Position numbers and translations under genes: made by a program | The notes under the pieces: generated by a model | Seen by the model: the letters and a program-made list of their open reading frames with translations, nothing else | The model's database searches: none | What the model was told of the DNA's origin: nothing | Source of the DNA: Providencia huaxiensis | GTDB taxonomy: Bacteria; Pseudomonadota; Gammaproteobacteria; Enterobacterales; Enterobacteriaceae | Assembly (NCBI RefSeq): GCF_002843235.3 | Contig: NZ_CP031123.2 | Location: 3,348,001 to 3,412,000 of the forward strand | Direction of reading: 5' to 3' | DNA length: 64,000 nucleotides | Part shown: in pieces, positions 1 to 64,000 of the stretch | Layout: each line of letters opens with the position of its first letter | Position numbering within the stretch: position 1 is the first letter of the stretch

Positions 1-735
1 TCGGTCACTACGCGTTTCTGCAGTTTGGTGATCAACAATGGCTTGGTAATTAACAAAGTCCGTTATGCGAAAATCGCGCAGTAGCGCTGTTCCTTCATAA
101 CGAGTTCCTTCATTTAGAACAACGACTTGACGGCCATCAGGGTCTTCTTTCATATAGCCGCTATCAGCTACCACAACAGAAGGTCGTTGTTCATTTGCAG
201 CACGTAACTGAGCAAGAAAAACGTTCTTGAAGTTATTCCCTTTTACATCACCGATATACAGCACATAGTTGCCATCTTTAGTGGTTTTAAATTGCCCTTC
301 CACCATGGCTGCTAGCCCAGGATTCGCTTTCGCATCCGCCAATACTTGCTCTTGATATTGAGATGACCATGGCAGCATCCATGTAATGTTAGCAACGGCG
401 ACCATCGCGGTAATCACCGCAAGGACTAACGCGGCTTTCACTAAAACACTTTTGCCTAAACCGCAGGCGTGCATTACCGTGATTTCACTTTCAGTATAAA
501 GTTTACTGTAAGTCATCAAAAGCCCAAGGAATAGGCTCAAAGGCAAGATAAGCTGCGCCATTTCAGGCACACCTAACCCCAGCAAAGGAAGTACTAAGTT
601 TGAAGGAATGTTACCCTGAACCGCTGCGCCAAGAATATCTATCGACTTCTGACTAAAAAAGATTAGCATCAATACAAAAAGTATGGCTAACTGACTTTTC
701 AGGGTTTCCCGTACCAAATATCTAATAATGATCAC
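1..735 (-). CDS. lptF: LPS export ABC transporter permease LptF (N-terminal part, cut by window edge)
   Basis: LptF is an inner-membrane permease of the LptB2FG complex, which extracts lipopolysaccharide and passes it to LptC and the LptA bridge. The 245 codons visible here follow the E. coli protein closely from memory: the N-terminus MIIIRYLVRET, the membrane stretch ending LPLSLFLGLLM, and the TESEITVMHACGL segment. The remaining part, roughly the last third, lies before position 1. The start is GTG at 735, as in E. coli lptF, so an ATG-only search misses it. The gene is divergent from pepA, the standard enterobacterial arrangement. Identity is firm. Confidence 0.93.
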   Translation of the reverse strand, partial: MIIIRYLVRETLKSQLAILFVLMLIFFSQKSIDILGAAVQGNIPSNLVLPLLGLGVPEMAQLILPLSLFLGLLMTYSKLYTESEITVMHACGLGKSVLVKAALVLAVITAMVAVANITWMLPWSSQYQEQVLADAKANPGLAAMVEGQFKTTKDGNYVLYIGDVKGNNFKNVFLAQLRAANEQRPSVVVADSGYMKEDPDGRQVVVLNEGTRYEGTALLRDFRITDFVNYQAIVDHQTAETRSDR

Positions 736-1074
736 GCTTATTACGCCTGTGAAAACTTGTCTTTTGGGAAGAAAATGGCTAAGTTCGTTCGATGTCTGCC
801 ATTTACTAACATATACTCTAGTTTATTGTATGGCTACAATGATATAAAAGCATTCTCTGTACTGATAGAAATATCAGAACATGCTTAATATTCGAGAAAC
901 CAGATATACCCGCCATACTTCATGGTGTATCGCAATTAACAGCATACAACGTGAGCTATTTCGCGTATAGATGGTTAGTTTAACATAAAGAGTTCATTCT
1001 CTATGAGGTAGATCATGCGAAACGCTAATTTTAGCGGGAGCATCGGCCTTTGTCTTTAAGATTCAGGAGAACGC
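736..1074. promoter_or_regulatory. divergent lptF/pepA intergenic region
   Basis: This 339-bp AT-rich gap lies between two divergently transcribed genes and should hold both promoters. A small inverted repeat (CGCTAATTTTAGCG, 1023-1036) sits in the pepA leader, and the pepA Shine-Dalgarno CAGGAG is at 1064-1069. A possible lptF promoter on the minus strand (TTGTAG, then TATATG about 18 bases later, within 810-840) is weak. I see no RNA gene or open frame. Confidence 0.4.
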
Positions 1075-2586
1075 ATGGAGTTTAGTGTAAAAAGTGGTAG
1101 CCCGGAAAAACAACGCAGTGCGTGTATTGTTGTCGGAGTCTTTGAACCACGCCGTCTGTCCCCAATTGCTGAACAGCTGGACAAAATAAGTGACGGATAT
1201 ATCAGCGCCCTGCTGCGCCGCGGCGAACTTGAGGGTAAAGTGGGGCAATCCCTGCTACTCCATCATGTACCCAACGTTCTGTCTGAACGCATTCTACTTA
1301 TCGGCTGTGGTAAAGAACGCGAATTAGATGAGCGCCAATTTAAACAAATTATTCAGAAAACAATCAGTACGTTGAATGAAACGGGCTCAATGGAAGCCGT
1401 CTGTTTCTTAACTGAATTACATGTCAAAGGCCGCAATAACTACTGGAAAGTTCGTCAAGCTGTCGAAACAGCGAAAGAATCGCTGTATGTGTTTGATCAA
1501 CTGAAAAGTAATAAAACAGAACATCGCCGCCCACTGCGTAAACTGGTATTCAATGTACCAACACGCCGTGAATTAACCAGTGGTGAGCGTGCTATTTCTC
1601 ACGGATTAGCTATTGCATCTGGGGTTAAAGCAGCGAAAGATTTAAGTAATATGCCGCCAAACATCTGTAATGCAGGTTATTTAGCGTCCCAAGCACGTCA
1701 ATTAGCAGATATTTCAGACAGCAAACTCACCACTCGAGTCATTGGTGAAGAGCAAATGAAAGAGTTAGGAATGAACGCCTATCTCGCGGTGGGTCAAGGT
1801 TCACAAAATGAATCGCTAATGTCCATCATGGAATATAAAGGCAGTTCAGACCCTGAAAGTAAGCCAATCGTTTTACTTGGTAAAGGTCTAACCTTTGACT
1901 CTGGCGGTATTTCAATCAAGCCATCCGAAGGCATGGATGAAATGAAATACGATATGTGTGGTGCCGCAAGTGTATATGGCGTCATGCGCTTTATCACTGA
2001 GTTGCAACTGCCAATCAATGTGATTGGGGTATTAGCTGGCTGTGAAAACATGCCAGGCGGTCGCGCTTATCGTCCGGGTGACATCCTAACGACGATGTCA
2101 GGGCAAACCGTTGAAGTCCTCAATACCGATGCCGAAGGCCGTTTAGTTCTGTGTGATGCTCTCACCTATATTGAACGTTTTGAGCCTGAGCTGGTTATCG
2201 ATATCGCAACCTTAACAGGGGCTTGCGTGATTGCATTAGGTAGCCACTACACCGGTTTGATGTCAAACCATAACCCACTGGCTCACGAACTGTTAAATGC
2301 ATCTGAGCAAGCGGGTGACCGTGCATGGCGTTTACCATTAGCCGATGAATATTTTGACCAAATCACACCGAACTTTGCGGATTTAGCCAATACAGGTGGT
2401 CGTCCTGCGGGGGCTATCACTGCAGGCTGTTTCCTATCTCGCTTTGCCACGAAATATAACTGGGCACACCTTGATATCGCAGGGACTGCTTGGCGTTCTG
2501 GCGCAGCGAAAGGGGCAACTGGTCGCCCTGTTTCTATGCTCGCACAGTTCTTATTGAACCGTGCCGGTCTTAATGGTGATGATTAA
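1075..2586 (+). CDS. pepA: leucyl aminopeptidase PepA
   Basis: PepA is a cytosolic M17 aminopeptidase that removes N-terminal residues from peptides. In E. coli it also binds DNA, as an accessory protein in XerCD plasmid recombination and in carAB repression. It has 503 residues, the family's usual length. The two-metal site is intact and falls at E. coli numbering: K270, D275, D293, D352 and E354, with K282 and R356 as catalytic residues. The signature NTDAEGRL is at 350-357. The start is ATG after CAGGAG. A rho-independent terminator follows at 2623-2664, so pepA can be transcribed separately from holC-valS. Confidence 0.98.
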
Positions 2587-2622
2587 TCCCATTTAGTGAT
2601 TTAGCTGTATATCACTCGTAAA

Positions 2623-2664
2623 AATATCCCGATGAGCAATAGCGATTCGGGATATTATTTTTTG
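2623..2664 (+). terminator. rho-independent terminator of pepA
   Basis: The arms AATATCCCGA (2623-2632) and TCGGGATATT (2647-2656) form a 10-bp stem, followed by a T-rich run. It lies 37 bases after the pepA stop. Confidence 0.85.
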
Positions 2665-2760
2665 GTTTTTGATGTCCCAAGAAAGCCATTTTGAGCCAGC
2701 TATAAAAAAGGTTATAATTCAGCATAGAAATAATCTGGCTTTCAGTCACCAAAAGAACAT

Positions 2761-2788
2761 AACCAACAACCCTGCAAATTGAAGGGTA
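2761..2788 (+). repeat. truncated ERIC end
   Basis: This stretch matches the right end of the complete ERIC element that begins 12 bases later (the CCAAC...ACCCCTACAGATTGAAG...GGGTA pattern) but lacks the TATGAC near the tip. It looks like a remnant of an earlier ERIC copy beside the intact one. Confidence 0.55.
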
Positions 2789-2799
2789 GCTATTTACGC

Positions 2800-2926
2800 T
2801 ATACCCTAAATAATTCAGTTTGTAGGTAGGCGGCAAGCGGTTGAGACCTTGGGAGCATACAAAAGTATGTGACTAAGGTGAAAACGTGTAGCCAACACCC
2901 CTACAGATTGAAGTATGACGGGTATA
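2800..2926 (+). repeat. ERIC (enterobacterial repetitive intergenic consensus) element
   Basis: The element is 127 bp, the canonical ERIC length. Its ends are inverted repeats (TATACCCTAAATAATTCAG at the left; the right end reads as TATACCCGTCATACTTCAA on the other strand). The central core GGGAGCATAC...GTATGTGACT corresponds to the ERIC core palindrome. It ends nine bases before the holC start codon, so it forms most of the holC leader. The 9-mer GACGGGTAT is duplicated at the junction. Confidence 0.9.
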
Positions 2927-2935
2927 GACGGGTAT

Positions 2936-3385
2936 ATGAAAAAAGCAATATTCTATCAACTTGAACTTCCCTCGCCGTCATCAGAACTCGATGGCCACGA
3001 ATTGTTAGCTTGTGAGCTTGCGGCTCAGCTATGGCGCAGTGGAAAACGCGTTTTGATTGCTTGCGAAACACAACAACAAGCTGAAAAGATTGATGAAGCC
3101 CTGTGGCAACGCGACCCGCACCAGTTTGTCCCGCATAATCTGGCAGGTGAAGGGCCACGTTATGGTGCTCCGATTGAAATTTGTTGGCCAGCTAAACGGG
3201 GAAATACTCCTCGTGATGTTCTGATTAATTTACAAAATCAATTCGCAGATTTTGCCACGGCTTTCCATGAAGTGGTAGACTTCGTACCTATTGATGAAAC
3301 TTTAAAACAGTTGGCGCGTGAACGGTATAAAACTTACCGTAGCGTCGGCTTCAATTTGACTATGGCGGCGCCGCCAACTTACTGA
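2936..3385 (+). CDS. holC: DNA polymerase III subunit chi (HolC)
   Basis: HolC is the chi subunit of the clamp-loader complex and links DNA polymerase III to single-strand binding protein. The protein has 149 residues, close to the E. coli length. The blocks [23 protein letters not shown] and [10 protein letters not shown] are nearly identical to E. coli from memory. I chose ATG 2936 ([10 protein letters not shown]) because it aligns with the E. coli start; an upstream in-frame start at 2915 would lie inside the ERIC element. The gene is followed 13 bases later by valS, as is usual. Confidence 0.95.
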
Positions 3386-3398
3386 ATACAAAAAGACA

Positions 3399-6293
3399 AT
3401 GGAAAAGAAACCAGATAGCCCAATGAATGAGCCTTCGCTCGATAAAACGTATAACCCCGCTGAGATTGAGCAATCTCTGTATGCTCACTGGGAGAAAAGC
3501 GGTTATTTTAAACCTAATGGGGATACCACCCAAGACAGCTTCTGCGTCGTCATTCCACCACCGAATGTCACTGGTAGCCTGCACATGGGGCATGCCTTCC
3601 AGCAAACCATCATGGACACCATGATCCGCTACCAACGTATGCAAGGTAAAAACACCTTATGGCAAACGGGGACAGACCATGCGGGTATCGCAACTCAGAT
3701 GGTCGTTGAGCGTAAAATCGCAGCAGAAGAAGGTAAAAACCGCCACGACTACGGCCGCGATGCATTCATTGACAAAATCTGGGAATGGAAAGCGGAATCT
3801 GGCGGTACCATTTCACAACAAATGCGTCGTTTAGGCGACTCTGTTGATTGGGAACGTGAACGTTTCACTATGGATGAAGGCTTATCTAAAGCCGTTAAAG
3901 AAGCGTTCGTTCGCCTTTACAAAGAAAACTTAATTTATCGTGGTAAGCGCTTAGTTAACTGGGACCCGAAACTGCACACGGCAATTTCTGACTTAGAAGT
4001 TGAAAACCGTGAAGTTAAAGGCTCTATGTGGCACCTGCGTTATCCATTAGCTGATGGCGCAAAAACCGCTGAAGGCAAAGACTATTTAGTGGTCGCAACT
4101 ACCCGCCCTGAAACCATGTTAGGGGATACCGGTGTCGCAGTTAACCCGGAAGATCCACGCTATAAAGATTTAATTGGCAAAGAAATTATTCTGCCAATTA
4201 TCAATCGCCGTATTCCAATTGTGGGTGACGAACACGCCGACATGGAAAAAGGCACCGGTTGTGTGAAAATCACCCCTGCTCATGACTTTAATGACTATGA
4301 AGTCGGTAAACGCCATCAGTTAACCATGATTAACATGATGGACTTAGACGGTAACGTCCGTAATGAAGCAGAAGTTTTCGATACTAACGGTAACCCATCG
4401 ACTGCATATAGCTGTGAAATCCCAGAAGCTTACCGCGGTATGGAACGTTTTGCGGCTCGTAAAGCTATCGTGGCAGAGTTCGAACAACTTGGCCTGTTAG
4501 TTGAAGTTAAACCACATGACTTAACTGTGCCTTACGGTGACCGTGGCGGCGTGGTTATTGAACCAATGCTGACCGACCAATGGTATGTACGTACCGAACC
4601 TTTAGCGCGTGATGCCATTAAAGCTGTTGAAGATGGCCGTATTCAATTCGTTCCACGCCAATATGAAAACATGTATTTCTCTTGGATGCGTGATATTCAA
4701 GACTGGTGTATTTCTCGCCAACTGTGGTGGGGTCATCGCATCCCTGCATGGTATGACGAAAAAGGCAATGTCTATGTGGGTCGCGATGAAGACGAAGTTC
4801 GTCGTGAAAACAATCTAAATGCGGATATCGCTCTGCGCCAAGATGATGACGTACTGGATACCTGGTTCTCTTCCGGTCTGTGGACATTCTCTACCCTAGG
4901 CTGGCCAGAAAATACCGATGCACTGAAAACTTTCCATCCAACCGATGTATTGGTCAGTGGTTTCGATATTATTTTCTTCTGGATCGCCCGTATGATCATG
5001 ATGACCATGCATTTCATCAAAGATGAAAACGGTGAGCCACAAGTGCCATTTAAAACCGTCTACATGACAGGCCTGATCCGTGACGAAGAAGGCCAAAAAA
5101 TGTCGAAATCCAAAGGGAACGTTATCGACCCACTGGATATGATTGACGGTATTTCTCTGGAAGACTTACTTGAAAAACGTACTGGCAACATGATGCAGCC
5201 ACAACTGGCTGAGAAAATTGCTAAACGTACCCGTAAAGAGTATCCAGAAGGGATCGAAGCCCACGGTACTGATGCTCTGCGCTTTACTTTAGCAGCACTC
5301 GCATCAACAGGCCGTGATATTAACTGGGATATGAAACGTCTGTCAGGCTACCGTAACTTCTGTAATAAATTATGGAATGCGAGCCGTTTCGTCCTGATGA
5401 ATACGGAAGGCCAAGACTGCGGTCAAAACGGTGGCGAAATGAGCTTCTCATTGGCTGACCGCTGGATCATGGCGCAATTTAATCAGACCGTGAAAGCTTA
5501 CCGTGAAGCGTTAGATACTCACCGTTATGATATCGCAGCGGGTATTTTATATGATTTCACATGGAATGAATTCTGTGACTGGTACTTAGAGCTGTCTAAG
5601 CCTGCTGTTCATAAAGGTAACGAAGCGCAAGTCCGTGCAGCGCGTTTCACCCTGATTGAAGTGCTAGAAGGTTTACTGCGCCTTGCTCACCCAATCATTC
5701 CGTTTATCACTGAAACTATCTGGCAGCGTGTGAAAGTGGTTAAAGGCATTGATGCCGATACCATTATGTTGCAAGCGTTCCCTGAGTTTGATGCGGCTAA
5801 AGTGGATGAACTTGCGCTGAGCGACCTTGAGTGGATCAAAGAAGCCATTATTGCTGTCCGTAATATTCGTGCGGAAATGAACATTTCTCCAGGTAAGCCA
5901 CTGGATGTGATGCTGCGTGGTGCTTCTGCTGATGCGAAACGTCGTATCGAAGAAAACCAAAGCTTTATCAAATCAATGGCACGTTTAGAAAGCATCCGCG
6001 TACTGGCTGATGGTGAAGAAGCACCGGTTTCCGTCACTAAACTCGTTGGCGGTGCAGAGCTGCTGATCCCAATGGCTGGCTTAGTCGATAAAGACGCAGA
6101 ACTGGCTCGTTTAGATAAAGAGCTGGAAAAAGTGGTGAAAGAAATCGAAACCATTGAAAGCAAATTAGCTAACGAAGGTTTTGTGAGCCGCGCGCCTGCT
6201 GCCGTTGTTGAAAAAGAGCGTGAACGCTTAACTGCTAATATTGAAGCAAAAGCTAAAATTGAAGCGCAAAAAGTGACTATCGCCTCTTTATAA
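3399..6293 (+). CDS. valS: valine--tRNA ligase
   Basis: ValS charges tRNA-Val with valine in the cytosol and edits mischarged threonine. It is a class I synthetase of 964 residues (E. coli 951). The HIGH-type motif GSLHMGH sits at about 59-65 and the KMSKS loop at 567-571. The editing domain lies between them, and a C-terminal coiled coil ends the protein. The extra N-terminal residues come from starting at ATG 3399; ATG 3423 (MNEPSLDK) is an alternative closer to the E. coli start. It is cotranscribed with holC and followed by a strong terminator. Confidence 0.98.
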
Positions 6294-6316
6294 TTATTAA
6301 GTAACTCATCATTTTT

Positions 6317-6349
6317 AAGCCCTTATCGATTCGTTGATAAGGGCTTTTT
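6317..6349 (+). terminator. rho-independent terminator of holC-valS
   Basis: The arms AAGCCCTTATC and GATAAGGGCTT form an 11-bp stem followed by a T run, about 25 bases after the valS stop. Confidence 0.93.
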
Positions 6350-6451
6350 ATTCGAGTATCATCAAATGACTGCGTTCGCAGTTCTCAGATTGAAGTTCCC
6401 TTCTGGTTCTCTCTACACTGAGTTGTACACAATAATAATCAAGAGTTTCAC

Positions 6452-6946
6452 ATGACAACACAAAACTACAAAATTCGTCTTATCGAACAACAAGATAACG
6501 CAGGCATTGCCGCAGTGATCCGCGAAGTTTCTGCTGAACATGGCTTAACCGCAGACAAAGGATTTGCCGTTGCAGACCCTATCTTAGATACCTTATTTGA
6601 AGTTTATAGCAAACCGCGCAGTGCTTACTGGGTGGTGGAAATGGATGGCGAAATTGTTGGCGGTGGCGGTGTTTCGCAAGTCGCAGGTGGTGATAGCCAA
6701 ACAGCTGAGCTACAAAAAATGTACCTATCTTCTGTACTCAGAGGCAAAGGCCTAGCGAAGCAAATCGTACAAATGTCACTGGCGTTTGCTAAACAGCAAG
6801 GCTATACCCGCTGCTATTTAGAGACAACCAAAGAGCTCCAAGCGGCCATTAAGCTGTATGAAAAATTAGGTTTTGAATTTATTGATGAGCCACTGGGTAA
6901 TACTGGCCATAGTGACTGTGAAATTCGCATGTTGAAAGCGCTATAG
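6452..6946 (+). CDS. yjgM: GNAT family N-acetyltransferase, YjgM type
   Basis: This is a cytosolic GNAT acetyltransferase of 164 residues. The acetyl-CoA binding loop motif is seen in LRGKGLAKQ (about 95-103), preceded by the ELQKMYL strand, and the C-terminal LYEKLGFE is typical. It resembles E. coli YjgM, which also lies near valS and argI, and shares the GLTADKG, VVGGGG and DCE-RML blocks. The substrate cannot be read from the sequence. It has its own leader after the valS terminator. The family is certain; the orthology is likely. Confidence 0.85.
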
Positions 6947-7485
6947 CTTTGCTATAAGTAAAATAGCGCCTCGAGAAGAGATGGCTTTAAGTTGGGCCTC
7001 CTACGATAAGGGGGCTATATTCTTTATTAATCCCCGAACAGTTCCATTTGTTGGCCGAGTTCCTGATCGACTTTATCCTGATACCATAATAACGCCTGAT
7101 GACCGTTTCATTATCCCCTACTGTATCAGTAAAATACTCCCTACCCCCAAAATGGTTATTCATTGTCTTCAAATCAGTGCTAATAAATACCACTAAATAC
7201 GCTTAAGGTTAGAGGAATTCTAACCAAGCTCGATACCATATAAACCAACTTTGCTGATTTATATCCCTCCACAATTTGTGTATTTCTTTTGGAAATAGCC
7301 AATAACTAAACTCAATAATAATGTGAGACACGTCACTTAACTAAAATTTTCCCCTTCCCCGCGACCAATGCGGCTGGTTGTTCAGTTTTTCCATGCTGTA
7401 CTGAATAGACCAAATATCTGGGATAGTGATCTATCGATTTATCTCAATCATTTAATTGTTCAATACCTAATAATTAAGGAACAGA
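6947..7485. other. 539-bp gene-free stretch upstream of the exported phosphodiesterase
   Basis: I see no convincing gene here. Two overlapping open frames of about 70 codons (6981-7196, one on each strand) have no recognisable domain or ribosome binding site. The only clear signal is a CRP-like site at 7322-7337. The stretch marks the left edge of the accessory region. Confidence 0.5.
7322..7337 (+). promoter_or_regulatory. candidate CRP binding site
   Basis: TGTGA-GACACG-TCACT matches 9 of the 10 conserved bases of TGTGA-N6-TCACA. It is about 150 bp upstream of the glycerophosphodiesterase-family gene, consistent with catabolite control. The site is not experimentally supported here. Confidence 0.6.
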
Positions 7486-9342
7486 ATGAATCTGCAATTC
7501 GCTAATTTCAAAAAAAACACATTGCTCTTACTCAGCACAGCCGTATTGACTTTAATTCCTATTACAGCAAATGCAACATGCCCTACAGGGCAAGAACAAT
7601 ATGACCGTTTAGATTTCATAGGTAAAGATGACACCGTTGTTTCAGTGGATCATAGGGGAGATATGAATGGCAAAGTTCCCGAAAATAGTCTGCTAGCGTT
7701 CCAAGGTTCATACAAGAAATGCAGGCACGCGATAGAAACGGATGTCAGACTTTCTAGTGACGGGGCTCTAATGGTTTTTCATGATGCTAATATTGGTCGT
7801 GTATTGGAAATGGATTACAACCCTGAAACAAATAGCGGCCCGAATCCCCCTATATCAAGTCTTACTCAACGTGAAATTCAATCAAAACAAATGCATTCTG
7901 TTAACTGGGATGCGACGAATCAATATGTACCAACGGTTGAAGAAGTTATCACAGATTACATAGCAAACAATGGTCAATCTCTTTTTTATTTTGATATTAA
8001 AGATGAAAAAGCAATTATTATGGTTGCGAAAGCGATTTCTGAAGAAGCTAAAACACATCCTGATGTTCTAAAGCGATTTATTGTCAAATTTGGTATGGAG
8101 CATGTGCCAACTTATGAAAAGTGGCAAGAACTGCTTATAAAGGAAGGCGCGAACTCCGCCGTTATGGCAAACCCTTATATTAGTCCCTGGGGAGCGGAAA
8201 AAATCAATAAAATGGATATACCTAACCCTCCAGGTGAACAATATGAGGACAATACCAGTCGAGCGGTTGCTTCTTGGGCTCGGCAACCCGCTAAATTGGT
8301 GCCAAATGTTGAGGTTGTGATTAAAAACTCAGATGATTTTATTACAACTACGAAGCGTCTTTCAGATCAAGGTATGTATGAAAAGCCAACTAGCTTAGAA
8401 AGTGATAACACTTTTAAAGGCTCAATGGCTCGAATGATCTCAATTATTAAAAGCAAACAAAAAGCACTAGGGTTATTTGTGCCCAATCCAGATTTCATTC
8501 AATGGAAAAGAGACAAAGTTACTCAAGGAGTAACCATTAAGAGCACTACGGATGGTCGGCAGTTAAATATTGAAAGTGCCTATATTCTTAATACTGGTAA
8601 CTGTTGTTACACAATGGAAGAGCGATTAGGTCCTAACGAACAAAAAGATATCCGCATGAACCTAGCATGGGCCAGAAGTATTGGTGCAAATGTAATTACG
8701 GTTGATGACCCTGACTCCGTTGATACTTATTACAAAATGCAAGGCGAGTTGGATAAAGTCGCGATTCCAGTTACTGTAAAACCGTCAAAAGAGATGAACT
8801 CCGTCCTTTCTCGTCAACTTAATTTGCTAGACAATTTTCCAAAAGAAAACAGCATATTTATCAAGCCCTGGTTAGGTGAAGCAGCATGGGGCTGGGGAGG
8901 TGTAGTCTGTCTTTGGGATAACTTTGATGGCGATCATTATGCTTGGACCTATCGGTGCGATTATTCCAATGCGACAGCTGATGGTTATCATAAAGTATTT
9001 CATACAAAAGTGATTGAAAAGCATAAGTATTCTTCAGAAGCAGGCGCTGCTATTCAAATTTTTAATGAAAACTCAGAATACTGCCTAACCGTAGATAGAG
9101 ATGCAAGAAGGCGACTGCTGTGGGAAAAAGGCTGTAAAACCGCGGAAGAGCAATCTCTATTTATTTTCGATAGAAACCATTTAATTCCTATTCAGTATTA
9201 TCACTCAGAAACTGGGCGACAAATGGTTAGAAATATGAACGAAGGCATGTATGGGACTGATATGTATGGCTCTTTGGCAACTGGTAATTATGTAGAAGAT
9301 GACACATGGGGACTGTGGGGGATATATAACAGTAGTAATTGA
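7486..9342 (+). CDS. exported glycerophosphodiester phosphodiesterase family protein with long C-terminal extension
   Basis: The 618-residue protein opens with a signal peptide (residues 1-30, cut likely after ANA), so it acts outside the cytoplasm. The GDPD catalytic pattern is intact: H56-R57, PEN at 65-67, E84 and D86, and H99-D100. These enzymes cleave phosphodiesters of glycerol-type head groups; some relatives (sphingomyelinase D type) release cyclic phosphates. Typical GDPD enzymes have about 250-360 residues. This one has an expanded catalytic region plus a Trp- and Tyr-rich tail (about 450-618) that I cannot assign; a carbohydrate-binding fold is possible. It stands alone between a CRP-like site and a 15-bp terminator. 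The substrate is unknown; the nearby gal genes suggest a sugar phosphodiester. Confidence 0.8.
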   Translation: MNLQFANFKKNTLLLLSTAVLTLIPITANATCPTGQEQYDRLDFIGKDDTVVSVDHRGDMNGKVPENSLLAFQGSYKKCRHAIETDVRLSSDGALMVFHDANIGRVLEMDYNPETNSGPNPPISSLTQREIQSKQMHSVNWDATNQYVPTVEEVITDYIANNGQSLFYFDIKDEKAIIMVAKAISEEAKTHPDVLKRFIVKFGMEHVPTYEKWQELLIKEGANSAVMANPYISPWGAEKINKMDIPNPPGEQYEDNTSRAVASWARQPAKLVPNVEVVIKNSDDFITTTKRLSDQGMYEKPTSLESDNTFKGSMARMISIIKSKQKALGLFVPNPDFIQWKRDKVTQGVTIKSTTDGRQLNIESAYILNTGNCCYTMEERLGPNEQKDIRMNLAWARSIGANVITVDDPDSVDTYYKMQGELDKVAIPVTVKPSKEMNSVLSRQLNLLDNFPKENSIFIKPWLGEAAWGWGGVVCLWDNFDGDHYAWTYRCDYSNATADGYHKVFHTKVIEKHKYSSEAGAAIQIFNENSEYCLTVDRDARRRLLWEKGCKTAEEQSLFIFDRNHLIPIQYYHSETGRQMVRNMNEGMYGTDMYGSLATGNYVEDDTWGLWGIYNSSN

Positions 9343-9345
9343 TAG

Positions 9346-9382
9346 TAATATTAGGCCAGATAATTTGTCTGGCCTAATATTA
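9346..9382. terminator. bidirectional terminator between the GDPD gene and the mgtC reading frame
   Basis: A perfect 15-bp inverted repeat (TAATATTAGGCCAGA, 7-base loop, TCTGGCCTAATATTA) lies between convergent genes. Its right end contains the stop codon of the minus-strand mgtC frame. Confidence 0.85.
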
Positions 9383-10068
9383 ATGCTCTAAAGTCACCGC
9401 CTGCACATGTGGGAGCTGTTTGAGTGCTATGTAAAACTCAGTTAACGTCATTTTTTGCCTGACATTCACTCTCAAGTTAACTTCAACACGCTCCTTTTTT
9501 AAATCCCGAATATTTAGACTGTCTATTATATTTTTGTTCGATTTCAGGTAGTCAATCATTAACTGCAAGCCATCCTCATCATTGAACAACATTCGGATAT
9601 TTAATTTACCAAGTTTTTTGCTCTTTGCTTGATAGAGCAAGACTTGTGGGCTAATCCATATTGCAACAAAAAATAAGACCGTCACTGCGATAGCATGAAT
9701 ATAAAAACCATTTCCTGACGCTATACCAATCCCAGCTGAAGCCCACACAATTGCAGCGGTTGTTAAGCCTGAGATGGCATCATCGCTGCGGTGCATGATG
9801 ACCCCTGCACCTAAAAAGCCAATCCCACTAATAATCTGCGCCGCTAGCCTCATGGGATCGCTACGTATATTGTCGGATATCCCTGCGTAGTATTCGTTAA
9901 CAGGCAGCTAGCAACAGAAATGATAACACATGTGGTAAAACCAACCGGTTTACCTTTTGCTTCCCTTTCTAAACCAAGGAGGCCGCCTAAGACAAAGGCG
10001 ACCATCAACTTGATTAATGTAGGAGGGAAGCTGCTTAACTGCTCATAAATATAGGTTAAGCCTTCCAT
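9380..10068 (-). pseudogene. MgtC/SapB family membrane protein, split by a frameshift
   Basis: Two overlapping frames together make one MgtC-family protein of about 229 residues. The first (10068-9850) carries the start and the first membrane helices, with LGGLLGLERE. The second (9853-9380) carries RLAAQIISGIGFLGAG, further helices and the cytosolic C-terminal domain. In the second frame, upstream of its ATG, one can read ISDNIRSDPMRLAAQ, the expected link. A single-base loss around 9885-9900 therefore explains the break. There is no slippery heptamer. MgtC proteins act in the inner membrane in magnesium or acid adaptation. It lies 21 bp behind the transporter gene, so it is the third gene of that operon. 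Alternatives are a sequencing error, or two coupled polypeptides (the stop and the next ATG overlap as ATGA). Confidence 0.75.
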
Positions 10069-10089
10069 TTACCTCTCTCCTCACTCCAT

Positions 10090-11340
10090 TTATTTCTCAA
10101 CAACAGCATCCACATTGTGATTATCTTGCTGCGTTGTTTTCTTTTTTGAAACATCATCTTTAAAGAAAATAAGGAAGAAGACTAATACAACGGCTGCAAC
10201 TACTGTTGGGTAGTGCCAATAGGTAACCCATTGAGGCAGTGACGCGGCTCCTGTCTCTGTGACTGTATTGTTGAAAATATAACCACAGACAGTTGAAGCA
10301 AATAATAAGCCTGCACCATTAGAGACGATAAAGCGGATCCCTTGAGCCTGAGCTCGGATTTCTGGGCGCGCCTTTTTATCAACATAGATGTCGCCTGCAG
10401 TAAAGAAAAAGTCCCAACACAAACCTTGCAGTAACAGGCCGATGATAATGAACATCGTGCCAGTATCCATTGCTGCATAAGAGAAAAGGATTGTTCGGAT
10501 AATCCAAGAGCCAATACCTAATGCTAATGTAATTTTAAACCCGAATTTTAACAGCACGAATGACAGCACAAACATGAAGACGATTTCACAGGCCACGCCA
10601 ATCTGCATCATAGATGCTGCGTTATCGAACCCAAGCGCCTTAATGAATACCGGAATATAAGCGGAATAAGCTGTTTTTGGGATCATGAGCACAAAGATGC
10701 TAAACATGAGAATTGCGAAATAGCGGTCTTTAAATAAAGAAAGTGCGTCAAGACATAGAATATCCCTAGGCTTAAATGGTTGGTCTTTTGCTTTCGGAGG
10801 CGTGTCCGGCAGTGTTAAACAGTATAGAGCTAGCACAACACCTGCACCCGCAGCAATATACCAAGTCATGGTACTACCAGAGAAGCCCATTTCACCCATG
10901 ATGAATCCCACAACCATGAAACCGAAATTTCCAAACACTCGGATAACCGGGAACATTTTCACGCCGTTAATGTGCGAGAAAGTAATACTATTGGAGAGTG
11001 CTGTGGTAGGGTAAAACAGCAAACCGACGATAAAGATCAGTAACAAGGTCATTCCAACATTCTGTGTTTCCACAAATTGAGGCACCGTTAGCAACACACC
11101 TGCATTGATAATGTGAAGTACAGCCATAACCTTTTGTGATGAAAAGAATCTATCCGCAATCATTCCGATGAAGAGTGGTGACATGATAGTCGCCAGTCCC
11201 AGTAAAGCATAAGCATTACCAATGATGTTAGCCATTCCATAAGAACTCAATACCAGTCCCATCGTCATATTCCATGCGCCTTGCATGAAATATTGGACAA
11301 ACATCATAATCAACAGCCTGGAAGTTATATTCACGCTCAT
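10090..11340 (-). CDS. MFS transporter of the nucleoside:H+ symporter (NupG/XapB/YegT) family
   Basis: This inner-membrane protein has about 416 residues and 12 predicted helices, and resembles NupG, XapB and YegT (N-terminal FVQYFMQGAWNM, then the LFYPTTALSNSI block). Family members import nucleosides or related compounds with protons. ATG 11340 is preceded by AAGGAGATC, so the longer reading from 11385 is rejected. It begins 10 bases after the MBL-fold hydrolase gene and is followed by the mgtC frame, forming one operon. Neighbours involved in phosphodiesters and galactose suggest it imports a sugar or sugar-phosphate-related product rather than a common nucleoside; this is inference. Confidence 0.82.
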   Translation of the reverse strand: MSVNITSRLLIMMFVQYFMQGAWNMTMGLVLSSYGMANIIGNAYALLGLATIMSPLFIGMIADRFFSSQKVMAVLHIINAGVLLTVPQFVETQNVGMTLLLIFIVGLLFYPTTALSNSITFSHINGVKMFPVIRVFGNFGFMVVGFIMGEMGFSGSTMTWYIAAGAGVVLALYCLTLPDTPPKAKDQPFKPRDILCLDALSLFKDRYFAILMFSIFVLMIPKTAYSAYIPVFIKALGFDNAASMMQIGVACEIVFMFVLSFVLLKFGFKITLALGIGSWIIRTILFSYAAMDTGTMFIIIGLLLQGLCWDFFFTAGDIYVDKKARPEIRAQAQGIRFIVSNGAGLLFASTVCGYIFNNTVTETGAASLPQWVTYWHYPTVVAAVVLVFFLIFFKDDVSKKKTTQQDNHNVDAVVEK

Positions 11341-11350
11341 AGTGATCTCC

Positions 11351-12172
11351 TTAGTTTGCTTCAACCGTGAGGCCGTCAGAAGCAACTAAAATGTTATGTT
11401 CAGCGCAAATACTTTCCAGATTTTCATGTAATAAACGCGCGCTGTGTGAGATATGGGAAACCAATGTTTTTGTCTTCGAGTGTATACAGCCTTGATCTTC
11501 CAGCTTCTGTTTGGCTGCAAACACGGTTTCCAAACTCATGTGATTGTCCGTTCTATCATCACCATTCAAGCCATAGGTACATTCTAAAACAACGATATCC
11601 AACGGCTTATCGACAAGCCAGTTCCAAGTCAATTCAGGGAACCAACCGGAGTCATGTCCATAAAAAATACTCTTTCCACCTTTCTCTACATGATACACAA
11701 AACAATATTCCCACTTTGCATGATTAGCCAGCAAGGGGGTGATTTTATAGCCATTATGCTCAACGGTTTCATAGGGAACCATACAATGAAAGCCGAAGCG
11801 CTCTTTGCTGTAACCAGGTAAAACACTGATAGAGCCATTAATTGCTCTGTCGTTACCAAAAATGTGCAAAGGGTGACATATTTCGTAGCCATAACCTTCC
11901 ATACGGCTATATAAATCGCCAACATTAAAGTGGTCAGGGTGAGTATGCGTAAAAAGAAGCGTTTCAATATCAGTCGCATCACGACCATCTCGCAATAACT
12001 GATGACTGAACGTCGGAGACATATCTACTAGCATAACATCATCAATGATAGCGGATGACTGGGTTCGAATATCTTTTCCGCCTAGCCGGCGTGCCTCTAA
12101 ACAATGTTCACATCGACAAAATGGATTTGGGATACCTTCGGAAGCAGCTGTACCTAAAAAATGGATTTTCAT
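11351..12172 (-). CDS. MBL-fold metallohydrolase, PhnP-like
   Basis: The 273-residue cytosolic protein has the metallo-beta-lactamase metal motif HTHPDH (about 76-81), a further H in NHAKW, D in GHDSG, and a late H in SHISH. The N-terminal GTAASEGIPNPFCRCEHC resembles PhnP, the cyclic phosphodiesterase that opens 5-phosphoribosyl 1,2-cyclic phosphate in phosphonate breakdown. No C-P lyase genes are present, so another cyclic phosphate or phosphodiester is likely. ATG 12172 has AAGGA seven bases upstream. It is the first gene of the operon with the transporter and mgtC, divergent from the chimeric regulator and preceded by a LacI-type operator. Confidence 0.8.
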   Translation of the reverse strand: MKIHFLGTAASEGIPNPFCRCEHCLEARRLGGKDIRTQSSAIIDDVMLVDMSPTFSHQLLRDGRDATDIETLLFTHTHPDHFNVGDLYSRMEGYGYEICHPLHIFGNDRAINGSISVLPGYSKERFGFHCMVPYETVEHNGYKITPLLANHAKWEYCFVYHVEKGGKSIFYGHDSGWFPELTWNWLVDKPLDIVVLECTYGLNGDDRTDNHMSLETVFAAKQKLEDQGCIHSKTKTLVSHISHSARLLHENLESICAEHNILVASDGLTVEAN

Positions 12173-12213
12173 AGTGAATTCCTTTTATTTGTAATTATCA
12201 TGCTTATCTGCAT

Positions 12214-12227
12214 TTGATACGTATCAA
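12214..12227. promoter_or_regulatory. LacI-type operator, perfect palindrome
   Basis: TTGATACGTATCAA is a perfect 14-bp palindrome with the central CG typical of LacI-family operators. It is 42 bases upstream of the MBL-fold gene start. Confidence 0.7.
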
Positions 12228-12270
12228 TATATATAATTTAAGATAATCACAAAGCTTTTATAGTGAATTA

Positions 12271-12286
12271 AGTGATCATGTTCAAA
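12271..12286. promoter_or_regulatory. candidate CRP binding site
   Basis: AGTGA-TCATGT-TCAAA matches 8 of 10 conserved CRP bases with correct 6-base spacing, between the two operators. Confidence 0.4.
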
Positions 12287-12391
12287 GTAAAATTCACTAA
12301 TACCAAAAATATCAATGCAATAAGTCAAAGTTAATTAGATGTAAAAGAATTGAATTCATTATGTTCTTAGTCATACAATAAGTCCTATATG

Positions 12392-12405
12392 ATGATACGA
12401 ATCAA
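12392..12405. promoter_or_regulatory. LacI-type operator
   Basis: ATGATACGAATCAA differs from the perfect site at 12214 in two of 14 positions. It lies 70 bases upstream of the regulator gene, consistent with autoregulation. Confidence 0.6.
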
Positions 12406-12474
12406 TTTCATTTATCTTTATATAACCTCAAATTAAGGTATTATTATTGACAGTCAATTTGGAGGGGATAATCA

Positions 12475-14655
12475 ATGGCAACGATGAGGGATATTTGTAG
12501 GATTGCTGGTGTTTCGCACGGCACAGTCTCTAATGTGTTAAATGGGCGTGGTAACGTCAGCGTAGAGAAAATGGAAGCTGTGTTAAATGCAGCCAAAGAA
12601 CTGGGCTATAGCGTTAACACACAAGCTCAATTACTCAGAGCAAATACAAATATTAAGATTGCTATTGTACTCCCCCACCTAACATCAGAAAAATACACTG
12701 TACTATTCAACTCTATTCGCCAAACGATCGAAGAGTGTTCAGATTTGCCATTTGATATCTTCCTGACTGATGACCTCAAATCTAAAGAATTGAAAGTGCT
12801 GCAAAAAATCGCCTCCGGTGGATATAAAAGTGTTATCTCTGTTAGTTGTCTTGATGATGCTGCTATTTATTTTGATACGCTTCAAATTGCCCCTGAAAAT
12901 GTGACTTTTGTCTATCGAAAACCCCAAAATGCTAAAATCCATTTTGGCCTTGACTACGTTCAGGCAGCTGAAGCCATCGCAAATCAGATAGCAAAAAACT
13001 CATATAAAAGAATTGGAGTTTTTGCCGAGGCCTCACATCATTTGAATAGTGAGGAGTTTGTGCGGGAAGTACGGCTATCATTACAAAAATACGTGCCGAA
13101 TATCGAAATTGTTGTGTGCTACTCAAGCGACCTCGAATCCTACAATACCGCATTTGATTTTTTCGCAAATAACCAAAAGTTAGATGCAATCATTACGCAA
13201 GATCTCGAAAGAACTCGATATATCACTCAGGCTAGTTATTTCGGAAGCTCGAGAGCTGCGCCCCGTATTTTTTCATTAACTGGCAGCACACCGCCAATGG
13301 TTAATGGAATATATTGCTCCCCGATTAATTACGCCCAATTAGGTCAAGATGTTGCTATTCGCTTATTTCAAAATGAGGGGCAAAAGCTAGAACAGGAACC
13401 GCAAATCTCCAACCCTTGTAGCCGTGTTTACACCAGTGAGGTTAGAGATGGTGAACGTCTTCGAATTGATACGCTTAATTTACTAACGATCCCCAGTCCT
13501 TCAACCGACGCATTACAAAAGCTGCTTCCTAACTTTTTCGCCCAAACAGGAGTCCACGTTAATATCTCTGTTCGCCCCTTTGGTGAGATATTCAACATCC
13601 TTAATACGATAGAAGAGCATGCTTTTTACGATTTATTACGCGTTGATGTCGCTTTCTTTCCTTGGTTTGCAGAAAAGACACTCGTTCCACTTAGTGCGAT
13701 AGGTAATGGATTAACAGACTTGCAATCAAAGTACACAGAACAAAAGCAAAACCGATTCTGTTTGGTTAATGGCACAGCCTATGCAATGCCGTTGGATGCA
13801 AGTGTACAACTTATGTTTTACAGAAAAGACCTATTCGAAGACCCAATTACAAAACGCATGTACTTTGAATCGACAGGCAAAGAGCTGAAAGTTCCTTCTA
13901 CTTTTGAAGAATACGACAAAATAAGCCATTTTTTCTATACTCATCGAGAAGCAGGCAACGAGAATAAACCTTATGGCTCCTCTTCGACAACAGGCAGTGC
14001 TGGAATAATCTCATCAGAGTACCTGCTACGCTATTATGCCGCAGGTGGACGCTTGTTTGACACCAGTACAGAACCAAGTTTAAGCCCTTTGATTGCTGAG
14101 AAAGTGCTTACTGACTACATGAACCAACTCTCCTACACAGACCGGATTAACAGTGAGTGGTGGGGAGAATCGATAAAACGGTTTGAGTCAGGAGGCCTTG
14201 CGATGAATATCGCGTATATGAATTTATTTAATGATGTAGCTCATAGCCCCATGTCCAATAACATTGGATTCGCCCCAGTGCCTGGAGGAAAGCCTCAAAT
14301 TGGCGGTGGGGTTTTAGGTATGTCACGTTGTAGTAAAAAGACAGAATTAGTCGAGCATTTTTACCGCTGGCTATACTCTGACGTCATTCAGGATCATATA
14401 CTGATGCTTGGTGGGAATACTATTCAGCGTAATTATATTTACATGCAAGAGGTTAGGCAGCGTTATCCTTGGCTTTCGCTTTCATATAATGAAATTAGGA
14501 CGGGAGTCCGTGAATCCACAATGCCTAATGGAGAAGCATTTAATCTTCGTCAGGCTGAAAATATCATTGGCCGTGGGGTCATTGATGCTTTAGATGGGTT
14601 AATGACCATTCAGGAAACCATTCAGAAGATAAATCTAGGGTTAAAAAATCTTTAA
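12475..14655 (+). CDS. chimeric regulator: LacI-type DNA-binding and sensor domains fused to a solute-binding-protein domain
   Basis: The 726-residue protein is about twice the length of a LacI regulator. Residues 1-50 form a LacI helix-turn-helix (TMRDICRIAGVSHGTVSNVL). About 58-325 is a periplasmic-binding-protein-like sensor domain (IKIAIVLPHL, RIGVFAEA, DAIITQD). From about 330 to the end it resembles an ABC transporter sugar-binding protein of SBP family 1, with AYAMPLDASVQLMFYRKDLF, a GGRLFD segment and GFAPVPGG. There is no signal peptide, so the binding domain stays in the cytoplasm. The start is ATG after GGAGG. It is divergent from the MBL-transporter operon and probably regulates that operon, itself, galET and the phosphodiester glycosidase through the recurring operators. 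The ligand is unknown. Confidence 0.85.
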   Translation: MATMRDICRIAGVSHGTVSNVLNGRGNVSVEKMEAVLNAAKELGYSVNTQAQLLRANTNIKIAIVLPHLTSEKYTVLFNSIRQTIEECSDLPFDIFLTDDLKSKELKVLQKIASGGYKSVISVSCLDDAAIYFDTLQIAPENVTFVYRKPQNAKIHFGLDYVQAAEAIANQIAKNSYKRIGVFAEASHHLNSEEFVREVRLSLQKYVPNIEIVVCYSSDLESYNTAFDFFANNQKLDAIITQDLERTRYITQASYFGSSRAAPRIFSLTGSTPPMVNGIYCSPINYAQLGQDVAIRLFQNEGQKLEQEPQISNPCSRVYTSEVRDGERLRIDTLNLLTIPSPSTDALQKLLPNFFAQTGVHVNISVRPFGEIFNILNTIEEHAFYDLLRVDVAFFPWFAEKTLVPLSAIGNGLTDLQSKYTEQKQNRFCLVNGTAYAMPLDASVQLMFYRKDLFEDPITKRMYFESTGKELKVPSTFEEYDKISHFFYTHREAGNENKPYGSSSTTGSAGIISSEYLLRYYAAGGRLFDTSTEPSLSPLIAEKVLTDYMNQLSYTDRINSEWWGESIKRFESGGLAMNIAYMNLFNDVAHSPMSNNIGFAPVPGGKPQIGGGVLGMSRCSKKTELVEHFYRWLYSDVIQDHILMLGGNTIQRNYIYMQEVRQRYPWLSLSYNEIRTGVRESTMPNGEAFNLRQAENIIGRGVIDALDGLMTIQETIQKINLGLKNL

Positions 14656-14661
14656 AAATAC

Positions 14662-14700
14662 AGGCCACAGCCTCTCGAGGCCGTGGTCTTGTTTAATTTT
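14662..14700. terminator. terminator between the regulator gene and galT
   Basis: A GC-rich inverted repeat (CCACAGCCTC with GAGGCCGTGG, one mismatch) is followed by a T-rich run at 14689-14700. It lies between convergent genes and may work in both directions. Confidence 0.7.
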
Positions 14701-15742
14701 TATAATGTATATCACTAACGGCTCTTAGTTTCTCTGCAGCCTGTTCTGGAGTCAAATCTCGTTGCGTTTCAGCCAACATTTCATAGCCTACCATAAATTT
14801 TCGTACTGAAGATGAACGTAGTAATGGCGGATAAAATTGGGCGTGTAACTGCCAATGGTTAATGCTCTGGCCATCCTTGAAGAAAGGTGCAAAGTGCCAT
14901 CCCATCGAGTAAGGGAAAGATGTTTTGAACAGGTTGTCATAGCGTGAAGTGAGCTTTTTTAATGCAAGTGCGAGGTCACCCTGCATCTCTTCCGTTAATT
15001 CATTCATGCGATGAACAATTGATTTTGGCATCAATATTGTTTCAAATGGCCAAGCCGCCCAATATGGAACCACCGCAATCCAATGCTCCGTTTCTACCAC
15101 CGTGCGTTTTCCGTCACTCATTTCAAAAGCAGCGTAGTCCAAAAGGAGATTGGAGCCATTTTCCTTATAGTAACGCTGTAGGTTTTCATCTTTTCGCTTT
15201 ATTTCGTTAGGAAGAAAATCAGAGGCCCAAATCTGCCCGTGAGGGTGAGGTTGTGAGCACCCCATCATTTCACCTTTGTTTTCAAACGCTTGAACCCACA
15301 AATACTCCTCCCCAAGTTCAGAAAGCTGTTCGTTCCATGTTTTCACGACGTCTTTAATTTGTGAAACACTCAGTTCTGGCAATGTTTTACTGTGATCTGG
15401 AGAAAAGCATATCACTCGACTAAGACCTCGCACAGCTTGAGTGCGGAGCAAACGAGTTATATTTTCAGGCTGTGCAGAACCTTGCGGTGTTAAGGCAGAA
15501 AAGTCATTTTGGAAAACAAAAGTTCCTTTGTAGTCTGGGTTTATCTCACCTGAGACTCTTTTATTTGTTGGGCATAAAAAACACTTTTCATCATATTCAG
15601 GCTGTTTTGTTGCCTCAGGAGCCTCATCCATGCCATTCCACGGTCTTTTAGCTCGGTGAGGTGACACAAGCACCCACTGGTCAGTTAGCGGGTTATACCG
15701 GCGATGTGGCACCTCTGTTGGGTCGAATTTGGGTAAACTCAT
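14693..15742 (-). CDS. galT: galactose-1-phosphate uridylyltransferase
   Basis: GalT exchanges UMP between UDP-glucose and galactose 1-phosphate, giving UDP-galactose and glucose 1-phosphate (Leloir pathway, cytosol). The protein has 349 residues, the usual length. The HPHGQIW motif holds the uridylylated nucleophile H168. C54 and C57 are the first zinc ligands, and the C-terminal block [18 protein letters not shown] is conserved. I chose ATG 15742 (MSLPKFDP) because TGAGGT lies just upstream; the alternative ATG at 15754 would itself overlap that ribosome binding site. It follows galE directly. No galK or galM follows, which is unusual for a gal operon. Confidence 0.97.
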
Positions 15743-15750
15743 GTTGGACC

Positions 15751-16791
15751 TCATTTATTAATATTTGAATCGTTGTAGCCTTCCGGGTTATTGCTTTGCC
15801 AACGCCAAGCATCATCAGCCATATCCTGAATGTTTCGTGTTGCCTTCCAGTGGAGTTCACGTTGGGCTTTCTCCGGTGTTGACCAATACTCTGCAATATC
15901 ACCTTGACGACGGGCTTTAAATTCGTGAGCAATGGGCTTGCCACAAGCAACCTCAAATGCATGAAGCATTTCTAAAACACTGGTACCTTTGCCCGTTCCC
16001 AAATTATAAACATGTAGCCCAGGCTGCTTGCTCACCACATCCAGTGCTGCAACATGTCCATCCGCCAGATCCATAACGTGGATATAATCCCGAACGCCAG
16101 TACCATCAATCGTGGGGTAGTCATCACCAAAAATTGAAAGGATAGGACGCTTACCAACAGCGACTTGAGTAATATAAGGGGTAAGATTATTGGGGATCCC
16201 TGACGGGTCTTCCCCCATCTCGCCAGACGAGTGTGCCCCGACGGGGTTAAAATAACGTAACAGGGTTATTGACCACTCAGGCGCTGAACTCTGCAAGTCC
16301 GTTAAAATACGTTCAACCATGTGCTTGCTCGTTCCGTAAGGGCTGGTCGTTGCCCCCGTACTGAAGGTTTCGTCTATAGGTACAGTGTCAGGCTCACCGT
16401 AAACAGTGGCAGACGAACTGAAAATGATGCTGTGAATGCCATGTTCTTGCATTACTTTAAGCAATACAAGCGTGCCATTGACGTTTACATCATAGTAACT
16501 AAGTGGCTTTTCAACAGACTCGCCCACTGCCTTTAAACCTGCAAAATGAATAACAGATTGAATATTATGTGCTTTAAAGATACAGCGAAGCATACTTGCT
16601 TCTCTTATATCCCCTTCGAAAAATACAGGACGGACACCTGTCAGTTTTTCAATTCGGTTTAACACTTCTATATTCGAATTTATTAGATTATCGAGTATCA
16701 CAGGGATATAACCCGCTTTAATGAGTTCGACACAAGTATGACTTCCGATATAGCCCATTCCCCCTGAGACTAAAATTTCTACTTTTTCCAT
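15751..16791 (-). CDS. galE: UDP-glucose 4-epimerase
   Basis: GalE interconverts UDP-galactose and UDP-glucose with bound NAD. It has 346 residues (E. coli 338). The Rossmann motif GGMGYIG is at 10-16, and the catalytic S127, Y152 and K156 (YxxxK) are in place. It is the first gene of a two-gene galE-galT operon. A LacI-type near-palindrome lies 37 bases upstream of the start and a possible CRP site a little further out. The operon is divergent from the exported phosphodiester glycosidase, which suggests a shared inducer. Confidence 0.97.
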
Positions 16792-16827
16792 ATTGACCTC
16801 GCTGAATCGATTTTATCAATCATACGA

Positions 16828-16841
16828 TTTGAACGTATCAA
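16828..16841. promoter_or_regulatory. LacI-type operator, one good half-site
   Basis: TTTGAACGTATCAA has a perfect right half (GTATCAA) and a partly matching left half, compared with TTGATACGTATCAA. Confidence 0.45.
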
Positions 16842-17000
16842 TTCCATGTGTTGGTGTTAAAAATTGAACAGAGATCACAATACATATCCAAAATTAATTT
16901 TAATTACGAATTGCCAATAGGGTTCTTTGATTGTTTTTACATGGCAGGCTTTAACTTAATTATTGCAGTCGCTGTTATGTTTATTTTTGCTTTTCTAAAG

Positions 17001-17014
17001 TTATACGTTCCAAT
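17001..17014. promoter_or_regulatory. LacI-type operator, imperfect
   Basis: GTTATACGTTCCAA matches 10 of 14 positions of the perfect site at 12214, with the central ACGT kept. Confidence 0.4.
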
Positions 17015-17175
17015 TCCGAGGTGCTGAAATTGCTCTCTTGTGTTTTGCATCTACACTTTCTATTAGCGAACGGAACTATTTGATATTTTAAGTTTTATAA
17101 TAATATCAACCACAGTAATCACTAAAAAAACAAACGGACTTGACCATCCAAATTATGAACCTTAAGGCGTCCAAC

Positions 17176-18744
17176 ATGGCAAACATAGTTAAGTTAATGA
17201 AGTCATTATTTTATATGACATTAATGCTCTTTATTTATGGATTACCAGTGCATGCAAATGAGATGAAGGAAACAGAATCATGGGTAAGCTGGGGGGAGCA
17301 ATCCATCAGTCTGGGTAGCCCTCCAATTTATAGCTTTAAAGCCAAAAGTGATGTAAAAGTGAGAAATAACGAAAGGCCTCTATTGGTAGACGTCTATCTA
17401 CATAATATGAAATACCAAGGGCCCAATTACGACCAGACACGAGTCCGAGTAACCGCATCAGCTAAACACGTGATTTCTGGAAAATTGATGCGACAAGAAT
17501 CAAATGAAGTATTTGGAAAAATCAAAGAATTTAAAACTCGATTTGAGTTCCCTGCTATCCGCTCAGGGGATTACGAAATCGAAATTGAAATGATAAAAAT
17601 TGAATACCTCGATGATAACTATCCTGTCTGGTCCTTCGTAATTAAAGGAGCTGATAGCCGAAAAGGAACTTCATTCATAGCAGGACAAGCTGCCTATGAA
17701 GCTAATCGAATTCATTTAGCGGCATCAGATGTACAAAAGACTAAAAAGGCAGGTCAATACGTTTTCGGTCAAAGAAAAGATCATACAGATTATTATGAGG
17801 TTCCTGTCATTCTCGGGTCGGACAGTTATACAGTTAGACTGACCGGTAGCCTTCTGATGATCCCTAAACTCATTGATAGAGTTCGCTATGTATACCCGCA
17901 TCTGCTAGGAGATATGCATAAGGGTAAGTCTGAGCGCTGTGAATACAACGCTTACGCTACCGTAGATTATCAGCATCAAAACGCTGAAATCTATACGCCG
18001 TATGAAGCCTGGCAAGAACTTGATGGCCCTTTAGTGGCACTAAATGCCAATTTCTTTGATATCCGCAAGCAAGCTGCGCAAACCAACTGGAAGATGAATC
18101 GGTGTTCATCTCCAATGGGTATGTATTATGACAATGTAACAAAAGGGCCAACTCAAGGTACTCATAATTCTCCAAATAAATATCTCGCGGGCTTGCCTTA
18201 TTTTATAAACCCTAACAACTATAAATCTATCAAACTCGATACAATGCTTTGGCTCGATGATGTTTATTCACATCGCATGCTGATCCATGCAGACTCACTG
18301 GAAGCAAAAAATGTCGAACAACAGATGAAAGAGTTAGACCGTGATGGATTCAAATATATTGCTGTTTCCGGTGTGGGGATTAACGACCGAATAGAGGATC
18401 CTTCTATTACCCCATCATATGCAGAAAGAGGGTTGGGTAGAGTGGCGATGAGTTTTAATGAAGATGAAAATCTGATTTATATCTATCAAGGAGGAGACGT
18501 AGATGATGGCCTAGACCGTCGTGAGCTATATGGCCTGTTCAAAGCATTACATGTAGATAATGCAATTGAGTTCTCTGGTGGCCCATACGCTGCTATCGCA
18601 ATCAAAGATGATAGTTTCACTGTTTATGGTGGAATAAGAACAAAATCTTCTTGTCCTGATAACCGTGTATGGTGTTCAGCACCTACAAACGAAAATGGGA
18701 AACCTGGCGCAACACCTGCATGGTTAGGCATTTCAAACCGTTAA
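17176..18744 (+). CDS. exported phosphodiester glycosidase (NAGPA-domain) family protein
   Basis: NAGPA-type enzymes remove a sugar from a sugar-1-phosphodiester; the animal member uncovers mannose 6-phosphate. The C-terminal half (about residues 240-520) has the family landmarks: ALNANFFD, a CSSPMG block, GLGRVAMSF, and IEFSGGPYAA where many members read LDGGGS. The N-terminal part (about 30-230) is a beta-rich region I do not recognise. A hydrophobic signal segment at the N-terminus (cut near HANE) implies export. I chose ATG 17176 because AAGG sits eight bases upstream; ATG 17155 and TTG 17140 are alternatives that would lengthen the signal. The DGGGS-type motif is degenerate, so activity needs testing. 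It is divergent from galE-galT, suggesting a galactose-containing substrate. Confidence 0.75.
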   Translation: MANIVKLMKSLFYMTLMLFIYGLPVHANEMKETESWVSWGEQSISLGSPPIYSFKAKSDVKVRNNERPLLVDVYLHNMKYQGPNYDQTRVRVTASAKHVISGKLMRQESNEVFGKIKEFKTRFEFPAIRSGDYEIEIEMIKIEYLDDNYPVWSFVIKGADSRKGTSFIAGQAAYEANRIHLAASDVQKTKKAGQYVFGQRKDHTDYYEVPVILGSDSYTVRLTGSLLMIPKLIDRVRYVYPHLLGDMHKGKSERCEYNAYATVDYQHQNAEIYTPYEAWQELDGPLVALNANFFDIRKQAAQTNWKMNRCSSPMGMYYDNVTKGPTQGTHNSPNKYLAGLPYFINPNNYKSIKLDTMLWLDDVYSHRMLIHADSLEAKNVEQQMKELDRDGFKYIAVSGVGINDRIEDPSITPSYAERGLGRVAMSFNEDENLIYIYQGGDVDDGLDRRELYGLFKALHVDNAIEFSGGPYAAIAIKDDSFTVYGGIRTKSSCPDNRVWCSAPTNENGKPGATPAWLGISNR

Positions 18745-18934
18745 TTTCCGCTCAACCCGAAGAAATGGCACTGTATTCGCTATGCAGTTTCTTCACCAAC
18801 GGCTAAACCGACGATACGAGCTACCCACCCGTAGCTCGCTACAAAATAGACGTTCTAGGTCATATCAAACCAATCAAACTGAGGTACCGTAGAGTTAACA
18901 ACCATCTCCTTAAGGAATGGTTTAATGCAGACCA

Positions 18935-18965
18935 CAAAAAAGGATAGTTTTTAGCTATCCTTTTA
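18935..18965 (-). terminator. rho-independent terminator of rraB
   Basis: The stem AGGATAG/CTATCCT has a 7-base loop and is flanked by A and T runs on both sides. Read on the minus strand it ends in six T residues, 26 bases after the rraB stop. Confidence 0.8.
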
Positions 18966-18990
18966 AGTAATTATATGATGTGACTAATAA

Positions 18991-19404
18991 TTAGTGTACG
19001 CGATCTTCAGGGTCGATATCGTCACCGTCTTCGTCGTCATACTCTGCATCTGGGTCTTCAAAATACGTGCCCCAACCATCATAGTTGATGCCCATTTTCT
19101 CAGCCAGTTTCATTAATTGCTCGACCTGTGCGTCAATCAGTTCTGCATTTAATGCACTTTCACTAATCACATCACAGCACATCAGGGTTTCACCCGTCTC
19201 AATTTCGAGCTCTTCCGCATCCGTGACTTCATAGCCTAGTTTAAAAGCTTCAACAGCCGCTTTTTCTAACAGCGCAAAGTTGTCCGCAGAGAAATGATGC
19301 TCAATCGCATACAATGCATCTGGATCGCTGCCATCTTCCAGTAATTCTTCGATAATTAAGCGAGTTTCTTCGTACTGCGCATCGAGTTCAGCTTTATCTA
19401 CCAT
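18991..19404 (-). CDS. rraB: ribonuclease E inhibitor RraB
   Basis: RraB is a cytosolic protein that binds RNase E and modulates RNA decay. It has 137 residues and is very acidic at the C-terminus, as in E. coli. Conserved blocks include [36 protein letters not shown] and [12 protein letters not shown] chose ATG 19404 (MVDKAELD) because it aligns with E. coli RraB and has AGGGG upstream; the 25 extra codons of the longer frame are not conserved. It is divergent from argF, the same arrangement as E. coli rraB/argI. Confidence 0.95.
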
Positions 19405-19516
19405 ATCCACACCCCTTTTGTTTCTTTGTCGCTCATCTTTCTTTGCGCCATTCTCCCATACGGTTGACAGTGAAACCATATATTTAAAGATAATTTCTTT
19501 TACATTGGGGGTTGAT

Positions 19517-19534
19517 TTTGAATTTTTATGAATA
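19517..19534. promoter_or_regulatory. ARG box 1 (ArgR operator)
   Basis: TTTGAATTTTTATGAATA matches 16 of 18 positions of the ARG box consensus TNTGAATWWWWATTCANW. It precedes argF and pairs with box 2 three bases away, the spacing an ArgR hexamer needs. Confidence 0.8.
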
Positions 19535-19537
19535 TAA

Positions 19538-19555
19538 ATTGAATATTAATTCAAA
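19538..19555. promoter_or_regulatory. ARG box 2 (ArgR operator)
   Basis: ATTGAATATTAATTCAAA fits the ARG box consensus at all but the first position. Together with box 1 it ends 18 bases before the argF ATG, so arginine-bound ArgR should repress the gene. Confidence 0.9.
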
Positions 19556-19573
19556 ACAAAAAGGCTGCCAATT

Positions 19574-20599
19574 ATGAATCCCCTATATAATAAACCTTTT
19601 CTAAGGTTACTTGATTTTACTTCTAGCGAAATTCATTCACTTTTAAAACTCTCTTCTTGGTTAAAATCAGAAAAAAAAGCGGGCACAGAACAGCCCCTCC
19701 TTTCAGGTAAAAACTTTGCCCTTATTTTTGAAAAAGATTCAACACGGACACGCTGTGCATTTGAAGTTGGCGCATTTGACCAAGGTGCTAGAGTCACGTA
19801 TTTAGGGCCTTCCGGTAGCCAAATTGGCCATAAAGAAACCATGAAAGATACCGCTCGAGTCTTGGGCAGGATGTATGACGGTATTCAATACCGTGGATTC
19901 GCCCAAAACACAGTAGAACTCTTAGCCGCGCACTCGGGAGTGCCTGTATGGAATGGACTAACTAACGAATTCCATCCCACACAGTTATTAGCCGACCTGC
20001 TGACCATCCAAGAACACCGACCAAATACGCCATTCTCAGACATTAAATTTGCCTATTTAGGTGATGCGCGTAACAACATGGGTAATTCGATGCTAGAAGC
20101 CGCTGCACTCACAGGTTTAGATTTACGCCTTGTTGCGCCAAAAAGTTGCTGGCCAGATGAAGACTTAGTGAAAACTTGCCAAGCACTAGCTCAAAAAACG
20201 GGGGCAAAAATCACACTCACAGAAGATGTCGCCGAAGGTGTAAAAGATGCTGATTTTATTTATACCGACGTGTGGGTATCGATGGGCGAAGCCAAAGAAG
20301 TATGGGCACAGCGCATTAATTTATTGAAGCCATATCAAGTGAATATGGATGTAATCAAGCTTACTGGTAACCCGAATGTGAAGTTCTTACATTGCTTACC
20401 TGCATTTCATAATGAAGACACCACATTAGGTGCTCAATTAGCTAAAGAATTCAATATGTTTGGCGGTTTAGAAGTCACGGAAGAAGTCTTTGAATCACCT
20501 TATAGCATTGTCTTTGACCAAGCAGAAAACCGCTTACACACCATCAAAGCGGTAATGGTGGCGACATTAGCGCCAGAGCTTCCTATTAATATTTTTTAA
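19574..20599 (+). CDS. argF: ornithine carbamoyltransferase
   Basis: This enzyme makes citrulline from ornithine and carbamoyl phosphate in arginine synthesis (cytosol, trimer). It has 341 residues. The carbamoyl phosphate motif STRTR is at 56-60 and the ornithine/catalytic motif HCLP at 273-276. By position next to rraB it corresponds to E. coli argI. Two adjacent ARG boxes precede the start. A hairpin without a T run (20608-20636) follows. Confidence 0.97.
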
Positions 20600-20607
20600 T
20601 ATTTATC

Positions 20608-20636
20608 CCCCTCAACTCAATCAAATGAGTTGAGGG
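20608..20636. terminator. hairpin between convergent argF and phnX
   Basis: The perfect arms CCCTCAACTCA and TGAGTTGAGGG enclose a 7-base loop. No T run follows on either strand, so it is a weak terminator or an RNA-stabilising hairpin. Confidence 0.55.
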
Positions 20637-20646
20637 TAACCTATCA

Positions 20647-21456
20647 TTATGGACGTTCACCTTTTGCCAAACGCTCATTGATACAATCAATAACTGATGG
20701 TAAATCAGCCAAAGTATCAATCACATAATGAGCACCAGCGGCATACAATTTCTCTGCAGCTTGCTGTTTCAATAAATTCACCGCATCAATCGACATCCCT
20801 TGATATTCTTCCCATGTTTTACCGAATTCATTACCCGAAACCGATAGCCCGATGCTCCACATCCCAGCATTGCGCCCTTCCTCAATACCAGGAACAGCAT
20901 CATCCACTTTGATACAAGCAGAGACGGACCCCACGCCTAACTCAATGACATTCTGTAAAGCCATCCAAGGCCCCGGACGCCCACCAGCAAGTAGGTCATC
21001 ACTCGCGACCCAGTAGTCGGGTTGGTAACCCAACGCCTTTGCTGCAGGAACTAATTTTTCCATCACGGCACGGGGGTAACCTGAACAAGAGCCAATCTTA
21101 ATATTTTGGCTGCGTAATGTATTGATTGTGTCGACAACGCCAGCGATTGGTGCTGCAAAATCGACAACATTAGCAATTTGCAATGGCATAAAGGCCGCAT
21201 AGATTTTATCAATGTCCTCACTGTTCATTGAACGACCAAATTTTGCTGTCCACAACGTATCAACTTCTGGTAATTTTCCTAATGCTTCAATATGTTGCCA
21301 TTTACCCAGCCCCATAGGAATGCGCGCTTGAGCCAGTGTGATATCCATATCAAACACCCCTTTAAACGCTTCAATAAAAATTTGAGTGGGTGCAAAAGAA
21401 CCAAAATCTACAGTGGTTCCCGCCCAATCAAGAATAACGGCTTCAATACGGTTCAT
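20647..21456 (-). CDS. phnX: phosphonoacetaldehyde hydrolase (phosphonatase)
   Basis: PhnX cleaves phosphonoacetaldehyde to acetaldehyde and phosphate, the last step of 2-aminoethylphosphonate breakdown. It is a HAD-superfamily enzyme of 269 residues. The nucleophile D10 lies in [10 protein letters not shown] and the Schiff-base lysine K52 in GLGKWQHI; the acidic motif is [12 protein letters not shown]. It lies 9 bases behind phnW, so the two form an operon. It acts in the cytosol on the product of PhnW. Confidence 0.97.
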
Positions 21457-21465
21457 TTCTTTTCC

Positions 21466-22569
21466 TTATATTTCCCAGTAAATGGCTTTTTCTATTGCTA
21501 CCAGCAATGCATCAATGTCTTTTTCATAAACTTCACCAATGTTTCCAATACGAAAACAGTCGCTTTGCGAGACCTTGCCCGGATAAATGACAAAGCCTTG
21601 TGATTTTAAATTTTGATAAAATTGCTTAAATTGGTAATCAGGCGAATTTGGTGAGTAAAATGCGGTGATAATCGGCGAATGGAGGCTATCTTCTAACAGT
21701 GTGGTAAAACCTAATTTACGCATACCAGACACCAACTTGTATTGATTCCCCTGATAGCGTTGAAAGCGAGCTGCCACCCCGCCTTCTTGAGCTAACTCCT
21801 TGAGCGCTTGGGCAAACGCTAATACGGTATGAGTTGGAGAAGTAAATCGCCATTTACCTTGAAAATCTTCCATACAACGCCACTGCGCATATAAATCTAG
21901 CGATAATGAACGAGAGCGCCCCTTACAACGTTCAAGCGCTTCGGTACGGGCGATAACAAAAGCAAACCCCGGAACCCCTTGAATACATTTATTTGCTGAA
22001 CTAATTAAAAAATCAATGTTAAGCTCAGCAATATCCATGGGGACCCCGCCAAAACTACTCATTGCATCCACGATATAGCGTTTTTGATATTGCTTCGCTA
22101 ATTTCGCGACTTTTTCTATCGGGTTTAAAATCCCTGTCGTGGTTTCACAGTGCACCATCGCAATATGCGTGATCGGGTTATCCTGTTGTAATATCTGCTC
22201 AATCTGCTGTAGATCAGGCAGAGACACTTCACCACAATCATAAATACAATGGGAAATTCCTAAACCTTGAACCATTTCTGCCATTCGAGCACCATAGGCG
22301 CCATTACTGATAATTAAGATTTTTTCTTTAGGGCCAATTGCACTGCCTAGAACAGCTTCAACCGCATAACTCCCACTTCCCTGCAGTAACACCGACGAAT
22401 ACCCTTTTTTGTCGGTTGCCAGTGCGACTAACTGTTGGCGGATGTTTTGGACAACACCTAAATTGTAATCATCATCCCATGTACAGCTATCAAACAGCAT
22501 GGCTTCCTTCACCGTTTTAGACGTCGTAAGCGGCCCCGGTGTTAATAGCAAATAATTGTTGTTTGTCAT
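21466..22569 (-). CDS. phnW: 2-aminoethylphosphonate--pyruvate transaminase
   Basis: PhnW moves the amino group of 2-aminoethylphosphonate to pyruvate, giving phosphonoacetaldehyde and alanine. It is a class V PLP aminotransferase of 367 residues; PLP lysine K194 lies in [12 protein letters not shown] and LLTPGPL opens the protein. It is the first gene of phnW-phnX. A minus-strand TATAAT (22601-22606) and a GntR-type operator (22581-22594) lie directly upstream, so PhnR bound there would block transcription. Confidence 0.97.
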
Positions 22570-22580
22570 TCAATTCACCT

Positions 22581-22594
22581 TTGGTCTATACCAG
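22581..22594. promoter_or_regulatory. PhnR-type operator upstream of phnW
   Basis: TTGGTCTATACCAG matches 12 of 14 bases of the perfect palindrome before phnS. It fits the HutC-subfamily GntR pattern GTNTANAC and lies between the phnW promoter and start codon. Confidence 0.75.
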
Positions 22595-22707
22595 ATTGCT
22601 ATTATAATGATCGTAGCCCGCCCAAAAGGTCAAAGGAAAAGTGCGTGTGAAACAAAAAATTCATATAACTATGTATAATATGGCGGAAACAATAATAGGA
22701 AATAACC

Positions 22708-23427
22708 ATGAAATTATCCGCGGATGAAACCCCACAATACCTGCTTATCAAAGCCCAATTACAGGAAAGGATTCAAAATGGCGAGCTAAAATGTGGTGAT
22801 AAACTCCCTTCAGAACGCGAACTTTGTGCTATTTTCAATACCACACGCATCACTATTCGCGAAAGTTTGGCACAGTTAGAGTCCAGTGGGGCAATTTACC
22901 GCTCTGAGCGCCGCGGTTGGTTTGTCACACCTGAGCGTCTTTGGTTGGATCCAACCCAAAATACCAATTTCCATAAACTTTGCCTCGAACAAGGTCGCCA
23001 ACCAAAAACAGTTTTATTGGATGGAAAAGTTATTACCGTTCCTCTCGAGGCTATGGATCCGTTAAAACTTCAATCATTTGAACAAATTTATTTACTCACC
23101 CGCCTACGTTTTGCTGATGACAGGCCCGTTTGTTACTGTGAAAACCATTGCTTACCTGCTCGCGTTCCCGAGCTATTGCGCCATGACCTCAATGGCAGCC
23201 TGACGGAGGTATACCAAACTCATTTCAATTTAATTTATACCAGTATGCATTTGTCTTTCTACCCAACGGCAATGCCGGCTCAAGCTGCGCAAGCACTGGG
23301 CGTTACGGTTGGTCGTCCAGCCCTATTGTTGCAGCGTTTAAACTATGACCAACATGGGCGAATTTTAGATTATGATGTTGAATATTGGCGCCATGATAGT
23401 TTGCGCATCGAAGTCGATACTTTGTAA
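22708..23427 (+). CDS. phnR: GntR-family (HutC/UTRA) phosphonate regulator PhnR
   Basis: The 239-residue cytosolic regulator has an N-terminal winged helix (about 8-75, with [20 protein letters not shown]) and a C-terminal UTRA effector domain. It sits between phnWX and phnSTUV, as in the Salmonella phn locus. Two operators of the GTNTANAC type flank it, before phnW and before phnS, but none lies directly before its own start. A TATAAT at 22674-22679 is its likely -10. The probable inducer is 2-aminoethylphosphonate or phosphonoacetaldehyde, by analogy. Confidence 0.92.
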
Positions 23428-23478
23428 GCATTTTTGCTTATAAAAATAATTTTAGCTATTTAGCTGTATTTCATCTTT

Positions 23479-23506
23479 TTGTCATATAAACCCGTTAGCG
23501 TAAAAA
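23479..23506 (+). promoter_or_regulatory. candidate phnSTUV promoter
   Basis: TTGTCA, a 16-base spacer, then TAAAAA. The -35 is good and the -10 poor. The PhnR-type palindrome begins five bases downstream, at the expected transcription start. Confidence 0.5.
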
Positions 23507-23510
23507 GCAT

Positions 23511-23524
23511 CTGGTATATACCAG
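23511..23524. promoter_or_regulatory. PhnR-type operator upstream of phnS
   Basis: CTGGTATATACCAG is a perfect 14-bp palindrome containing GTATATAC, the HutC-subfamily GntR operator core. It is 30 bases upstream of the phnS ATG. Confidence 0.85.
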
Positions 23525-23553
23525 AATTCATTTTACCTTAACAGGAGAAAACC

Positions 23554-24567
23554 ATGAAACGCACCTATTTAGCAGGCCTATTAATGGCAGCCTTTTGCTC
23601 TACCTCTGTTTTTGCCGCTGATGTTGTTACTGTTTACTCCGCTGATGGGCTGCACGATGGCAACAACAGCTGGTATAAAAATCAGTTTGAGGCATTCACC
23701 AAGCAAACAGGTATCAAAGTACAGTATGTTGAAAGTGGTTCAGGGGCGATAGTTGAAAGGCTCTCTAAAGAGCGTACCAATCCACAAGCGGATGTACTCA
23801 TCACTGTTCCGCCATTTATCCAACGTGCAGCAAAAAACCAATTATTAGCTGAATTTATCCCCGAAGCTGCGGCTAATATTCCTAATTCAAACCACTATTA
23901 CACACCGTTGGTCAATAACTACCTGACCTTTATCTATAATGCCAAACTACTTAAATCCCCACCTGAAAACTGGAGCGCCTTACTCGATCCCCGCTTTAAA
24001 AATAAACTGCAATATTCAACCCCGGGACAAGCTGGGGACGGTACCGCAGTAATGCTACAAGTTTTCCACAGTTTTAATGGTAAAGACGCAGGGTTTGATT
24101 ACCTCGGCAAATTGCAGGCTAATAACGTTGGCCCATCAGCTTCCACCGGTAAGCTCACCGCACTTGTCAATAAAGGGGAGCTTTATGTCGCTAATGGCGA
24201 CTTGCAAATGAATTTATCCCAAATGGCACGTAACCCTAATGTCCAAATTTTTTGGCCTAAAGATGCCAATGGAGAGCGTAGTACGCTGGTTTTACCCTAT
24301 GTTATCGGCCTAGTTAACAACGCCCCCGAAACAGAAAATGGTAAAAAACTGATTAATTTCCTTTTGGATAAACCCTCACAAAGCCGTGTCAGTGAGCTTT
24401 CATGGGGCATGCCTGTCCGTTCCGATATCACCCCATCCGATAAACAATATCATACGGCTCTTCAGATGTTAGAAGGCGTGAAAACTTGGCAACCTAATTG
24501 GGATGAAGTTGAAGTTTCCCTATCCGATGATATTTCACGTTGGCAAAAAGTCACTGACGGTGAGTAA
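23554..24567 (+). CDS. phnS: 2-aminoethylphosphonate ABC transporter substrate-binding protein PhnS
   Basis: PhnS is a periplasmic binding protein of 337 residues with a clear signal peptide (1-21, cut near VFA-AD). It belongs to the iron/thiamine/phosphonate-like SBP group ([31 protein letters not shown]). It delivers 2-aminoethylphosphonate to PhnTUV. AGGAG lies seven bases before the ATG, behind the PhnR-type operator. Confidence 0.93.
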
Positions 24568-24573
24568 CTTAAG

Positions 24574-25683
24574 ATGTTGATGAAACGAAAAGTCACTACA
24601 GTAATTCAGCAAACCGAACACTCAGGGATCACATTAGAGTCTTTGCGTGTCTCCTATCATAATAATGTCGTGCTTAAGCCCCTAGACTTAACCATCGAAC
24701 CTGGGGAAATATTGGTGTTGATTGGCCCATCAGGTTCAGGGAAAACCACGGTACTGCGTGCTATTGCAGGGTTTGCACAACCTGATAGTGGGCGCATTTT
24801 ACTCGGTGATACGGATATCACCCACCTTCCCCCGTACCAACGCGGGCTTGGTATGGTCGTGCAAAACTACGCACTCTTTCCCCATATGAAAGTGGAAGAG
24901 AATGTCGCATTTGGCTTGCGAGCACAAAAACAACCCAAAGCACTGATTAATGAACGAGTCGTTGAAGCCCTTAAAATTGTTGGAATGACGGATTACGCAA
25001 CTCGCTATCCACATCAACTTTCAGGGGGGCAGCAACAGCGTGTTGCGATTGCTAGAGCGATTGCCGTAAGGCCGAGAGTTTTGTTACTCGACGAGCCGCT
25101 TTCCGCACTAGATGCGCAAATTCGTCATAATATGGTCGAAGAAATCGCCCGTTTACACCGCGAACTGCCTGAATTGACCATCCTTTATGTCACTCATGAC
25201 CAAACTGAAGCACTCGCACTTGGTGATAAGATTGGCATCATGAAAGAGGGCTATTTAGTCGCACATGGTGAGAAAAATGCCTTATATCACCGCCCGCCCA
25301 ACCGCTTTGCGGCTGAGTTTTTAGGCCGAGCCAATATTCTAGCCGCTACCGCGCTTGGTTTTTCAACAAGCCCCGGGAAAGTGAATGTCAGTTGTGGTGG
25401 AACATTGCTGGAAGCCCATACATTAGGTATGAGAGCGGGTACACACAAATGGGTGTGCATCCGCCCGCAACACCTCACTCTATTGCCAAATACCAATACC
25501 ACTAATCAGCTACAAGCCACATTAACGTCTATTCGCTGGCAGGGGGATTTAACCCATTTAATTTGTGATGTTGCCGGGGAAACCGTGAGTGTTGCCGTTA
25601 CCCATTTGGCCTCACCACCTGCAGTAGGCGATAAACTCACTTTATGGTTTTCACCTGCGGATACCGTTTTAATTGAGGAATAA
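24574..25683 (+). CDS. phnT: 2-aminoethylphosphonate ABC transporter ATP-binding protein PhnT
   Basis: This is the 369-residue ATPase of the importer. It has Walker A GPSGSGKTT, the Q-loop VVQNYALFPHM, signature LSGGQQQR, Walker B LLLDEPLSALD and the H-loop VTHDQTEAL, followed by a TOBE-type C-terminal domain (about 245-369). It starts 7 bases after phnS. ATG 24580 is an alternative start two codons in. Confidence 0.93.
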   Translation: MLMKRKVTTVIQQTEHSGITLESLRVSYHNNVVLKPLDLTIEPGEILVLIGPSGSGKTTVLRAIAGFAQPDSGRILLGDTDITHLPPYQRGLGMVVQNYALFPHMKVEENVAFGLRAQKQPKALINERVVEALKIVGMTDYATRYPHQLSGGQQQRVAIARAIAVRPRVLLLDEPLSALDAQIRHNMVEEIARLHRELPELTILYVTHDQTEALALGDKIGIMKEGYLVAHGEKNALYHRPPNRFAAEFLGRANILAATALGFSTSPGKVNVSCGGTLLEAHTLGMRAGTHKWVCIRPQHLTLLPNTNTTNQLQATLTSIRWQGDLTHLICDVAGETVSVAVTHLASPPAVGDKLTLWFSPADTVLIEE

Positions 25684-25684
25684 C

Positions 25685-26545
25685 ATGTCACATATTAGCG
25701 TGCCAAAAGGTTCATCAATAACGATAAAGCCCATTTATTGGATATTGCCCCCATTATTGGTGTTAATTACGCTGTTTTTTTATCCCTTATTGTTGATAGC
25801 ACAGCAAGCACTGCAAAATGAGGCGGGAAAATGGGGGCTGGACGCATTTTGGCAACTGATTGAGTCAAAACGCTTTATTAATGGGTTATGGAATACGCTC
25901 TATATCGCCATTTTGGCCACGTTAGGCTGCCTTGTGATAGGGAGTGTTTTATCGCTGATCTTGGTGTTTGTTCCTTTCCCTGGAAGCCGTTTTATTACTC
26001 AAGTGATTGATACTTTTATTGCTCTACCGACTTTTTTGATCACCCTCGCTTTCACCTTTATTTATGGTTCTGCTGGGCTACTCAATGGTACTTTGATGGC
26101 ATTGTTTGATTTCGAGTTGCCACCCGTAGAGTTCCTTTATTCAATTCATGGCGTGATCCTAGCAGAAATTACCGTTTTTACCCCTTTGGTCATGCGTCCT
26201 CTCATGGCGGCACTGCGCCAAATAGACAAGAGCCAGCTAGAAGCCGCAAGTATTCTAGGCGCGCATCCTGCACGGGTTATCGCGAAAGTCATTTTCCCTG
26301 CGGCACTTCCCGCTCTACTAGCCGGTGGCAGCCTGTGCCTACTGTTAACCACCAATGAGTTTGGCATCGTGCTATTTATCGGGGCGAAAGGCGTCAATAC
26401 CTTGCCAATGATGGTCTACAGTAAAGCGATATTAGAGTCAGATTATGCGGTGGCATGCATGATTGCCTTAATTAACATCCTGCTTTCACTCGGGTTATTT
26501 TTCCTATACAGAATAGCGACCACTCGCCTTGGGGTAAGGAATTAA
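25685..26545 (+). CDS. phnU: 2-aminoethylphosphonate ABC transporter permease PhnU
   Basis: This inner-membrane permease has 286 residues, about six helices and the EAA-type loop (QLEAASILGAHPARVIAKVIFPAAL region). I chose ATG 25685 because GAGGAA lies five bases upstream; the four extra codons from TTG 25673 would run inside phnT and over that ribosome binding site. It pairs with PhnV. Confidence 0.92.
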   Translation: MSHISVPKGSSITIKPIYWILPPLLVLITLFFYPLLLIAQQALQNEAGKWGLDAFWQLIESKRFINGLWNTLYIAILATLGCLVIGSVLSLILVFVPFPGSRFITQVIDTFIALPTFLITLAFTFIYGSAGLLNGTLMALFDFELPPVEFLYSIHGVILAEITVFTPLVMRPLMAALRQIDKSQLEAASILGAHPARVIAKVIFPAALPALLAGGSLCLLLTTNEFGIVLFIGAKGVNTLPMMVYSKAILESDYAVACMIALINILLSLGLFFLYRIATTRLGVRN

Positions 26546-26547
26546 TT

Positions 26548-27345
26548 ATGTTGATTTGGTCTAAAAAAGGGCGAGCCACAGCTACTATCATTGCTATCAG
26601 CTTATTTGGTTTATTATTTTTACTGCCTTTAGTGATGATTTTAATGTCGAGTTTCAGCCGACAATGGAATGGTATTTTGCCTTCAGGGTTTACTTTTGAA
26701 CATTTTGTGAACGCGTTTAGTGGGCCTGCTTGGGATGCCATATTATCGAGCCTAGTGGTTGGTTTTAGCGCCAGTCTATTTGCGTTGTTTTGTGGGCTTT
26801 GGGCTGCGTTAGCATTAAGAAGACACAGCGGGAAAATACAAAAGTGGCTGAGTATCGCATTTTATCTCCCCAGCGCCATTCCTTCTGTTTCTATCGGGCT
26901 TGGGATCCTTGTGGCATTCAGCCAAGGCTATTTACAGATGAACGGTACCTTTTGGATTGTATTTAGTGCCCATTTCGTGTTGATTTCTGCCTTTACGTTT
27001 AGCAATGTTTCCACTGGCTTAGCGCGTATTTCTCCCGATATTGAAAATGTTGCTTTTAGCTTAGGCGCTTCCCCTTGGTATCGCCTCTGCCATGTGACCT
27101 TACCACTATTGATGCCATGGATGATTTCAGCATTAGCATTAAGCCTATCACTGTCCTTAGGGGAACTTGGTGCCACAATGATGTTATATCCCCCCGGTTG
27201 GGCCACTTTACCCGTATCTATTTTCAGTTTGACCGATAGAGGCAATATTGCAGATGGTTCGGCACTGACGATTGTGTTAGTTTCAGTAACATTATTCCTA
27301 ATGTTTAAACTCGAAAAAATAGCAATAAAATTAGGGCAAAAATAA
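26548..27345 (+). CDS. phnV: 2-aminoethylphosphonate ABC transporter permease PhnV
   Basis: This is the second inner-membrane permease, 265 residues, with about six helices and an EAA loop (NVAFSLGASPWYRLCHVTLPLL region). It starts two bases after the phnU stop, with AAGGA upstream. A terminator follows directly. PhnS-T-U-V together form a complete importer matching the catabolic genes phnWX. Confidence 0.92.
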   Translation: MLIWSKKGRATATIIAISLFGLLFLLPLVMILMSSFSRQWNGILPSGFTFEHFVNAFSGPAWDAILSSLVVGFSASLFALFCGLWAALALRRHSGKIQKWLSIAFYLPSAIPSVSIGLGILVAFSQGYLQMNGTFWIVFSAHFVLISAFTFSNVSTGLARISPDIENVAFSLGASPWYRLCHVTLPLLMPWMISALALSLSLSLGELGATMMLYPPGWATLPVSIFSLTDRGNIADGSALTIVLVSVTLFLMFKLEKIAIKLGQK

Positions 27346-27748
27346 ATACCAAGCCAGATAAAAACCCATCATGGGTTTTTATCTATTTTCTCATAACTCT
27401 AAAGTTTATTAACGATAATACACTCACATCAACACTATTATTTAATTTAAAATTAACAAACTATATTCTTAAAATTAAATTAGAAACCAATCATAAAAAA
27501 ACACGCAGATTACTTAAGTAAAAAAACATAGCTATTAAAATATATAACTATTAAATAAAATATATTAGCTACGTATTTACCCCCAAACACTTAAATATGA
27601 TAAACCGCCACGGTTTAAAAAAAGAGTTTTAACTCAAATTGAAATTCAAAAGCAAGATTAAATAGTTATTTAATCTCCATCTATTTAATAGAATTAATAT
27701 ATTTATTAGAATATAAAACTTCTCAAAATCAATAAAAGGATTTTTATT
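27346..27748. other. 403-bp AT-rich gap between phnV and the pilin-like genes
   Basis: Apart from the phnV terminator at 27358-27382 (ATAAAAACCCA/TGGGTTTTTAT), this stretch is a long run of very AT-rich DNA that should hold the promoter of the next gene. I found no operator palindrome, phase-variation inverted repeat or coding frame. Such AT-rich DNA before a surface-protein gene is a typical H-NS target; this is inference. Confidence 0.5.
27358..27382 (+). terminator. rho-independent terminator of phnSTUV
   Basis: An 11-bp inverted repeat (ATAAAAACCCA and TGGGTTTTTAT) with a T-rich right arm, 12 bases after the phnV stop. Confidence 0.8.
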
Positions 27749-28252
27749 ATGCATTTGCTAAAAAAAAGTGGTTTAGCACTCTTACTGTGTGTGTCTTTAC
27801 CTGCTCTATCCGCCGTTCAAAATATGCCAATCAATATCAAAGGGACGTTCTCAAACGTGACCCAGCCTTGTAATGATACCAAGCTTGAAAATACAACAAA
27901 TTTTGGTGCTATCAATACATTAGAAAAAGTGGGTGATGAAACCGCATACCGTAACTCGGGTTATTTAAGTTTTTCATGCGAATTCCCTGCAGATGCGAAA
28001 CTCACTTTCGTCGCCAACAATGCGCCAAATTCACCTGAAGCATTTAAAACCTCAAGTGATGCATTTGGTGTGAAATTAAAATATAACAGCACCGAAATTA
28101 AACCTGGTCAATCTGATGATATTAAAGTAGTTAAAGGCGGAAATACTATTTACTTCTATACCAGTGTTGCTCGTTTATCCGCAAATGGCCCTAATGACTT
28201 TGGTAATCACACTTTTGATATTACTGGTAACTTAGCGATTACTTACCAGTAA
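27749..28252 (+). CDS. secreted pilin-like (fimbrial) protein
   Basis: The 167-residue protein has a signal peptide (1-22, cut after LSA). The mature part has two cysteines, C41 and C76, a likely disulfide, and ends in a beta-strand pattern (TFDITGNLAITYQ) like chaperone-usher subunits. NMPINIKGTF near the start may be a donor strand. It is paralogous to the next gene. There is no chaperone, usher or adhesin gene in the neighbourhood, so it is an orphan subunit or a differently assembled surface protein. AAGGA precedes the ATG. Confidence 0.7.
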   Translation: MHLLKKSGLALLLCVSLPALSAVQNMPINIKGTFSNVTQPCNDTKLENTTNFGAINTLEKVGDETAYRNSGYLSFSCEFPADAKLTFVANNAPNSPEAFKTSSDAFGVKLKYNSTEIKPGQSDDIKVVKGGNTIYFYTSVARLSANGPNDFGNHTFDITGNLAITYQ

Positions 28253-28272
28253 CAGATAGAAAAAAGATATTC

Positions 28273-28301
28273 GTGGCTGAGCAAGATTATTCCTCAGCCA
28301 C
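28273..28301. terminator. hairpin between the two pilin-like genes
   Basis: GTGGCTGAG and CTCAGCCAC form a 9-bp stem with an 11-base loop. No T run follows, so it may be an mRNA processing or stabilising hairpin rather than a full terminator. Confidence 0.5.
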
Positions 28302-28361
28302 ACAATAATGGTTTAATAATATAAAAATAGATAAAGCATGATTTATCATTTGAGAAATACT

Positions 28362-28877
28362 ATGAATTATGTCCCCCCTTTAAAAGCATTATTACCCTTC
28401 GTATTATTATTCGGCACGGTTTCTATTTCTCAAGCGGCGACACAAAATATGCCTATTCATATTAGTGGCTCCTTTTCAGCAACAACTGCAATATGTCAAA
28501 TGTCGAGTAATACAATATCGAGCTACCGTGCATTGTCCGTTGAGAGAAATGGAAATATAGGTCAAGAAATCGCACCGCATAAAATTGAGCTCAATATTGA
28601 TTGCAATATGAACGCCAAAGCACAATTATCCTTTAATACTCCATCAACGCCTTATTCGAGTAATTTATTTCAAACTTCCAGTAATGCATTCGGCGTTAAA
28701 TTAAGCTGGCAAGGGGAACCTATTTCCCCTAATGAAAGCGTTGCCATTACCATGACTCAGAATCAAAAAAATTACTATGTCGATGCAGTCTTAGTCAGAG
28801 TTGCGCCAAATGGGATTGGAGATTATGGCGAACACTCGTTTAATATTGCTGGAAACTTAGCGGTAGATTACCCATAG
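28362..28877 (+). CDS. second secreted pilin-like protein, paralogue of the preceding gene
   Basis: The protein has 171 residues from ATG 28362, chosen because GAGAAA lies upstream and it gives a regular signal peptide cut near SQA. It shares TQNMPIHISGSF, TSSNAFGVKL and a HSFNIAGNLAVDYP ending with its neighbour, and has two cysteines (in AICQM and IDCNM). The pair arose by duplication and has diverged widely. Function is unknown; a fimbrial or extracytoplasmic beta-sandwich subunit is most likely. Confidence 0.7.
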   Translation: MNYVPPLKALLPFVLLFGTVSISQAATQNMPIHISGSFSATTAICQMSSNTISSYRALSVERNGNIGQEIAPHKIELNIDCNMNAKAQLSFNTPSTPYSSNLFQTSSNAFGVKLSWQGEPISPNESVAITMTQNQKNYYVDAVLVRVAPNGIGDYGEHSFNIAGNLAVDYP

Positions 28878-29016
28878 ATACTGGCTGGTTTCTACTATCG
28901 CTCAATTTTCCGTCATCTTGTTGATTTTTCCACTTTTATCTCATCGTCTAGTTTTTGTACACAATAGAAACGTAAATGCAAAAATAAAAAAAATGTATTT
29001 TTCTTTATGCAAACGC

Positions 29017-29044
29017 TTGCGTCATGGAGTGAGATGCGTATAAT
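29017..29044 (+). promoter_or_regulatory. pyrBI promoter
   Basis: TTGCGT, 16 bases, then a perfect TATAAT, placed 26 bases before the pyrL start codon. Confidence 0.8.
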
Positions 29045-29069
29045 GCGCCACAATTTGCCGGGAGAAACT

Positions 29070-29201
29070 ATGAACGCTGCTGCTCTATTTCTTACAGAGA
29101 ACACCTCCACTGCACTGCCTTCTGGCGGTCTGGACAGCCTGTTTTTCCCCTTCTTATTTATAAAAAAGCCCCTCAATGAGGGGCTTTTTTTTGGCCTATA
29201 G
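29070..29201 (+). CDS. pyrL: pyrBI leader peptide PyrL
   Basis: This 43-codon leader has GGGAGA upstream of its ATG. Translation runs through a T-rich tract (LFFPFLF region) and straight across the attenuator hairpin, ending just past it. This is how E. coli pyrL works: when UTP is low, RNA polymerase stalls in the U-rich stretch, the ribosome catches up and prevents the terminator hairpin, and pyrBI is expressed. The peptide differs from E. coli PyrL in most positions but keeps the FFP segment and the K-K-P-L-N run over the hairpin. Confidence 0.9.
   Translation: MNAAALFLTENTSTALPSGGLDSLFFPFLFIKKPLNEGLFFGL
29163..29192 (+). terminator. pyrBI attenuator terminator
   Basis: The stem AAGCCCCTC/GAGGGGCTT has a 3-base loop and is followed by a run of T residues. 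It lies inside the pyrL reading frame and upstream of pyrB, with a U-rich pausing tract just before it. Confidence 0.93.
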
Positions 29202-29235
29202 ACCTAATATGTCTTGCTGACACAGGAGAACAACA

Positions 29236-30171
29236 ATGCCGAACCCTTTATACCACCGCGATATCATCTCGATTAATGATTTAGACCGTTCAGACCTTGA
29301 GTTGGTACTTAAAGTCGCTGCTTCATTAAAAAAACAGCCACAACCAGAGTTTCTAAAACATAAAGTCATCGCAAGTTGTTTCTTTGAAGCCTCTACACGT
29401 ACACGTTTGTCATTCGAAACGGCAATCCACCGTTTAGGTGCTTCTGTTGTTGGTTTCTCTGATAGCACCAACACTTCACTCGGCAAGAAAGGCGAAACTC
29501 TGGCAGATACCATCTCTGTCATCAGCCAATACGTGGATGCAATTGTCATGCGCCACCCCCAAGAAGGTGCCGCGCGTCTTGCTAGCCAGTTTGCAGGCCA
29601 AATCCCTGTCATTAATGCAGGCGATGGATCAAACCAACATCCAACACAAACGTTACTCGACTTGTTTACTATCCAAGAAACTCAAGGTCGTTTAGAAAAC
29701 CTGCAAATTGCCATGGTCGGTGACCTAAAATATGGCCGAACTGTGCATTCCTTAACCCAAGCACTGTCTAAATTTGAAGGTAATCACTTCTACTTTATTG
29801 CTCCTGAAGCGCTTTCAATGCCAAACCATATTCTGCACATCTTAGAAGAAAAAGGCGCAACCTACAGCCTGCATAATAATATTGATGAAGTGATGCCAGA
29901 ACTCGACATTCTGTATATGACCCGCGTACAAAAAGAGCGCCTCGACCCTTCTGAATACGCGAATGTTAAAGCGCAATTTATTTTAAGTGCCGCAGATCTC
30001 CATTGTGCAAAACCGAATTTAAAAGTCTTACACCCACTGCCTCGAGTTGATGAAATCGCGGTAGATGTGGATAACACACCGTATGCTTACTATTTCCAGC
30101 AAGCAGGAAATGGGATTTATGCAAGGCAGGCATTGTTATCTCTGGTTTTAAATAAAGAATTGGCTATCTGA
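29236..30171 (+). CDS. pyrB: aspartate carbamoyltransferase catalytic subunit
   Basis: PyrB condenses aspartate with carbamoyl phosphate, the first committed step of pyrimidine synthesis. It has 311 residues. The carbamoyl phosphate motif STRTR is at 53-57, with KKGET and HPLPRVDEI also conserved. It forms the c6r6 holoenzyme with PyrI, encoded 13 bases downstream. Expression is controlled by the pyrL attenuator. Confidence 0.98.
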
Positions 30172-30184
30172 GGAGGAAATTACC

Positions 30185-30649
30185 ATGACACACGACCATA
30201 AATTACAAGTTGAAGCAATCAGCCACGGTACCGTTATTGACCACATTCCTGCTCAAATTGGTTTCAAGTTACTAAAATTGTTTAAGCTAACAAAAACAGA
30301 CGAACGCATCACGATTGGTTTAAATTTGCCATCAAGTAATCTAGGCAAAAAAGACATTATCAAAATCGAAAATACCTTTTTAACCCCAGAGCAAGCTAAC
30401 CAATTAGCTATGTATGCCCCTGAAGCCACCGTTAATCGTATTGAAGATTACCAAGTGGTAGAAAAGCTTGAGCTCACACTGCCTCACTATATCGACAACG
30501 TGTTAATTTGCCCAAATAGCAACTGTATTAGCCATAATGAGCCCGTATCAAGCAGTTTCCGTGTGAAAAAAATCGGCAAAGAAGTCGCACTCACGTGTAA
30601 ATTCTGTGAAAAAGAGTTCGATAGAGACGCTGTGATCAATAACCAGTAA
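30185..30649 (+). CDS. pyrI: aspartate carbamoyltransferase regulatory subunit
   Basis: PyrI binds CTP and ATP for allosteric control of PyrB. It has 154 residues. The zinc ligands are C109, C114, C138 and C141, exactly at E. coli positions. AGGAGG lies a few bases before the ATG. It is cotranscribed with pyrB. Confidence 0.98.
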
Positions 30650-30673
30650 GTTATTTTTGCGTAGACTGCGGTG

Positions 30674-30701
30674 TTGTCTAGGTGCAATCCATGTTTATAA
30701 T
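30674..30701 (+). promoter_or_regulatory. candidate ridA promoter
   Basis: TTGTCT, 16 bases, then TATAAT, about 110 bases upstream of ridA and just after pyrI. Confidence 0.65.
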
Positions 30702-30811
30702 AGTGCCTAACACCCCATAAAGTTATACTCAACATCATACCAAACTACAGAAACCGCTGTGGCTTGCCATATGACGAGTATTTTCTCTTTACGTGATGAA
30801 ACGGAGTAGTT

Positions 30812-31198
30812 ATGTCATACGAAATCAATACAGAAAACGCACCAGCAGCGATCGGTCCTTACGTTCAAGGCGTAGATTTGGGTAGTATGGTTATCACATC
30901 AGGGCAAATCCCTGTTGATCCTAAAACCGGTGAAGTGCCTGAAGATATCGCAGCACAAACTCGCCAATCACTGGCTAACGTAAAAGCAATTTTAGAAAAA
31001 GCTGGCTTAAGTGCGGCTAATATCGTGAAAACAACGGTATTTGTAAAAGATTTAAATGACTTTGCGACCGTGAATGCAACCTACGAAGAATTTTTCAAAC
31101 AGCATAATGCACCGTTCCCAGCTCGTTCTTGCGTTGAAGTTGCTCGCCTGCCAAAAGACGTGAAAATTGAAATCGAAGCAATCGCAGTACGTAAATAA
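30812..31198 (+). CDS. ridA: 2-iminobutanoate/2-iminopropanoate deaminase RidA
   Basis: RidA hydrolyses reactive enamine and imine intermediates from PLP enzymes such as threonine dehydratase. It has 128 residues (trimer, cytosol). The catalytic arginine R105 lies in PARSCVEVARLP. The gene follows pyrBI, as in E. coli. A terminator is at 31216-31247. Confidence 0.97.
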   Translation: MSYEINTENAPAAIGPYVQGVDLGSMVITSGQIPVDPKTGEVPEDIAAQTRQSLANVKAILEKAGLSAANIVKTTVFVKDLNDFATVNATYEEFFKQHNAPFPARSCVEVARLPKDVKIEIEAIAVRK

Positions 31199-31215
31199 CG
31201 ATTAATTCGAGCCAA

Positions 31216-31247
31216 ACACCCCATCCTTTGAGTGGGGTGTCTTTCAT
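31216..31247 (+). terminator. rho-independent terminator of ridA
   Basis: The stem ACACCCCA/TGGGGTGT has a 9-base loop and is followed by CTTTCATT, 18 bases past the ridA stop. The T tract is short. Confidence 0.75.
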
Positions 31248-31418
31248 TACTGTCTACCTCCGATACAGAATAAATTCCCCGTCACAGTAGTCATTTTCAT
31301 GCTTTGCGAATAAAGAAAATCACATCTCTTTTTTATTTAGATCACTGATATGAATACTAGCAACTGAAAAGATTTATTTCCTCTGCGCTTTTGATATTCA
31401 TACAAATTATTTTTTTCC

Positions 31419-31432
31419 TTGTTTTAAATCAA
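31419..31432. promoter_or_regulatory. FNR box upstream of nrdD
   Basis: TTGTTTTAAATCAA matches 9 of the 10 conserved bases of TTGAT-N4-ATCAA. This fits anaerobic activation of nrdDG by FNR. Confidence 0.7.
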
Positions 31433-31458
31433 ATAGTGGTGATCTAAAAAAAAGCAAA

Positions 31459-31474
31459 ATCCCATATATTGTGC
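31459..31474. promoter_or_regulatory. NrdR box 1
   Basis: ATCCCATATATTGTGC fits the NrdR consensus ACACWATATATWGTGT in its core. It is paired with a second box starting 33 bases later, about three helical turns, the usual arrangement. Confidence 0.7.
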
Positions 31475-31491
31475 TTTAATTACACAAGATG

Positions 31492-31507
31492 ACACAACAT
31501 ATAGTAT
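31492..31507. promoter_or_regulatory. NrdR box 2
   Basis: ACACAACATATAGTAT differs from the NrdR consensus at two of 16 positions. Together with box 1 it should mediate nucleotide-dependent repression of nrdDG. Confidence 0.7.
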
Positions 31508-31518
31508 TTATTCACATT

Positions 31519-31527
31519 TTATCCACA
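31519..31527 (+). promoter_or_regulatory. DnaA box (perfect)
   Basis: TTATCCACA is the consensus high-affinity DnaA box. It lies 12 bases after NrdR box 2. Confidence 0.7.
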
Positions 31528-31570
31528 GATTAGTACCCGTGATAAACATGGCGAATAGCTGAAGTCGCAT

Positions 31571-31579
31571 TGTGGATAA
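31571..31579 (-). promoter_or_regulatory. second DnaA box, opposite orientation
   Basis: TGTGGATAA is the reverse complement of the perfect DnaA box. It lies 19 bases before the nrdD start codon, facing the box at 31519. Confidence 0.7.
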
Positions 31580-31598
31580 CTTAACAAGGAGAATGCCC

Positions 31599-33737
31599 GT
31601 GGGAACGGTTGTTATAAAAAGAGATGGTTGTCAGGTCGGTTTTGACCTTCCACGAATTCAAGAAGCCGTTAAACGTGCAGCGGCTGCTGTGAATGTTAAG
31701 GATGACGATTATTGTCTTCAGGTTGCTTCTGCTGTTACAGAGCAACTTTGCAGCCGTGACCGAGTGGATATCGCTGACATTCAAGATGCAGTTGAAAACC
31801 AGCTGATGGCCGGGCCTTATAAAGACTTAGCCCGTGCTTACATTGAATATCGCCACGATAGAGACAGCGAACGTGAAAAACGCAGCCAATTGACGCATGA
31901 CATTCGTGGGTTAATCGAACAAAGTAACGTCTCTTTACTCAATGAAAATGCCAATAAAGACAGTAAAGTGATCCCGACACAGCGCGATTTACTCGCGGGT
32001 ATTGTCGCTAAACACTATGCAAAACAACATATTTTGCCGAGAGATGTCGTTATTGCACACGAACGAGGCGAAATTCACTATCATGACCTCGACTATGCAC
32101 CTTTTTTCCCGATGTTTAACTGTATGTTAATTGACCTTGAAGGTATGTTAACGAATGGTTTTAAAATGGGAAATGCAGAAATAGAGCCACCAAAGTCTAT
32201 TTCAACGGCCACTGCCGTCACAGCACAAATTATCGCCCAAGTTGCTAGCCATATATATGGCGGTACGACAATTAACCGTATTGACGAAATCTTAGCGCCA
32301 TATGTCGCAATCAGCTATGAAAAGCACCTAAAAGTCGCCAAAGAGTGGGGAATTGCAGATGCGGAAGGTTATGCACACAACCGTACAGATAAAGAGTGTT
32401 ATGATGCTTTTCAATCCTTAGAGTATGAAGTCAATACACTTCACACCGCAAATGGCCAAACCCCTTTTGTGACCTTCGGTTTTGGCCTTGGAACGTCTAA
32501 AGAAGCGAGGCTCATTCAGCAATCAATTCTGAAAAATCGCATTGCCGGCCTTGGCAAAAACCGCAAAACAGCCGTTTTCCCGAAACTCGTATTTGCAATT
32601 AATGATGGCCTAAACCACAAATTAGGTGACCCTAATTACGACATCAAACAACTCGCTTTAGAGTGTGCGAGTAAGCGCATGTACCCTGATATTCTTAACT
32701 ACGATCGCGTTGTTGATGTGACTGGGTCATTTAAAACACCTATGGGTTGCCGCAGCTTCCTTGGCGTCTATGAAGAAAATGGGCAACAAATTCATGATGG
32801 GCGCAACAATTTAGGCGTTATCAGCCTAAACTTGCCTCGCATTGCTATCGAAGCGCAAGGTAATGAAGATGCATTTTGGGCATTACTGGATGAACGTCTA
32901 GCAATTGCCAAAAAAGCCTTAATGACCCGCATTGCCCGTTTAGAAACCGTAAAAGCGCGCGTCGCGCCAATTTTGTATATGGAAGGCGCCTGCGGTGTTC
33001 GGTTAAAAGCTGACGATAACGTTGCTGAGATCTTTAAAAACGGACGTGCGTCTATTTCCTTAGGTTACATTGGGTTGCATGAAACCATCAATGCGCTTTT
33101 TGGCACACAGACTCATGTCTATGATGATGAAAAATTACGTAAAAAAGCGGTCGAGATTGTCAGCCGCTTACGCCAAGCCACTGATGAGTGGAAAGCCCAA
33201 ACAGGCTACGGTTTCAGCTTATACAGCACACCAAGTGAAAACTTGTGTGACCGTTTTTGCCATATCGATACCGCTGAATTTGGGGTGATACAAGGTGTTA
33301 CCGACAAAGGTTACTACACCAACAGCTTCCATTTAGATGTTGAAAAACAAGTCAATCCTTACGATAAAATTGATTTTGAAGCCTCTTATCCAGCTATCGC
33401 GAATGGTGGGTTTATCTGTTACGGCGAATATCCTAACTTACAACATAACGTTAGAGCCTTAGAGGACGTGTGGGACTACAGTTATCAACATGTGCCTTAT
33501 TATGGGACTAACACTCCAATTGACGAGTGTTATGAATGCGGTTTCTCGGGTGAATTTTCTTGTACTAGCAAAGGCTTTACCTGCCCTGCTTGCGGCAATC
33601 ATGACACAAATAGAGTTTCTGTCATTCGTCGAGTTTGCGGTTATTTAGGTAGCCCAGATGCCAGACCATTCAATGCAGGAAAACAGGAAGAAGTGAAGCG
33701 TCGTATCAAGCACTTAGGTAACGGCCAAATAGGTTAA
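31599..33737 (+). CDS. nrdD: anaerobic ribonucleoside-triphosphate reductase
   Basis: NrdD is the oxygen-sensitive glycyl-radical enzyme that makes deoxyribonucleotides during anaerobic growth. I chose GTG 31599: AAGGAG ends seven bases before it, and the product is then 712 residues, exactly the E. coli length. ATG 31593 is only one base from that Shine-Dalgarno, and GTG 31572 overlaps the DnaA box. An N-terminal ATP-cone precedes the catalytic barrel. The C-terminus has the zinc site (CYECGF, CPACG) and the glycyl-radical loop RVCGYLG. FNR, NrdR and DnaA boxes lie upstream, and nrdG follows in the same operon. Confidence 0.97.
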   Translation: MGTVVIKRDGCQVGFDLPRIQEAVKRAAAAVNVKDDDYCLQVASAVTEQLCSRDRVDIADIQDAVENQLMAGPYKDLARAYIEYRHDRDSEREKRSQLTHDIRGLIEQSNVSLLNENANKDSKVIPTQRDLLAGIVAKHYAKQHILPRDVVIAHERGEIHYHDLDYAPFFPMFNCMLIDLEGMLTNGFKMGNAEIEPPKSISTATAVTAQIIAQVASHIYGGTTINRIDEILAPYVAISYEKHLKVAKEWGIADAEGYAHNRTDKECYDAFQSLEYEVNTLHTANGQTPFVTFGFGLGTSKEARLIQQSILKNRIAGLGKNRKTAVFPKLVFAINDGLNHKLGDPNYDIKQLALECASKRMYPDILNYDRVVDVTGSFKTPMGCRSFLGVYEENGQQIHDGRNNLGVISLNLPRIAIEAQGNEDAFWALLDERLAIAKKALMTRIARLETVKARVAPILYMEGACGVRLKADDNVAEIFKNGRASISLGYIGLHETINALFGTQTHVYDDEKLRKKAVEIVSRLRQATDEWKAQTGYGFSLYSTPSENLCDRFCHIDTAEFGVIQGVTDKGYYTNSFHLDVEKQVNPYDKIDFEASYPAIANGGFICYGEYPNLQHNVRALEDVWDYSYQHVPYYGTNTPIDECYECGFSGEFSCTSKGFTCPACGNHDTNRVSVIRRVCGYLGSPDARPFNAGKQEEVKRRIKHLGNGQIG

Positions 33738-33741
33738 TGCT

Positions 33742-34206
33742 ATGAATTATCACCAATATTATCCTGTTGATGTGGTCAATGGCCCAGGAACTCGCTGTAC
33801 GCTGTTTGTCGCAGGCTGTGTTCATCAATGCCGTGGTTGCTACAACCAAAGTACATGGCGAGTGGATTCAGGCATACCATTCACCCAAGAAATGGAAGAC
33901 CAAATTATCCAAGATTTGCAGGACACGCGAATCCATCGGCAAGGGCTTTCCCTTTCAGGCGGAGACCCGCTGCACCCAGCCAATTTACCTGCGGTGCTCA
34001 AGTTGGTAAAGCGCGTAAAAGCAGTTTGCCCAGATAAGGACATCTGGTTATGGACAGGATACACATTGGGTGATTTCACGCTTGAACAGCAAAAAGTGGT
34101 GAGTTTTGTCAATGCCGTGATTGACGGCAAATTCGAGCAAGATTTACATGACCCGCGCTTAATTTGGCGCGGTAGCTCGAATCAGGTAATCCACAGACTG
34201 CGTTAA
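33742..34206 (+). CDS. nrdG: anaerobic ribonucleotide reductase-activating protein
   Basis: NrdG is a radical SAM enzyme that installs the glycyl radical on NrdD. It has 154 residues. The [4Fe-4S] motif C26-x3-C30-x2-C33 (CVHQCRGC) is intact, and LSGGDPL provides the SAM-binding glycines. It starts 4 bases after nrdD. Its stop codon overlaps that of the convergent yhbP gene. Confidence 0.97.
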   Translation: MNYHQYYPVDVVNGPGTRCTLFVAGCVHQCRGCYNQSTWRVDSGIPFTQEMEDQIIQDLQDTRIHRQGLSLSGGDPLHPANLPAVLKLVKRVKAVCPDKDIWLWTGYTLGDFTLEQQKVVSFVNAVIDGKFEQDLHDPRLIWRGSSNQVIHRLR

Positions 34207-34652
34207 ATTTGCCGTTCCCAATATAGTTTGGTACCAAAACCTAATTTGTTATCCACCATTTTGACATTCTGCAAGTGAAGCTGCCAAACAGGCAGTTTCG
34301 CTGCTATTGCCACAGGAAAACGACGGCAGTAGAAACCGCGAGAGAGCTGTGCTTCCTCACTTTCTAATATTTTAATTTCACCTGTAAATTGAATACCTTG
34401 TATTGCATTCACAGCTTTGGTCTGTGCCGATATTGTGCCAGCAACCTGTGGGTTAGCCACCATCAATTGCCCATGTTTTGAATTTGGATCTGTCATTAAA
34501 ATCAGGCACATCTTTTTCGCATCAAATGCATAGTAACAACTGGCAGGCCAGATATCATTGTTATGGTGAGCAAAAAGGGAAAAAACGTGTTGGCGGGCAA
34601 TATAGCGTTGGATGTGTTTTAACGTTTGTTCAGGCGTCATAGCGGTTTCCAT
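34203..34652 (-). CDS. yhbP: YhbP family protein (UPF0306)
   Basis: The 149-residue cytosolic protein resembles E. coli YhbP, a split-barrel flavin-type (pyridoxamine oxidase-like) fold of unknown function. Shared blocks are AKQHV/ARQHV near the start, GVQF/GIQFTGEI, and the ending NKLGFGTKLYW. The start could be 34652 or ATG 34640 (MTPEQT). It belongs with the yhbQ-yhbS-ubiT-ubiUV group that E. coli also keeps together. It overlaps nrdG by 4 bases tail to tail. Confidence 0.88.
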   Translation of the reverse strand: METAMTPEQTLKHIQRYIARQHVFSLFAHHNNDIWPASCYYAFDAKKMCLILMTDPNSKHGQLMVANPQVAGTISAQTKAVNAIQGIQFTGEIKILESEEAQLSRGFYCRRFPVAIAAKLPVWQLHLQNVKMVDNKLGFGTKLYWERQI

Positions 34653-34946
34653 ATAAACCCGTTCAGAACAAGCTTTCAGGGTATTCCCCTTAAGCTTGCT
34701 TAAACTGTTCTGAACGTAGGCATAAAATTCGCTATTACTATACTCTAACTAGCTGAAATATTAACCTAAATGTTTTTAGACTTATACGCCAACTAAATTC
34801 GAGTATTTATTCTAAATAATTCGAGTTGTAGCTAGGCGGCAAGTGAACGAGGCGCTAGGAGCATACATAAGTATGTGACTAGTGCGGATGAACGCGGCCA
34901 ACAACGCTACGGCTCGAAGTATGACGAGTAAATATGACGAATAAAT
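34653..34946. other. gap between yhbP and the DUF1471 gene, mainly an ERIC element
   Basis: About 150 bp of AT-rich DNA, presumably with the yhbP promoter, is followed by an ERIC copy at 34804-34934. No open frame or other motif is evident. Confidence 0.5.
34804..34934 (+). repeat. ERIC element
   Basis: The terminal inverted repeats (TATTTATTCTAAATAATTCG at the left, the matching TATTTACTCGTCATACTTCG at the right on the other strand) enclose the core AGGAGCATACATAAGTATG. It is 131 bp, slightly longer than the 127-bp standard. It lies 12 bases past the stop codon of the DUF1471 gene. Confidence 0.88.
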
Positions 34947-35198
34947 TTATTTGTAGATAGCCGCAGTACCACTCATGCTATTCTCACCGCCAGCTGAAAT
35001 CACACGGAATGAAGTCGCACCAGCTTCATCAGCTTTTTTGGCCAATTGTGCGGTCAGGTCATTAACACTTACCGCACCAGTTACTGATACATAACCTGTT
35101 GCAGGTTGACTAGTATGTTGAACTTCTTCAGCGGCCATTGAACCAAATGAAACAGCACCTAAAGCCAAAGCAGCAGCAAATAATGTTGATTTTTTCAT
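34947..35198 (-). CDS. DUF1471 (YdgH/BhsA/McbA-like) periplasmic protein
   Basis: This small secreted protein has 83 residues: a signal peptide of 22 (cut after SMA) and one DUF1471 domain (GYVSVTGAVSVNDL, ATSFRVISA, GTAAIYK). Members such as BhsA and YhcN respond to acid, oxidative or envelope stress. It is a stand-alone gene, divergent from yhbQ. The exact family member cannot be fixed. Confidence 0.88.
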   Translation of the reverse strand: MKKSTLFAAALALGAVSFGSMAAEEVQHTSQPATGYVSVTGAVSVNDLTAQLAKKADEAGATSFRVISAGGENSMSGTAAIYK

Positions 35199-35467
35199 TG
35201 TACATTCCTTCTTGTAAACTTGATTTTTAGTTGGGATTTTTACTGTCCCTCTGTGATATGGATCATATTATGCGCTTTATTTTGAAAAGAAAATTAGCTA
35301 ATTTTGCTATAGTTATTCAAATAATTTGAATGCTAACTTAAGTTGAGGTTACAAATTTGTGACAGTTTCATATCGTTTTTTATTTAAATTTTAATATGTT
35401 ATAAATATCTTACTTAACGAATATATTCGTTGTAACCTTATATTTTTTTCTTATAAATCAGCACAGA

Positions 35468-35806
35468 ATGATAAAAAAAACTCTAGAAAAAAAACAATTA
35501 AAACAAAGTGATTGGTATCTTTACTTAGTGAGAGAGAAAAATAACGCTTTGTATTGTGGTATCACCACCGATGTACAACGTCGTTTTGAACAACATAAGG
35601 CAGGAACAGGGGCAAAAGCATTGAAAGGAAAAATGCCACTAGAACTGGTATTTTCTTGTTTTATTGGTTCTCGCTCAGCCGCATCAAAAATAGAATATCA
35701 AGTTAAGCAACTGAATAAAAAGACAAAAGAAAGGCTGGTCATTGACCAGCCTGATGACCTAGTTAACTACTTAGCTAACTATAAGTTATTGAAGTGTGAA
35801 GGGTAA
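35468..35806 (+). CDS. yhbQ: GIY-YIG nuclease family protein YhbQ
   Basis: The 112-residue protein has a single GIY-YIG endonuclease-like domain: the YLYLV and YCGITTD strands, R34 in QRRFEQH, and the GAKALKGK block. E. coli YhbQ is about 100 residues and starts nearer the WYLYLV motif; the N-terminal 16 residues here are extra and lysine-rich. A DNA repair role is suggested for the family. The last 28 bases overlap the convergent yhbS. Confidence 0.88.
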
Positions 35807-36282
35807 GTCACTAAACCTTGATGTTCCCCAATTTCGCCATTTTCTAAGCCACAAACCAAAAAGTGGGCTTGTTGTTCAGGCCATTGGCAACTTATACCGT
35901 GGGTTGCAGCTGGTTCAAAACCGAAACGTGAATAGTAGCGTTCATCGCCCAGTACAACGACCGCACCGTAACCAAACTCATTGAGGCTATCTAACCCTTC
36001 ATAGACCAGTTTTTCTGCAATTCTTTGGCCTTGATGCGCTTTATTTACCGCTAATGGTGCAAGACCTACCCATTGTACGTCTTCCTCGTTAACGTCCACT
36101 GGCGTGAAGCCAACATAGCCGATCACTTCACCATCATCATTTGTTGCCACAACACCGAGCGTTAGCAAACCATCTTCACGTAAATGTTGAACAAGGTTAG
36201 CTTCCGCTTCAGTTGGAAAGGTTTCTCGCAATAATTTATCAATACCCATTGCGTCGACAGGGATTTCAACTCGGATTAGCAT
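35779..36282 (-). CDS. yhbS: GNAT acetyltransferase YhbS
   Basis: The 167-residue GNAT protein matches E. coli YhbS ([18 protein letters not shown], the CoA-binding [11 protein letters not shown], and SRFGFE). E. coli YhbS has been linked to a post-transcriptional regulatory role, but its substrate is not evident here. It overlaps ubiT by 7 bases, so the two are cotranscribed. Confidence 0.92.
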
Positions 36283-36800
36283 GATGTTAACACAGGCGAT
36301 TTATGCTCTGCGTCCTCGCTTTCATGCACGGTTTTAATCACATCGGCCAATTGTAGCAAAGCAAAACGCAGTGGAGCTGGCATGTTTTCAAGCTCGAAAG
36401 CATCCATTAAATTCTTCACATAGAGGCCGAGTTCGGTATCCCCTTCAATCACCAGCCTACGCTGGAAAAAGAGTGTGTCAGGGTCTTCTTTACGTGCAGC
36501 AATCAGTACCAGATCATTCGCATTACCACTCACGCTAACATCCGCTTCTGCATGCTGTTTTACGGAGAGTTGGCCGCCCTGCAAACTGATAAACCAGACT
36601 AACGCTAAGTCACGAACCTCAACCTTTAGCCATTTGTCTTCAAGAAAATCCAGCTCCCCTTCCTTCACTGACTCACGAAATTGCCAGCTTAACAACTGTT
36701 CAAGGACCTGACGCTGCAGTGCGAATGGGGTCACTTTCAAAGGCAGTTTTAAAAATGAAGGGCCTTTTGTGATGAGTTGAGAACGAATTTTACTTAACAC
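36276..36800 (-). CDS. ubiT: ubiquinone anaerobic biosynthesis accessory factor UbiT (SCP2 domain)
   Basis: UbiT (formerly YhbT) is a 174-residue SCP2 lipid-binding protein needed, with UbiU and UbiV, for oxygen-independent ubiquinone synthesis. The hydrophobic pocket pattern and the RLVIEGDTELGLYVKNLMD block are typical. It is divergent from ubiUV and leads the ubiT-yhbS operon. Confidence 0.92.
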   Translation of the reverse strand: MLSKIRSQLITKGPSFLKLPLKVTPFALQRQVLEQLLSWQFRESVKEGELDFLEDKWLKVEVRDLALVWFISLQGGQLSVKQHAEADVSVSGNANDLVLIAARKEDPDTLFFQRRLVIEGDTELGLYVKNLMDAFELENMPAPLRFALLQLADVIKTVHESEDAEHKSPVLTSC

Positions 36801-36857
36801 AGTACTGACTCCCGTAGTAATTGTCTGCCCGTTTTCGTGTAACTACTTAACAACAGT

Positions 36858-36880
36858 AGCAGCTCGAATTATTTAGGGTA
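36858..36880 (-). repeat. ERIC terminus fragment
   Basis: Read on the minus strand this is TACCCTAAATAATTCGAG, identical in type to the left end of the ERIC at 2800. The core and the other end are absent, so it is a remnant. Confidence 0.6.
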
Positions 36881-36996
36881 ACATATTGCATATTTAGATG
36901 GTTAAATTTTCAACGCTAATAACTCCATTTTTTGAAGTCATTAACCTAACATTTGACTCATGATGAGTTATCTTGCCAAAAAATGATATTATTGGT

Positions 36997-37011
36997 TTGA
37001 TCCTATATCAA
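36997..37011. promoter_or_regulatory. FNR-like palindrome with 5-base spacer
   Basis: TTGAT-CCTAT-ATCAA has both perfect FNR half-sites, but the spacer is five bases rather than four. It may be a degenerate FNR site serving ubiT, or a site for another dimeric regulator. Confidence 0.35.
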
Positions 37012-37238
37012 CTTTTGCCCATCCAGCCAATATTTATTTCTCACATCCCTTTGATAAAAACTATCTCTAATTACCTATTTTCTCCAATAAACATTCAAAA
37101 ATCAGTCAAAAATAATTCATACTCCATATTTATAAAACTTATTCTCTGATATTTGGTGAAGTCTCTTTATTACCCACCAGCCTCCTTATTTCCTTAACGA
37201 CCTTAATTAACGAATACTGATATCCATTAACAATTTCT

Positions 37239-37252
37239 CTGCTCTAAATCAA
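37239..37252. promoter_or_regulatory. partial FNR box before ubiU
   Basis: CTGCT-CTAA-ATCAA has a perfect right half and 3 of 5 bases in the left half, 62 bases before the ubiU start. Confidence 0.4.
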
Positions 37253-37313
37253 AATCTATAACAGTTCTGTTGACTAGAATGTCAGCTGTTAAATTTTATA
37301 CAGGGATAGGACA

Positions 37314-38309
37314 ATGGAATTACTCTGCCCCGCAGGGAATTTGCCCGCTTTAAAAGCGGCTGTCGATAACGGTGCTGATGCCGTTTATATTGGATTAAAG
37401 AATGATACCAATGCGCGCCATTTCGCAGGGCTTAATTTTACGGAAAAAAAACTGCACGAAGCAGAGCGCTATATTCATAACCGTAAACGTAAATTACATA
37501 TTGCGATTAATACGTTTGCGCATCCTAATGGTTACGAACGTTGGCAAAACTCCGTCGATCTTGCAGCAGATCTCGGTGCCGATGCGTTGATCTTAGCCGA
37601 TATCGCAATGTTAGAGTACGCTGCAAATAAATACCCGCATATTGAAAGACATGTTTCAGTTCAAGCCTCTGCCACCAATACAGAAGCCATTCGCTTTTAT
37701 CAACGCAATTTCGATGTGCATCGCGTCGTACTTCCTCGCGTTTTATCTATTCATCAAGTCAAACAACTGGCTAGAAATAGCCCTGTACCACTTGAGGTAT
37801 TCGCCTTTGGTAGCCTGTGCATTATGGCAGAAGGACGTTGCTACCTTTCTTCTTATCTTACTGGTGAGTCACCAAATACCGTAGGTGCATGTTCCCCAGC
37901 ACGTTTTGTTCGCTGGCAACAAACAGAAGAAGGAATGGAATCTCGCTTAAATAATGTGTTGATAGACCGTTACCAAAAAGATGAAAATGCAGGCTATCCA
38001 ACGCTATGTAAAGGACGTTATCTTGTCGATGAACAGAAATACCATGTCCTGGAAGAGCCCACCAGCCTCAACACTATTGAATTATTACCTGAGTTGATGG
38101 CAGCGAATATTGCTTCTGTCAAAATTGAAGGCCGCCAGCGTAGCCCCGCTTACGTAACGGAAGTGACCCGTATTTGGCGACAAGCCATCGACCGCTACAA
38201 ATCCAACCCTAATCACTTTGTCACCGACCCGAAATGGCTAAAAGCATTAGGTGGGCTTTCTGAAGGAAGCCAAACTACATTAGGCGCCTATCACCGTAAA
38301 TGGCAGTAA
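37314..38309 (+). CDS. ubiU: ubiquinone anaerobic biosynthesis protein UbiU (U32 family)
   Basis: UbiU (formerly YhbU) is a 331-residue U32-family protein that works with UbiV in oxygen-independent hydroxylation of the ubiquinone ring. The four [4Fe-4S] cysteines C169, C176, C193 and C232 fall exactly at the E. coli positions. It opens with MELLCPAGN. It is cotranscribed with ubiV, 17 bases downstream. Confidence 0.95.
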   Translation: MELLCPAGNLPALKAAVDNGADAVYIGLKNDTNARHFAGLNFTEKKLHEAERYIHNRKRKLHIAINTFAHPNGYERWQNSVDLAADLGADALILADIAMLEYAANKYPHIERHVSVQASATNTEAIRFYQRNFDVHRVVLPRVLSIHQVKQLARNSPVPLEVFAFGSLCIMAEGRCYLSSYLTGESPNTVGACSPARFVRWQQTEEGMESRLNNVLIDRYQKDENAGYPTLCKGRYLVDEQKYHVLEEPTSLNTIELLPELMAANIASVKIEGRQRSPAYVTEVTRIWRQAIDRYKSNPNHFVTDPKWLKALGGLSEGSQTTLGAYHRKWQ

Positions 38310-38326
38310 TTTAAAAGGTAAATATC

Positions 38327-39202
38327 ATGCAGTACTCGTTAGGATCTGTTCTTTATTATTGGCCAAAACAGACGCTGGAAGATTTTTATCAACACGCCAT
38401 GCAAAGTGATGCCGATATTATTTATCTCGGTGAGACGGTGTGCAGTAAGCGTCGAGAAATGAAGCCCAATGACTGGATAGAACTCGCCCAGCAGCTCGCT
38501 AAAAGTGGCAAACAAATTGTCCTGAGCACCCTTGCTCTCCTTCAAGCACCTTCAGAACTTAAAGAGATCAGCAAGTTAGTTGATAATGGTGAGTTTCTCG
38601 TTGAAGCCCATGATTTTGGTGTGATCAACATGTTAGCCGAAAGAAACCTGCCTTTTGTCGCGGGCCACGGTTTGAATTGCTACAACGCGCAAACCTTAAA
38701 TATTCTCTTACGCCAAGGCATGGTGCGCTGGTGTATGCCTGTAGAGCTTTCTCGAGATTGGTTAGTCAATTTACTTAACCAATGCGATGATATCGGCATT
38801 CGTGGCAAATTTGATGTTGAGGTCATGAGCTATGGGCACTTGCCACTTGCCTATTCCGCGCGCTGTTTTACTGCACGCTCTGAAAATAAGCAAAAAGACG
38901 AGTGTGAAACTTGTTGTATTAATTACCCTCAAGGGCGCAAAGTGCTCTCCCAGGAGCAACAGCAAGTGTTTACGTTGAATGGCATTCAAACGCTCAGTGG
39001 CGCTTGCTATAACCTCGGCAATGACCTGCATTCAATGCATGAGCTTGTGGACATTGTGCGCATTTCCCCTGAAGGTATTGGATCCCTTGAGATAATCAAG
39101 CAGTTTAAAGCCAATGAAAGTGGGGATATTCCGCTAAATATAGCCAATCAAAACTGCAATGGCTATTGGCGGCAAATTGCAGGGTTGTTGCTAGTGCCTT
39201 GA
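38327..39202 (+). CDS. ubiV: ubiquinone anaerobic biosynthesis protein UbiV (U32 family)
   Basis: UbiV (formerly YhbV) is the 291-residue partner of UbiU. Its iron-sulfur ligands C39, C180, C193 and C197 are present at E. coli positions, with an extra C196. AAGG precedes the ATG. A bidirectional hairpin separates it from the convergent toxin gene. Confidence 0.95.
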   Translation: MQYSLGSVLYYWPKQTLEDFYQHAMQSDADIIYLGETVCSKRREMKPNDWIELAQQLAKSGKQIVLSTLALLQAPSELKEISKLVDNGEFLVEAHDFGVINMLAERNLPFVAGHGLNCYNAQTLNILLRQGMVRWCMPVELSRDWLVNLLNQCDDIGIRGKFDVEVMSYGHLPLAYSARCFTARSENKQKDECETCCINYPQGRKVLSQEQQQVFTLNGIQTLSGACYNLGNDLHSMHELVDIVRISPEGIGSLEIIKQFKANESGDIPLNIANQNCNGYWRQIAGLLLVP

Positions 39203-39210
39203 TATACAAT

Positions 39211-39242
39211 AGGTAATGAGCTCGAACTATAGCTCATTACCT
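39211..39242. terminator. bidirectional terminator between ubiV and yafQ
   Basis: AGGTAATGAGCT and AGCTCATTACCT form a perfect 12-bp stem with an 8-base loop between convergent genes. Confidence 0.7.
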
Positions 39243-39559
39243 TAACCAAATAATTCACTGTGCGAACCAATATCAACGAAAGTGATTAAATTACCTTTAT
39301 CTGACAAGCGATAAACCAGTAAGAAATCACCACCAATATGAAGCTCCCTAGATCCTTGCCATTCATGACCTTCTAATTCATGGTCAAGATATTCTTTTGG
39401 TATTATTTTTTGAGAAAACAGTATTTCCATAACGAGAACAGCCGCATTCATATCCCTACGGCCCGCTCGGTTATATCGTTCCCATGACTTCTTAAACGTT
39501 GGTGTATAAGCAACCTGCCTTGGTTGCTTAGCTCGCTTATTACTTGGCTTCTGAGTCAA
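39242..39559 (-). CDS. type II toxin, YafQ/RelE-superfamily mRNA interferase
   Basis: The 105-residue protein has a YafQ-like core: a basic N-terminal region, LDHELEGHEWQGSRELHIGGDFLLVYRL, and the ending GSHSELFG, where E. coli YafQ reads GTHAALFG. Members cut mRNA on the ribosome. The only suitable start is TTG 39559, with GGAG ten bases upstream inside the antitoxin gene; the reading frames overlap by 20 bases, so translation is probably coupled. It is slightly longer than E. coli YafQ (92) because of a lysine- and arginine-rich N-terminus. Confidence 0.85.
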   Translation of the reverse strand: MTQKPSNKRAKQPRQVAYTPTFKKSWERYNRAGRRDMNAAVLVMEILFSQKIIPKEYLDHELEGHEWQGSRELHIGGDFLLVYRLSDKGNLITFVDIGSHSELFG

Positions 39560-39827
39560 CTTTGCTTAACTCCACCATCATTTCGTTAATTGAATCGTAG
39601 TGCTGCTCAATAGCTTTAGCTTCTTTCAACGCTAGTGTAGTTTTCAGCGAAGGTTGCTTACGTTTGATTTCAAAGGGAACTCTTTGCTCTTGAACTACTT
39701 GCTCTAAAAACAAACGAATAGCTGCGCTAATAGTCAAACCACAATCTTGTAATACACTCGTGGCTTCCGCTTTTAATTGTTCATCAATTCGACTACGAAC
39801 ATCTGTTGTTTTCAATAGTGTTGACAT
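39540..39827 (-). CDS. type II antitoxin, RelB/DinJ family
   Basis: The 95-residue antitoxin has an N-terminal ribbon-helix-helix DNA-binding region (TDVRSRIDEQLKAEATSVL, CGLTISAAIRLFLEQVV) and a C-terminal toxin-binding tail. ATG 39827 (MSTLLKT) is preceded by GGGGGGAT; the five extra codons upstream of it overlap that signal. It precedes and overlaps the YafQ-like toxin. A direct repeat of CTACATTGTG lies upstream as the likely operator. Confidence 0.88.
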   Translation of the reverse strand: MSTLLKTTDVRSRIDEQLKAEATSVLQDCGLTISAAIRLFLEQVVQEQRVPFEIKRKQPSLKTTLALKEAKAIEQHYDSINEMMVELSKVDSEAK

Positions 39828-39855
39828 ATCATCCCCCCACACATATCAAACGTAG

Positions 39856-39876
39856 CTACATTGTGACTACATTGTG
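39856..39876. promoter_or_regulatory. direct repeat, candidate antitoxin operator
   Basis: CTACATTGTG occurs twice with an 11-base period (39856-39865 and 39867-39876), about 30 bases upstream of the antitoxin start. One-turn spacing suits cooperative binding by ribbon-helix-helix dimers. Confidence 0.5.
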
Positions 39877-39957
39877 GTTGAGTTTAGCATTTGTCGATTA
39901 ATTAGTCATTATTTCTTTAGGCCGCCTTTTCTAATAGACAATAAACACGATTAAATA

Positions 39958-41112
39958 TTAATGCCGATGCCTGCGCCAACGGTTAAACATATGGCTAATA
40001 TGACGTAGTTCGCCATCTCGGAGCATACCGATGAATACCCCAATGACCGTATAAATAACCCCTAAAATCAGCATCATCACGATATCCATCAGGACATCGC
40101 TAAACGGTAGCCCCATTTGATTAAGACCTGCCATGGCATTCGTGGCCCATGTTGATGGCAATGCTGAAGCAATCATACGTACCCAGTCAGGCATCGCTTG
40201 CAGTGGCCAAATCGTTCCTGACATGTAAAACACTGGGGTCGTAATGAATGCCAAAGTTAAATAAATCATTTCAACGCTGCGCAAACATTCTGTCACTAAC
40301 TTGCCAAGCCCCAGAACAGCCAATAGGAATGGGAACGTGAACATCCAAATCACGTACAGTGGCGCTTCTTGCCGATACCCCAATACCCACGGCCAAAGGG
40401 CAAAAAATACGGTAGATAAAAATAACCAAATCGGAATTAAAGCAGATAACGCCCCTAAATAAACGGCTAATGGCGGTTTTCCTTTAGGTGTAGAACGCAC
40501 CGCGATACTAACTCGCACACAGGCAATCAGCAGGGAGTGCTGCAATAACATCACCAAAAGGCCAGGAAACACAATCGCTGCAAAGCTGATCCCTGGGTTA
40601 TACAATGGCTCAGTTTCACTGCGAATAGGGGTAATAATCACTTTGGCTTGCTCTTGGCTATAGCCTGCTTTAGTGAGTAACTGGGTGTTATAGGCATTGA
40701 GCAGTGTTTGATAGGCTTTTGATAACTCTTGCTGAATTTGCCCACTCGCTAGCCGGTTGGTTCCATCACCATACACTGGCACAGTGATATTTTTACCGCT
40801 CAGTAAGTGTTGTTGAAAATCCGTTGGAATAATAATTATCGCAAATAGCTTTCTCGCAATCATATCCTGCCGCGCTTGAGCAAGGTTGTCATAACTCTGC
40901 AATTGCACTTTTGGTGTTGCATCGAGATCACGAATTAGCTCACGGCTTGCCGTACTGTGGTCCATATCAATCACGGCAACAGGTAAATCCCAAAGAACAG
41001 GCTTTGCATAAACTAAGCTCATAACACACAGAGAAACCAACAATAACAACCACATCGGTTTTTCCAGCATCCCCAGTAGCACTTTACGAAAGGTTGCAAA
41101 ATAGATGGACAT
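39958..41112 (-). CDS. ABC-2 type exporter permease (second of pair)
   Basis: The 384-residue inner-membrane protein has one N-terminal helix, a large periplasmic loop (about 40-180, with LPVAVIDMDHSTASRELIRDLDATP), and a C-terminal block of about five helices with YMSGTIWPLQAMP. This is the layout of ABC2_membrane_3 (YhhJ/YbhR-like) permeases that export drugs or other hydrophobic compounds with a HlyD-type partner. It overlaps the preceding permease gene by one base. No ATPase gene is adjacent. Confidence 0.85.
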   Translation of the reverse strand: MSIYFATFRKVLLGMLEKPMWLLLLVSLCVMSLVYAKPVLWDLPVAVIDMDHSTASRELIRDLDATPKVQLQSYDNLAQARQDMIARKLFAIIIIPTDFQQHLLSGKNITVPVYGDGTNRLASGQIQQELSKAYQTLLNAYNTQLLTKAGYSQEQAKVIITPIRSETEPLYNPGISFAAIVFPGLLVMLLQHSLLIACVRVSIAVRSTPKGKPPLAVYLGALSALIPIWLFLSTVFFALWPWVLGYRQEAPLYVIWMFTFPFLLAVLGLGKLVTECLRSVEMIYLTLAFITTPVFYMSGTIWPLQAMPDWVRMIASALPSTWATNAMAGLNQMGLPFSDVLMDIVMMLILGVIYTVIGVFIGMLRDGELRHISHMFNRWRRHRH

Positions 41113-42257
41113 CAGACAGCCCCCCCTTGGTTTTCTAACCGTTTTATTAATCGCTTACGGATTAAAAAGCCAATCACAAAGGGGTAAATCAATAAGAATA
41201 GACACACTTGAACGATGCGAGAAAAGGAAATCTCCCGCAAGAAAATATCAAACATAGCATTTAATGTATGAGTAAGTGGTTCAATATTCGAAATAATTTG
41301 CGCAGGCAATATCATTGATAGCTCCGGTACCGCCATACCCGAAAAGGCCAAAGCGATACTCACCAACATCCCTATCAAGCTATATGCCATGATGGCACTT
41401 GAGGTAAAACTAAACAGTAATAAGCCGATACTTTGTGCTGCTATCACATAGAAAAACCCTAATACAATCATATATAACGGGTTCCCTACCACTTTAGCAT
41501 CAAAGATAGTGACCAATGCCGCAATCTCTACAGCAAGTAATATACTGAAAAATAAGGTGTAAGGAGCTAGCTTCCCGAGCAGCGCCATGATAAACGGTTT
41601 AACACTTTGTAAGGTGGAACCCCGTGACATCGTATAGATTGTTGCGGTAACAACAAACAGCTGCAGCATATGAATAGTTGCGGCAAACTGTTGATAATAA
41701 ATATAACTACCACTCGGGTTGAATAAGCTGTCATAAGAGAGTGTCACTTGAGCTAACGGTGGCAATGCCTTTCCCATTGACTTCGCCATTTCTTGGCGAT
41801 ACTTCGCATTCAGCTCTGCCACCAGCCCACTAAAATCTTGAATGGCATAACTGCCTGATGCATAAAAGAGTGCATTATAATACATACGAAGTTCAGGCTG
41901 ACGACCCCGTAAGACATCTTCTTCAAAGTTATGAGGAATATACAATAACGCGTAATCTTTTGAACTACCGAGTCGTTTTAATGATGTACTGAGATTGTCA
42001 TCAATGGTTTTCACATCCGCATGTGGGCCCGCGTCGAGGTCACGAATAATCTGCCGAGACACCGGGCTATGGTTATTATCCACCACAGAAACGGGCAAAT
42101 CCATTAATGTCCCCTCTGAGAAGTTAGCACTAACTAACGTAAACAGCATTAATGGAAACAGCCAACTTAACCAATGAAAAACAGGGCTACGAATAGCCAT
42201 TTGGGTTTCACGGCTAAAGGCGTGCTCAAAACCGTGCCAAGCGAACTTAAATTTCAT
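41112..42257 (-). CDS. ABC-2 type exporter permease (first of pair)
   Basis: The 381-residue protein has the same architecture as its neighbour (LPVSVVDNNHSPVSRQIIRDLDAG after the first helix, a periplasmic domain, then a helix bundle). The two are paralogues and probably form a heterodimer. It lies 11 bases behind the HlyD-family gene. Confidence 0.85.
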   Translation of the reverse strand: MKFKFAWHGFEHAFSRETQMAIRSPVFHWLSWLFPLMLFTLVSANFSEGTLMDLPVSVVDNNHSPVSRQIIRDLDAGPHADVKTIDDNLSTSLKRLGSSKDYALLYIPHNFEEDVLRGRQPELRMYYNALFYASGSYAIQDFSGLVAELNAKYRQEMAKSMGKALPPLAQVTLSYDSLFNPSGSYIYYQQFAATIHMLQLFVVTATIYTMSRGSTLQSVKPFIMALLGKLAPYTLFFSILLAVEIAALVTIFDAKVVGNPLYMIVLGFFYVIAAQSIGLLLFSFTSSAIMAYSLIGMLVSIALAFSGMAVPELSMILPAQIISNIEPLTHTLNAMFDIFLREISFSRIVQVCLFLLIYPFVIGFLIRKRLIKRLENQGGAV

Positions 42258-42268
42258 GGCAACACCTT

Positions 42269-43240
42269 TTACTTATCCCAGTGCCATAACACACTCATGC
42301 CAGGCCTTAGCCCTTCAATCGGCTCTACAGGATATAAGCGAATTTCAAATGTTTTTAAATCGAAGTCACCGGTTGCACGTGTCGCTCGTTTTGTCGCATA
42401 GTCACCTTTCGGCGCAATATAGCGAACCTCAGCTTCAATCAACTTGTTCCCCAAGGCAGGTACATCCAGCTGCACTTTGTCGCCTTTTTTTACATCAACT
42501 AAAATATCTTCACGCAAGTTATAGACAAAATAAGCTTGCGGTAGACGTATTAATGAAACTAGAGGACTTCCGGCATTAAATAGCTCACCAATTTCTGCTG
42601 GGATAGGTCCTACCTCCCCATCTACAGGGGCTTTAACTTGCAAATCATCAACCTGTACTTGCAATTCAGCCAATTTCTGTTCTGCCTGATTAAGTGCGGC
42701 TTCATATTGATGGCGTAATTCAATACGGTCACCATTCTGGCCTTCTTCTAATCGGGCTTTTGCCCCTTGTACTTGCGAAAATGCCACTTCTTTGGCCTTA
42801 CGTGCGTTATCTAACTCATTCGCTGAAACATACCCTTTGTTTTTTAAATTACTCAAACGTGCATATTCACGAGATGCATTTTGATACTGGGAGTTGGATT
42901 GCGCCAAGGTGGCCTGAAGATCACGAATAGTTTCTTCACGAGTGCCATTAATAGAGAGCTCTAGCTGTGCTTTTGCTTGGTCTCTTGCGGCTTTTGATGC
43001 TTCATATTGCGCTTGCAGCTCAGGGCTTTCTAATGTTAATAAGAGTTGCCCTTGTTTTACGTCATCACCTCGCTCAATATGACGCTCAATCACCCGCCCT
43101 TTTGCTTTCGACGTGACGATGACTTCAGGTGCATCCACTTCCCCCTGCAACAATAAATATTGGTTATGAGAATGAAAAAGTGCCGCTGCTGCGATTAAGA
43201 TAAGCATCAGCAAAATCAGTGCTATTGTTCTTTTTTTCAT
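42269..43240 (-). CDS. HlyD family efflux periplasmic adaptor subunit
   Basis: The 323-residue adaptor has one N-terminal membrane anchor (about 4-21), a lipoyl-like half motif (LQGEVDAPEVIVTSKAKGRVIER), a long Gln/Ala/Glu-rich coiled coil (about 65-190), the second lipoyl half (VKAPVDGEVGPIPAEIGE) and a beta-barrel domain. ATG 43240 (MKKRTIAL) gives a regular anchor; the 38 codons before it are not adaptor-like. It links the two permeases to an outer-membrane channel. It leads the three-gene operon. Confidence 0.88.
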   Translation of the reverse strand: MKKRTIALILLMLILIAAAALFHSHNQYLLLQGEVDAPEVIVTSKAKGRVIERHIERGDDVKQGQLLLTLESPELQAQYEASKAARDQAKAQLELSINGTREETIRDLQATLAQSNSQYQNASREYARLSNLKNKGYVSANELDNARKAKEVAFSQVQGAKARLEEGQNGDRIELRHQYEAALNQAEQKLAELQVQVDDLQVKAPVDGEVGPIPAEIGELFNAGSPLVSLIRLPQAYFVYNLREDILVDVKKGDKVQLDVPALGNKLIEAEVRYIAPKGDYATKRATRATGDFDLKTFEIRLYPVEPIEGLRPGMSVLWHWDK

Positions 43241-43540
43241 TATTGATGTGAACCTTAAATAATAACGGGGGAAACTATCATCCCTAGAGTATGACAAGAA
43301 AGTTAAATACAGTGTTAATAAATTCGTGCGCAAGATCACGAAAAGGTAGGACATTGATTAATATTGAAACGATTTTGGCCTTATGTCAAATAATGATGAA
43401 CGTACTTTTCTCAAATGTCGATTACTTAACCAATGGCTTACGGTATAATAGCCAGCCAAATAAAAACTAATAAAAGATAGTTAACGTGAATAACCCTCCC
43501 CCAATTCAGCGCTAAAAAGTAATTCGGTGAGATAGAAAAC
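43241..43540. other. gap between the hlyD-type gene and the ERIC cluster
   Basis: About 300 bp with the presumed promoter of the exporter operon. The last 40 bases before 43541 look like a degraded left ERIC end. I see no coding frame; minus-strand frames reaching into the ERIC copies are repeat artefacts. Confidence 0.45.
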
Positions 43541-43873
43541 GACAAGAGAAGATAGCTTGGTGAGCATACACAAGTATGTGACCCAAGGAGCTGAACGCAG
43601 TCCCCCCAGTATGTGAAATGTGACGAGCCATGCTCTAAAGAGTTCGCATTGTGGGTAGGCGACCAGAGAAGATAGCTTGGTGAGCATACACAAGTATGTG
43701 ACCCAAGGAGCTGGACGCAGTCCCTCCCAGAATGTGAAATGTGACGAGCCATGCTCTAAATAGTTCGCATTGTGGGTAGGCGACAAGAGAAGATAGCTTG
43801 GGGAGCATACACAAGTATGTGACCCAAGGAGCTGAACGCAGTCAACACCCCCAGAATGTGAAATATGACGAGC
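43541..43873 (+). repeat. three tandem ERIC-type units
   Basis: The core GAGCATACACAAGTATGTGAC occurs at 43562, 43682 and 43803, periods of 120 and 121 bases. Units start at about 43541, 43661 and 43782 and are nearly identical, including the linker CCATGCTCTAAAKAGTTCGC. Single ERIC copies are the rule, so a near-perfect tandem triplication is unusual. The last unit ends in GAAATATGACGAGC directly against the btsS start codon. Confidence 0.88.
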
Positions 43874-45559
43874 ATGTACGAATTTGACTTAATATTACTC
43901 CTCCTCCAGCAAATGTGCGTCTACTTAGTGATCGCATGGGTCCTCAGTCGCACCCCGCTGGTTATCCCCTTACTTAAAGTTACCATCCGCTTACCTCACA
44001 AGGTAATGTGCTACCTAATTTTTTCAGTATTTTGCATTATCGGTACTTATTTTGGTTTGCATATCAATGACTCTATTGCGAACACTCGCGCCATTGGTGC
44101 CGTACTTGGTGGCTTATTAGGTGGCCCTGCGGTAGGCTTTGCCGTCGGTTTTACTGGCGGATTACATCGTTACTCATTGGGTGGCATGAGCGCCTTTGCC
44201 TGTATGGTCTCAACGATTGTTGAAGGGTTGATTGGTGGGCTAGTTCATCGTCACTTTATGAAACGTGGCGAAATTAATAAAATTTTTAATCCTGTGATCG
44301 CCAGCTGTGTCACTTTTATTGCTGAAATCATACAGATGCTAATTATTTTGTTGTTAGCAAAACCTTTCGATGAAGCCCTCGAACTCGTTAAAAATATCGC
44401 GGCACCGATGGTTATCGCGAACACGATTGGCGCAGCCATGTTTATTCGTATTTTACTCGACCGCCGCGCTATTGTTGAAAAATACACCACTGCATTCTCT
44501 GCTCAGGCGCTAAAAATCGCCTTAACTACTGAAGGAATTCTGCGTAAAGGCTTCAATGCTGACAACAGTATGAAAGTCGCTAAGATTATTTATCAAGAAT
44601 TAGAAATTGGTGCCGTTGCTATTACTGATCGTGAAAAAATACTCGCATTTATTGGTATTGGTGCTGATCACCATCGGCCCGGAACACCGATCTCATCCAT
44701 TCAATCAAGACAAGCCATTGAAAATAATGAAGTTGTATATGCTGACGGTAATGAAACCCCGTATAAATGTTCATTAAGCCCTACCTGCAAGCTTGGTTCT
44801 GCATTAGTGATCCCATTACGTGGAGAAAACGAAAAGGTCATTGGCACAATAAAACTGTATGAAGCGAAAAATAGCCTGTTTAGTTCCATAAATCGGACTC
44901 TAGGTGAAGGGATCGCTAGCTTATTTTCTGCACAAATTTTAGCGGGCCAATATGAGCGCAATAAACAATCACTTTTACAGTCAGAAGTGAAGTTACTTCA
45001 TGCGCAAGTGAACCCTCACTTTTTGTTCAATGTGCTCAACACGCTGCAAGCTGTGATCCGCAAAGATAGCCAGCAAGCAGGCCAGCTTGTGCAGTATATT
45101 TCGACATTTTTTCGCAATAATTTAAAACGGCCTGAACAAAATGCCACGCTTGGTGAAGAAATTGAACATATCAACGCCTATTTGCAGATAGAGAAAGCCC
45201 GTTTTCAAGAAAACTTACAGATCCATATCGAAATTCCTGAGGAAGTTAAACAGGTTGAACTTCCTGCATTTACCTTGCAACCCCTTGTTGAAAATGCAAT
45301 TAAACACGGTACCTCACAGTTATTAGAGACTGGATATATTACAATACGCAGTTATATCGGTAGCAAGCACGTCTATATTGAAATAGAAGATAACGCGGGG
45401 CTCTACCAACCAGCGAAGCAAAGTGATGGCTTAGGGATGGGCTTAGTCGATAAACGCTTACGTTTAAAATATGGCGAACAATATGGTATCAGTGTAGAAC
45501 ATGAGCCGGAAAAATTCACTCGAATGAAAATTCGCCTGCCTTATTTGGCTACAACATAA
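43874..45559 (+). CDS. btsS: sensor histidine kinase BtsS (YehU)
   Basis: BtsS is a LytS-type inner-membrane kinase that senses extracellular pyruvate and signals to BtsR. From ATG 43874 (MYEFDLIL) the protein has 561 residues, which I recall as the E. coli length; ATG 43865 would add three residues encoded by ERIC DNA. It has about six membrane helices (5TM-LYT type, to about 200), a GAF-like region (about 215-350), and a kinase domain with phospho-acceptor H382 in NPHFLFN. btsR follows 19 bases after its stop. Confidence 0.95.
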
Positions 45560-45578
45560 TAATGATAAAATTACCTCT

Positions 45579-46295
45579 ATGAATGTATTGATTGTTGATG
45601 ACGAACCTCTGGCACGTGAAAACGTGCGTTGCCTACTCGAAGAGCACGATGATATTGAAATTATTGGTGAATGCGCCAATGCGATTGAAGCAATTGGAAT
45701 GATCCACAAAAAAAAGCCTGATGTGGTTTTTCTGGATATTCAAATGCCACGCTTAACAGGCCTTGAAATGGTGCGCATGTTAGACCCAGAAGACCGCCCC
45801 TATATTGTGTTTCTTACCGCTTTTAATGAATTTGCCATTCAGGCTTTTGAAGAACATGCATTTGATTACTTGTTAAAGCCGCTTGAAACGGAGCGACTGG
45901 AAAAAACCTTGAATCGCTTACGTCAAGGTAAGCAAAAGCAGAACCTTGAACTTCTAGCCAATAACGAACCGCTAAAATTTATTCCATGCACAGGGCACAG
46001 CCGCATTTACTTAATGAAGCTTGATGAGGTGCTATATGCCACTTCGCGTATGAGTGGTGTGTATGTGATGAGCACACAAGGGCAAGAAGGCTTTACTGAG
46101 CTCACCTTGCGCACATTAGAAATGCGCACACCATTAGTGCGCTGCCATCGCCAATATTTGGTCAATATGACTCAGCTGAATGAAATTCTGTTTGGTGATA
46201 GTGGGCAAGCAGAGTTAGTACTTAGTTCCGGTGAACATATACCTGTCAGCCGTCGTTACCTCAAACCACTGAAAGAGGCACTGGGCTTGGTTTGA
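45579..46295 (+). CDS. btsR: response regulator BtsR (YehT), LytTR family
   Basis: The 238-residue regulator has a receiver domain with phospho-acceptor D53 (FLDIQMP) and a LytTR DNA-binding domain (about 135-236, with [13 protein letters not shown] and RCHRQYLVN). In E. coli it activates the pyruvate transporter gene btsT, which is not in this window. It forms an operon with btsS. Confidence 0.96.
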
Positions 46296-46299
46296 ATTA

Positions 46300-46629
46300 C
46301 TAAATAATTAAAATCTCAGGCCCTCGTTGCTCTATAAGATGTAACATGCGAAGAGCTGGGCCGCTGGGTTTTTTTTCTTCTCTTTCCCACTTAGAAACGC
46401 TTTCCTTAGACATACCTAAAACTAAAGCTAATGTTGCTTGCGACATTCCATATTGAGCACGGAGTTGCTTTATTTGTGCACCACTCATCATAGGTATAAC
46501 TTTTATTTTTTTATTTATATTTCGAGCTCTAACTTTCCTTTCTAAATCATTAACTAAACTTTCTGGTGCCGCATCAACATTATGTAATTCTTTAGCTAGC
46601 TCAAGCATGTTTTCTAATTTATTGCTCAT
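46300..46629 (-). CDS. helix-turn-helix antitoxin (HigA/NadS-like)
   Basis: The 109-residue protein has a C-terminal helix-turn-helix (MSGAQIKQLRAQYGMSQATLALVLG, then SKWEREEKKPSGPALRMLHLI) and an N-terminal region that may contact the toxin. It overlaps the end of the RelE-like toxin gene by 11 bases, so the toxin comes first, as in HigBA-type modules. It lies four bases past the convergent btsR. Confidence 0.85.
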   Translation of the reverse strand: MSNKLENMLELAKELHNVDAAPESLVNDLERKVRARNINKKIKVIPMMSGAQIKQLRAQYGMSQATLALVLGMSKESVSKWEREEKKPSGPALRMLHLIEQRGPEILII

Positions 46630-47008
46630 CAGTAAGTTCCTCCAAAATATTACACAAAACTAAATCAGCAATTTTATCATCCGTATAGCTAAGAAAAAGT
46701 CGAGATAGGCCCTTATATGCATCTAACTCATCTTCTGCAATTTCCTTTGCTCCTTTGGAACTTATATTACTTTTATCCCACCCATCAGCAAAAAAGAGAT
46801 GGTGGCTTGCTTTAAAGAAGATAATAACTCTGATCCCACCACTTTTCCCTTTCCCATTAATCGCGATCCTTTTTTTAATTACACCGCTCCCTAAGTCTGC
46901 CTCATAAAACCCCTGTAAAACTTCATTTGCAGCCTTAAGTAACTGTTTATCTTTTATATTGATTTTTTTAGTGCTTCGCTTAAATGATGAAATTTTATAG
47001 AACGCCAC
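46619..47008 (-). CDS. type II toxin, RelE/HigB-like (PF06296 type)
   Basis: From GTG 47008 the protein has 129 residues. GGAG lies seven bases before that GTG, and the product begins AFYKISSFKRSTKK, the standard start of this toxin group. The landmarks YEADLGSGVIKKRIA, GKGKSGGIRVIIFF and ADGWDKSNIS are intact. The 40-codon upstream extension is unlike the family. These toxins are predicted ribosome-dependent RNases. A 10-bp palindrome TACTATAGTA lies 25 bases upstream. Confidence 0.85.
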   Translation of the reverse strand: MAFYKISSFKRSTKKINIKDKQLLKAANEVLQGFYEADLGSGVIKKRIAINGKGKSGGIRVIIFFKASHHLFFADGWDKSNISSKGAKEIAEDELDAYKGLSRLFLSYTDDKIADLVLCNILEELTDEQ

Positions 47009-47032
47009 AACTACTCTCCATGTAGTACTCAT

Positions 47033-47042
47033 TACTATAGTA
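47033..47042. promoter_or_regulatory. candidate toxin-antitoxin operator
   Basis: TACTATAGTA is a perfect palindrome 25 bases upstream of the toxin start codon, where the HTH antitoxin would autoregulate. Confidence 0.45.
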
Positions 47043-47090
47043 GCAAGTGCTATTTTTGAAGGCAATCTGTATCGTTCATTTTTAAGGCAA

Positions 47091-47126
47091 CAAAAAAACC
47101 CGCATTTCCAAGAAATACGGGTTTTC
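47091..47126 (-). terminator. terminator of deaD
   Basis: AAAACCCGCATTT and AAATACGGGTTTT form a stem with one mismatch. On the minus strand it ends in seven T residues, 36 bases past the deaD stop. Confidence 0.85.
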
Positions 47127-47161
47127 ATTTATTAGGAATTAAATTCCCTAAAACCTAGCAA

Positions 47162-49102
47162 TTACGCGTTATGGCTGCTGCTACGACGACGAGGTGCCGC
47201 ATTGGTGCCATCTTGGCGTGGAGCAGAGTTACCACGGTCACGGTTACCACCGCCACGACGCTCACCACCGCCACGACGTTCGCCACCGCGCTCACCACCA
47301 CGGTCATTACGACGACCTGCCCCGAAACCACCTTCGCTACCGCCTTCACGACGTGGACCACCACGACGCTCACCGCCACCACGACGTTCGAACGGTTGTG
47401 CATCACCGATCAGCTGCATTTGAGTGGGTTTATTCAAAATACGTGCGCGACTTAAATGTGTTAACACGTCAGTTGGCATGCCTTTTGGTAATTCAATTGT
47501 CGAGTGAGTTCCGTACAATTTGATATTACCGATATAACGGCTGCTGATATCCGCTTCGTTAGCAATCGCCCCAACAATGTGACGAACTTCCACACCATCA
47601 TCACGGCCAACTTCAATACGGTACATTTCCATGTCACCCACATCACGACGCTCACGACGACCGCCACGCTCACCGCGCTCAGCACGGTCAAAACCATTGC
47701 CGTTGCTGTTACGGTCACGACGATCACCACCACGACGGTCATCACGGTCATTAAATTCACGACGTGGACGACGTGGCGCATCAGGTGGCAGGATCAGTGC
47801 ACGCTCACCTTGAGCCATTTTTAATAATGCCGCTGCCAATGTTTCCATGTCGACATCTTCTGATGGAGACATTTTCGCTAACAGTGAACGATATTGGTCT
47901 AAATCGCTGCTTTCTAATTGCTGTTGAATTTTCTCAGCAAATTTCGCCTGACGACGTTGGCTCAACAGATCTGCATCTGGTAATTCAACTTCAGGGATAG
48001 TCAGCTTCATCGTGCGTTCAACATTACGCAGCAGACGACGTTCACGGTTCTCAACGAACAGTAACGCACGACCTGCACGGCCTGCACGACCTGTACGACC
48101 AATACGGTGAACGTAAGACTCAGCATCCATTGGGATGTCATAGTTAACAACTAAACTAATACGCTCAACGTCCAGACCACGTGCTGCAACGTCAGTTGCG
48201 ATCAAGATATCTAAACGACCATCTTTTAAGCGCTCTAAAGTTTGCTCACGCAGTGCTTGGTTCATGTCACCATTAAGTGCAGCACTGTTGTAGCCATTGC
48301 GTTCTAACGCTTCAGCCACTTCTAATGTCGCATTTTTGGTACGCACGAAAATAATCGCTGCATCGAAGTCTTCCGCTTCTAAGAAACGTACTAATGCTTC
48401 ATTTTTACGCATGCCATACACTGTCCAATAGCTCTGAGCAATGTCTGGACGAGTGGTAATGCTAGCCTGAATACGAATTTCTTTCGGGTCTTTCATAAAA
48501 CGACGTGTAATACGACGAATTGGCTCAGGCATTGTTGCAGAGAACAGCGCAGTTTGGTGCTCAGCTGGAATTTGGCTCATGATGTTTTCAACATCTTCAA
48601 TGAAGCCCATACGCAGCATTTCATCAGCTTCGTCTAAGACTAAGCCTTTTAATTTAGAAAGATCTAACGTGCCACGTTTTAAGTGATCAAGAAGGCGACC
48701 CGGTGTACCCACAACAATTTGTGGTCCTTGGCGCAGTGCACGTAATTGTACGTCATAACGTTGACCACCATACAGGGCAACAACGTTAACGCGGTTCATA
48801 TGTTTAGAGAAATCGCTCATTGCTTCCGCCACTTGAACAGCCAACTCACGAGTTGGAGCAAGTACTAAAATTTGCGGAGCTTTTAAATCTGGGTCGATGT
48901 TATGCAGTAATGGCAAACTAAATGCAGCCGTTTTGCCGCTACCCGTTTGTGCCATACCTAAAACATCATTGCCATCCATTAACAATGGAATACATTGTTG
49001 CTGGATTGGAGATGGTTTTTCATATCCCAGGTCATTCAGTGCTGTCAAAATAGATGCTGATAAACCTAACTCAGCAAAAGAAATATCGGTCTCAGTAGTC
49101 AT
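47162..49102 (-). CDS. deaD: ATP-dependent RNA helicase DeaD (CsdA)
   Basis: DeaD is a DEAD-box helicase involved in ribosome assembly and RNA turnover at low temperature. It has 646 residues from ATG 49102 (MTTETDISF), which aligns with E. coli; the five-codon upstream extension overlaps the likely Shine-Dalgarno GAGG. Walker [16 protein letters not shown] and [10 protein letters not shown] are all intact. An RNA-binding domain (about 485-560) and an Arg-Gly-rich tail follow. The tail's low complexity creates several false frames on the other strand. Confidence 0.97.
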
Positions 49103-49172
49103 GTAAAGGTGCCTCATACTTAATGGCAGCCAGTTTACATAACCATGGGAAAATCATTTCGGTCATTTTCAT
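49092..49172 (-). CDS. yrbN: small protein YrbN, upstream of and overlapping deaD
   Basis: A 26-codon frame begins [10 protein letters not shown] and contains LCKLAA; it ends in TGA 8 bases inside deaD. E. coli has a 26-residue protein, YrbN, at the same place between nlpI and deaD with, as I recall, a similar LC-LAA segment. Its stop overlaps the deaD start region, so it probably couples translation to deaD. A second ATG at 49166 is possible. The product function is unknown. Confidence 0.65.
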
Positions 49173-49272
49173 TTAAAATGTGAACTGGCTCAAATTGTGT
49201 TTATTAAACGAACAAATAGGCCGTCACCCCGAGGGATGATGACTTAAAAAAATATCGTGAAATGTTCGTCAG

Positions 49273-50190
49273 CTATTGCTGGCCCGATTCTAAAAGGTCG
49301 TCTTGTTCTTGGCCTAACAGCGCCAATTCCAACAATGCATAGCGGTGTTCAACAAAGCTGTGAGCGTTGTTAGCCACCGTCAGTTTGAATAACGCAACTG
49401 CGCTATTCTTATCCCCCAGACTTAGGTAATGTTTACCTAAATAGAAGTTAGTTTCACTGAGATGCTCAGCGAGCGAAGTGTTATCCGTAGATGTTTCTTT
49501 CAAACGCTCCATCAATGTCGTTTCATTGATGTTGCCAAGATAGAATTCTACGATATTCCAGCCCCATTGCCCTTTCTCCGCTTGGTTGTAGCGGGCGGCA
49601 AGATTATCTTGCGCCATACGCGGGTCTATGTCTTTCTCTACGAGATAAAGCCACAGAGTACGAAAAGGATCATTTGGATCTATCTGATAATACGCCAGCA
49701 GATCATCCTGCGCTAGTTTGTATCGTTCACCGTAATATAATGCGATGCCACGATTCATTCGCGCGAAATTGTAAGTTGGATCAAGCTCTAAAACAGAATC
49801 AAACGCTTCATAGGCAGCATCATAATTCCCTGCCTGCGTAAAATATATCCCTAAAAAATTAAAAACTTCAGGAATATCAGGACGAATGGCTAACGCAGTT
49901 GAAAAATCATTACGCGCCAGCGCCCTTAAACCGAGACTATCATACAACACACCGCGCTCATATAAAAGCTGTGCGTATTCATCATCGGTTAAAGACCGGC
50001 TCGCAAGGATTTGTTCCATACGAGCCAGTATCACTTCTTGTTGCAATGAAGGTTGAAGTGGAACGGCAAATACCTCGTTCTTTCGCCAATCTTTGCTACT
50101 ACATCCAATAATAACAAAAAAGATAAGCGCCAAGAGCACACGCGGTAACGTGCGATAATCTCTCACCCGAAGACAGATACTGTTCAACAT
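49273..50190 (-). CDS. nlpI: lipoprotein NlpI
   Basis: NlpI is an outer-membrane lipoprotein with TPR repeats. It is an adaptor for the Prc protease and scaffolds peptidoglycan hydrolases such as MepS. It has 305 residues. The lipobox ends at C30 (FVIIGC), and TPR units fill about 75-160 with a later one near 250. The N-terminus is about ten residues longer than in E. coli. It lies between pnp and yrbN-deaD, the conserved order. Confidence 0.95.
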
Positions 50191-50283
50191 ACTCCGCCCT
50201 TACATTACCACGCTTTACAAATTATGGTTTCAGCAAACTTAGGCTGATAGCGCCCTAACTTAATAGAGCACTGTTAGGCCAGC

Positions 50284-52407
50284 TTACTCTGCTGAGTCCT
50301 GCGGTTGCGCTGCTTGTTCTTCAGTTGCTACCGCTTCTTTCATGCTAAGACGGATACGCCCTTGACGGTCGATTTCCAATACTTTAACAGGAACTTCTTG
50401 ACCCATTTGCAGGTAATCAGTCACTTTCTCAACACGTTTGTCCGCGATTTGAGAAATGTGAACCAGACCTTCTTTACCGCCACCGATAGCAACAAATGCA
50501 CCAAAGTCGACGATGCGAGTTACTTTACCTGGGTAAATGCGGCCCACTTCAACTTCTGCAGTAATGTCTTCGATACGACGAATAGCTTCTTTCGCTTTTA
50601 TGCCATCCGTTGCTGCAATCTTCACAGTACCGTCATCTTCGATTTCGATTGTTGTGCCTGTCTCTTCCGTTAACGCACGGATCACAGAACCACCTTTACC
50701 GATGACATCTTTGATTTTGTCTGGGTTGATGCGGATAGTGTAAATACGTGGAGCAAATTCAGAGATTTCTTCACGTGGACCATTGATTGCTTGTTCCATC
50801 GTACCAAGAATGTGCAAACGCGCACCTTTTGCTTGGTTTAATGCAACTTGCATGATCTCACTAGTGATACCTTCGATTTTGATGTCCATTTGCAGTGCGC
50901 TGATACCTTCACGGCTACCAGCTACTTTAAAGTCCATATCACCTAAGTGGTCTTCATCACCTAAGATATCGGACAGAACAACGAAGTCGTTGCCTTCTTT
51001 TACCAGACCCATGGCAATACCAGCAACCGCTGCTTTAATTGGTACACCAGCATCCATCAGAGCCAGAGACGCACCACAAACAGACGCCATTGAAGACGAG
51101 CCGTTAGATTCAGTAATCTCAGACACCACACGTACGGTGTATGGGAAATCTGCGTGGTCAGGCATAACAGCTAACACACCGCGTTTCGCTAAACGGCCAT
51201 GGCCAATTTCACGACGTTTTGGTGAACCGACCATGCCGGTTTCACCGACAGAATATGGAGGGAAGTTGTAGTGGAACAAGAAACGGTCAGTGTACTCGCC
51301 CATTAATTGGTCGATAACCTGTGCATCACGCTCTGTACCTAATGTTGCAGTCACTAACGCCTGAGTTTCACCACGAGTGAACAACGCAGAACCGTGAGTG
51401 CGTGGCAGAACACCAGTACGTACATCCAGTGCACGGACCATATCTTTTTCGCGACCATCGATACGTGGCTCACCACGAATAACACGGCTACGAACCACTT
51501 GTTTTTCTAAGTTAGCTAAAATATCACCCACTTCAGAAACATCAACGTTTTCATCTTCTGCAACTAATACCGCAGTGACTTCTTCTTTGATTAAGTCAAC
51601 TTGTGCGTAACGTTCTTGTTTCTCAGTAATGCGGTATGCATCACCCATACGGCTTTCTGCTAATGCAGCAACACGGTCGTTCAGAGCTTGGTTAACTGGC
51701 TCTGGCTGCCAATCCCATTTCTCTTTACCGGCTTCTTTCACTAATTCATTGATATTCTGAATAACAACTTGTTGTTGATCGTGGCCAAATACCACCGCAC
51801 CTAACATTTGTTCTTCACTTAATAAATCAGCTTCAGATTCAACCATTAATACCGCGTTATCAGTACCTGCAACCACTAAGTCTAAACGGCTATTTTTCAG
51901 CTCGTCCGCTGTTGGGTTCAGAACATATTGGTCGTTGATAAAACCAACACGAGCCGCACCGATTGGGCCATTGAATGGAACACCAGACAGCGCTAATACC
52001 GCAGATGCACCGATCATCGCAACGATATCTGGGTTAACTTGTGGGTTAACAGAGACAACGGTCGCAATGATTTGAATTTCGTTGTAAAAACCTTCTGGGA
52101 ACAGAGGACGCAGAGGACGGTCAATCAAACGTGCGATTAACGTTTCGCCTTCACCAGGACGACCTTCACGACGGAAGAAACTTCCCGGGATACGGCCCGC
52201 TGCATATGTACGTTCTTGATAGTTAACCGTTAAAGGGAAGAAGTCTTGGCCTTCTTTCACTTTCTTCTGTGCAACTGCAGTTACAAATACTGCAGTGTCA
52301 TCCATGTTAACCATAACAGCAGCAGATGCTTGGCGTGCAATCATACCTGTTTCAATCGAAACAGTATGTTGACCATATTGGAATTTACGAACAATAGGAT
52401 TTAACAC
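50284..52407 (-). CDS. pnp: polyribonucleotide nucleotidyltransferase (PNPase)
   Basis: PNPase is a phosphorolytic 3'-5' exoribonuclease and part of the RNA degradosome. From GTG 52407 (read MLNPIVRKF) it has 707 residues, like E. coli (711), with AAGGG seven bases upstream; the 15 codons further up do not align. It has two RNase PH domains, a KH domain ([15 protein letters not shown]) and an S1 domain ([13 protein letters not shown]). A long leader stem-loop at 52475-52532 suggests RNase III-dependent autoregulation. Confidence 0.97.
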
Positions 52408-52474
52408 TATATTACCCTTTTTGTAAGGCACCTTGAGATTCTCAGGGTGCATTGGCTTACTCTTCCTACTACAG

Positions 52475-52532
52475 CCTCGCGACTAATGAGAATACTGATA
52501 TTCCCGTGATCAATTCTCTCATTAGCCGCGCG
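52475..52532 (-). promoter_or_regulatory. pnp leader stem-loop (probable RNase III site)
   Basis: The long arms (GCGACTAATGAGAAT at 52479-52493 and ATTCTCTCATTAGCCGC at 52513-52529) can form an extended hairpin in the pnp 5' leader. In E. coli a comparable stem is cut by RNase III and then destabilised by PNPase itself. Confidence 0.7.
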
Positions 52533-52646
52533 AATCGGATGTAGCGAAGAGGCATTAATAAAACTGCTTACTACGACTTATAGCTTAGCATTTAAGTTAA
52601 GTATAATTCGAGTATTACTTCAACTTTCAAAACAACTTTTAGAAGA

Positions 52647-52668
52647 AAAGGGGCCATTTGGCCCCTTT
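52647..52668 (-). terminator. terminator between rpsO and pnp
   Basis: AAAGGGGCC and GGCCCCTTT form a 9-bp stem with a 4-base loop, with T residues after it on the minus strand. In E. coli partial read-through of such a terminator supplies part of pnp mRNA. Confidence 0.88.
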
Positions 52669-52686
52669 CCCCTGAAACTGACAAGA

Positions 52687-52956
52687 TTAACGACGCAGAC
52701 CTAAACGCTCGATAAGAGCTGTGTAGCGCGCGATATCTTTACCTTTCAAGTAAGCTTGTAAGCGACGACGCTGAGCAACCATACGCAGCAGACCACGACG
52801 GCTGTGGTGATCTTTTTTGTGCTCTGCAAAGTGGCTTTGCAGGTGGTTGATTTGTGCAGTCAGCAGAGCGATTTGAACTTCGCTTGAACCAGTGTCATTT
52901 TCACCGCGGCCGAACTCAGCAACGATTTTAGCTTTCGCTTCATTACTTAGAGACAT
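52687..52956 (-). CDS. rpsO: 30S ribosomal protein S15
   Basis: S15 binds 16S rRNA early in 30S assembly. From ATG 52956 (MSLSNEAK) it has 89 residues, the standard length, with TGGAG upstream. The [19 protein letters not shown] block is conserved. Confidence 0.98.
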
Positions 52957-53068
52957 AATAAACTCCAAAATGATTAATGTAAGTGATGAGAGCCAATCTC
53001 TAATTTAGCATCTCAAGATTAAGCGCCGCTATTCTACGCTGCTTAAGGCAGCAAAGCAATAAGCGCCA

Positions 53069-54022
53069 CTATGCGGACGGTTCATTTTCCACGACCAAAC
53101 GCTTCGGTGCAAGTCTGCCATCTTCGCTGATAAGAGCAATACCGATAAACCGTTGCGCTTCACCGCAGGTGACACGTACCATACAACCCTCTTCAAGGGC
53201 TTGGACTGCGGCTCTCACAGGTTGACCCTGTTTGAAATAAGCCGCTGTTTCTTCTGTAATATTTACTGCTGGAAAATGAACAACTGCGGTATCCATTGGC
53301 AATAATAAAGAGTCAAGCAAGGACTCAAAAGAACCTTCACCCGCATCGACTTTTGCCCGTAAAGCGGCTAGTTGCTCCAATGTTACCATTCGCTCATAAG
53401 GATAGTTAGCCACTTGCACTCGACGCAGGTAAATGACATGCGCACCACAGCCTAACATCTCACCTAAATCATCGATAATTGTACGAATATAGGTGCCTTT
53501 AGAACAGTGTATTTCCAGTTCTAATTCGTTATTTTCTAAACGAATAAACTGTAATTCATACACTGTAATTGGACGAGCTTCACGTTCAACGGTAATACCT
53601 TTACGTGCATATTCATACAATGGACGACCTTGGTGTTTCAACGCTGAATACATTGAAGGAACTTGTAATGTATCACCACGGAAAAATTCTAAAGCATCAT
53701 CCAGTTGCTGCTGTGTAAACTCTACGTTACGCTCACTAATAATTTCGCCATGTGAATCTGACGTATCAGTACGCTGCCCAAGACGAGCAATGACGCGATA
53801 ACGTTTATCTGAATCGAGTAAAAACTGGGAAAATTTCGTCGCTTCGCCGAGACAAACAGGCAACATTCCTGTTGCTAGAGGGTCAAGTGCCCCCGTGTGC
53901 CCAGCTTTATTGGCATTAAAAAAGCGCCGCACTTTCTGCAGCGCATCATTTGAAGAAATATCCGTGGGTTTATCCAGCAGCACTACACCGTCAATATTAC
54001 GGCCGCTACGACGACGCCCCAT
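53069..54022 (-). CDS. truB: tRNA pseudouridine(55) synthase TruB
   Basis: TruB makes pseudouridine 55 in the T loop of tRNAs. It has 317 residues. The catalytic aspartate lies in [31 protein letters not shown] and [14 protein letters not shown] are conserved. A C-terminal PUA-like domain is present. Its ATG shares one base with the rbfA stop codon. Confidence 0.97.
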
Positions 54023-54432
54023 TATTTTTCCTCTTTATCACTAACATCCGCACGACGTTTTTCATCATCGCGGATCACATTTGACACTAAATTAGACATC
54101 CGCATACCGTCAACAAGTGAATTATCATATTCAAATGTTAACTCAGGAATAATACGCAAGCGCATTGCTTTCCCAATTAATGAACGTATAAAACCAGACG
54201 CTTCATTTAATGCTTTAATGCCATCTGCAACCATTTCTTCTTCGCTTTTATCATTAGCGATATTGAAAAAAGTCACAAAGACTTTACCGTATGCAAGGTC
54301 ACGAGATAACTCGACACCTGAAACAGTAGCCATACCAATACGCGGATCTTTGATCTCGCGCTGTAAAATGATCGCAATTTCTTTTTGCATCTCTTGTGCT
54401 ACGCGTTGTGCACGACTGAATTCTTTTGCCAT
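54022..54432 (-). CDS. rbfA: ribosome-binding factor A
   Basis: RbfA is a KH-fold 30S maturation and cold-adaptation factor of 136 residues from ATG 54432 ([11 protein letters not shown]), where E. coli RbfA starts. AGGAG precedes it. The 14 upstream codons are not conserved. Confidence 0.95.
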
Positions 54433-54518
54433 CGTTATATCTCCTGACAATAAAGGGGGCAAGCGCCCCCTCATTCATACTGGTTTGTCACCACGACATT
54501 TCGTGGGTACTCACAAAA

Positions 54519-57257
54519 TTAACCGTCGATAGAACGTTTAACTTCAATGATTTCGAAGACTTCGATCATATCGCCGACACGGACATCATTGTAGTTCTTA
54601 ACGCCGATACCACATTCCATGCCGTTACGAACTTCGCTGACGTCATCTTTAAAGCGACGCAGTGATTCTAACTCACCTTCATAGATAACGACGTTATCAC
54701 GCAGGACACGGATTGGGTTGTTACGTTTAATGGTACCTTCAGTAACCATACAACCAGCAACAGCGCCGAATTTCGGTGATTTAAACACATCACGAACTTC
54801 TGCAAGACCAATAATTTGCTGCTTGTATTCAGGCGCTAACATACCGCTCATCGCTTGTTTGATTTCATCAATTAAGCTATAGATAACAGAGTAGTAGCGT
54901 AAGTCAACGCTTTCACTTTCAATCACACGACGCGCAGAAGCATCTGCACGTACGTTGAAGCCTAAAATGATAGCATTCGATGCCGCTGCTAATGTTGCGT
55001 CAGTTTCAGTGATACCACCAACACCAGAACCGATGATTTTAATTTTAACTTCATCAGTCGACAGCTTCATTAGAGAGTCAGTAATCGCTTCACAAGTACC
55101 TTGAACATCGGTTTTCAGAACGATATTCAGCTCAGAAACTTTACCTTCTTCCATGTTAGCAAACATGTTTTCCAGTTTAGATTTCTGCTGACGAGCGAGT
55201 TTAACATCACGGAATTTACCTTGACGATACAGGGCAACTTCACGTGCTTTTTTCTCGTCACGTACAACTGTCGCTTCATCACCTGCAGAAGGTACGCTAG
55301 ACAGACCTAAAATCTCGACTGGCATTGAAGGACCTGCAGACTGAACATCTTTACCTAATTCGTTACGCATTGCACGAATACGGCCATATTCGAAACCACA
55401 CAGGACGATGTCGCCTTTGTTCAGTGTACCTTCTTGAACTAAGATTGTTGCAACTGGGCCACGACCTTTGTCCAGATAAGATTCAACGACCACACCACTC
55501 GCCATACCGGTATAAACAGCTTTAAGTTCTAATACTTCAGCTTGTAGCAACAGCGCATCAAGTAAATCGTCAATACCTGTACCCACTTTCGCAGATACAC
55601 CGATAAATTGAGTGTCACCGCCCCACTCTTCAGAAATAACACCGTACTGAGACAGTTCATTTCTTACACGGTCAATGTCAGCTTCTGGCTTATCAATTTT
55701 GTTCACTGCAACTACGATTGGCACACCCGCCGCTTTTGCGTGCTGGATAGCTTCGATTGTTTGTGGCATTACACCATCGTCCGCAGCAACAACCAGTACA
55801 ACGATATCTGTTGCCTGAGCACCACGAGCACGCATAGAAGTAAACGCGGCGTGACCTGGGGTATCTAAGAAGGTAATCATACCTTTGTCAGTTTGGACGT
55901 GGTATGCACCAATGTGCTGAGTAATACCACCCGCTTCGCCTGACGCCACTTTCGTTGAACGAATGTAGTCAAGTAAAGAAGTTTTACCGTGGTCAACGTG
56001 ACCCATGATAGTAACAACTGGTGCACGTGGCTCTTGCATTGCAGAGCCTGTGTCACGGTCATTCATTACTGACTCTTCTAATTCGTTTTCACGACGCAGA
56101 ATAACTTTGTGGCCCATTTCTTCTGCAACTAACTGTGCAGTTTCTTGGTCAATCACTTGGTTGATAGTCGCCATTGCGCCCATCTTCATCATCGTTTTGA
56201 TGACTTGAGAACCTTTTACTGCCATTTTATTAGCAAGTTCACCAACAGTGATCGTTTCGCCAATCACAACATCACGGTTAACCGCAGCTGCTGGCTTAGT
56301 AAAGCTTTGTTGTAAAGAACTACCTTTACGTTGTTTACCTTTACTGCGACCTGAACGGCCTGCGGCTCGTTCTTCTTCGCGATCTGCTTTTTCAGAAAGT
56401 TTATTACCTTTCTTTTGGCGAGGTGCTTTTGCAGTACGATTACGTGAACGACGGCCTTCTTCTTTCTCATCACTTTCATCTTCAGCCGCACGAGCGTGCG
56501 TCGAAGTTGTCGTGTGATAATCGCTGTCTTCTTCAGTTTTCGTTTCAGCAGTCCACTTTTCACCGTTTTCTTCTGCCATTTTGCGAGCTTCTTCAGCTAC
56601 ACGGCGTGCTTCTGCTTCAACTTTGCGCTGAGTTTCTTCTTCAGCTTTACGTTTTAGCTCCGCAGCTTCAGCTTCACGGCGTTGTTTGTCGGCATTACTT
56701 TCTACAGCTTTGCCTGTCTTTTGTTGATTTTCGCTTGGTTTCACTTTTTCTCTTTCCGCTGCTTCGCGCGTAGCTTTATCTGCTGCTTCACGTTTTGCTT
56801 TCTCTTGGGCTTCACGTTTTGCCTTTTCTTCCGCTTCACGTTTAGCGGCTTCTTCTGCTAATCGTTTTGCTTCTGCTTGACGTTGTGCCAGTTCTTCAGC
56901 TTCGCGCTGTGCCTGCTCTTCCGCTTCACGCTGCGCCTGCTCTTCCGCTTTTGCTTCTTCAGCATCACGGTTCACATAAGTGCGTTTTTTGCGGACTTCG
57001 ACATTTACCGATTTGCTTTTGCCACCGGTGACGGGGACACTCAGCGTACTACGAGTTTTGCGCTGTAGTGTCATTTTGCTTGGCTGACCCGTTGCCCCGC
57101 CTTGTTCACGGTTTAAATGGCTCAGTAAAGCTTCTTTTTCTGACTGGCTAACAGAGTCATTCTCACCTTTTTTGATCCCTGCTTCAGCAAATTGCTGTAC
57201 CAGGCGATCAACTGTGGTTTGAATTTCCGTTGCCAATGTTTTTACAGTTTCTGTCAT
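54519..57257 (-). CDS. infB: translation initiation factor IF-2
   Basis: IF-2 is a GTPase that brings fMet-tRNA to the 30S subunit and promotes subunit joining. It has 912 residues (E. coli 890). After an N-terminal IF2-N domain comes a long Glu/Ala/Lys/Arg-rich coiled region (about 105-235). A second N domain follows, then G motifs GHVDHGKTS (about 416), DTPGHAAF and NKID, and the C-terminal tRNA-binding domains. The low-complexity region creates false frames on the plus strand. It lies between nusA and rbfA. Confidence 0.97.
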
Positions 57258-57280
57258 GCCGTTCCTTCCTGCTACAGTGT

Positions 57281-59265
<1,985 letters not shown>

Positions 59266-59281
59266 GCCCACCCCCAGACAT

Positions 59282-59304
59282 AAAAAAAGGGCTATAAAAG
59301 CCCA
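59282..59304 (-). terminator. second terminator/attenuator before rimP
   Basis: On the minus strand GGGCT and AGCCC form a short stem followed by seven T residues, ending 17 bases before the rimP start. It may attenuate transcription arriving from metY. Confidence 0.75.
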
Positions 59305-59324
59305 GTTAATTCGATTGTCAAATA

Positions 59325-59350
59325 ACAAAAAACCCCGAAATTCGGGGCTT
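59325..59350 (-). terminator. terminator downstream of metY
   Basis: The CCCCGAAATTCGGGG palindrome is followed on the minus strand by six T residues. It lies between the tRNA and rimP, upstream of a second terminator-like hairpin. Confidence 0.85.
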
Positions 59351-59517
59351 TATGCAACTGGACCCTGTAGTGCACGGGTTCACCATATTCTTATTATACC
59401 TGTAAAATCTAGAGAAATCGATGAGAAATTTTGAGAGCTGTTAGATAACTGCACTTGATTACTACACCGGATAACTACTATAGACTGCGATACTGACAAG
59501 GTATGTTGAATAAGAAA

Positions 59518-59594
<77 letters not shown>

Positions 59595-59653
59595 TTCGAA
59601 AACGTGTCATATTCTACACGGATAACCTGTAAATCACAAGCTATCTAAAATAA

Positions 59654-59743
59654 TGGTGCCGAGGACGGGACTTGAACCCGTACGCCCGTTTTGTAGGCAC
59701 TACCACCTCAAGGTAGCGTGTATACCAATTTCACCACCTCGGC
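59654..59743 (-). tRNA. leuU: tRNA-Leu (GAG)
   Basis: This 90-base class II tRNA has a long variable arm, anticodon GAG in loop CTTGAGG, acceptor stem GCCGAGG/CCTCGGC and encoded CCA. It lies between secG and metY, like E. coli leuU. Confidence 0.96.
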
Positions 59744-59858
59744 ACTGAGGCGAGGTTATCAATACTTAATCAATAACCTCAAATTTTAACTTCTCACTCA
59801 TCGCTGAGCTTACTACTTAATGATGGCATTAGTTGCCTTCATTCGGAATCTTTCACAC

Positions 59859-60203
59859 TTAACGAGGGATATCGCTCGTTGGTGTAGCTGGTGCTGCCGG
59901 AACGTCTGTTGGTTGCTCGACTTTAGTAGGTTCACTAATGTTTTCCCACTTACTACCACTACCAGTTCCGTACTTGTTGGCAGTCATATTGCCAAGTATT
60001 AAACTGATGATGAAAAACACAGCAGCCAAGATCCCAGTCATACGGGTCATGAAGTTACCTGAACCCGATGAACCAAACAGTGTTGCAGAAGCGCCCGCAC
60101 CGAATGAAGCTCCCATGTCAGCACCTTTACCTTGCTGTAACATGATCAGACCAATAAGCCCGATAGCCGCTAGCAAGAATATAATTAAAAGAGCTACATA
60201 CAT
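59859..60203 (-). CDS. secG: preprotein translocase subunit SecG
   Basis: SecG is a small inner-membrane subunit of the SecYEG channel. It has 114 residues with two helices (about 3-20 and 53-72) around the conserved QQGKGADMGASFG loop, and a Pro/Thr-rich tail. It is the gene before leuU and after glmM, as usual. Confidence 0.95.
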   Translation of the reverse strand: MYVALLIIFLLAAIGLIGLIMLQQGKGADMGASFGAGASATLFGSSGSGNFMTRMTGILAAVFFIISLILGNMTANKYGTGSGSKWENISEPTKVEQPTDVPAAPATPTSDIPR

Positions 60204-60423
60204 TTGAGTTACCTATTCAGTTGCGGTGCATAGCGTAATGCTATGACCTTTATCACTGCACACCTACTCATTTCGACCGCGAAGAAACACTCTTACGGGA
60301 TTGAGCAGGTGCGAATACTAACCAAAGCTGAGCAGACAAGCAAGTCTATTTTGACTCCATTTGATTATTTGCAGAAAAAAACAACAAATCATCAAAATAT
60401 TGCTCAGCTTCACCAATAACAAC

Positions 60424-61761
60424 TTAGCCAGCTGCTTTTACGGCATCAGCAATGCGGTTTGCCATTGCAGTCACATCAGCTTCGTTTTCACCTTCAACCA
60501 TGACACGGATTAACGGTTCTGTTCCTGATTTTCTCAGTAACACACGGCCTTTTCCTGATAATTGTTTTTCAACTTCTTCGTTCGCAGCAACTACCGCATC
60601 ACTCTGTAGTGGATCGTGTTGGCCTTTGAAACGAACATTAACTAGCACTTGAGGCAATAATTTCATACCACTACATAAGTCGTGTAGGCTCATGTGGTTA
60701 CGTACCATTGCACTTAATACTTGCAAGCCCGCTACAATCCCGTCACCAGTAGTCGTTTTATCTAATAAAATCACGTGACCTGAGTTTTCAGCCCCCATGC
60801 GCCAGCCTTTTTCCTGTAATTTTTCGAGCACATAACGGTCGCCCACTTTTGCACGCTCAAAAGGGATCCCTAGCTGTTTTAGGGCGATTTCTAACCCCAT
60901 ATTACTCATCAAGGTTCCGATAACGCCACCTTTAAGCTGACCTTGGCGTAGCGCTTCGCGAGCAATAATAAAGAGAATTTGGTCACCATCAACTTTTTCA
61001 CCGAGGTGGTCGACCATAATAATACGGTCACCGTCACCATCAAATGCTAAACCGACGTGGGCTTTTTCTTCTAATACTTTTTGTTGTAGCTGACGAACAT
61101 CCGTTGCACCACATTCTTCATTGATGTTGATCCCGTTCGGATCGCAACCAATAGTGATGACTTCAGCCCCTAATTCACGAAACACATTTGGTGCGATGTG
61201 ATAAGTAGCCCCGTTAGCACAGTCAATGACGATTTTTAAGCTAGACAGGCTTTGTTCGCTTGGGAACGTTCCTTTACAGAACTCAATATAGCGGCCTGCA
61301 GCATCGACTATGCGGTTTGCACGACCTAACTCTGCTGACTCAACGCAGGTAATCGGCTTTTCCATTTCAGCTTCAATGGCTTCTTCTACTTCATCAGGCA
61401 GCTTAGTTCCATCAATTGAGAAGAATTTGATCCCATTATCATAATAAGGGTTATGAGATGCGGAAATCACAATCCCCGCTTCTGCACGGAAAGTGCGTGT
61501 TAAATAAGCGACTGCAGGGGTTGGCATTGGGCCTGTGAAAGATGCAGATAGACCTGCAGCTGCTAAGCCTGCTTCTAAAGAGGATTCCAACATATAGCCA
61601 GAAATACGCGTATCTTTACCAATAATAATTTTACGTGAGCCATGACGTGCAAGGACCTTCCCTGCCGCCCAACCTAATTTTAAAACAAAATCAGGGGTAA
61701 TTGGGCTATCGCCCACTTTGCCACGAATACCATCAGTACCAAAATATTTACGGTCGCTCAT
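60424..61761 (-). CDS. glmM: phosphoglucosamine mutase
   Basis: GlmM converts glucosamine 6-phosphate to glucosamine 1-phosphate for UDP-GlcNAc synthesis. It has 445 residues, with the phosphoserine S102 in SASHNP, the metal loop DGDGDR (about 241-246) and the phosphate-binding [12 protein letters not shown] near the end. It follows folP by 4 bases. Confidence 0.97.
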
Positions 61762-61765
61762 ACGC

Positions 61766-62602
61766 TTATTTTTCCTTTTCTGACAGAGTCATCTGTACCA
61801 CTTGCATCGCTTGCACGGTTTCTTTGACATCATGAACTCGAATGATGTGTGCCCCTTGCATCGCAGCAATCACTGCACAAGTTAGGCTGCCTGCGAGGCG
61901 TTCTTGTGGTGGAACATTCAATAATTGTCCAATCATAGATTTACGTGACATCCCTGCCAATAGCGGTAGTCCGAAATTATGAAATTGTTCTAAGTTTGCC
62001 AATAACTGGTAATTATGCGACAAGTTTTTGCCAAAGCCAAAGCCTGGATCAAGGATAATTTGCTGTCTATCAATCCCGGCCGTCACGCATCGGGTGATTT
62101 CAGCGTTAAGATAGTCTTTTACTTCACGCACCACGTTTTCATAATTCGGTGCTTCTTGCATCGTTCTTGGCTGACCTTGCATATGCATAATACACACGGG
62201 TAAACCTGTTTTCGCAGCGACTTCTAATGCATCCGGCTCATGAAGCGAGCGAATATCATTGATGATATGCATACCTGCATTTGCGGCTTCTGCCATGACT
62301 TGTGCTTTAGATGTATCGACTGAAACCCACACATCAAAACGTTGCGCTATCGCTTCAACCACAGGGATAACTCTATCAAGTTCCTCATTCACAGAGACTT
62401 CGGCAGCGCCAGGACGGGTTGATTCACCTCCAATATCAATGATAGCCGCACCGTGTTGAACCATTTTGGCCACATGTTCAAGCGCATCCTGATAACGATT
62501 ATGAGTGCCACCATCTGAAAATGAATCAGGAGTAACATTCAAAATCCCCATCACCTTAGGTGTTGATAAGTCAAGGACACTGCCTCTCGCTTTGATCTGC
62601 AT
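61766..62602 (-). CDS. folP: dihydropteroate synthase
   Basis: FolP joins p-aminobenzoate to the pterin in folate synthesis and is the sulfonamide target. It has 278 residues. [14 protein letters not shown] near the start, [11 protein letters not shown] and DPGFGFGK are the signatures. It is separated from ftsH by a terminator but close enough for read-through. Confidence 0.97.
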
Positions 62603-62619
62603 TGTTATTTTTCCTTAAC

Positions 62620-62646
62620 GAAAAAAACCCCAGCGAACTGGGGTCT
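62620..62646 (-). terminator. terminator of ftsH
   Basis: ACCCCAG and CTGGGGT form a 7-bp stem with a CGAA loop; seven T residues follow on the minus strand. Confidence 0.92.
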
Positions 62647-62668
62647 TCGTATTTTATTTCACGACCGC

Positions 62669-64000
62669 TTATTGTGGCTTGCTGTCGTTATTGTCTGATG
62701 GGTTTGATTCATCAGCATTATTACTATTATCTGTATGACTATTATCTGTCTTACTTGGTTCTTCAGTACTGTTTTTCGGTTCTTCAGATTGAGGTTTTTC
62801 AGCTGCGTTTGCTGCACCTTTACCAAATGTACCTGTCACATTACTGACTTTTTTATCTTCATCCCAACCTGCAGGCTCACGAACTGGACGACGATTCATT
62901 AAATCATCAATCATTGGCATATCGATAGTTTCATATTTCAGCAATGCATCTTTCGTTGCATGCAGAATATCGATATTGTCTTCCAGTGTTTTGTAAGCCA
63001 GTTGGTAGCAATGGTCTAAAATTTTCTTAATTTCTTCATCAACAATACGTGCTGTTTCATCAGAAATTCCAGAACCATTACCTGAAGAACGACCTAAGAA
63101 CGCAGGGCCTTCTTCTTTCGAGTATTGCATTGGACCTAAACGGTCTGAGAAGCCCCATTGCGTTACCATGTTACGTGCAGTATTGGTTGCGAACTGAATA
63201 TCGGAAGAAGCCCCTGTAGTGACTTTTTCACGACCATAAATCAACTCTTCCGCAATACGACCCGCATAAGCTGTCGCAATCATACCTTCGAGTTTCAAGC
63301 GGCTACGGCTAACTTCATCACCTTCAGGTAAGAAGAATGCCACACCCAGCGCTTGGCCACGTGGAACAATTGTAACCTTGTGAACAGGGTCATGCTCTGG
63401 CATTAAATGACCAATAATCATATGACCACCTTCATGGTAAGCCGTTGATTCTTTTTGCTCTTCGGTCATCATCAGAGAACGACGCTCTGCACCCATCCAA
63501 ATTTTGTCACGCGCTTTTTCGAATTCCACCATGGAAACGACACGCATATTTGCACGTGCTGCAAATAATGCGGCTTCGTTAACCAAGTTTGCCAATTCAG
63601 CACCCGAGAAACCCGGAGTTGCACGTGCAAGAATGAAAGTATCCACGCTTGGGTCGATAGGTACACGACGCATATGCACTTTCAGAATTTGTTCACGGCC
63701 ACGAACGTCTGGTAAGCCAACGACTACCTGACGGTCAAAGCGACCTGGACGTAATAAGGCAGGGTCAAGTACGTCAGCACGGTTAGTTGCTGCGATAACA
63801 ATGATACCCTCGTTACCTTCGAAACCGTCCATCTCAACCAGCATTTGGTTCAGTGTTTGTTCACGCTCATCGTGACCACCACCAAGACCTGCACCACGTT
63901 GACGACCTACCGCATCGATCTCATCAATAAAGATGATACAAGGCGCTGCTTTTTTCGCTTGTTCGAACATGTCACGAACACGAGAAGCACCCACGCCCAC
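62669..64000 (-). CDS. ftsH: ATP-dependent zinc metalloprotease FtsH (C-terminal part, cut by window edge)
   Basis: FtsH is a membrane-anchored AAA+ protease that degrades membrane and regulatory proteins such as LpxC and sigma-32. The window holds about 443 C-terminal codons; the first in-frame GTG at the edge is an internal valine, not a start. Visible are the Walker [12 protein letters not shown], the SRH region with [11 protein letters not shown], and the zinc motif HEGGH (E. coli HEAGH). The Asn/Ser/Asp-rich tail differs from E. coli. The membrane segments and Walker A lie beyond 64000. Confidence 0.97.

Follow-up and report, generated by a model that had tools for sequence, protein, structure and literature searches.

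A movable island that probably lets Providencia import a phosphate-linked galactose compound and convert it to ordinary sugar

A movable island in Providencia huaxiensis probably enables this bacterium to import a phosphate-linked galactose compound and convert it to ordinary sugar. The genes for a PhnP-like MBL-fold phosphodiesterase, a NupG-like MFS importer and a LacI-SBP fusion regulator are linked, a common operator sequence precedes the MBL operon and galE-galT, and galE-galT is a duplicate set without galK. On balance, it is probable that the MBL-MFS operon and galE-galT, possibly together with a NAGPA-like gene, form one regulon for the catabolism of a hexose-1-phosphate diester. We infer the substrate, the direction of transport, the reaction and the sensing step as follows. 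The compound imported by the MFS would be a hexose-1-phosphate diester, with a galactose 1-phosphodiester or galactose 1,2-cyclic phosphate as the likeliest candidates, and the MBL would open it with the phosphate kept on C1. No kinase would be needed for the resulting galactose 1-phosphate, which GalT and GalE would convert to glucose 1-phosphate and UDP-glucose. The fusion protein would control these genes, its solute-binding domain sensing the imported compound in the cytosol.

Genomic setting of the island

The island (Table 1) lies in the window, i.e., the whole stretch of 64,000 nucleotides that was analysed. All genes named in an earlier sequence-only reading of this DNA were found at the positions it had given, and its calls of GDPD, MFS, PhnP-like MBL, an unusual regulator, GalT and GalE were borne out by the Pfam/NCBIfam models. 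Among the eight proteins scanned, no match to a TonB-dependent or 2H family was obtained, and the NAGPA-like protein matched nothing. The island was also correctly described as lying between conserved genes, valS-rraB-argI being an insertion hotspot. Of the remaining 23 genus genomes, 20 were compared (all but G198, G212 and G090): the valS-rraB spacing is 728-843 bp in 12 and different cargo is present in 8; the window island was found in this gap in none of the 20. Composition was uninformative as to foreign origin, with a GC content of 0.37-0.46 in the island vs 0.41-0.46 in the flanks.

Table 1. Features of the island and predicted operators (positions in the window)
Feature	Position	Strand	Remarks
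Whole gene set of the island	7486..18744		eight predicted proteins scanned against Pfam/NCBIfam models
Exported AvrBs2-like GDPD-fold protein	7486..9342	+	signal peptide by eye; GDPD barrel ~45-425; beta-trefoil ~448-616
mgtC pseudogene	9380..10068	-	out-of-frame ORFs: 9850-10068 N-terminal, 9380-9853 C-terminal
NupG/YegT-like MFS importer	10090..11385	-	likely start near 11340; PF03825
PhnP-like MBL-fold phosphodiesterase	11351..12172	-	predicted; family match and motifs
Predicted operator upstream of MBL operon	12213..12228	.	16.4 bits; TTGRWACGTWYCAA, single exact genome match
Fusion regulator	12475..14655	+	LacI HTH, LacI-type sensor and solute-binding-protein domain
galT, second copy	14693..15754	-	galK not adjoining; NF008724 587 bits
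galE	15751..16791	-	4-base overlap with galT; NF007956 546 bits
Predicted operator, 35 bp upstream of galE	16827..16842	.	19.2 bits, top match in whole window
Operator-like site before NAGPA-like gene	16999..17014	.	14.3 bits, third-best
Exported remote NAGPA-family protein	17140..18744	+	degenerate DGGGS motif; likely ATG start 17176

The sequence-only reading had joined six families in one pathway. A search for their co-occurrence gave no common cluster in relatives, either in the genus genomes or at 76 related MBL loci. Among 24 genus genomes, GDPD is present in 2, a NAGPA-like protein in 2, a strong MBL match in 10 and a weak match alone in 5 more; neither G216, the second GDPD genome, nor G218, the second NAGPA genome, has an MBL match. 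Unlinked co-occurrence was observed in G082, where separate contigs carry the exported GDPD gene and the MBL module, and in two Proteus mirabilis records, where a NAGPA-like homologue (39%) and the MBL are about 2 Mb apart.

The MBL-MFS module, its operator and galE-galT

The LacI-SBP regulator, PhnP-like MBL, NupG-like MFS and mgtC constitute a conserved core module. At the 76 MBL loci (which include L085, where the MBL reading frame was not found), the MFS gene is adjacent in 59 and the regulator gene lies within 5 kb of the MBL gene in 48, and this linkage spans phyla. The MBL match occurs in 46 of 5426 E. coli genomes, and the module is also carried on E. coli plasmids. The disrupted mgtC of the window was overlooked in the sequence-only reading; an intact mgtC (237 aa) is present in the paralogous module of the same genome. 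Neighbouring genes, read by eye at some of the loci, also speak for the proposed pathway: phosphoglucomutase is encoded directly upstream of MBL at 7 loci, a Na/Pi cotransporter gene lies within 5 kb of it at 7, with 6 loci having both, and in Cetobacterium genes for a PhnCDE-type importer and a histidine phosphatase precede MBL.

The best NCBIfam model for the MBL is PhnP (TIGR03307), at 70.8 bits and so short of the cut-off of 272; five relatives score 48-92 bits. Profile A1 of the MBL retrieved the solved PhnP 3g1p (E 9.4e-17), and in the alignment to 3g1p the HxHxDH motif, the further His/Asp and the CxCxxC of the PhnP-type MBL superfamily are all present. H76, H78, D80, H81, H151, D174, H240, H243, C19, C21 and C24 are invariant in six sequences, and we take the conserved His/Asp and Cys to be the PhnP ligand positions. 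The MFS matched Nuc_H_symport (PF03825, E 2.5e-77) and scored 260 bits with the NupG model TIGR00889, under its cut-off of 446. The NupG-type family is known for neutral nucleosides. This family membership and the broken mgtC of the window copy count against the proposed pathway. The regulator combines LacI (PF00356) and SBP_bac_1/8 in a single protein of 726 aa.

The operator matrix was learned outside the window, with L006, the paralogous module of the same genome, included. Within the 64 kb, the three highest-scoring sites precede the MBL, galE and NAGPA-like genes, and the galE site has a P of 0.0005 in simulation of its intergenic region. The predicted operator is palindromic with a central CG, as for LacI regulators. 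A site of at least 15 bits was found upstream of MBL at all 34 regulator-bearing loci among L024-L072, including 17 of 17 outside the matrix-building set; at the four Paenibacillus loci it is located 690-800 bp upstream of MBL, before mgtC. Where no regulator was detected within L024-L072, one locus of 15 (L040) reached this score, and weaker operator-like sites of 11.7 and 11.5 bits were seen at L025 and L030. The gene served by each site is uncertain for galE and the NAGPA-like gene, because the two sites share one divergent intergenic region, and further regulon members are not callable because the genome-wide pattern (at most one mismatch) is at background, with 16 sites vs 15 in the control. 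A CRP-like site was rejected as a test: 8/10 core matches are reached in 28 of 37 intergenic rows and also in about 17% of single shuffles, and the rows, being related loci (with the window and L007 identical in sequence), speak for conserved position only.

GalT and GalE are both above their NCBIfam cut-offs. The island pair duplicates a galE-galT-galK set elsewhere in the genome, and the island holds no galK, which in a Leloir set would accompany galET. A second galT without galK (recognised by eye) was found in G000 and in the Pasteurellaceae genomes G220, G221 and G222; in the latter three it occupies the fourth position of the MBL operon. In the galT tree, the island and Pasteurellaceae copies are of separate origin and, judged from this tree, galT joined the module independently in Pasteurellaceae. 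Duplicated galET without galK and the separate recruitment of galT together suggest that galactose 1-phosphate arrives without a kinase. These observations, with the MBL-MFS-regulator linkage and the operator at MBL and galE, support the intracellular half of the pathway in the sequence-only reading, namely import, opening by the MBL and processing by GalT/GalE. The divergent galT-galK set adjoining MBL at L062 also speaks for the pathway. Counting against the pathway are the rarity of same-strand galT (3 of the 76 MBL loci), the module without galT beside it at L065 (Pasteurellaceae), and G201, in which MBL is strong and a galT match is absent genome-wide.

The exported proteins and the alternative explanations

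The exported GDPD matched PF03009 (E 2.7e-17), and its C-terminus is a beta-trefoil, lectin-like domain. AvrBs2 family proteins make a galactose phosphodiester from UDP-galactose, the plant-pathogen enzyme doing so within the host. The AvrBs2 equivalog model NF041304 gave the window protein 41.3 bits, a partial match below the cut-off of 1000 bits and yet higher than its scores with ordinary GDPD models. This model was the best for all six exported proteins including that of the window (30-49 bits, partial), whereas other models were best for 4 of 4 ordinary GDPDs. In this grouping, set by profile scores, the exported GDPD falls with AvrBs2-like proteins and is nearer AvrBs2 than ordinary GDPDs. 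An invariant DxR (388-390) and CCY (373-375) precede D407 in six sequences, with a spacing unlike the published AvrBs2 R544/D547 numbers. In an order-wide draw of 394 genomes, the GDPD profile matched G000, G269 and G429; G429 was not retained as AvrBs2-like, an ordinary GDPD model being its best fit. In another genome search, five further genomes with short GDPD matches only (at most 24.1 bits) were not counted as relatives. A plasmid search with the GDPD found a single, partial match, to an Arthrobacter record. The best operator candidate before the GDPD gene (8.5 bits, P 0.05 by simulation) was rejected.

The NAGPA call holds as a remote family link, without a Pfam match or DGGGS motif of the protein's own. 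Its homologues begin at the ATG given in Table 1, which is probably the true start. No Pfam match, PF09992 included, was obtained for it even at E 10, and its relative in G218 (39% identical) is above the PF09992 cut-off (36.5 bits). The family profile retrieved the solved chain 6u11 ('EGF-like domain-containing protein', E 0.0044), which is also found by a canonical NAGPA protein beside chains named NAGPA. At the motif position the window protein reads FSGGP and the G218 homologue and solved relatives DGGGS, so the motif has been lost in the window protein. The predicted structure was set aside (mean pLDDT 48). Neither the exported GDPD gene nor the NAGPA-like gene was found near MBL at any of the 76 loci (at most 10 kb per side, some contigs shorter).

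There is a real possibility, somewhat short of even, that GDPD and the NAGPA-like protein are secreted host-interaction cargo stacked at the hotspot by chance and that the catabolic regulon alone is a unit, which is compatible with the intracellular branch proposed here. The varying cargo of the valS-argI hotspot, the occurrence of both genes apart and without MBL in other genus genomes, and the missing operator at GDPD agree with this, as does G082, in which an enterotoxin-A-like ORF has as its neighbour a stand-alone protein similar to the NAGPA-like protein's N-terminal part. However, GDPD and NAGPA homologues apparently share contigs in two further strains (longest contigs equal, 720716 and 169757), an operator-like site precedes the NAGPA-like gene, and AvrBs2-like relatives adjoin an importer and a GDPD at 3 of 3 other loci. 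In G269 the partners are an exported ordinary GDPD and UhpT; in G216 and G082 they are an ABC importer and a cytosolic GDPD, with ROK in the ABC-type set.

A bolder extension of the catabolic regulon, which we regard as tentative, is that the exported, lectin-tailed AvrBs2-like enzyme makes a galactose (cyclic) phosphodiester from another cell's UDP-galactose, which the MFS would import, the MBL open and galET consume. If so, an enterobacterial system that makes its substrate outside, imports and consumes it would be complete in one island, and the pairing of the AvrBs2-like family with at least two other uptake sets would point to general modular feeding, beyond plant pathogens.

It is unlikely that the MBL-MFS pair handles a nucleoside-like or other non-hexose compound (e.g., a nucleoside cyclic phosphate), with galET merely supplying UDP-sugar. 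The family assignment of the MFS and the MBL without galT in G201 fit such a role; at the Cetobacterium locus L009, genes for a nucleoside phosphorylase and a phosphate-AMP phosphotransferase are found at a distance of 7-9 kb from MBL; and PhnP, in the available text of its report, opens ribosyl 1,2-cyclic phosphates with the 1-phosphate remaining (PMC3463581), an activity that also favours the opening proposed here for the MBL. Against this, the best window operator of the regulator sits at galE, galT was recruited independently, and phosphoglucomutase genes neighbour MBL (neighbours read by eye at some of the loci). Similarly unlikely is the extracellular half of the sequence-only pathway, in which galactosyl phosphodiesters outside the cell are cut by the exported GDPD and NAGPA before uptake and processing of the product: both proteins are exported (by eye) and lie in the island, an operator-like site stands at the NAGPA-like gene, and the G269 set makes such cutting plausible in a related setting, but the AvrBs2 model, of synthase type, is best for the window GDPD and 5 of 5 exported relatives and for none of 4 ordinary GDPDs, the GDPD gene has no operator, DGGGS is lost in the NAGPA-like protein, and neither gene accompanies MBL.

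Comparison with known systems

No description of the MBL/MFS/LacI-SBP module was found by title or abstract in the literature searched; this widespread, unnamed module gains a likely function, and the operator sequence should define its regulon. In the available text on PhnP (PMC3463581), the window MBL finds its likeness in family match, metal-ligand motifs and cysteine cluster; it differs in scoring far under the PhnP cut-off and in that an MFS importer accompanies its regulator-bearing relatives. The Agrobacterium agrocinopine acc system, as far as its accessible account goes, is similar in having its own regulator and a dedicated route for taking up and hydrolysing a sugar phosphodiester, and differs in its AccA binding protein with ABC importer, AccF and pyranose-2-phosphate recognition (PMC4526662). 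The G216/G082 relatives, with ABC importer and cytosolic GDPD, appear nearer to acc than the window is.

The Xanthomonas AvrBs2-XanT-XanP xanthosan system, as presented in the accessible parts of the 2025 paper (PMC12807533), resembles the island in a GDE-fold AvrBs2-type protein beside an importer and a phosphodiesterase, with galactose 1-phosphate as end product. That system uses a type III effector, the TonB-dependent outer-membrane transporter XanT, the 2H-phosphoesterase XanP and a ROK regulator; the window has instead a signal peptide (by eye) and a beta-trefoil, a NupG-like MFS, a PhnP-like MBL, dedicated galET and a LacI-SBP regulator, and shared control of the AvrBs2-like gene was not seen in it. 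The main text of that paper, in the parts available, names neither an MFS nor a metallo-enzyme nor GalT; AvrBs2-like proteins of several bacteria, Providencia stuartii among them, lead it to propose that host-made sugar phosphodiesters may feed many bacteria (PMC12807533). The window locus offers a concrete, testable version of such sugar-phosphodiester feeding outside Xanthomonas.

The island between valS and argI

The named genes of the island and the flanking valS, GNAT, rraB and argI genes lie where the sequence-only reading had placed them. Its family calls were confirmed by family scans, except that the exported NAGPA-like protein was assigned only remotely and the scores of the MBL (PhnP-like) and MFS (NupG/YegT-like) proteins fell well short of the cut-offs for PhnP and NupG, respectively. 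A broken mgtC, absent from that reading, separates the MFS and GDPD genes; unlike this copy, mgtC is intact in relatives such as the loci L006 and L003. The genome looks like one of Providencia in its matches: the nearest named MBL record is from P. heimbachae (86%), and the source-named homologues of the exported island proteins are all from Providencia.

The valS-rraB interval was compared in 20 of the 23 other genomes of the genus. It measures 728-843 bp in 12 of them, holds small cargo (1.8-2.2 kb) in three and about 10-11 kb of different cargo in five, and the present island was found in this interval in none of the 20. Thus, the valS-argI interval is an insertion hotspot in Providencia and the island is a hotspot insertion, a position that does not by itself prove a pathway. 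Judged from ORF starts, the cargo of this interval (loci L153-L172) is RND/heavy-metal ATPase-like, fimbria-like or small. Just past the island, phnX/phnW/phnR/phnS-like phosphonate genes were recognized by reading.

Coordinates of features in and beside the island
Feature	Window position	Score and rank in window
Broken mgtC	9380-10068	
Predicted operator before MBL	12213-12228	16.4 bits, rank 2
CRP-like sequence	12268-12289	
Predicted operator before galE	16827-16842	19.2 bits, rank 1
Operator-like site before NAGPA-like gene	16999-17014	14.3 bits, rank 3
phn-like phosphonate genes	20647-24567	

The MBL module and its predicted operator

A second module with regulator, MBL (79% identical to the island MBL), MFS and intact mgtC is present in the same genome (G000:C6:308000-327900, L006), and no gal, GDPD or NAGPA genes were found in the 19.9 kb read there. 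A genome-collection scan yielded 76 MBL loci, at which neighbours were counted by BLAST with the window proteins, the intact MgtC of L006, and the phosphoglucomutase and Na/Pi cotransporter of L056. MFS adjoins MBL in 59 loci, the regulator lies within 5 kb in 48 and a same-strand mgtC within 4 kb in 35; phosphoglucomutase is directly upstream in seven, the Na/Pi cotransporter is nearby in seven, and a same-strand galT occurs in three. Neither the exported GDPD gene nor the NAGPA-like gene was detected at any of the 76. MBL was found in 46 of 5426 E. coli genomes, on plasmids and two chromosomes, accompanied by regulator, MFS and mgtC in both regions read. A distant Cetobacterium MBL, without MFS, lies immediately 3' of genes for a PhnCDE-type importer and for a histidine phosphatase. 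Six Succinivibrionaceae-like loci (L055, L056, L058, L060, L063, L069) show phosphoglucomutase-MBL-MFS with the Na/Pi cotransporter, and neither regulator nor operator was detected in them.

A palindrome similar to ATTGRNACGTNYCAAT is repeated in regulator-MBL intergenic regions. The operator matrix combines 10 distinct sites that all lie outside the window, one source being the paralogous module. Single matches in the window are not decisive, because simulated windows contain on average 0.7 sites that reach 14 bits, with maxima of 9.4-18.7; the placement of the three sites is. The best score in each of the two island intergenic regions has a chance probability of at most 0.0005 (0 and 1 of 2000 simulations), and that of reaching 14.3 bits in the galE-NAGPA region is 0.003. 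All 17 regulator-bearing loci that had no part in the matrix have their best-scoring site 35-110 bp upstream of MBL, and loci without a detected regulator mostly have no operator, L040 being an exception. Genome-wide, the one-mismatch pattern stays at control level (16 sites versus 15); three of the 16 are in the island, one of these inside the regulator gene, and one is at the paralogous module, while the sole exact match is the site at the island MBL. A CRP-like sequence lies upstream of the MBL operator and recurs at a similar position in homologous regions, and Paenibacillus L042, L043 and L053 carry a cre-like sequence.

The proposed galactose link

Island galE and galT overlap and lack galK; a galE-galT-galK set is located elsewhere in the genome. 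Three genomes, one from Aggregatibacter and two from Haemophilus parainfluenzae, carry an additional galT 3' of mgtC in the MBL operon, with galT-galK elsewhere (galK by eye). In a tree of 12 galT sequences, these module galTs group with Pasteurellaceae (support 100/98 for the module group) and the island galT stands beside Providencia (83/84 for that fork), so galT was recruited to the module at least twice. Against a galactose link, the Pasteurellaceae module genomes G223 and G224 hold a single galT each, in G223 within a divergent galT-galK set beside MBL, and Providencia G201 has a strong MBL and no galT match.

Exported proteins and the proposed reaction

The NAGPA-like protein has FSGGP where DGGGS is expected and may be inactive or altered, although its gene bears an operator-like site; no operator was found upstream of the exported GDPD gene in the matrix scan of the window. 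G218 (L123:5833-10741) has three adjacent genes, one for a PI-PLC-X protein, one for a canonical member of the NAGPA family and one for the homologue of the NAGPA-like protein. In G082 (L124:7689-10095), three genes stand in a row: one codes for a calcineurin-like phosphoesterase, another is enterotoxin-A-like by Pfam, and the third encodes 164 aa similar to the N-terminal region of the NAGPA-like protein. All three products seem, by eye, to be exported.

The sequence-only reading had proposed that GDPD and NAGPA cut phosphodiesters outside the cell, the product being imported and opened to galactose 1-phosphate for GalT/GalE. Its intracellular branch is well supported by sequence as a predicted regulon. 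The exported branch may have the proposed cutting role, but a synthase-type role is at least as plausible. The MBL substrate would be a hexose 1,2-cyclic phosphate or 1-phosphodiester, which would explain GalT without GalK and the phosphoglucomutase and phosphate-transport neighbours. The MBL protein has the same motifs as PhnP, which opens ribosyl 1,2-cyclic phosphates to 1-phosphates (PMC3463581).
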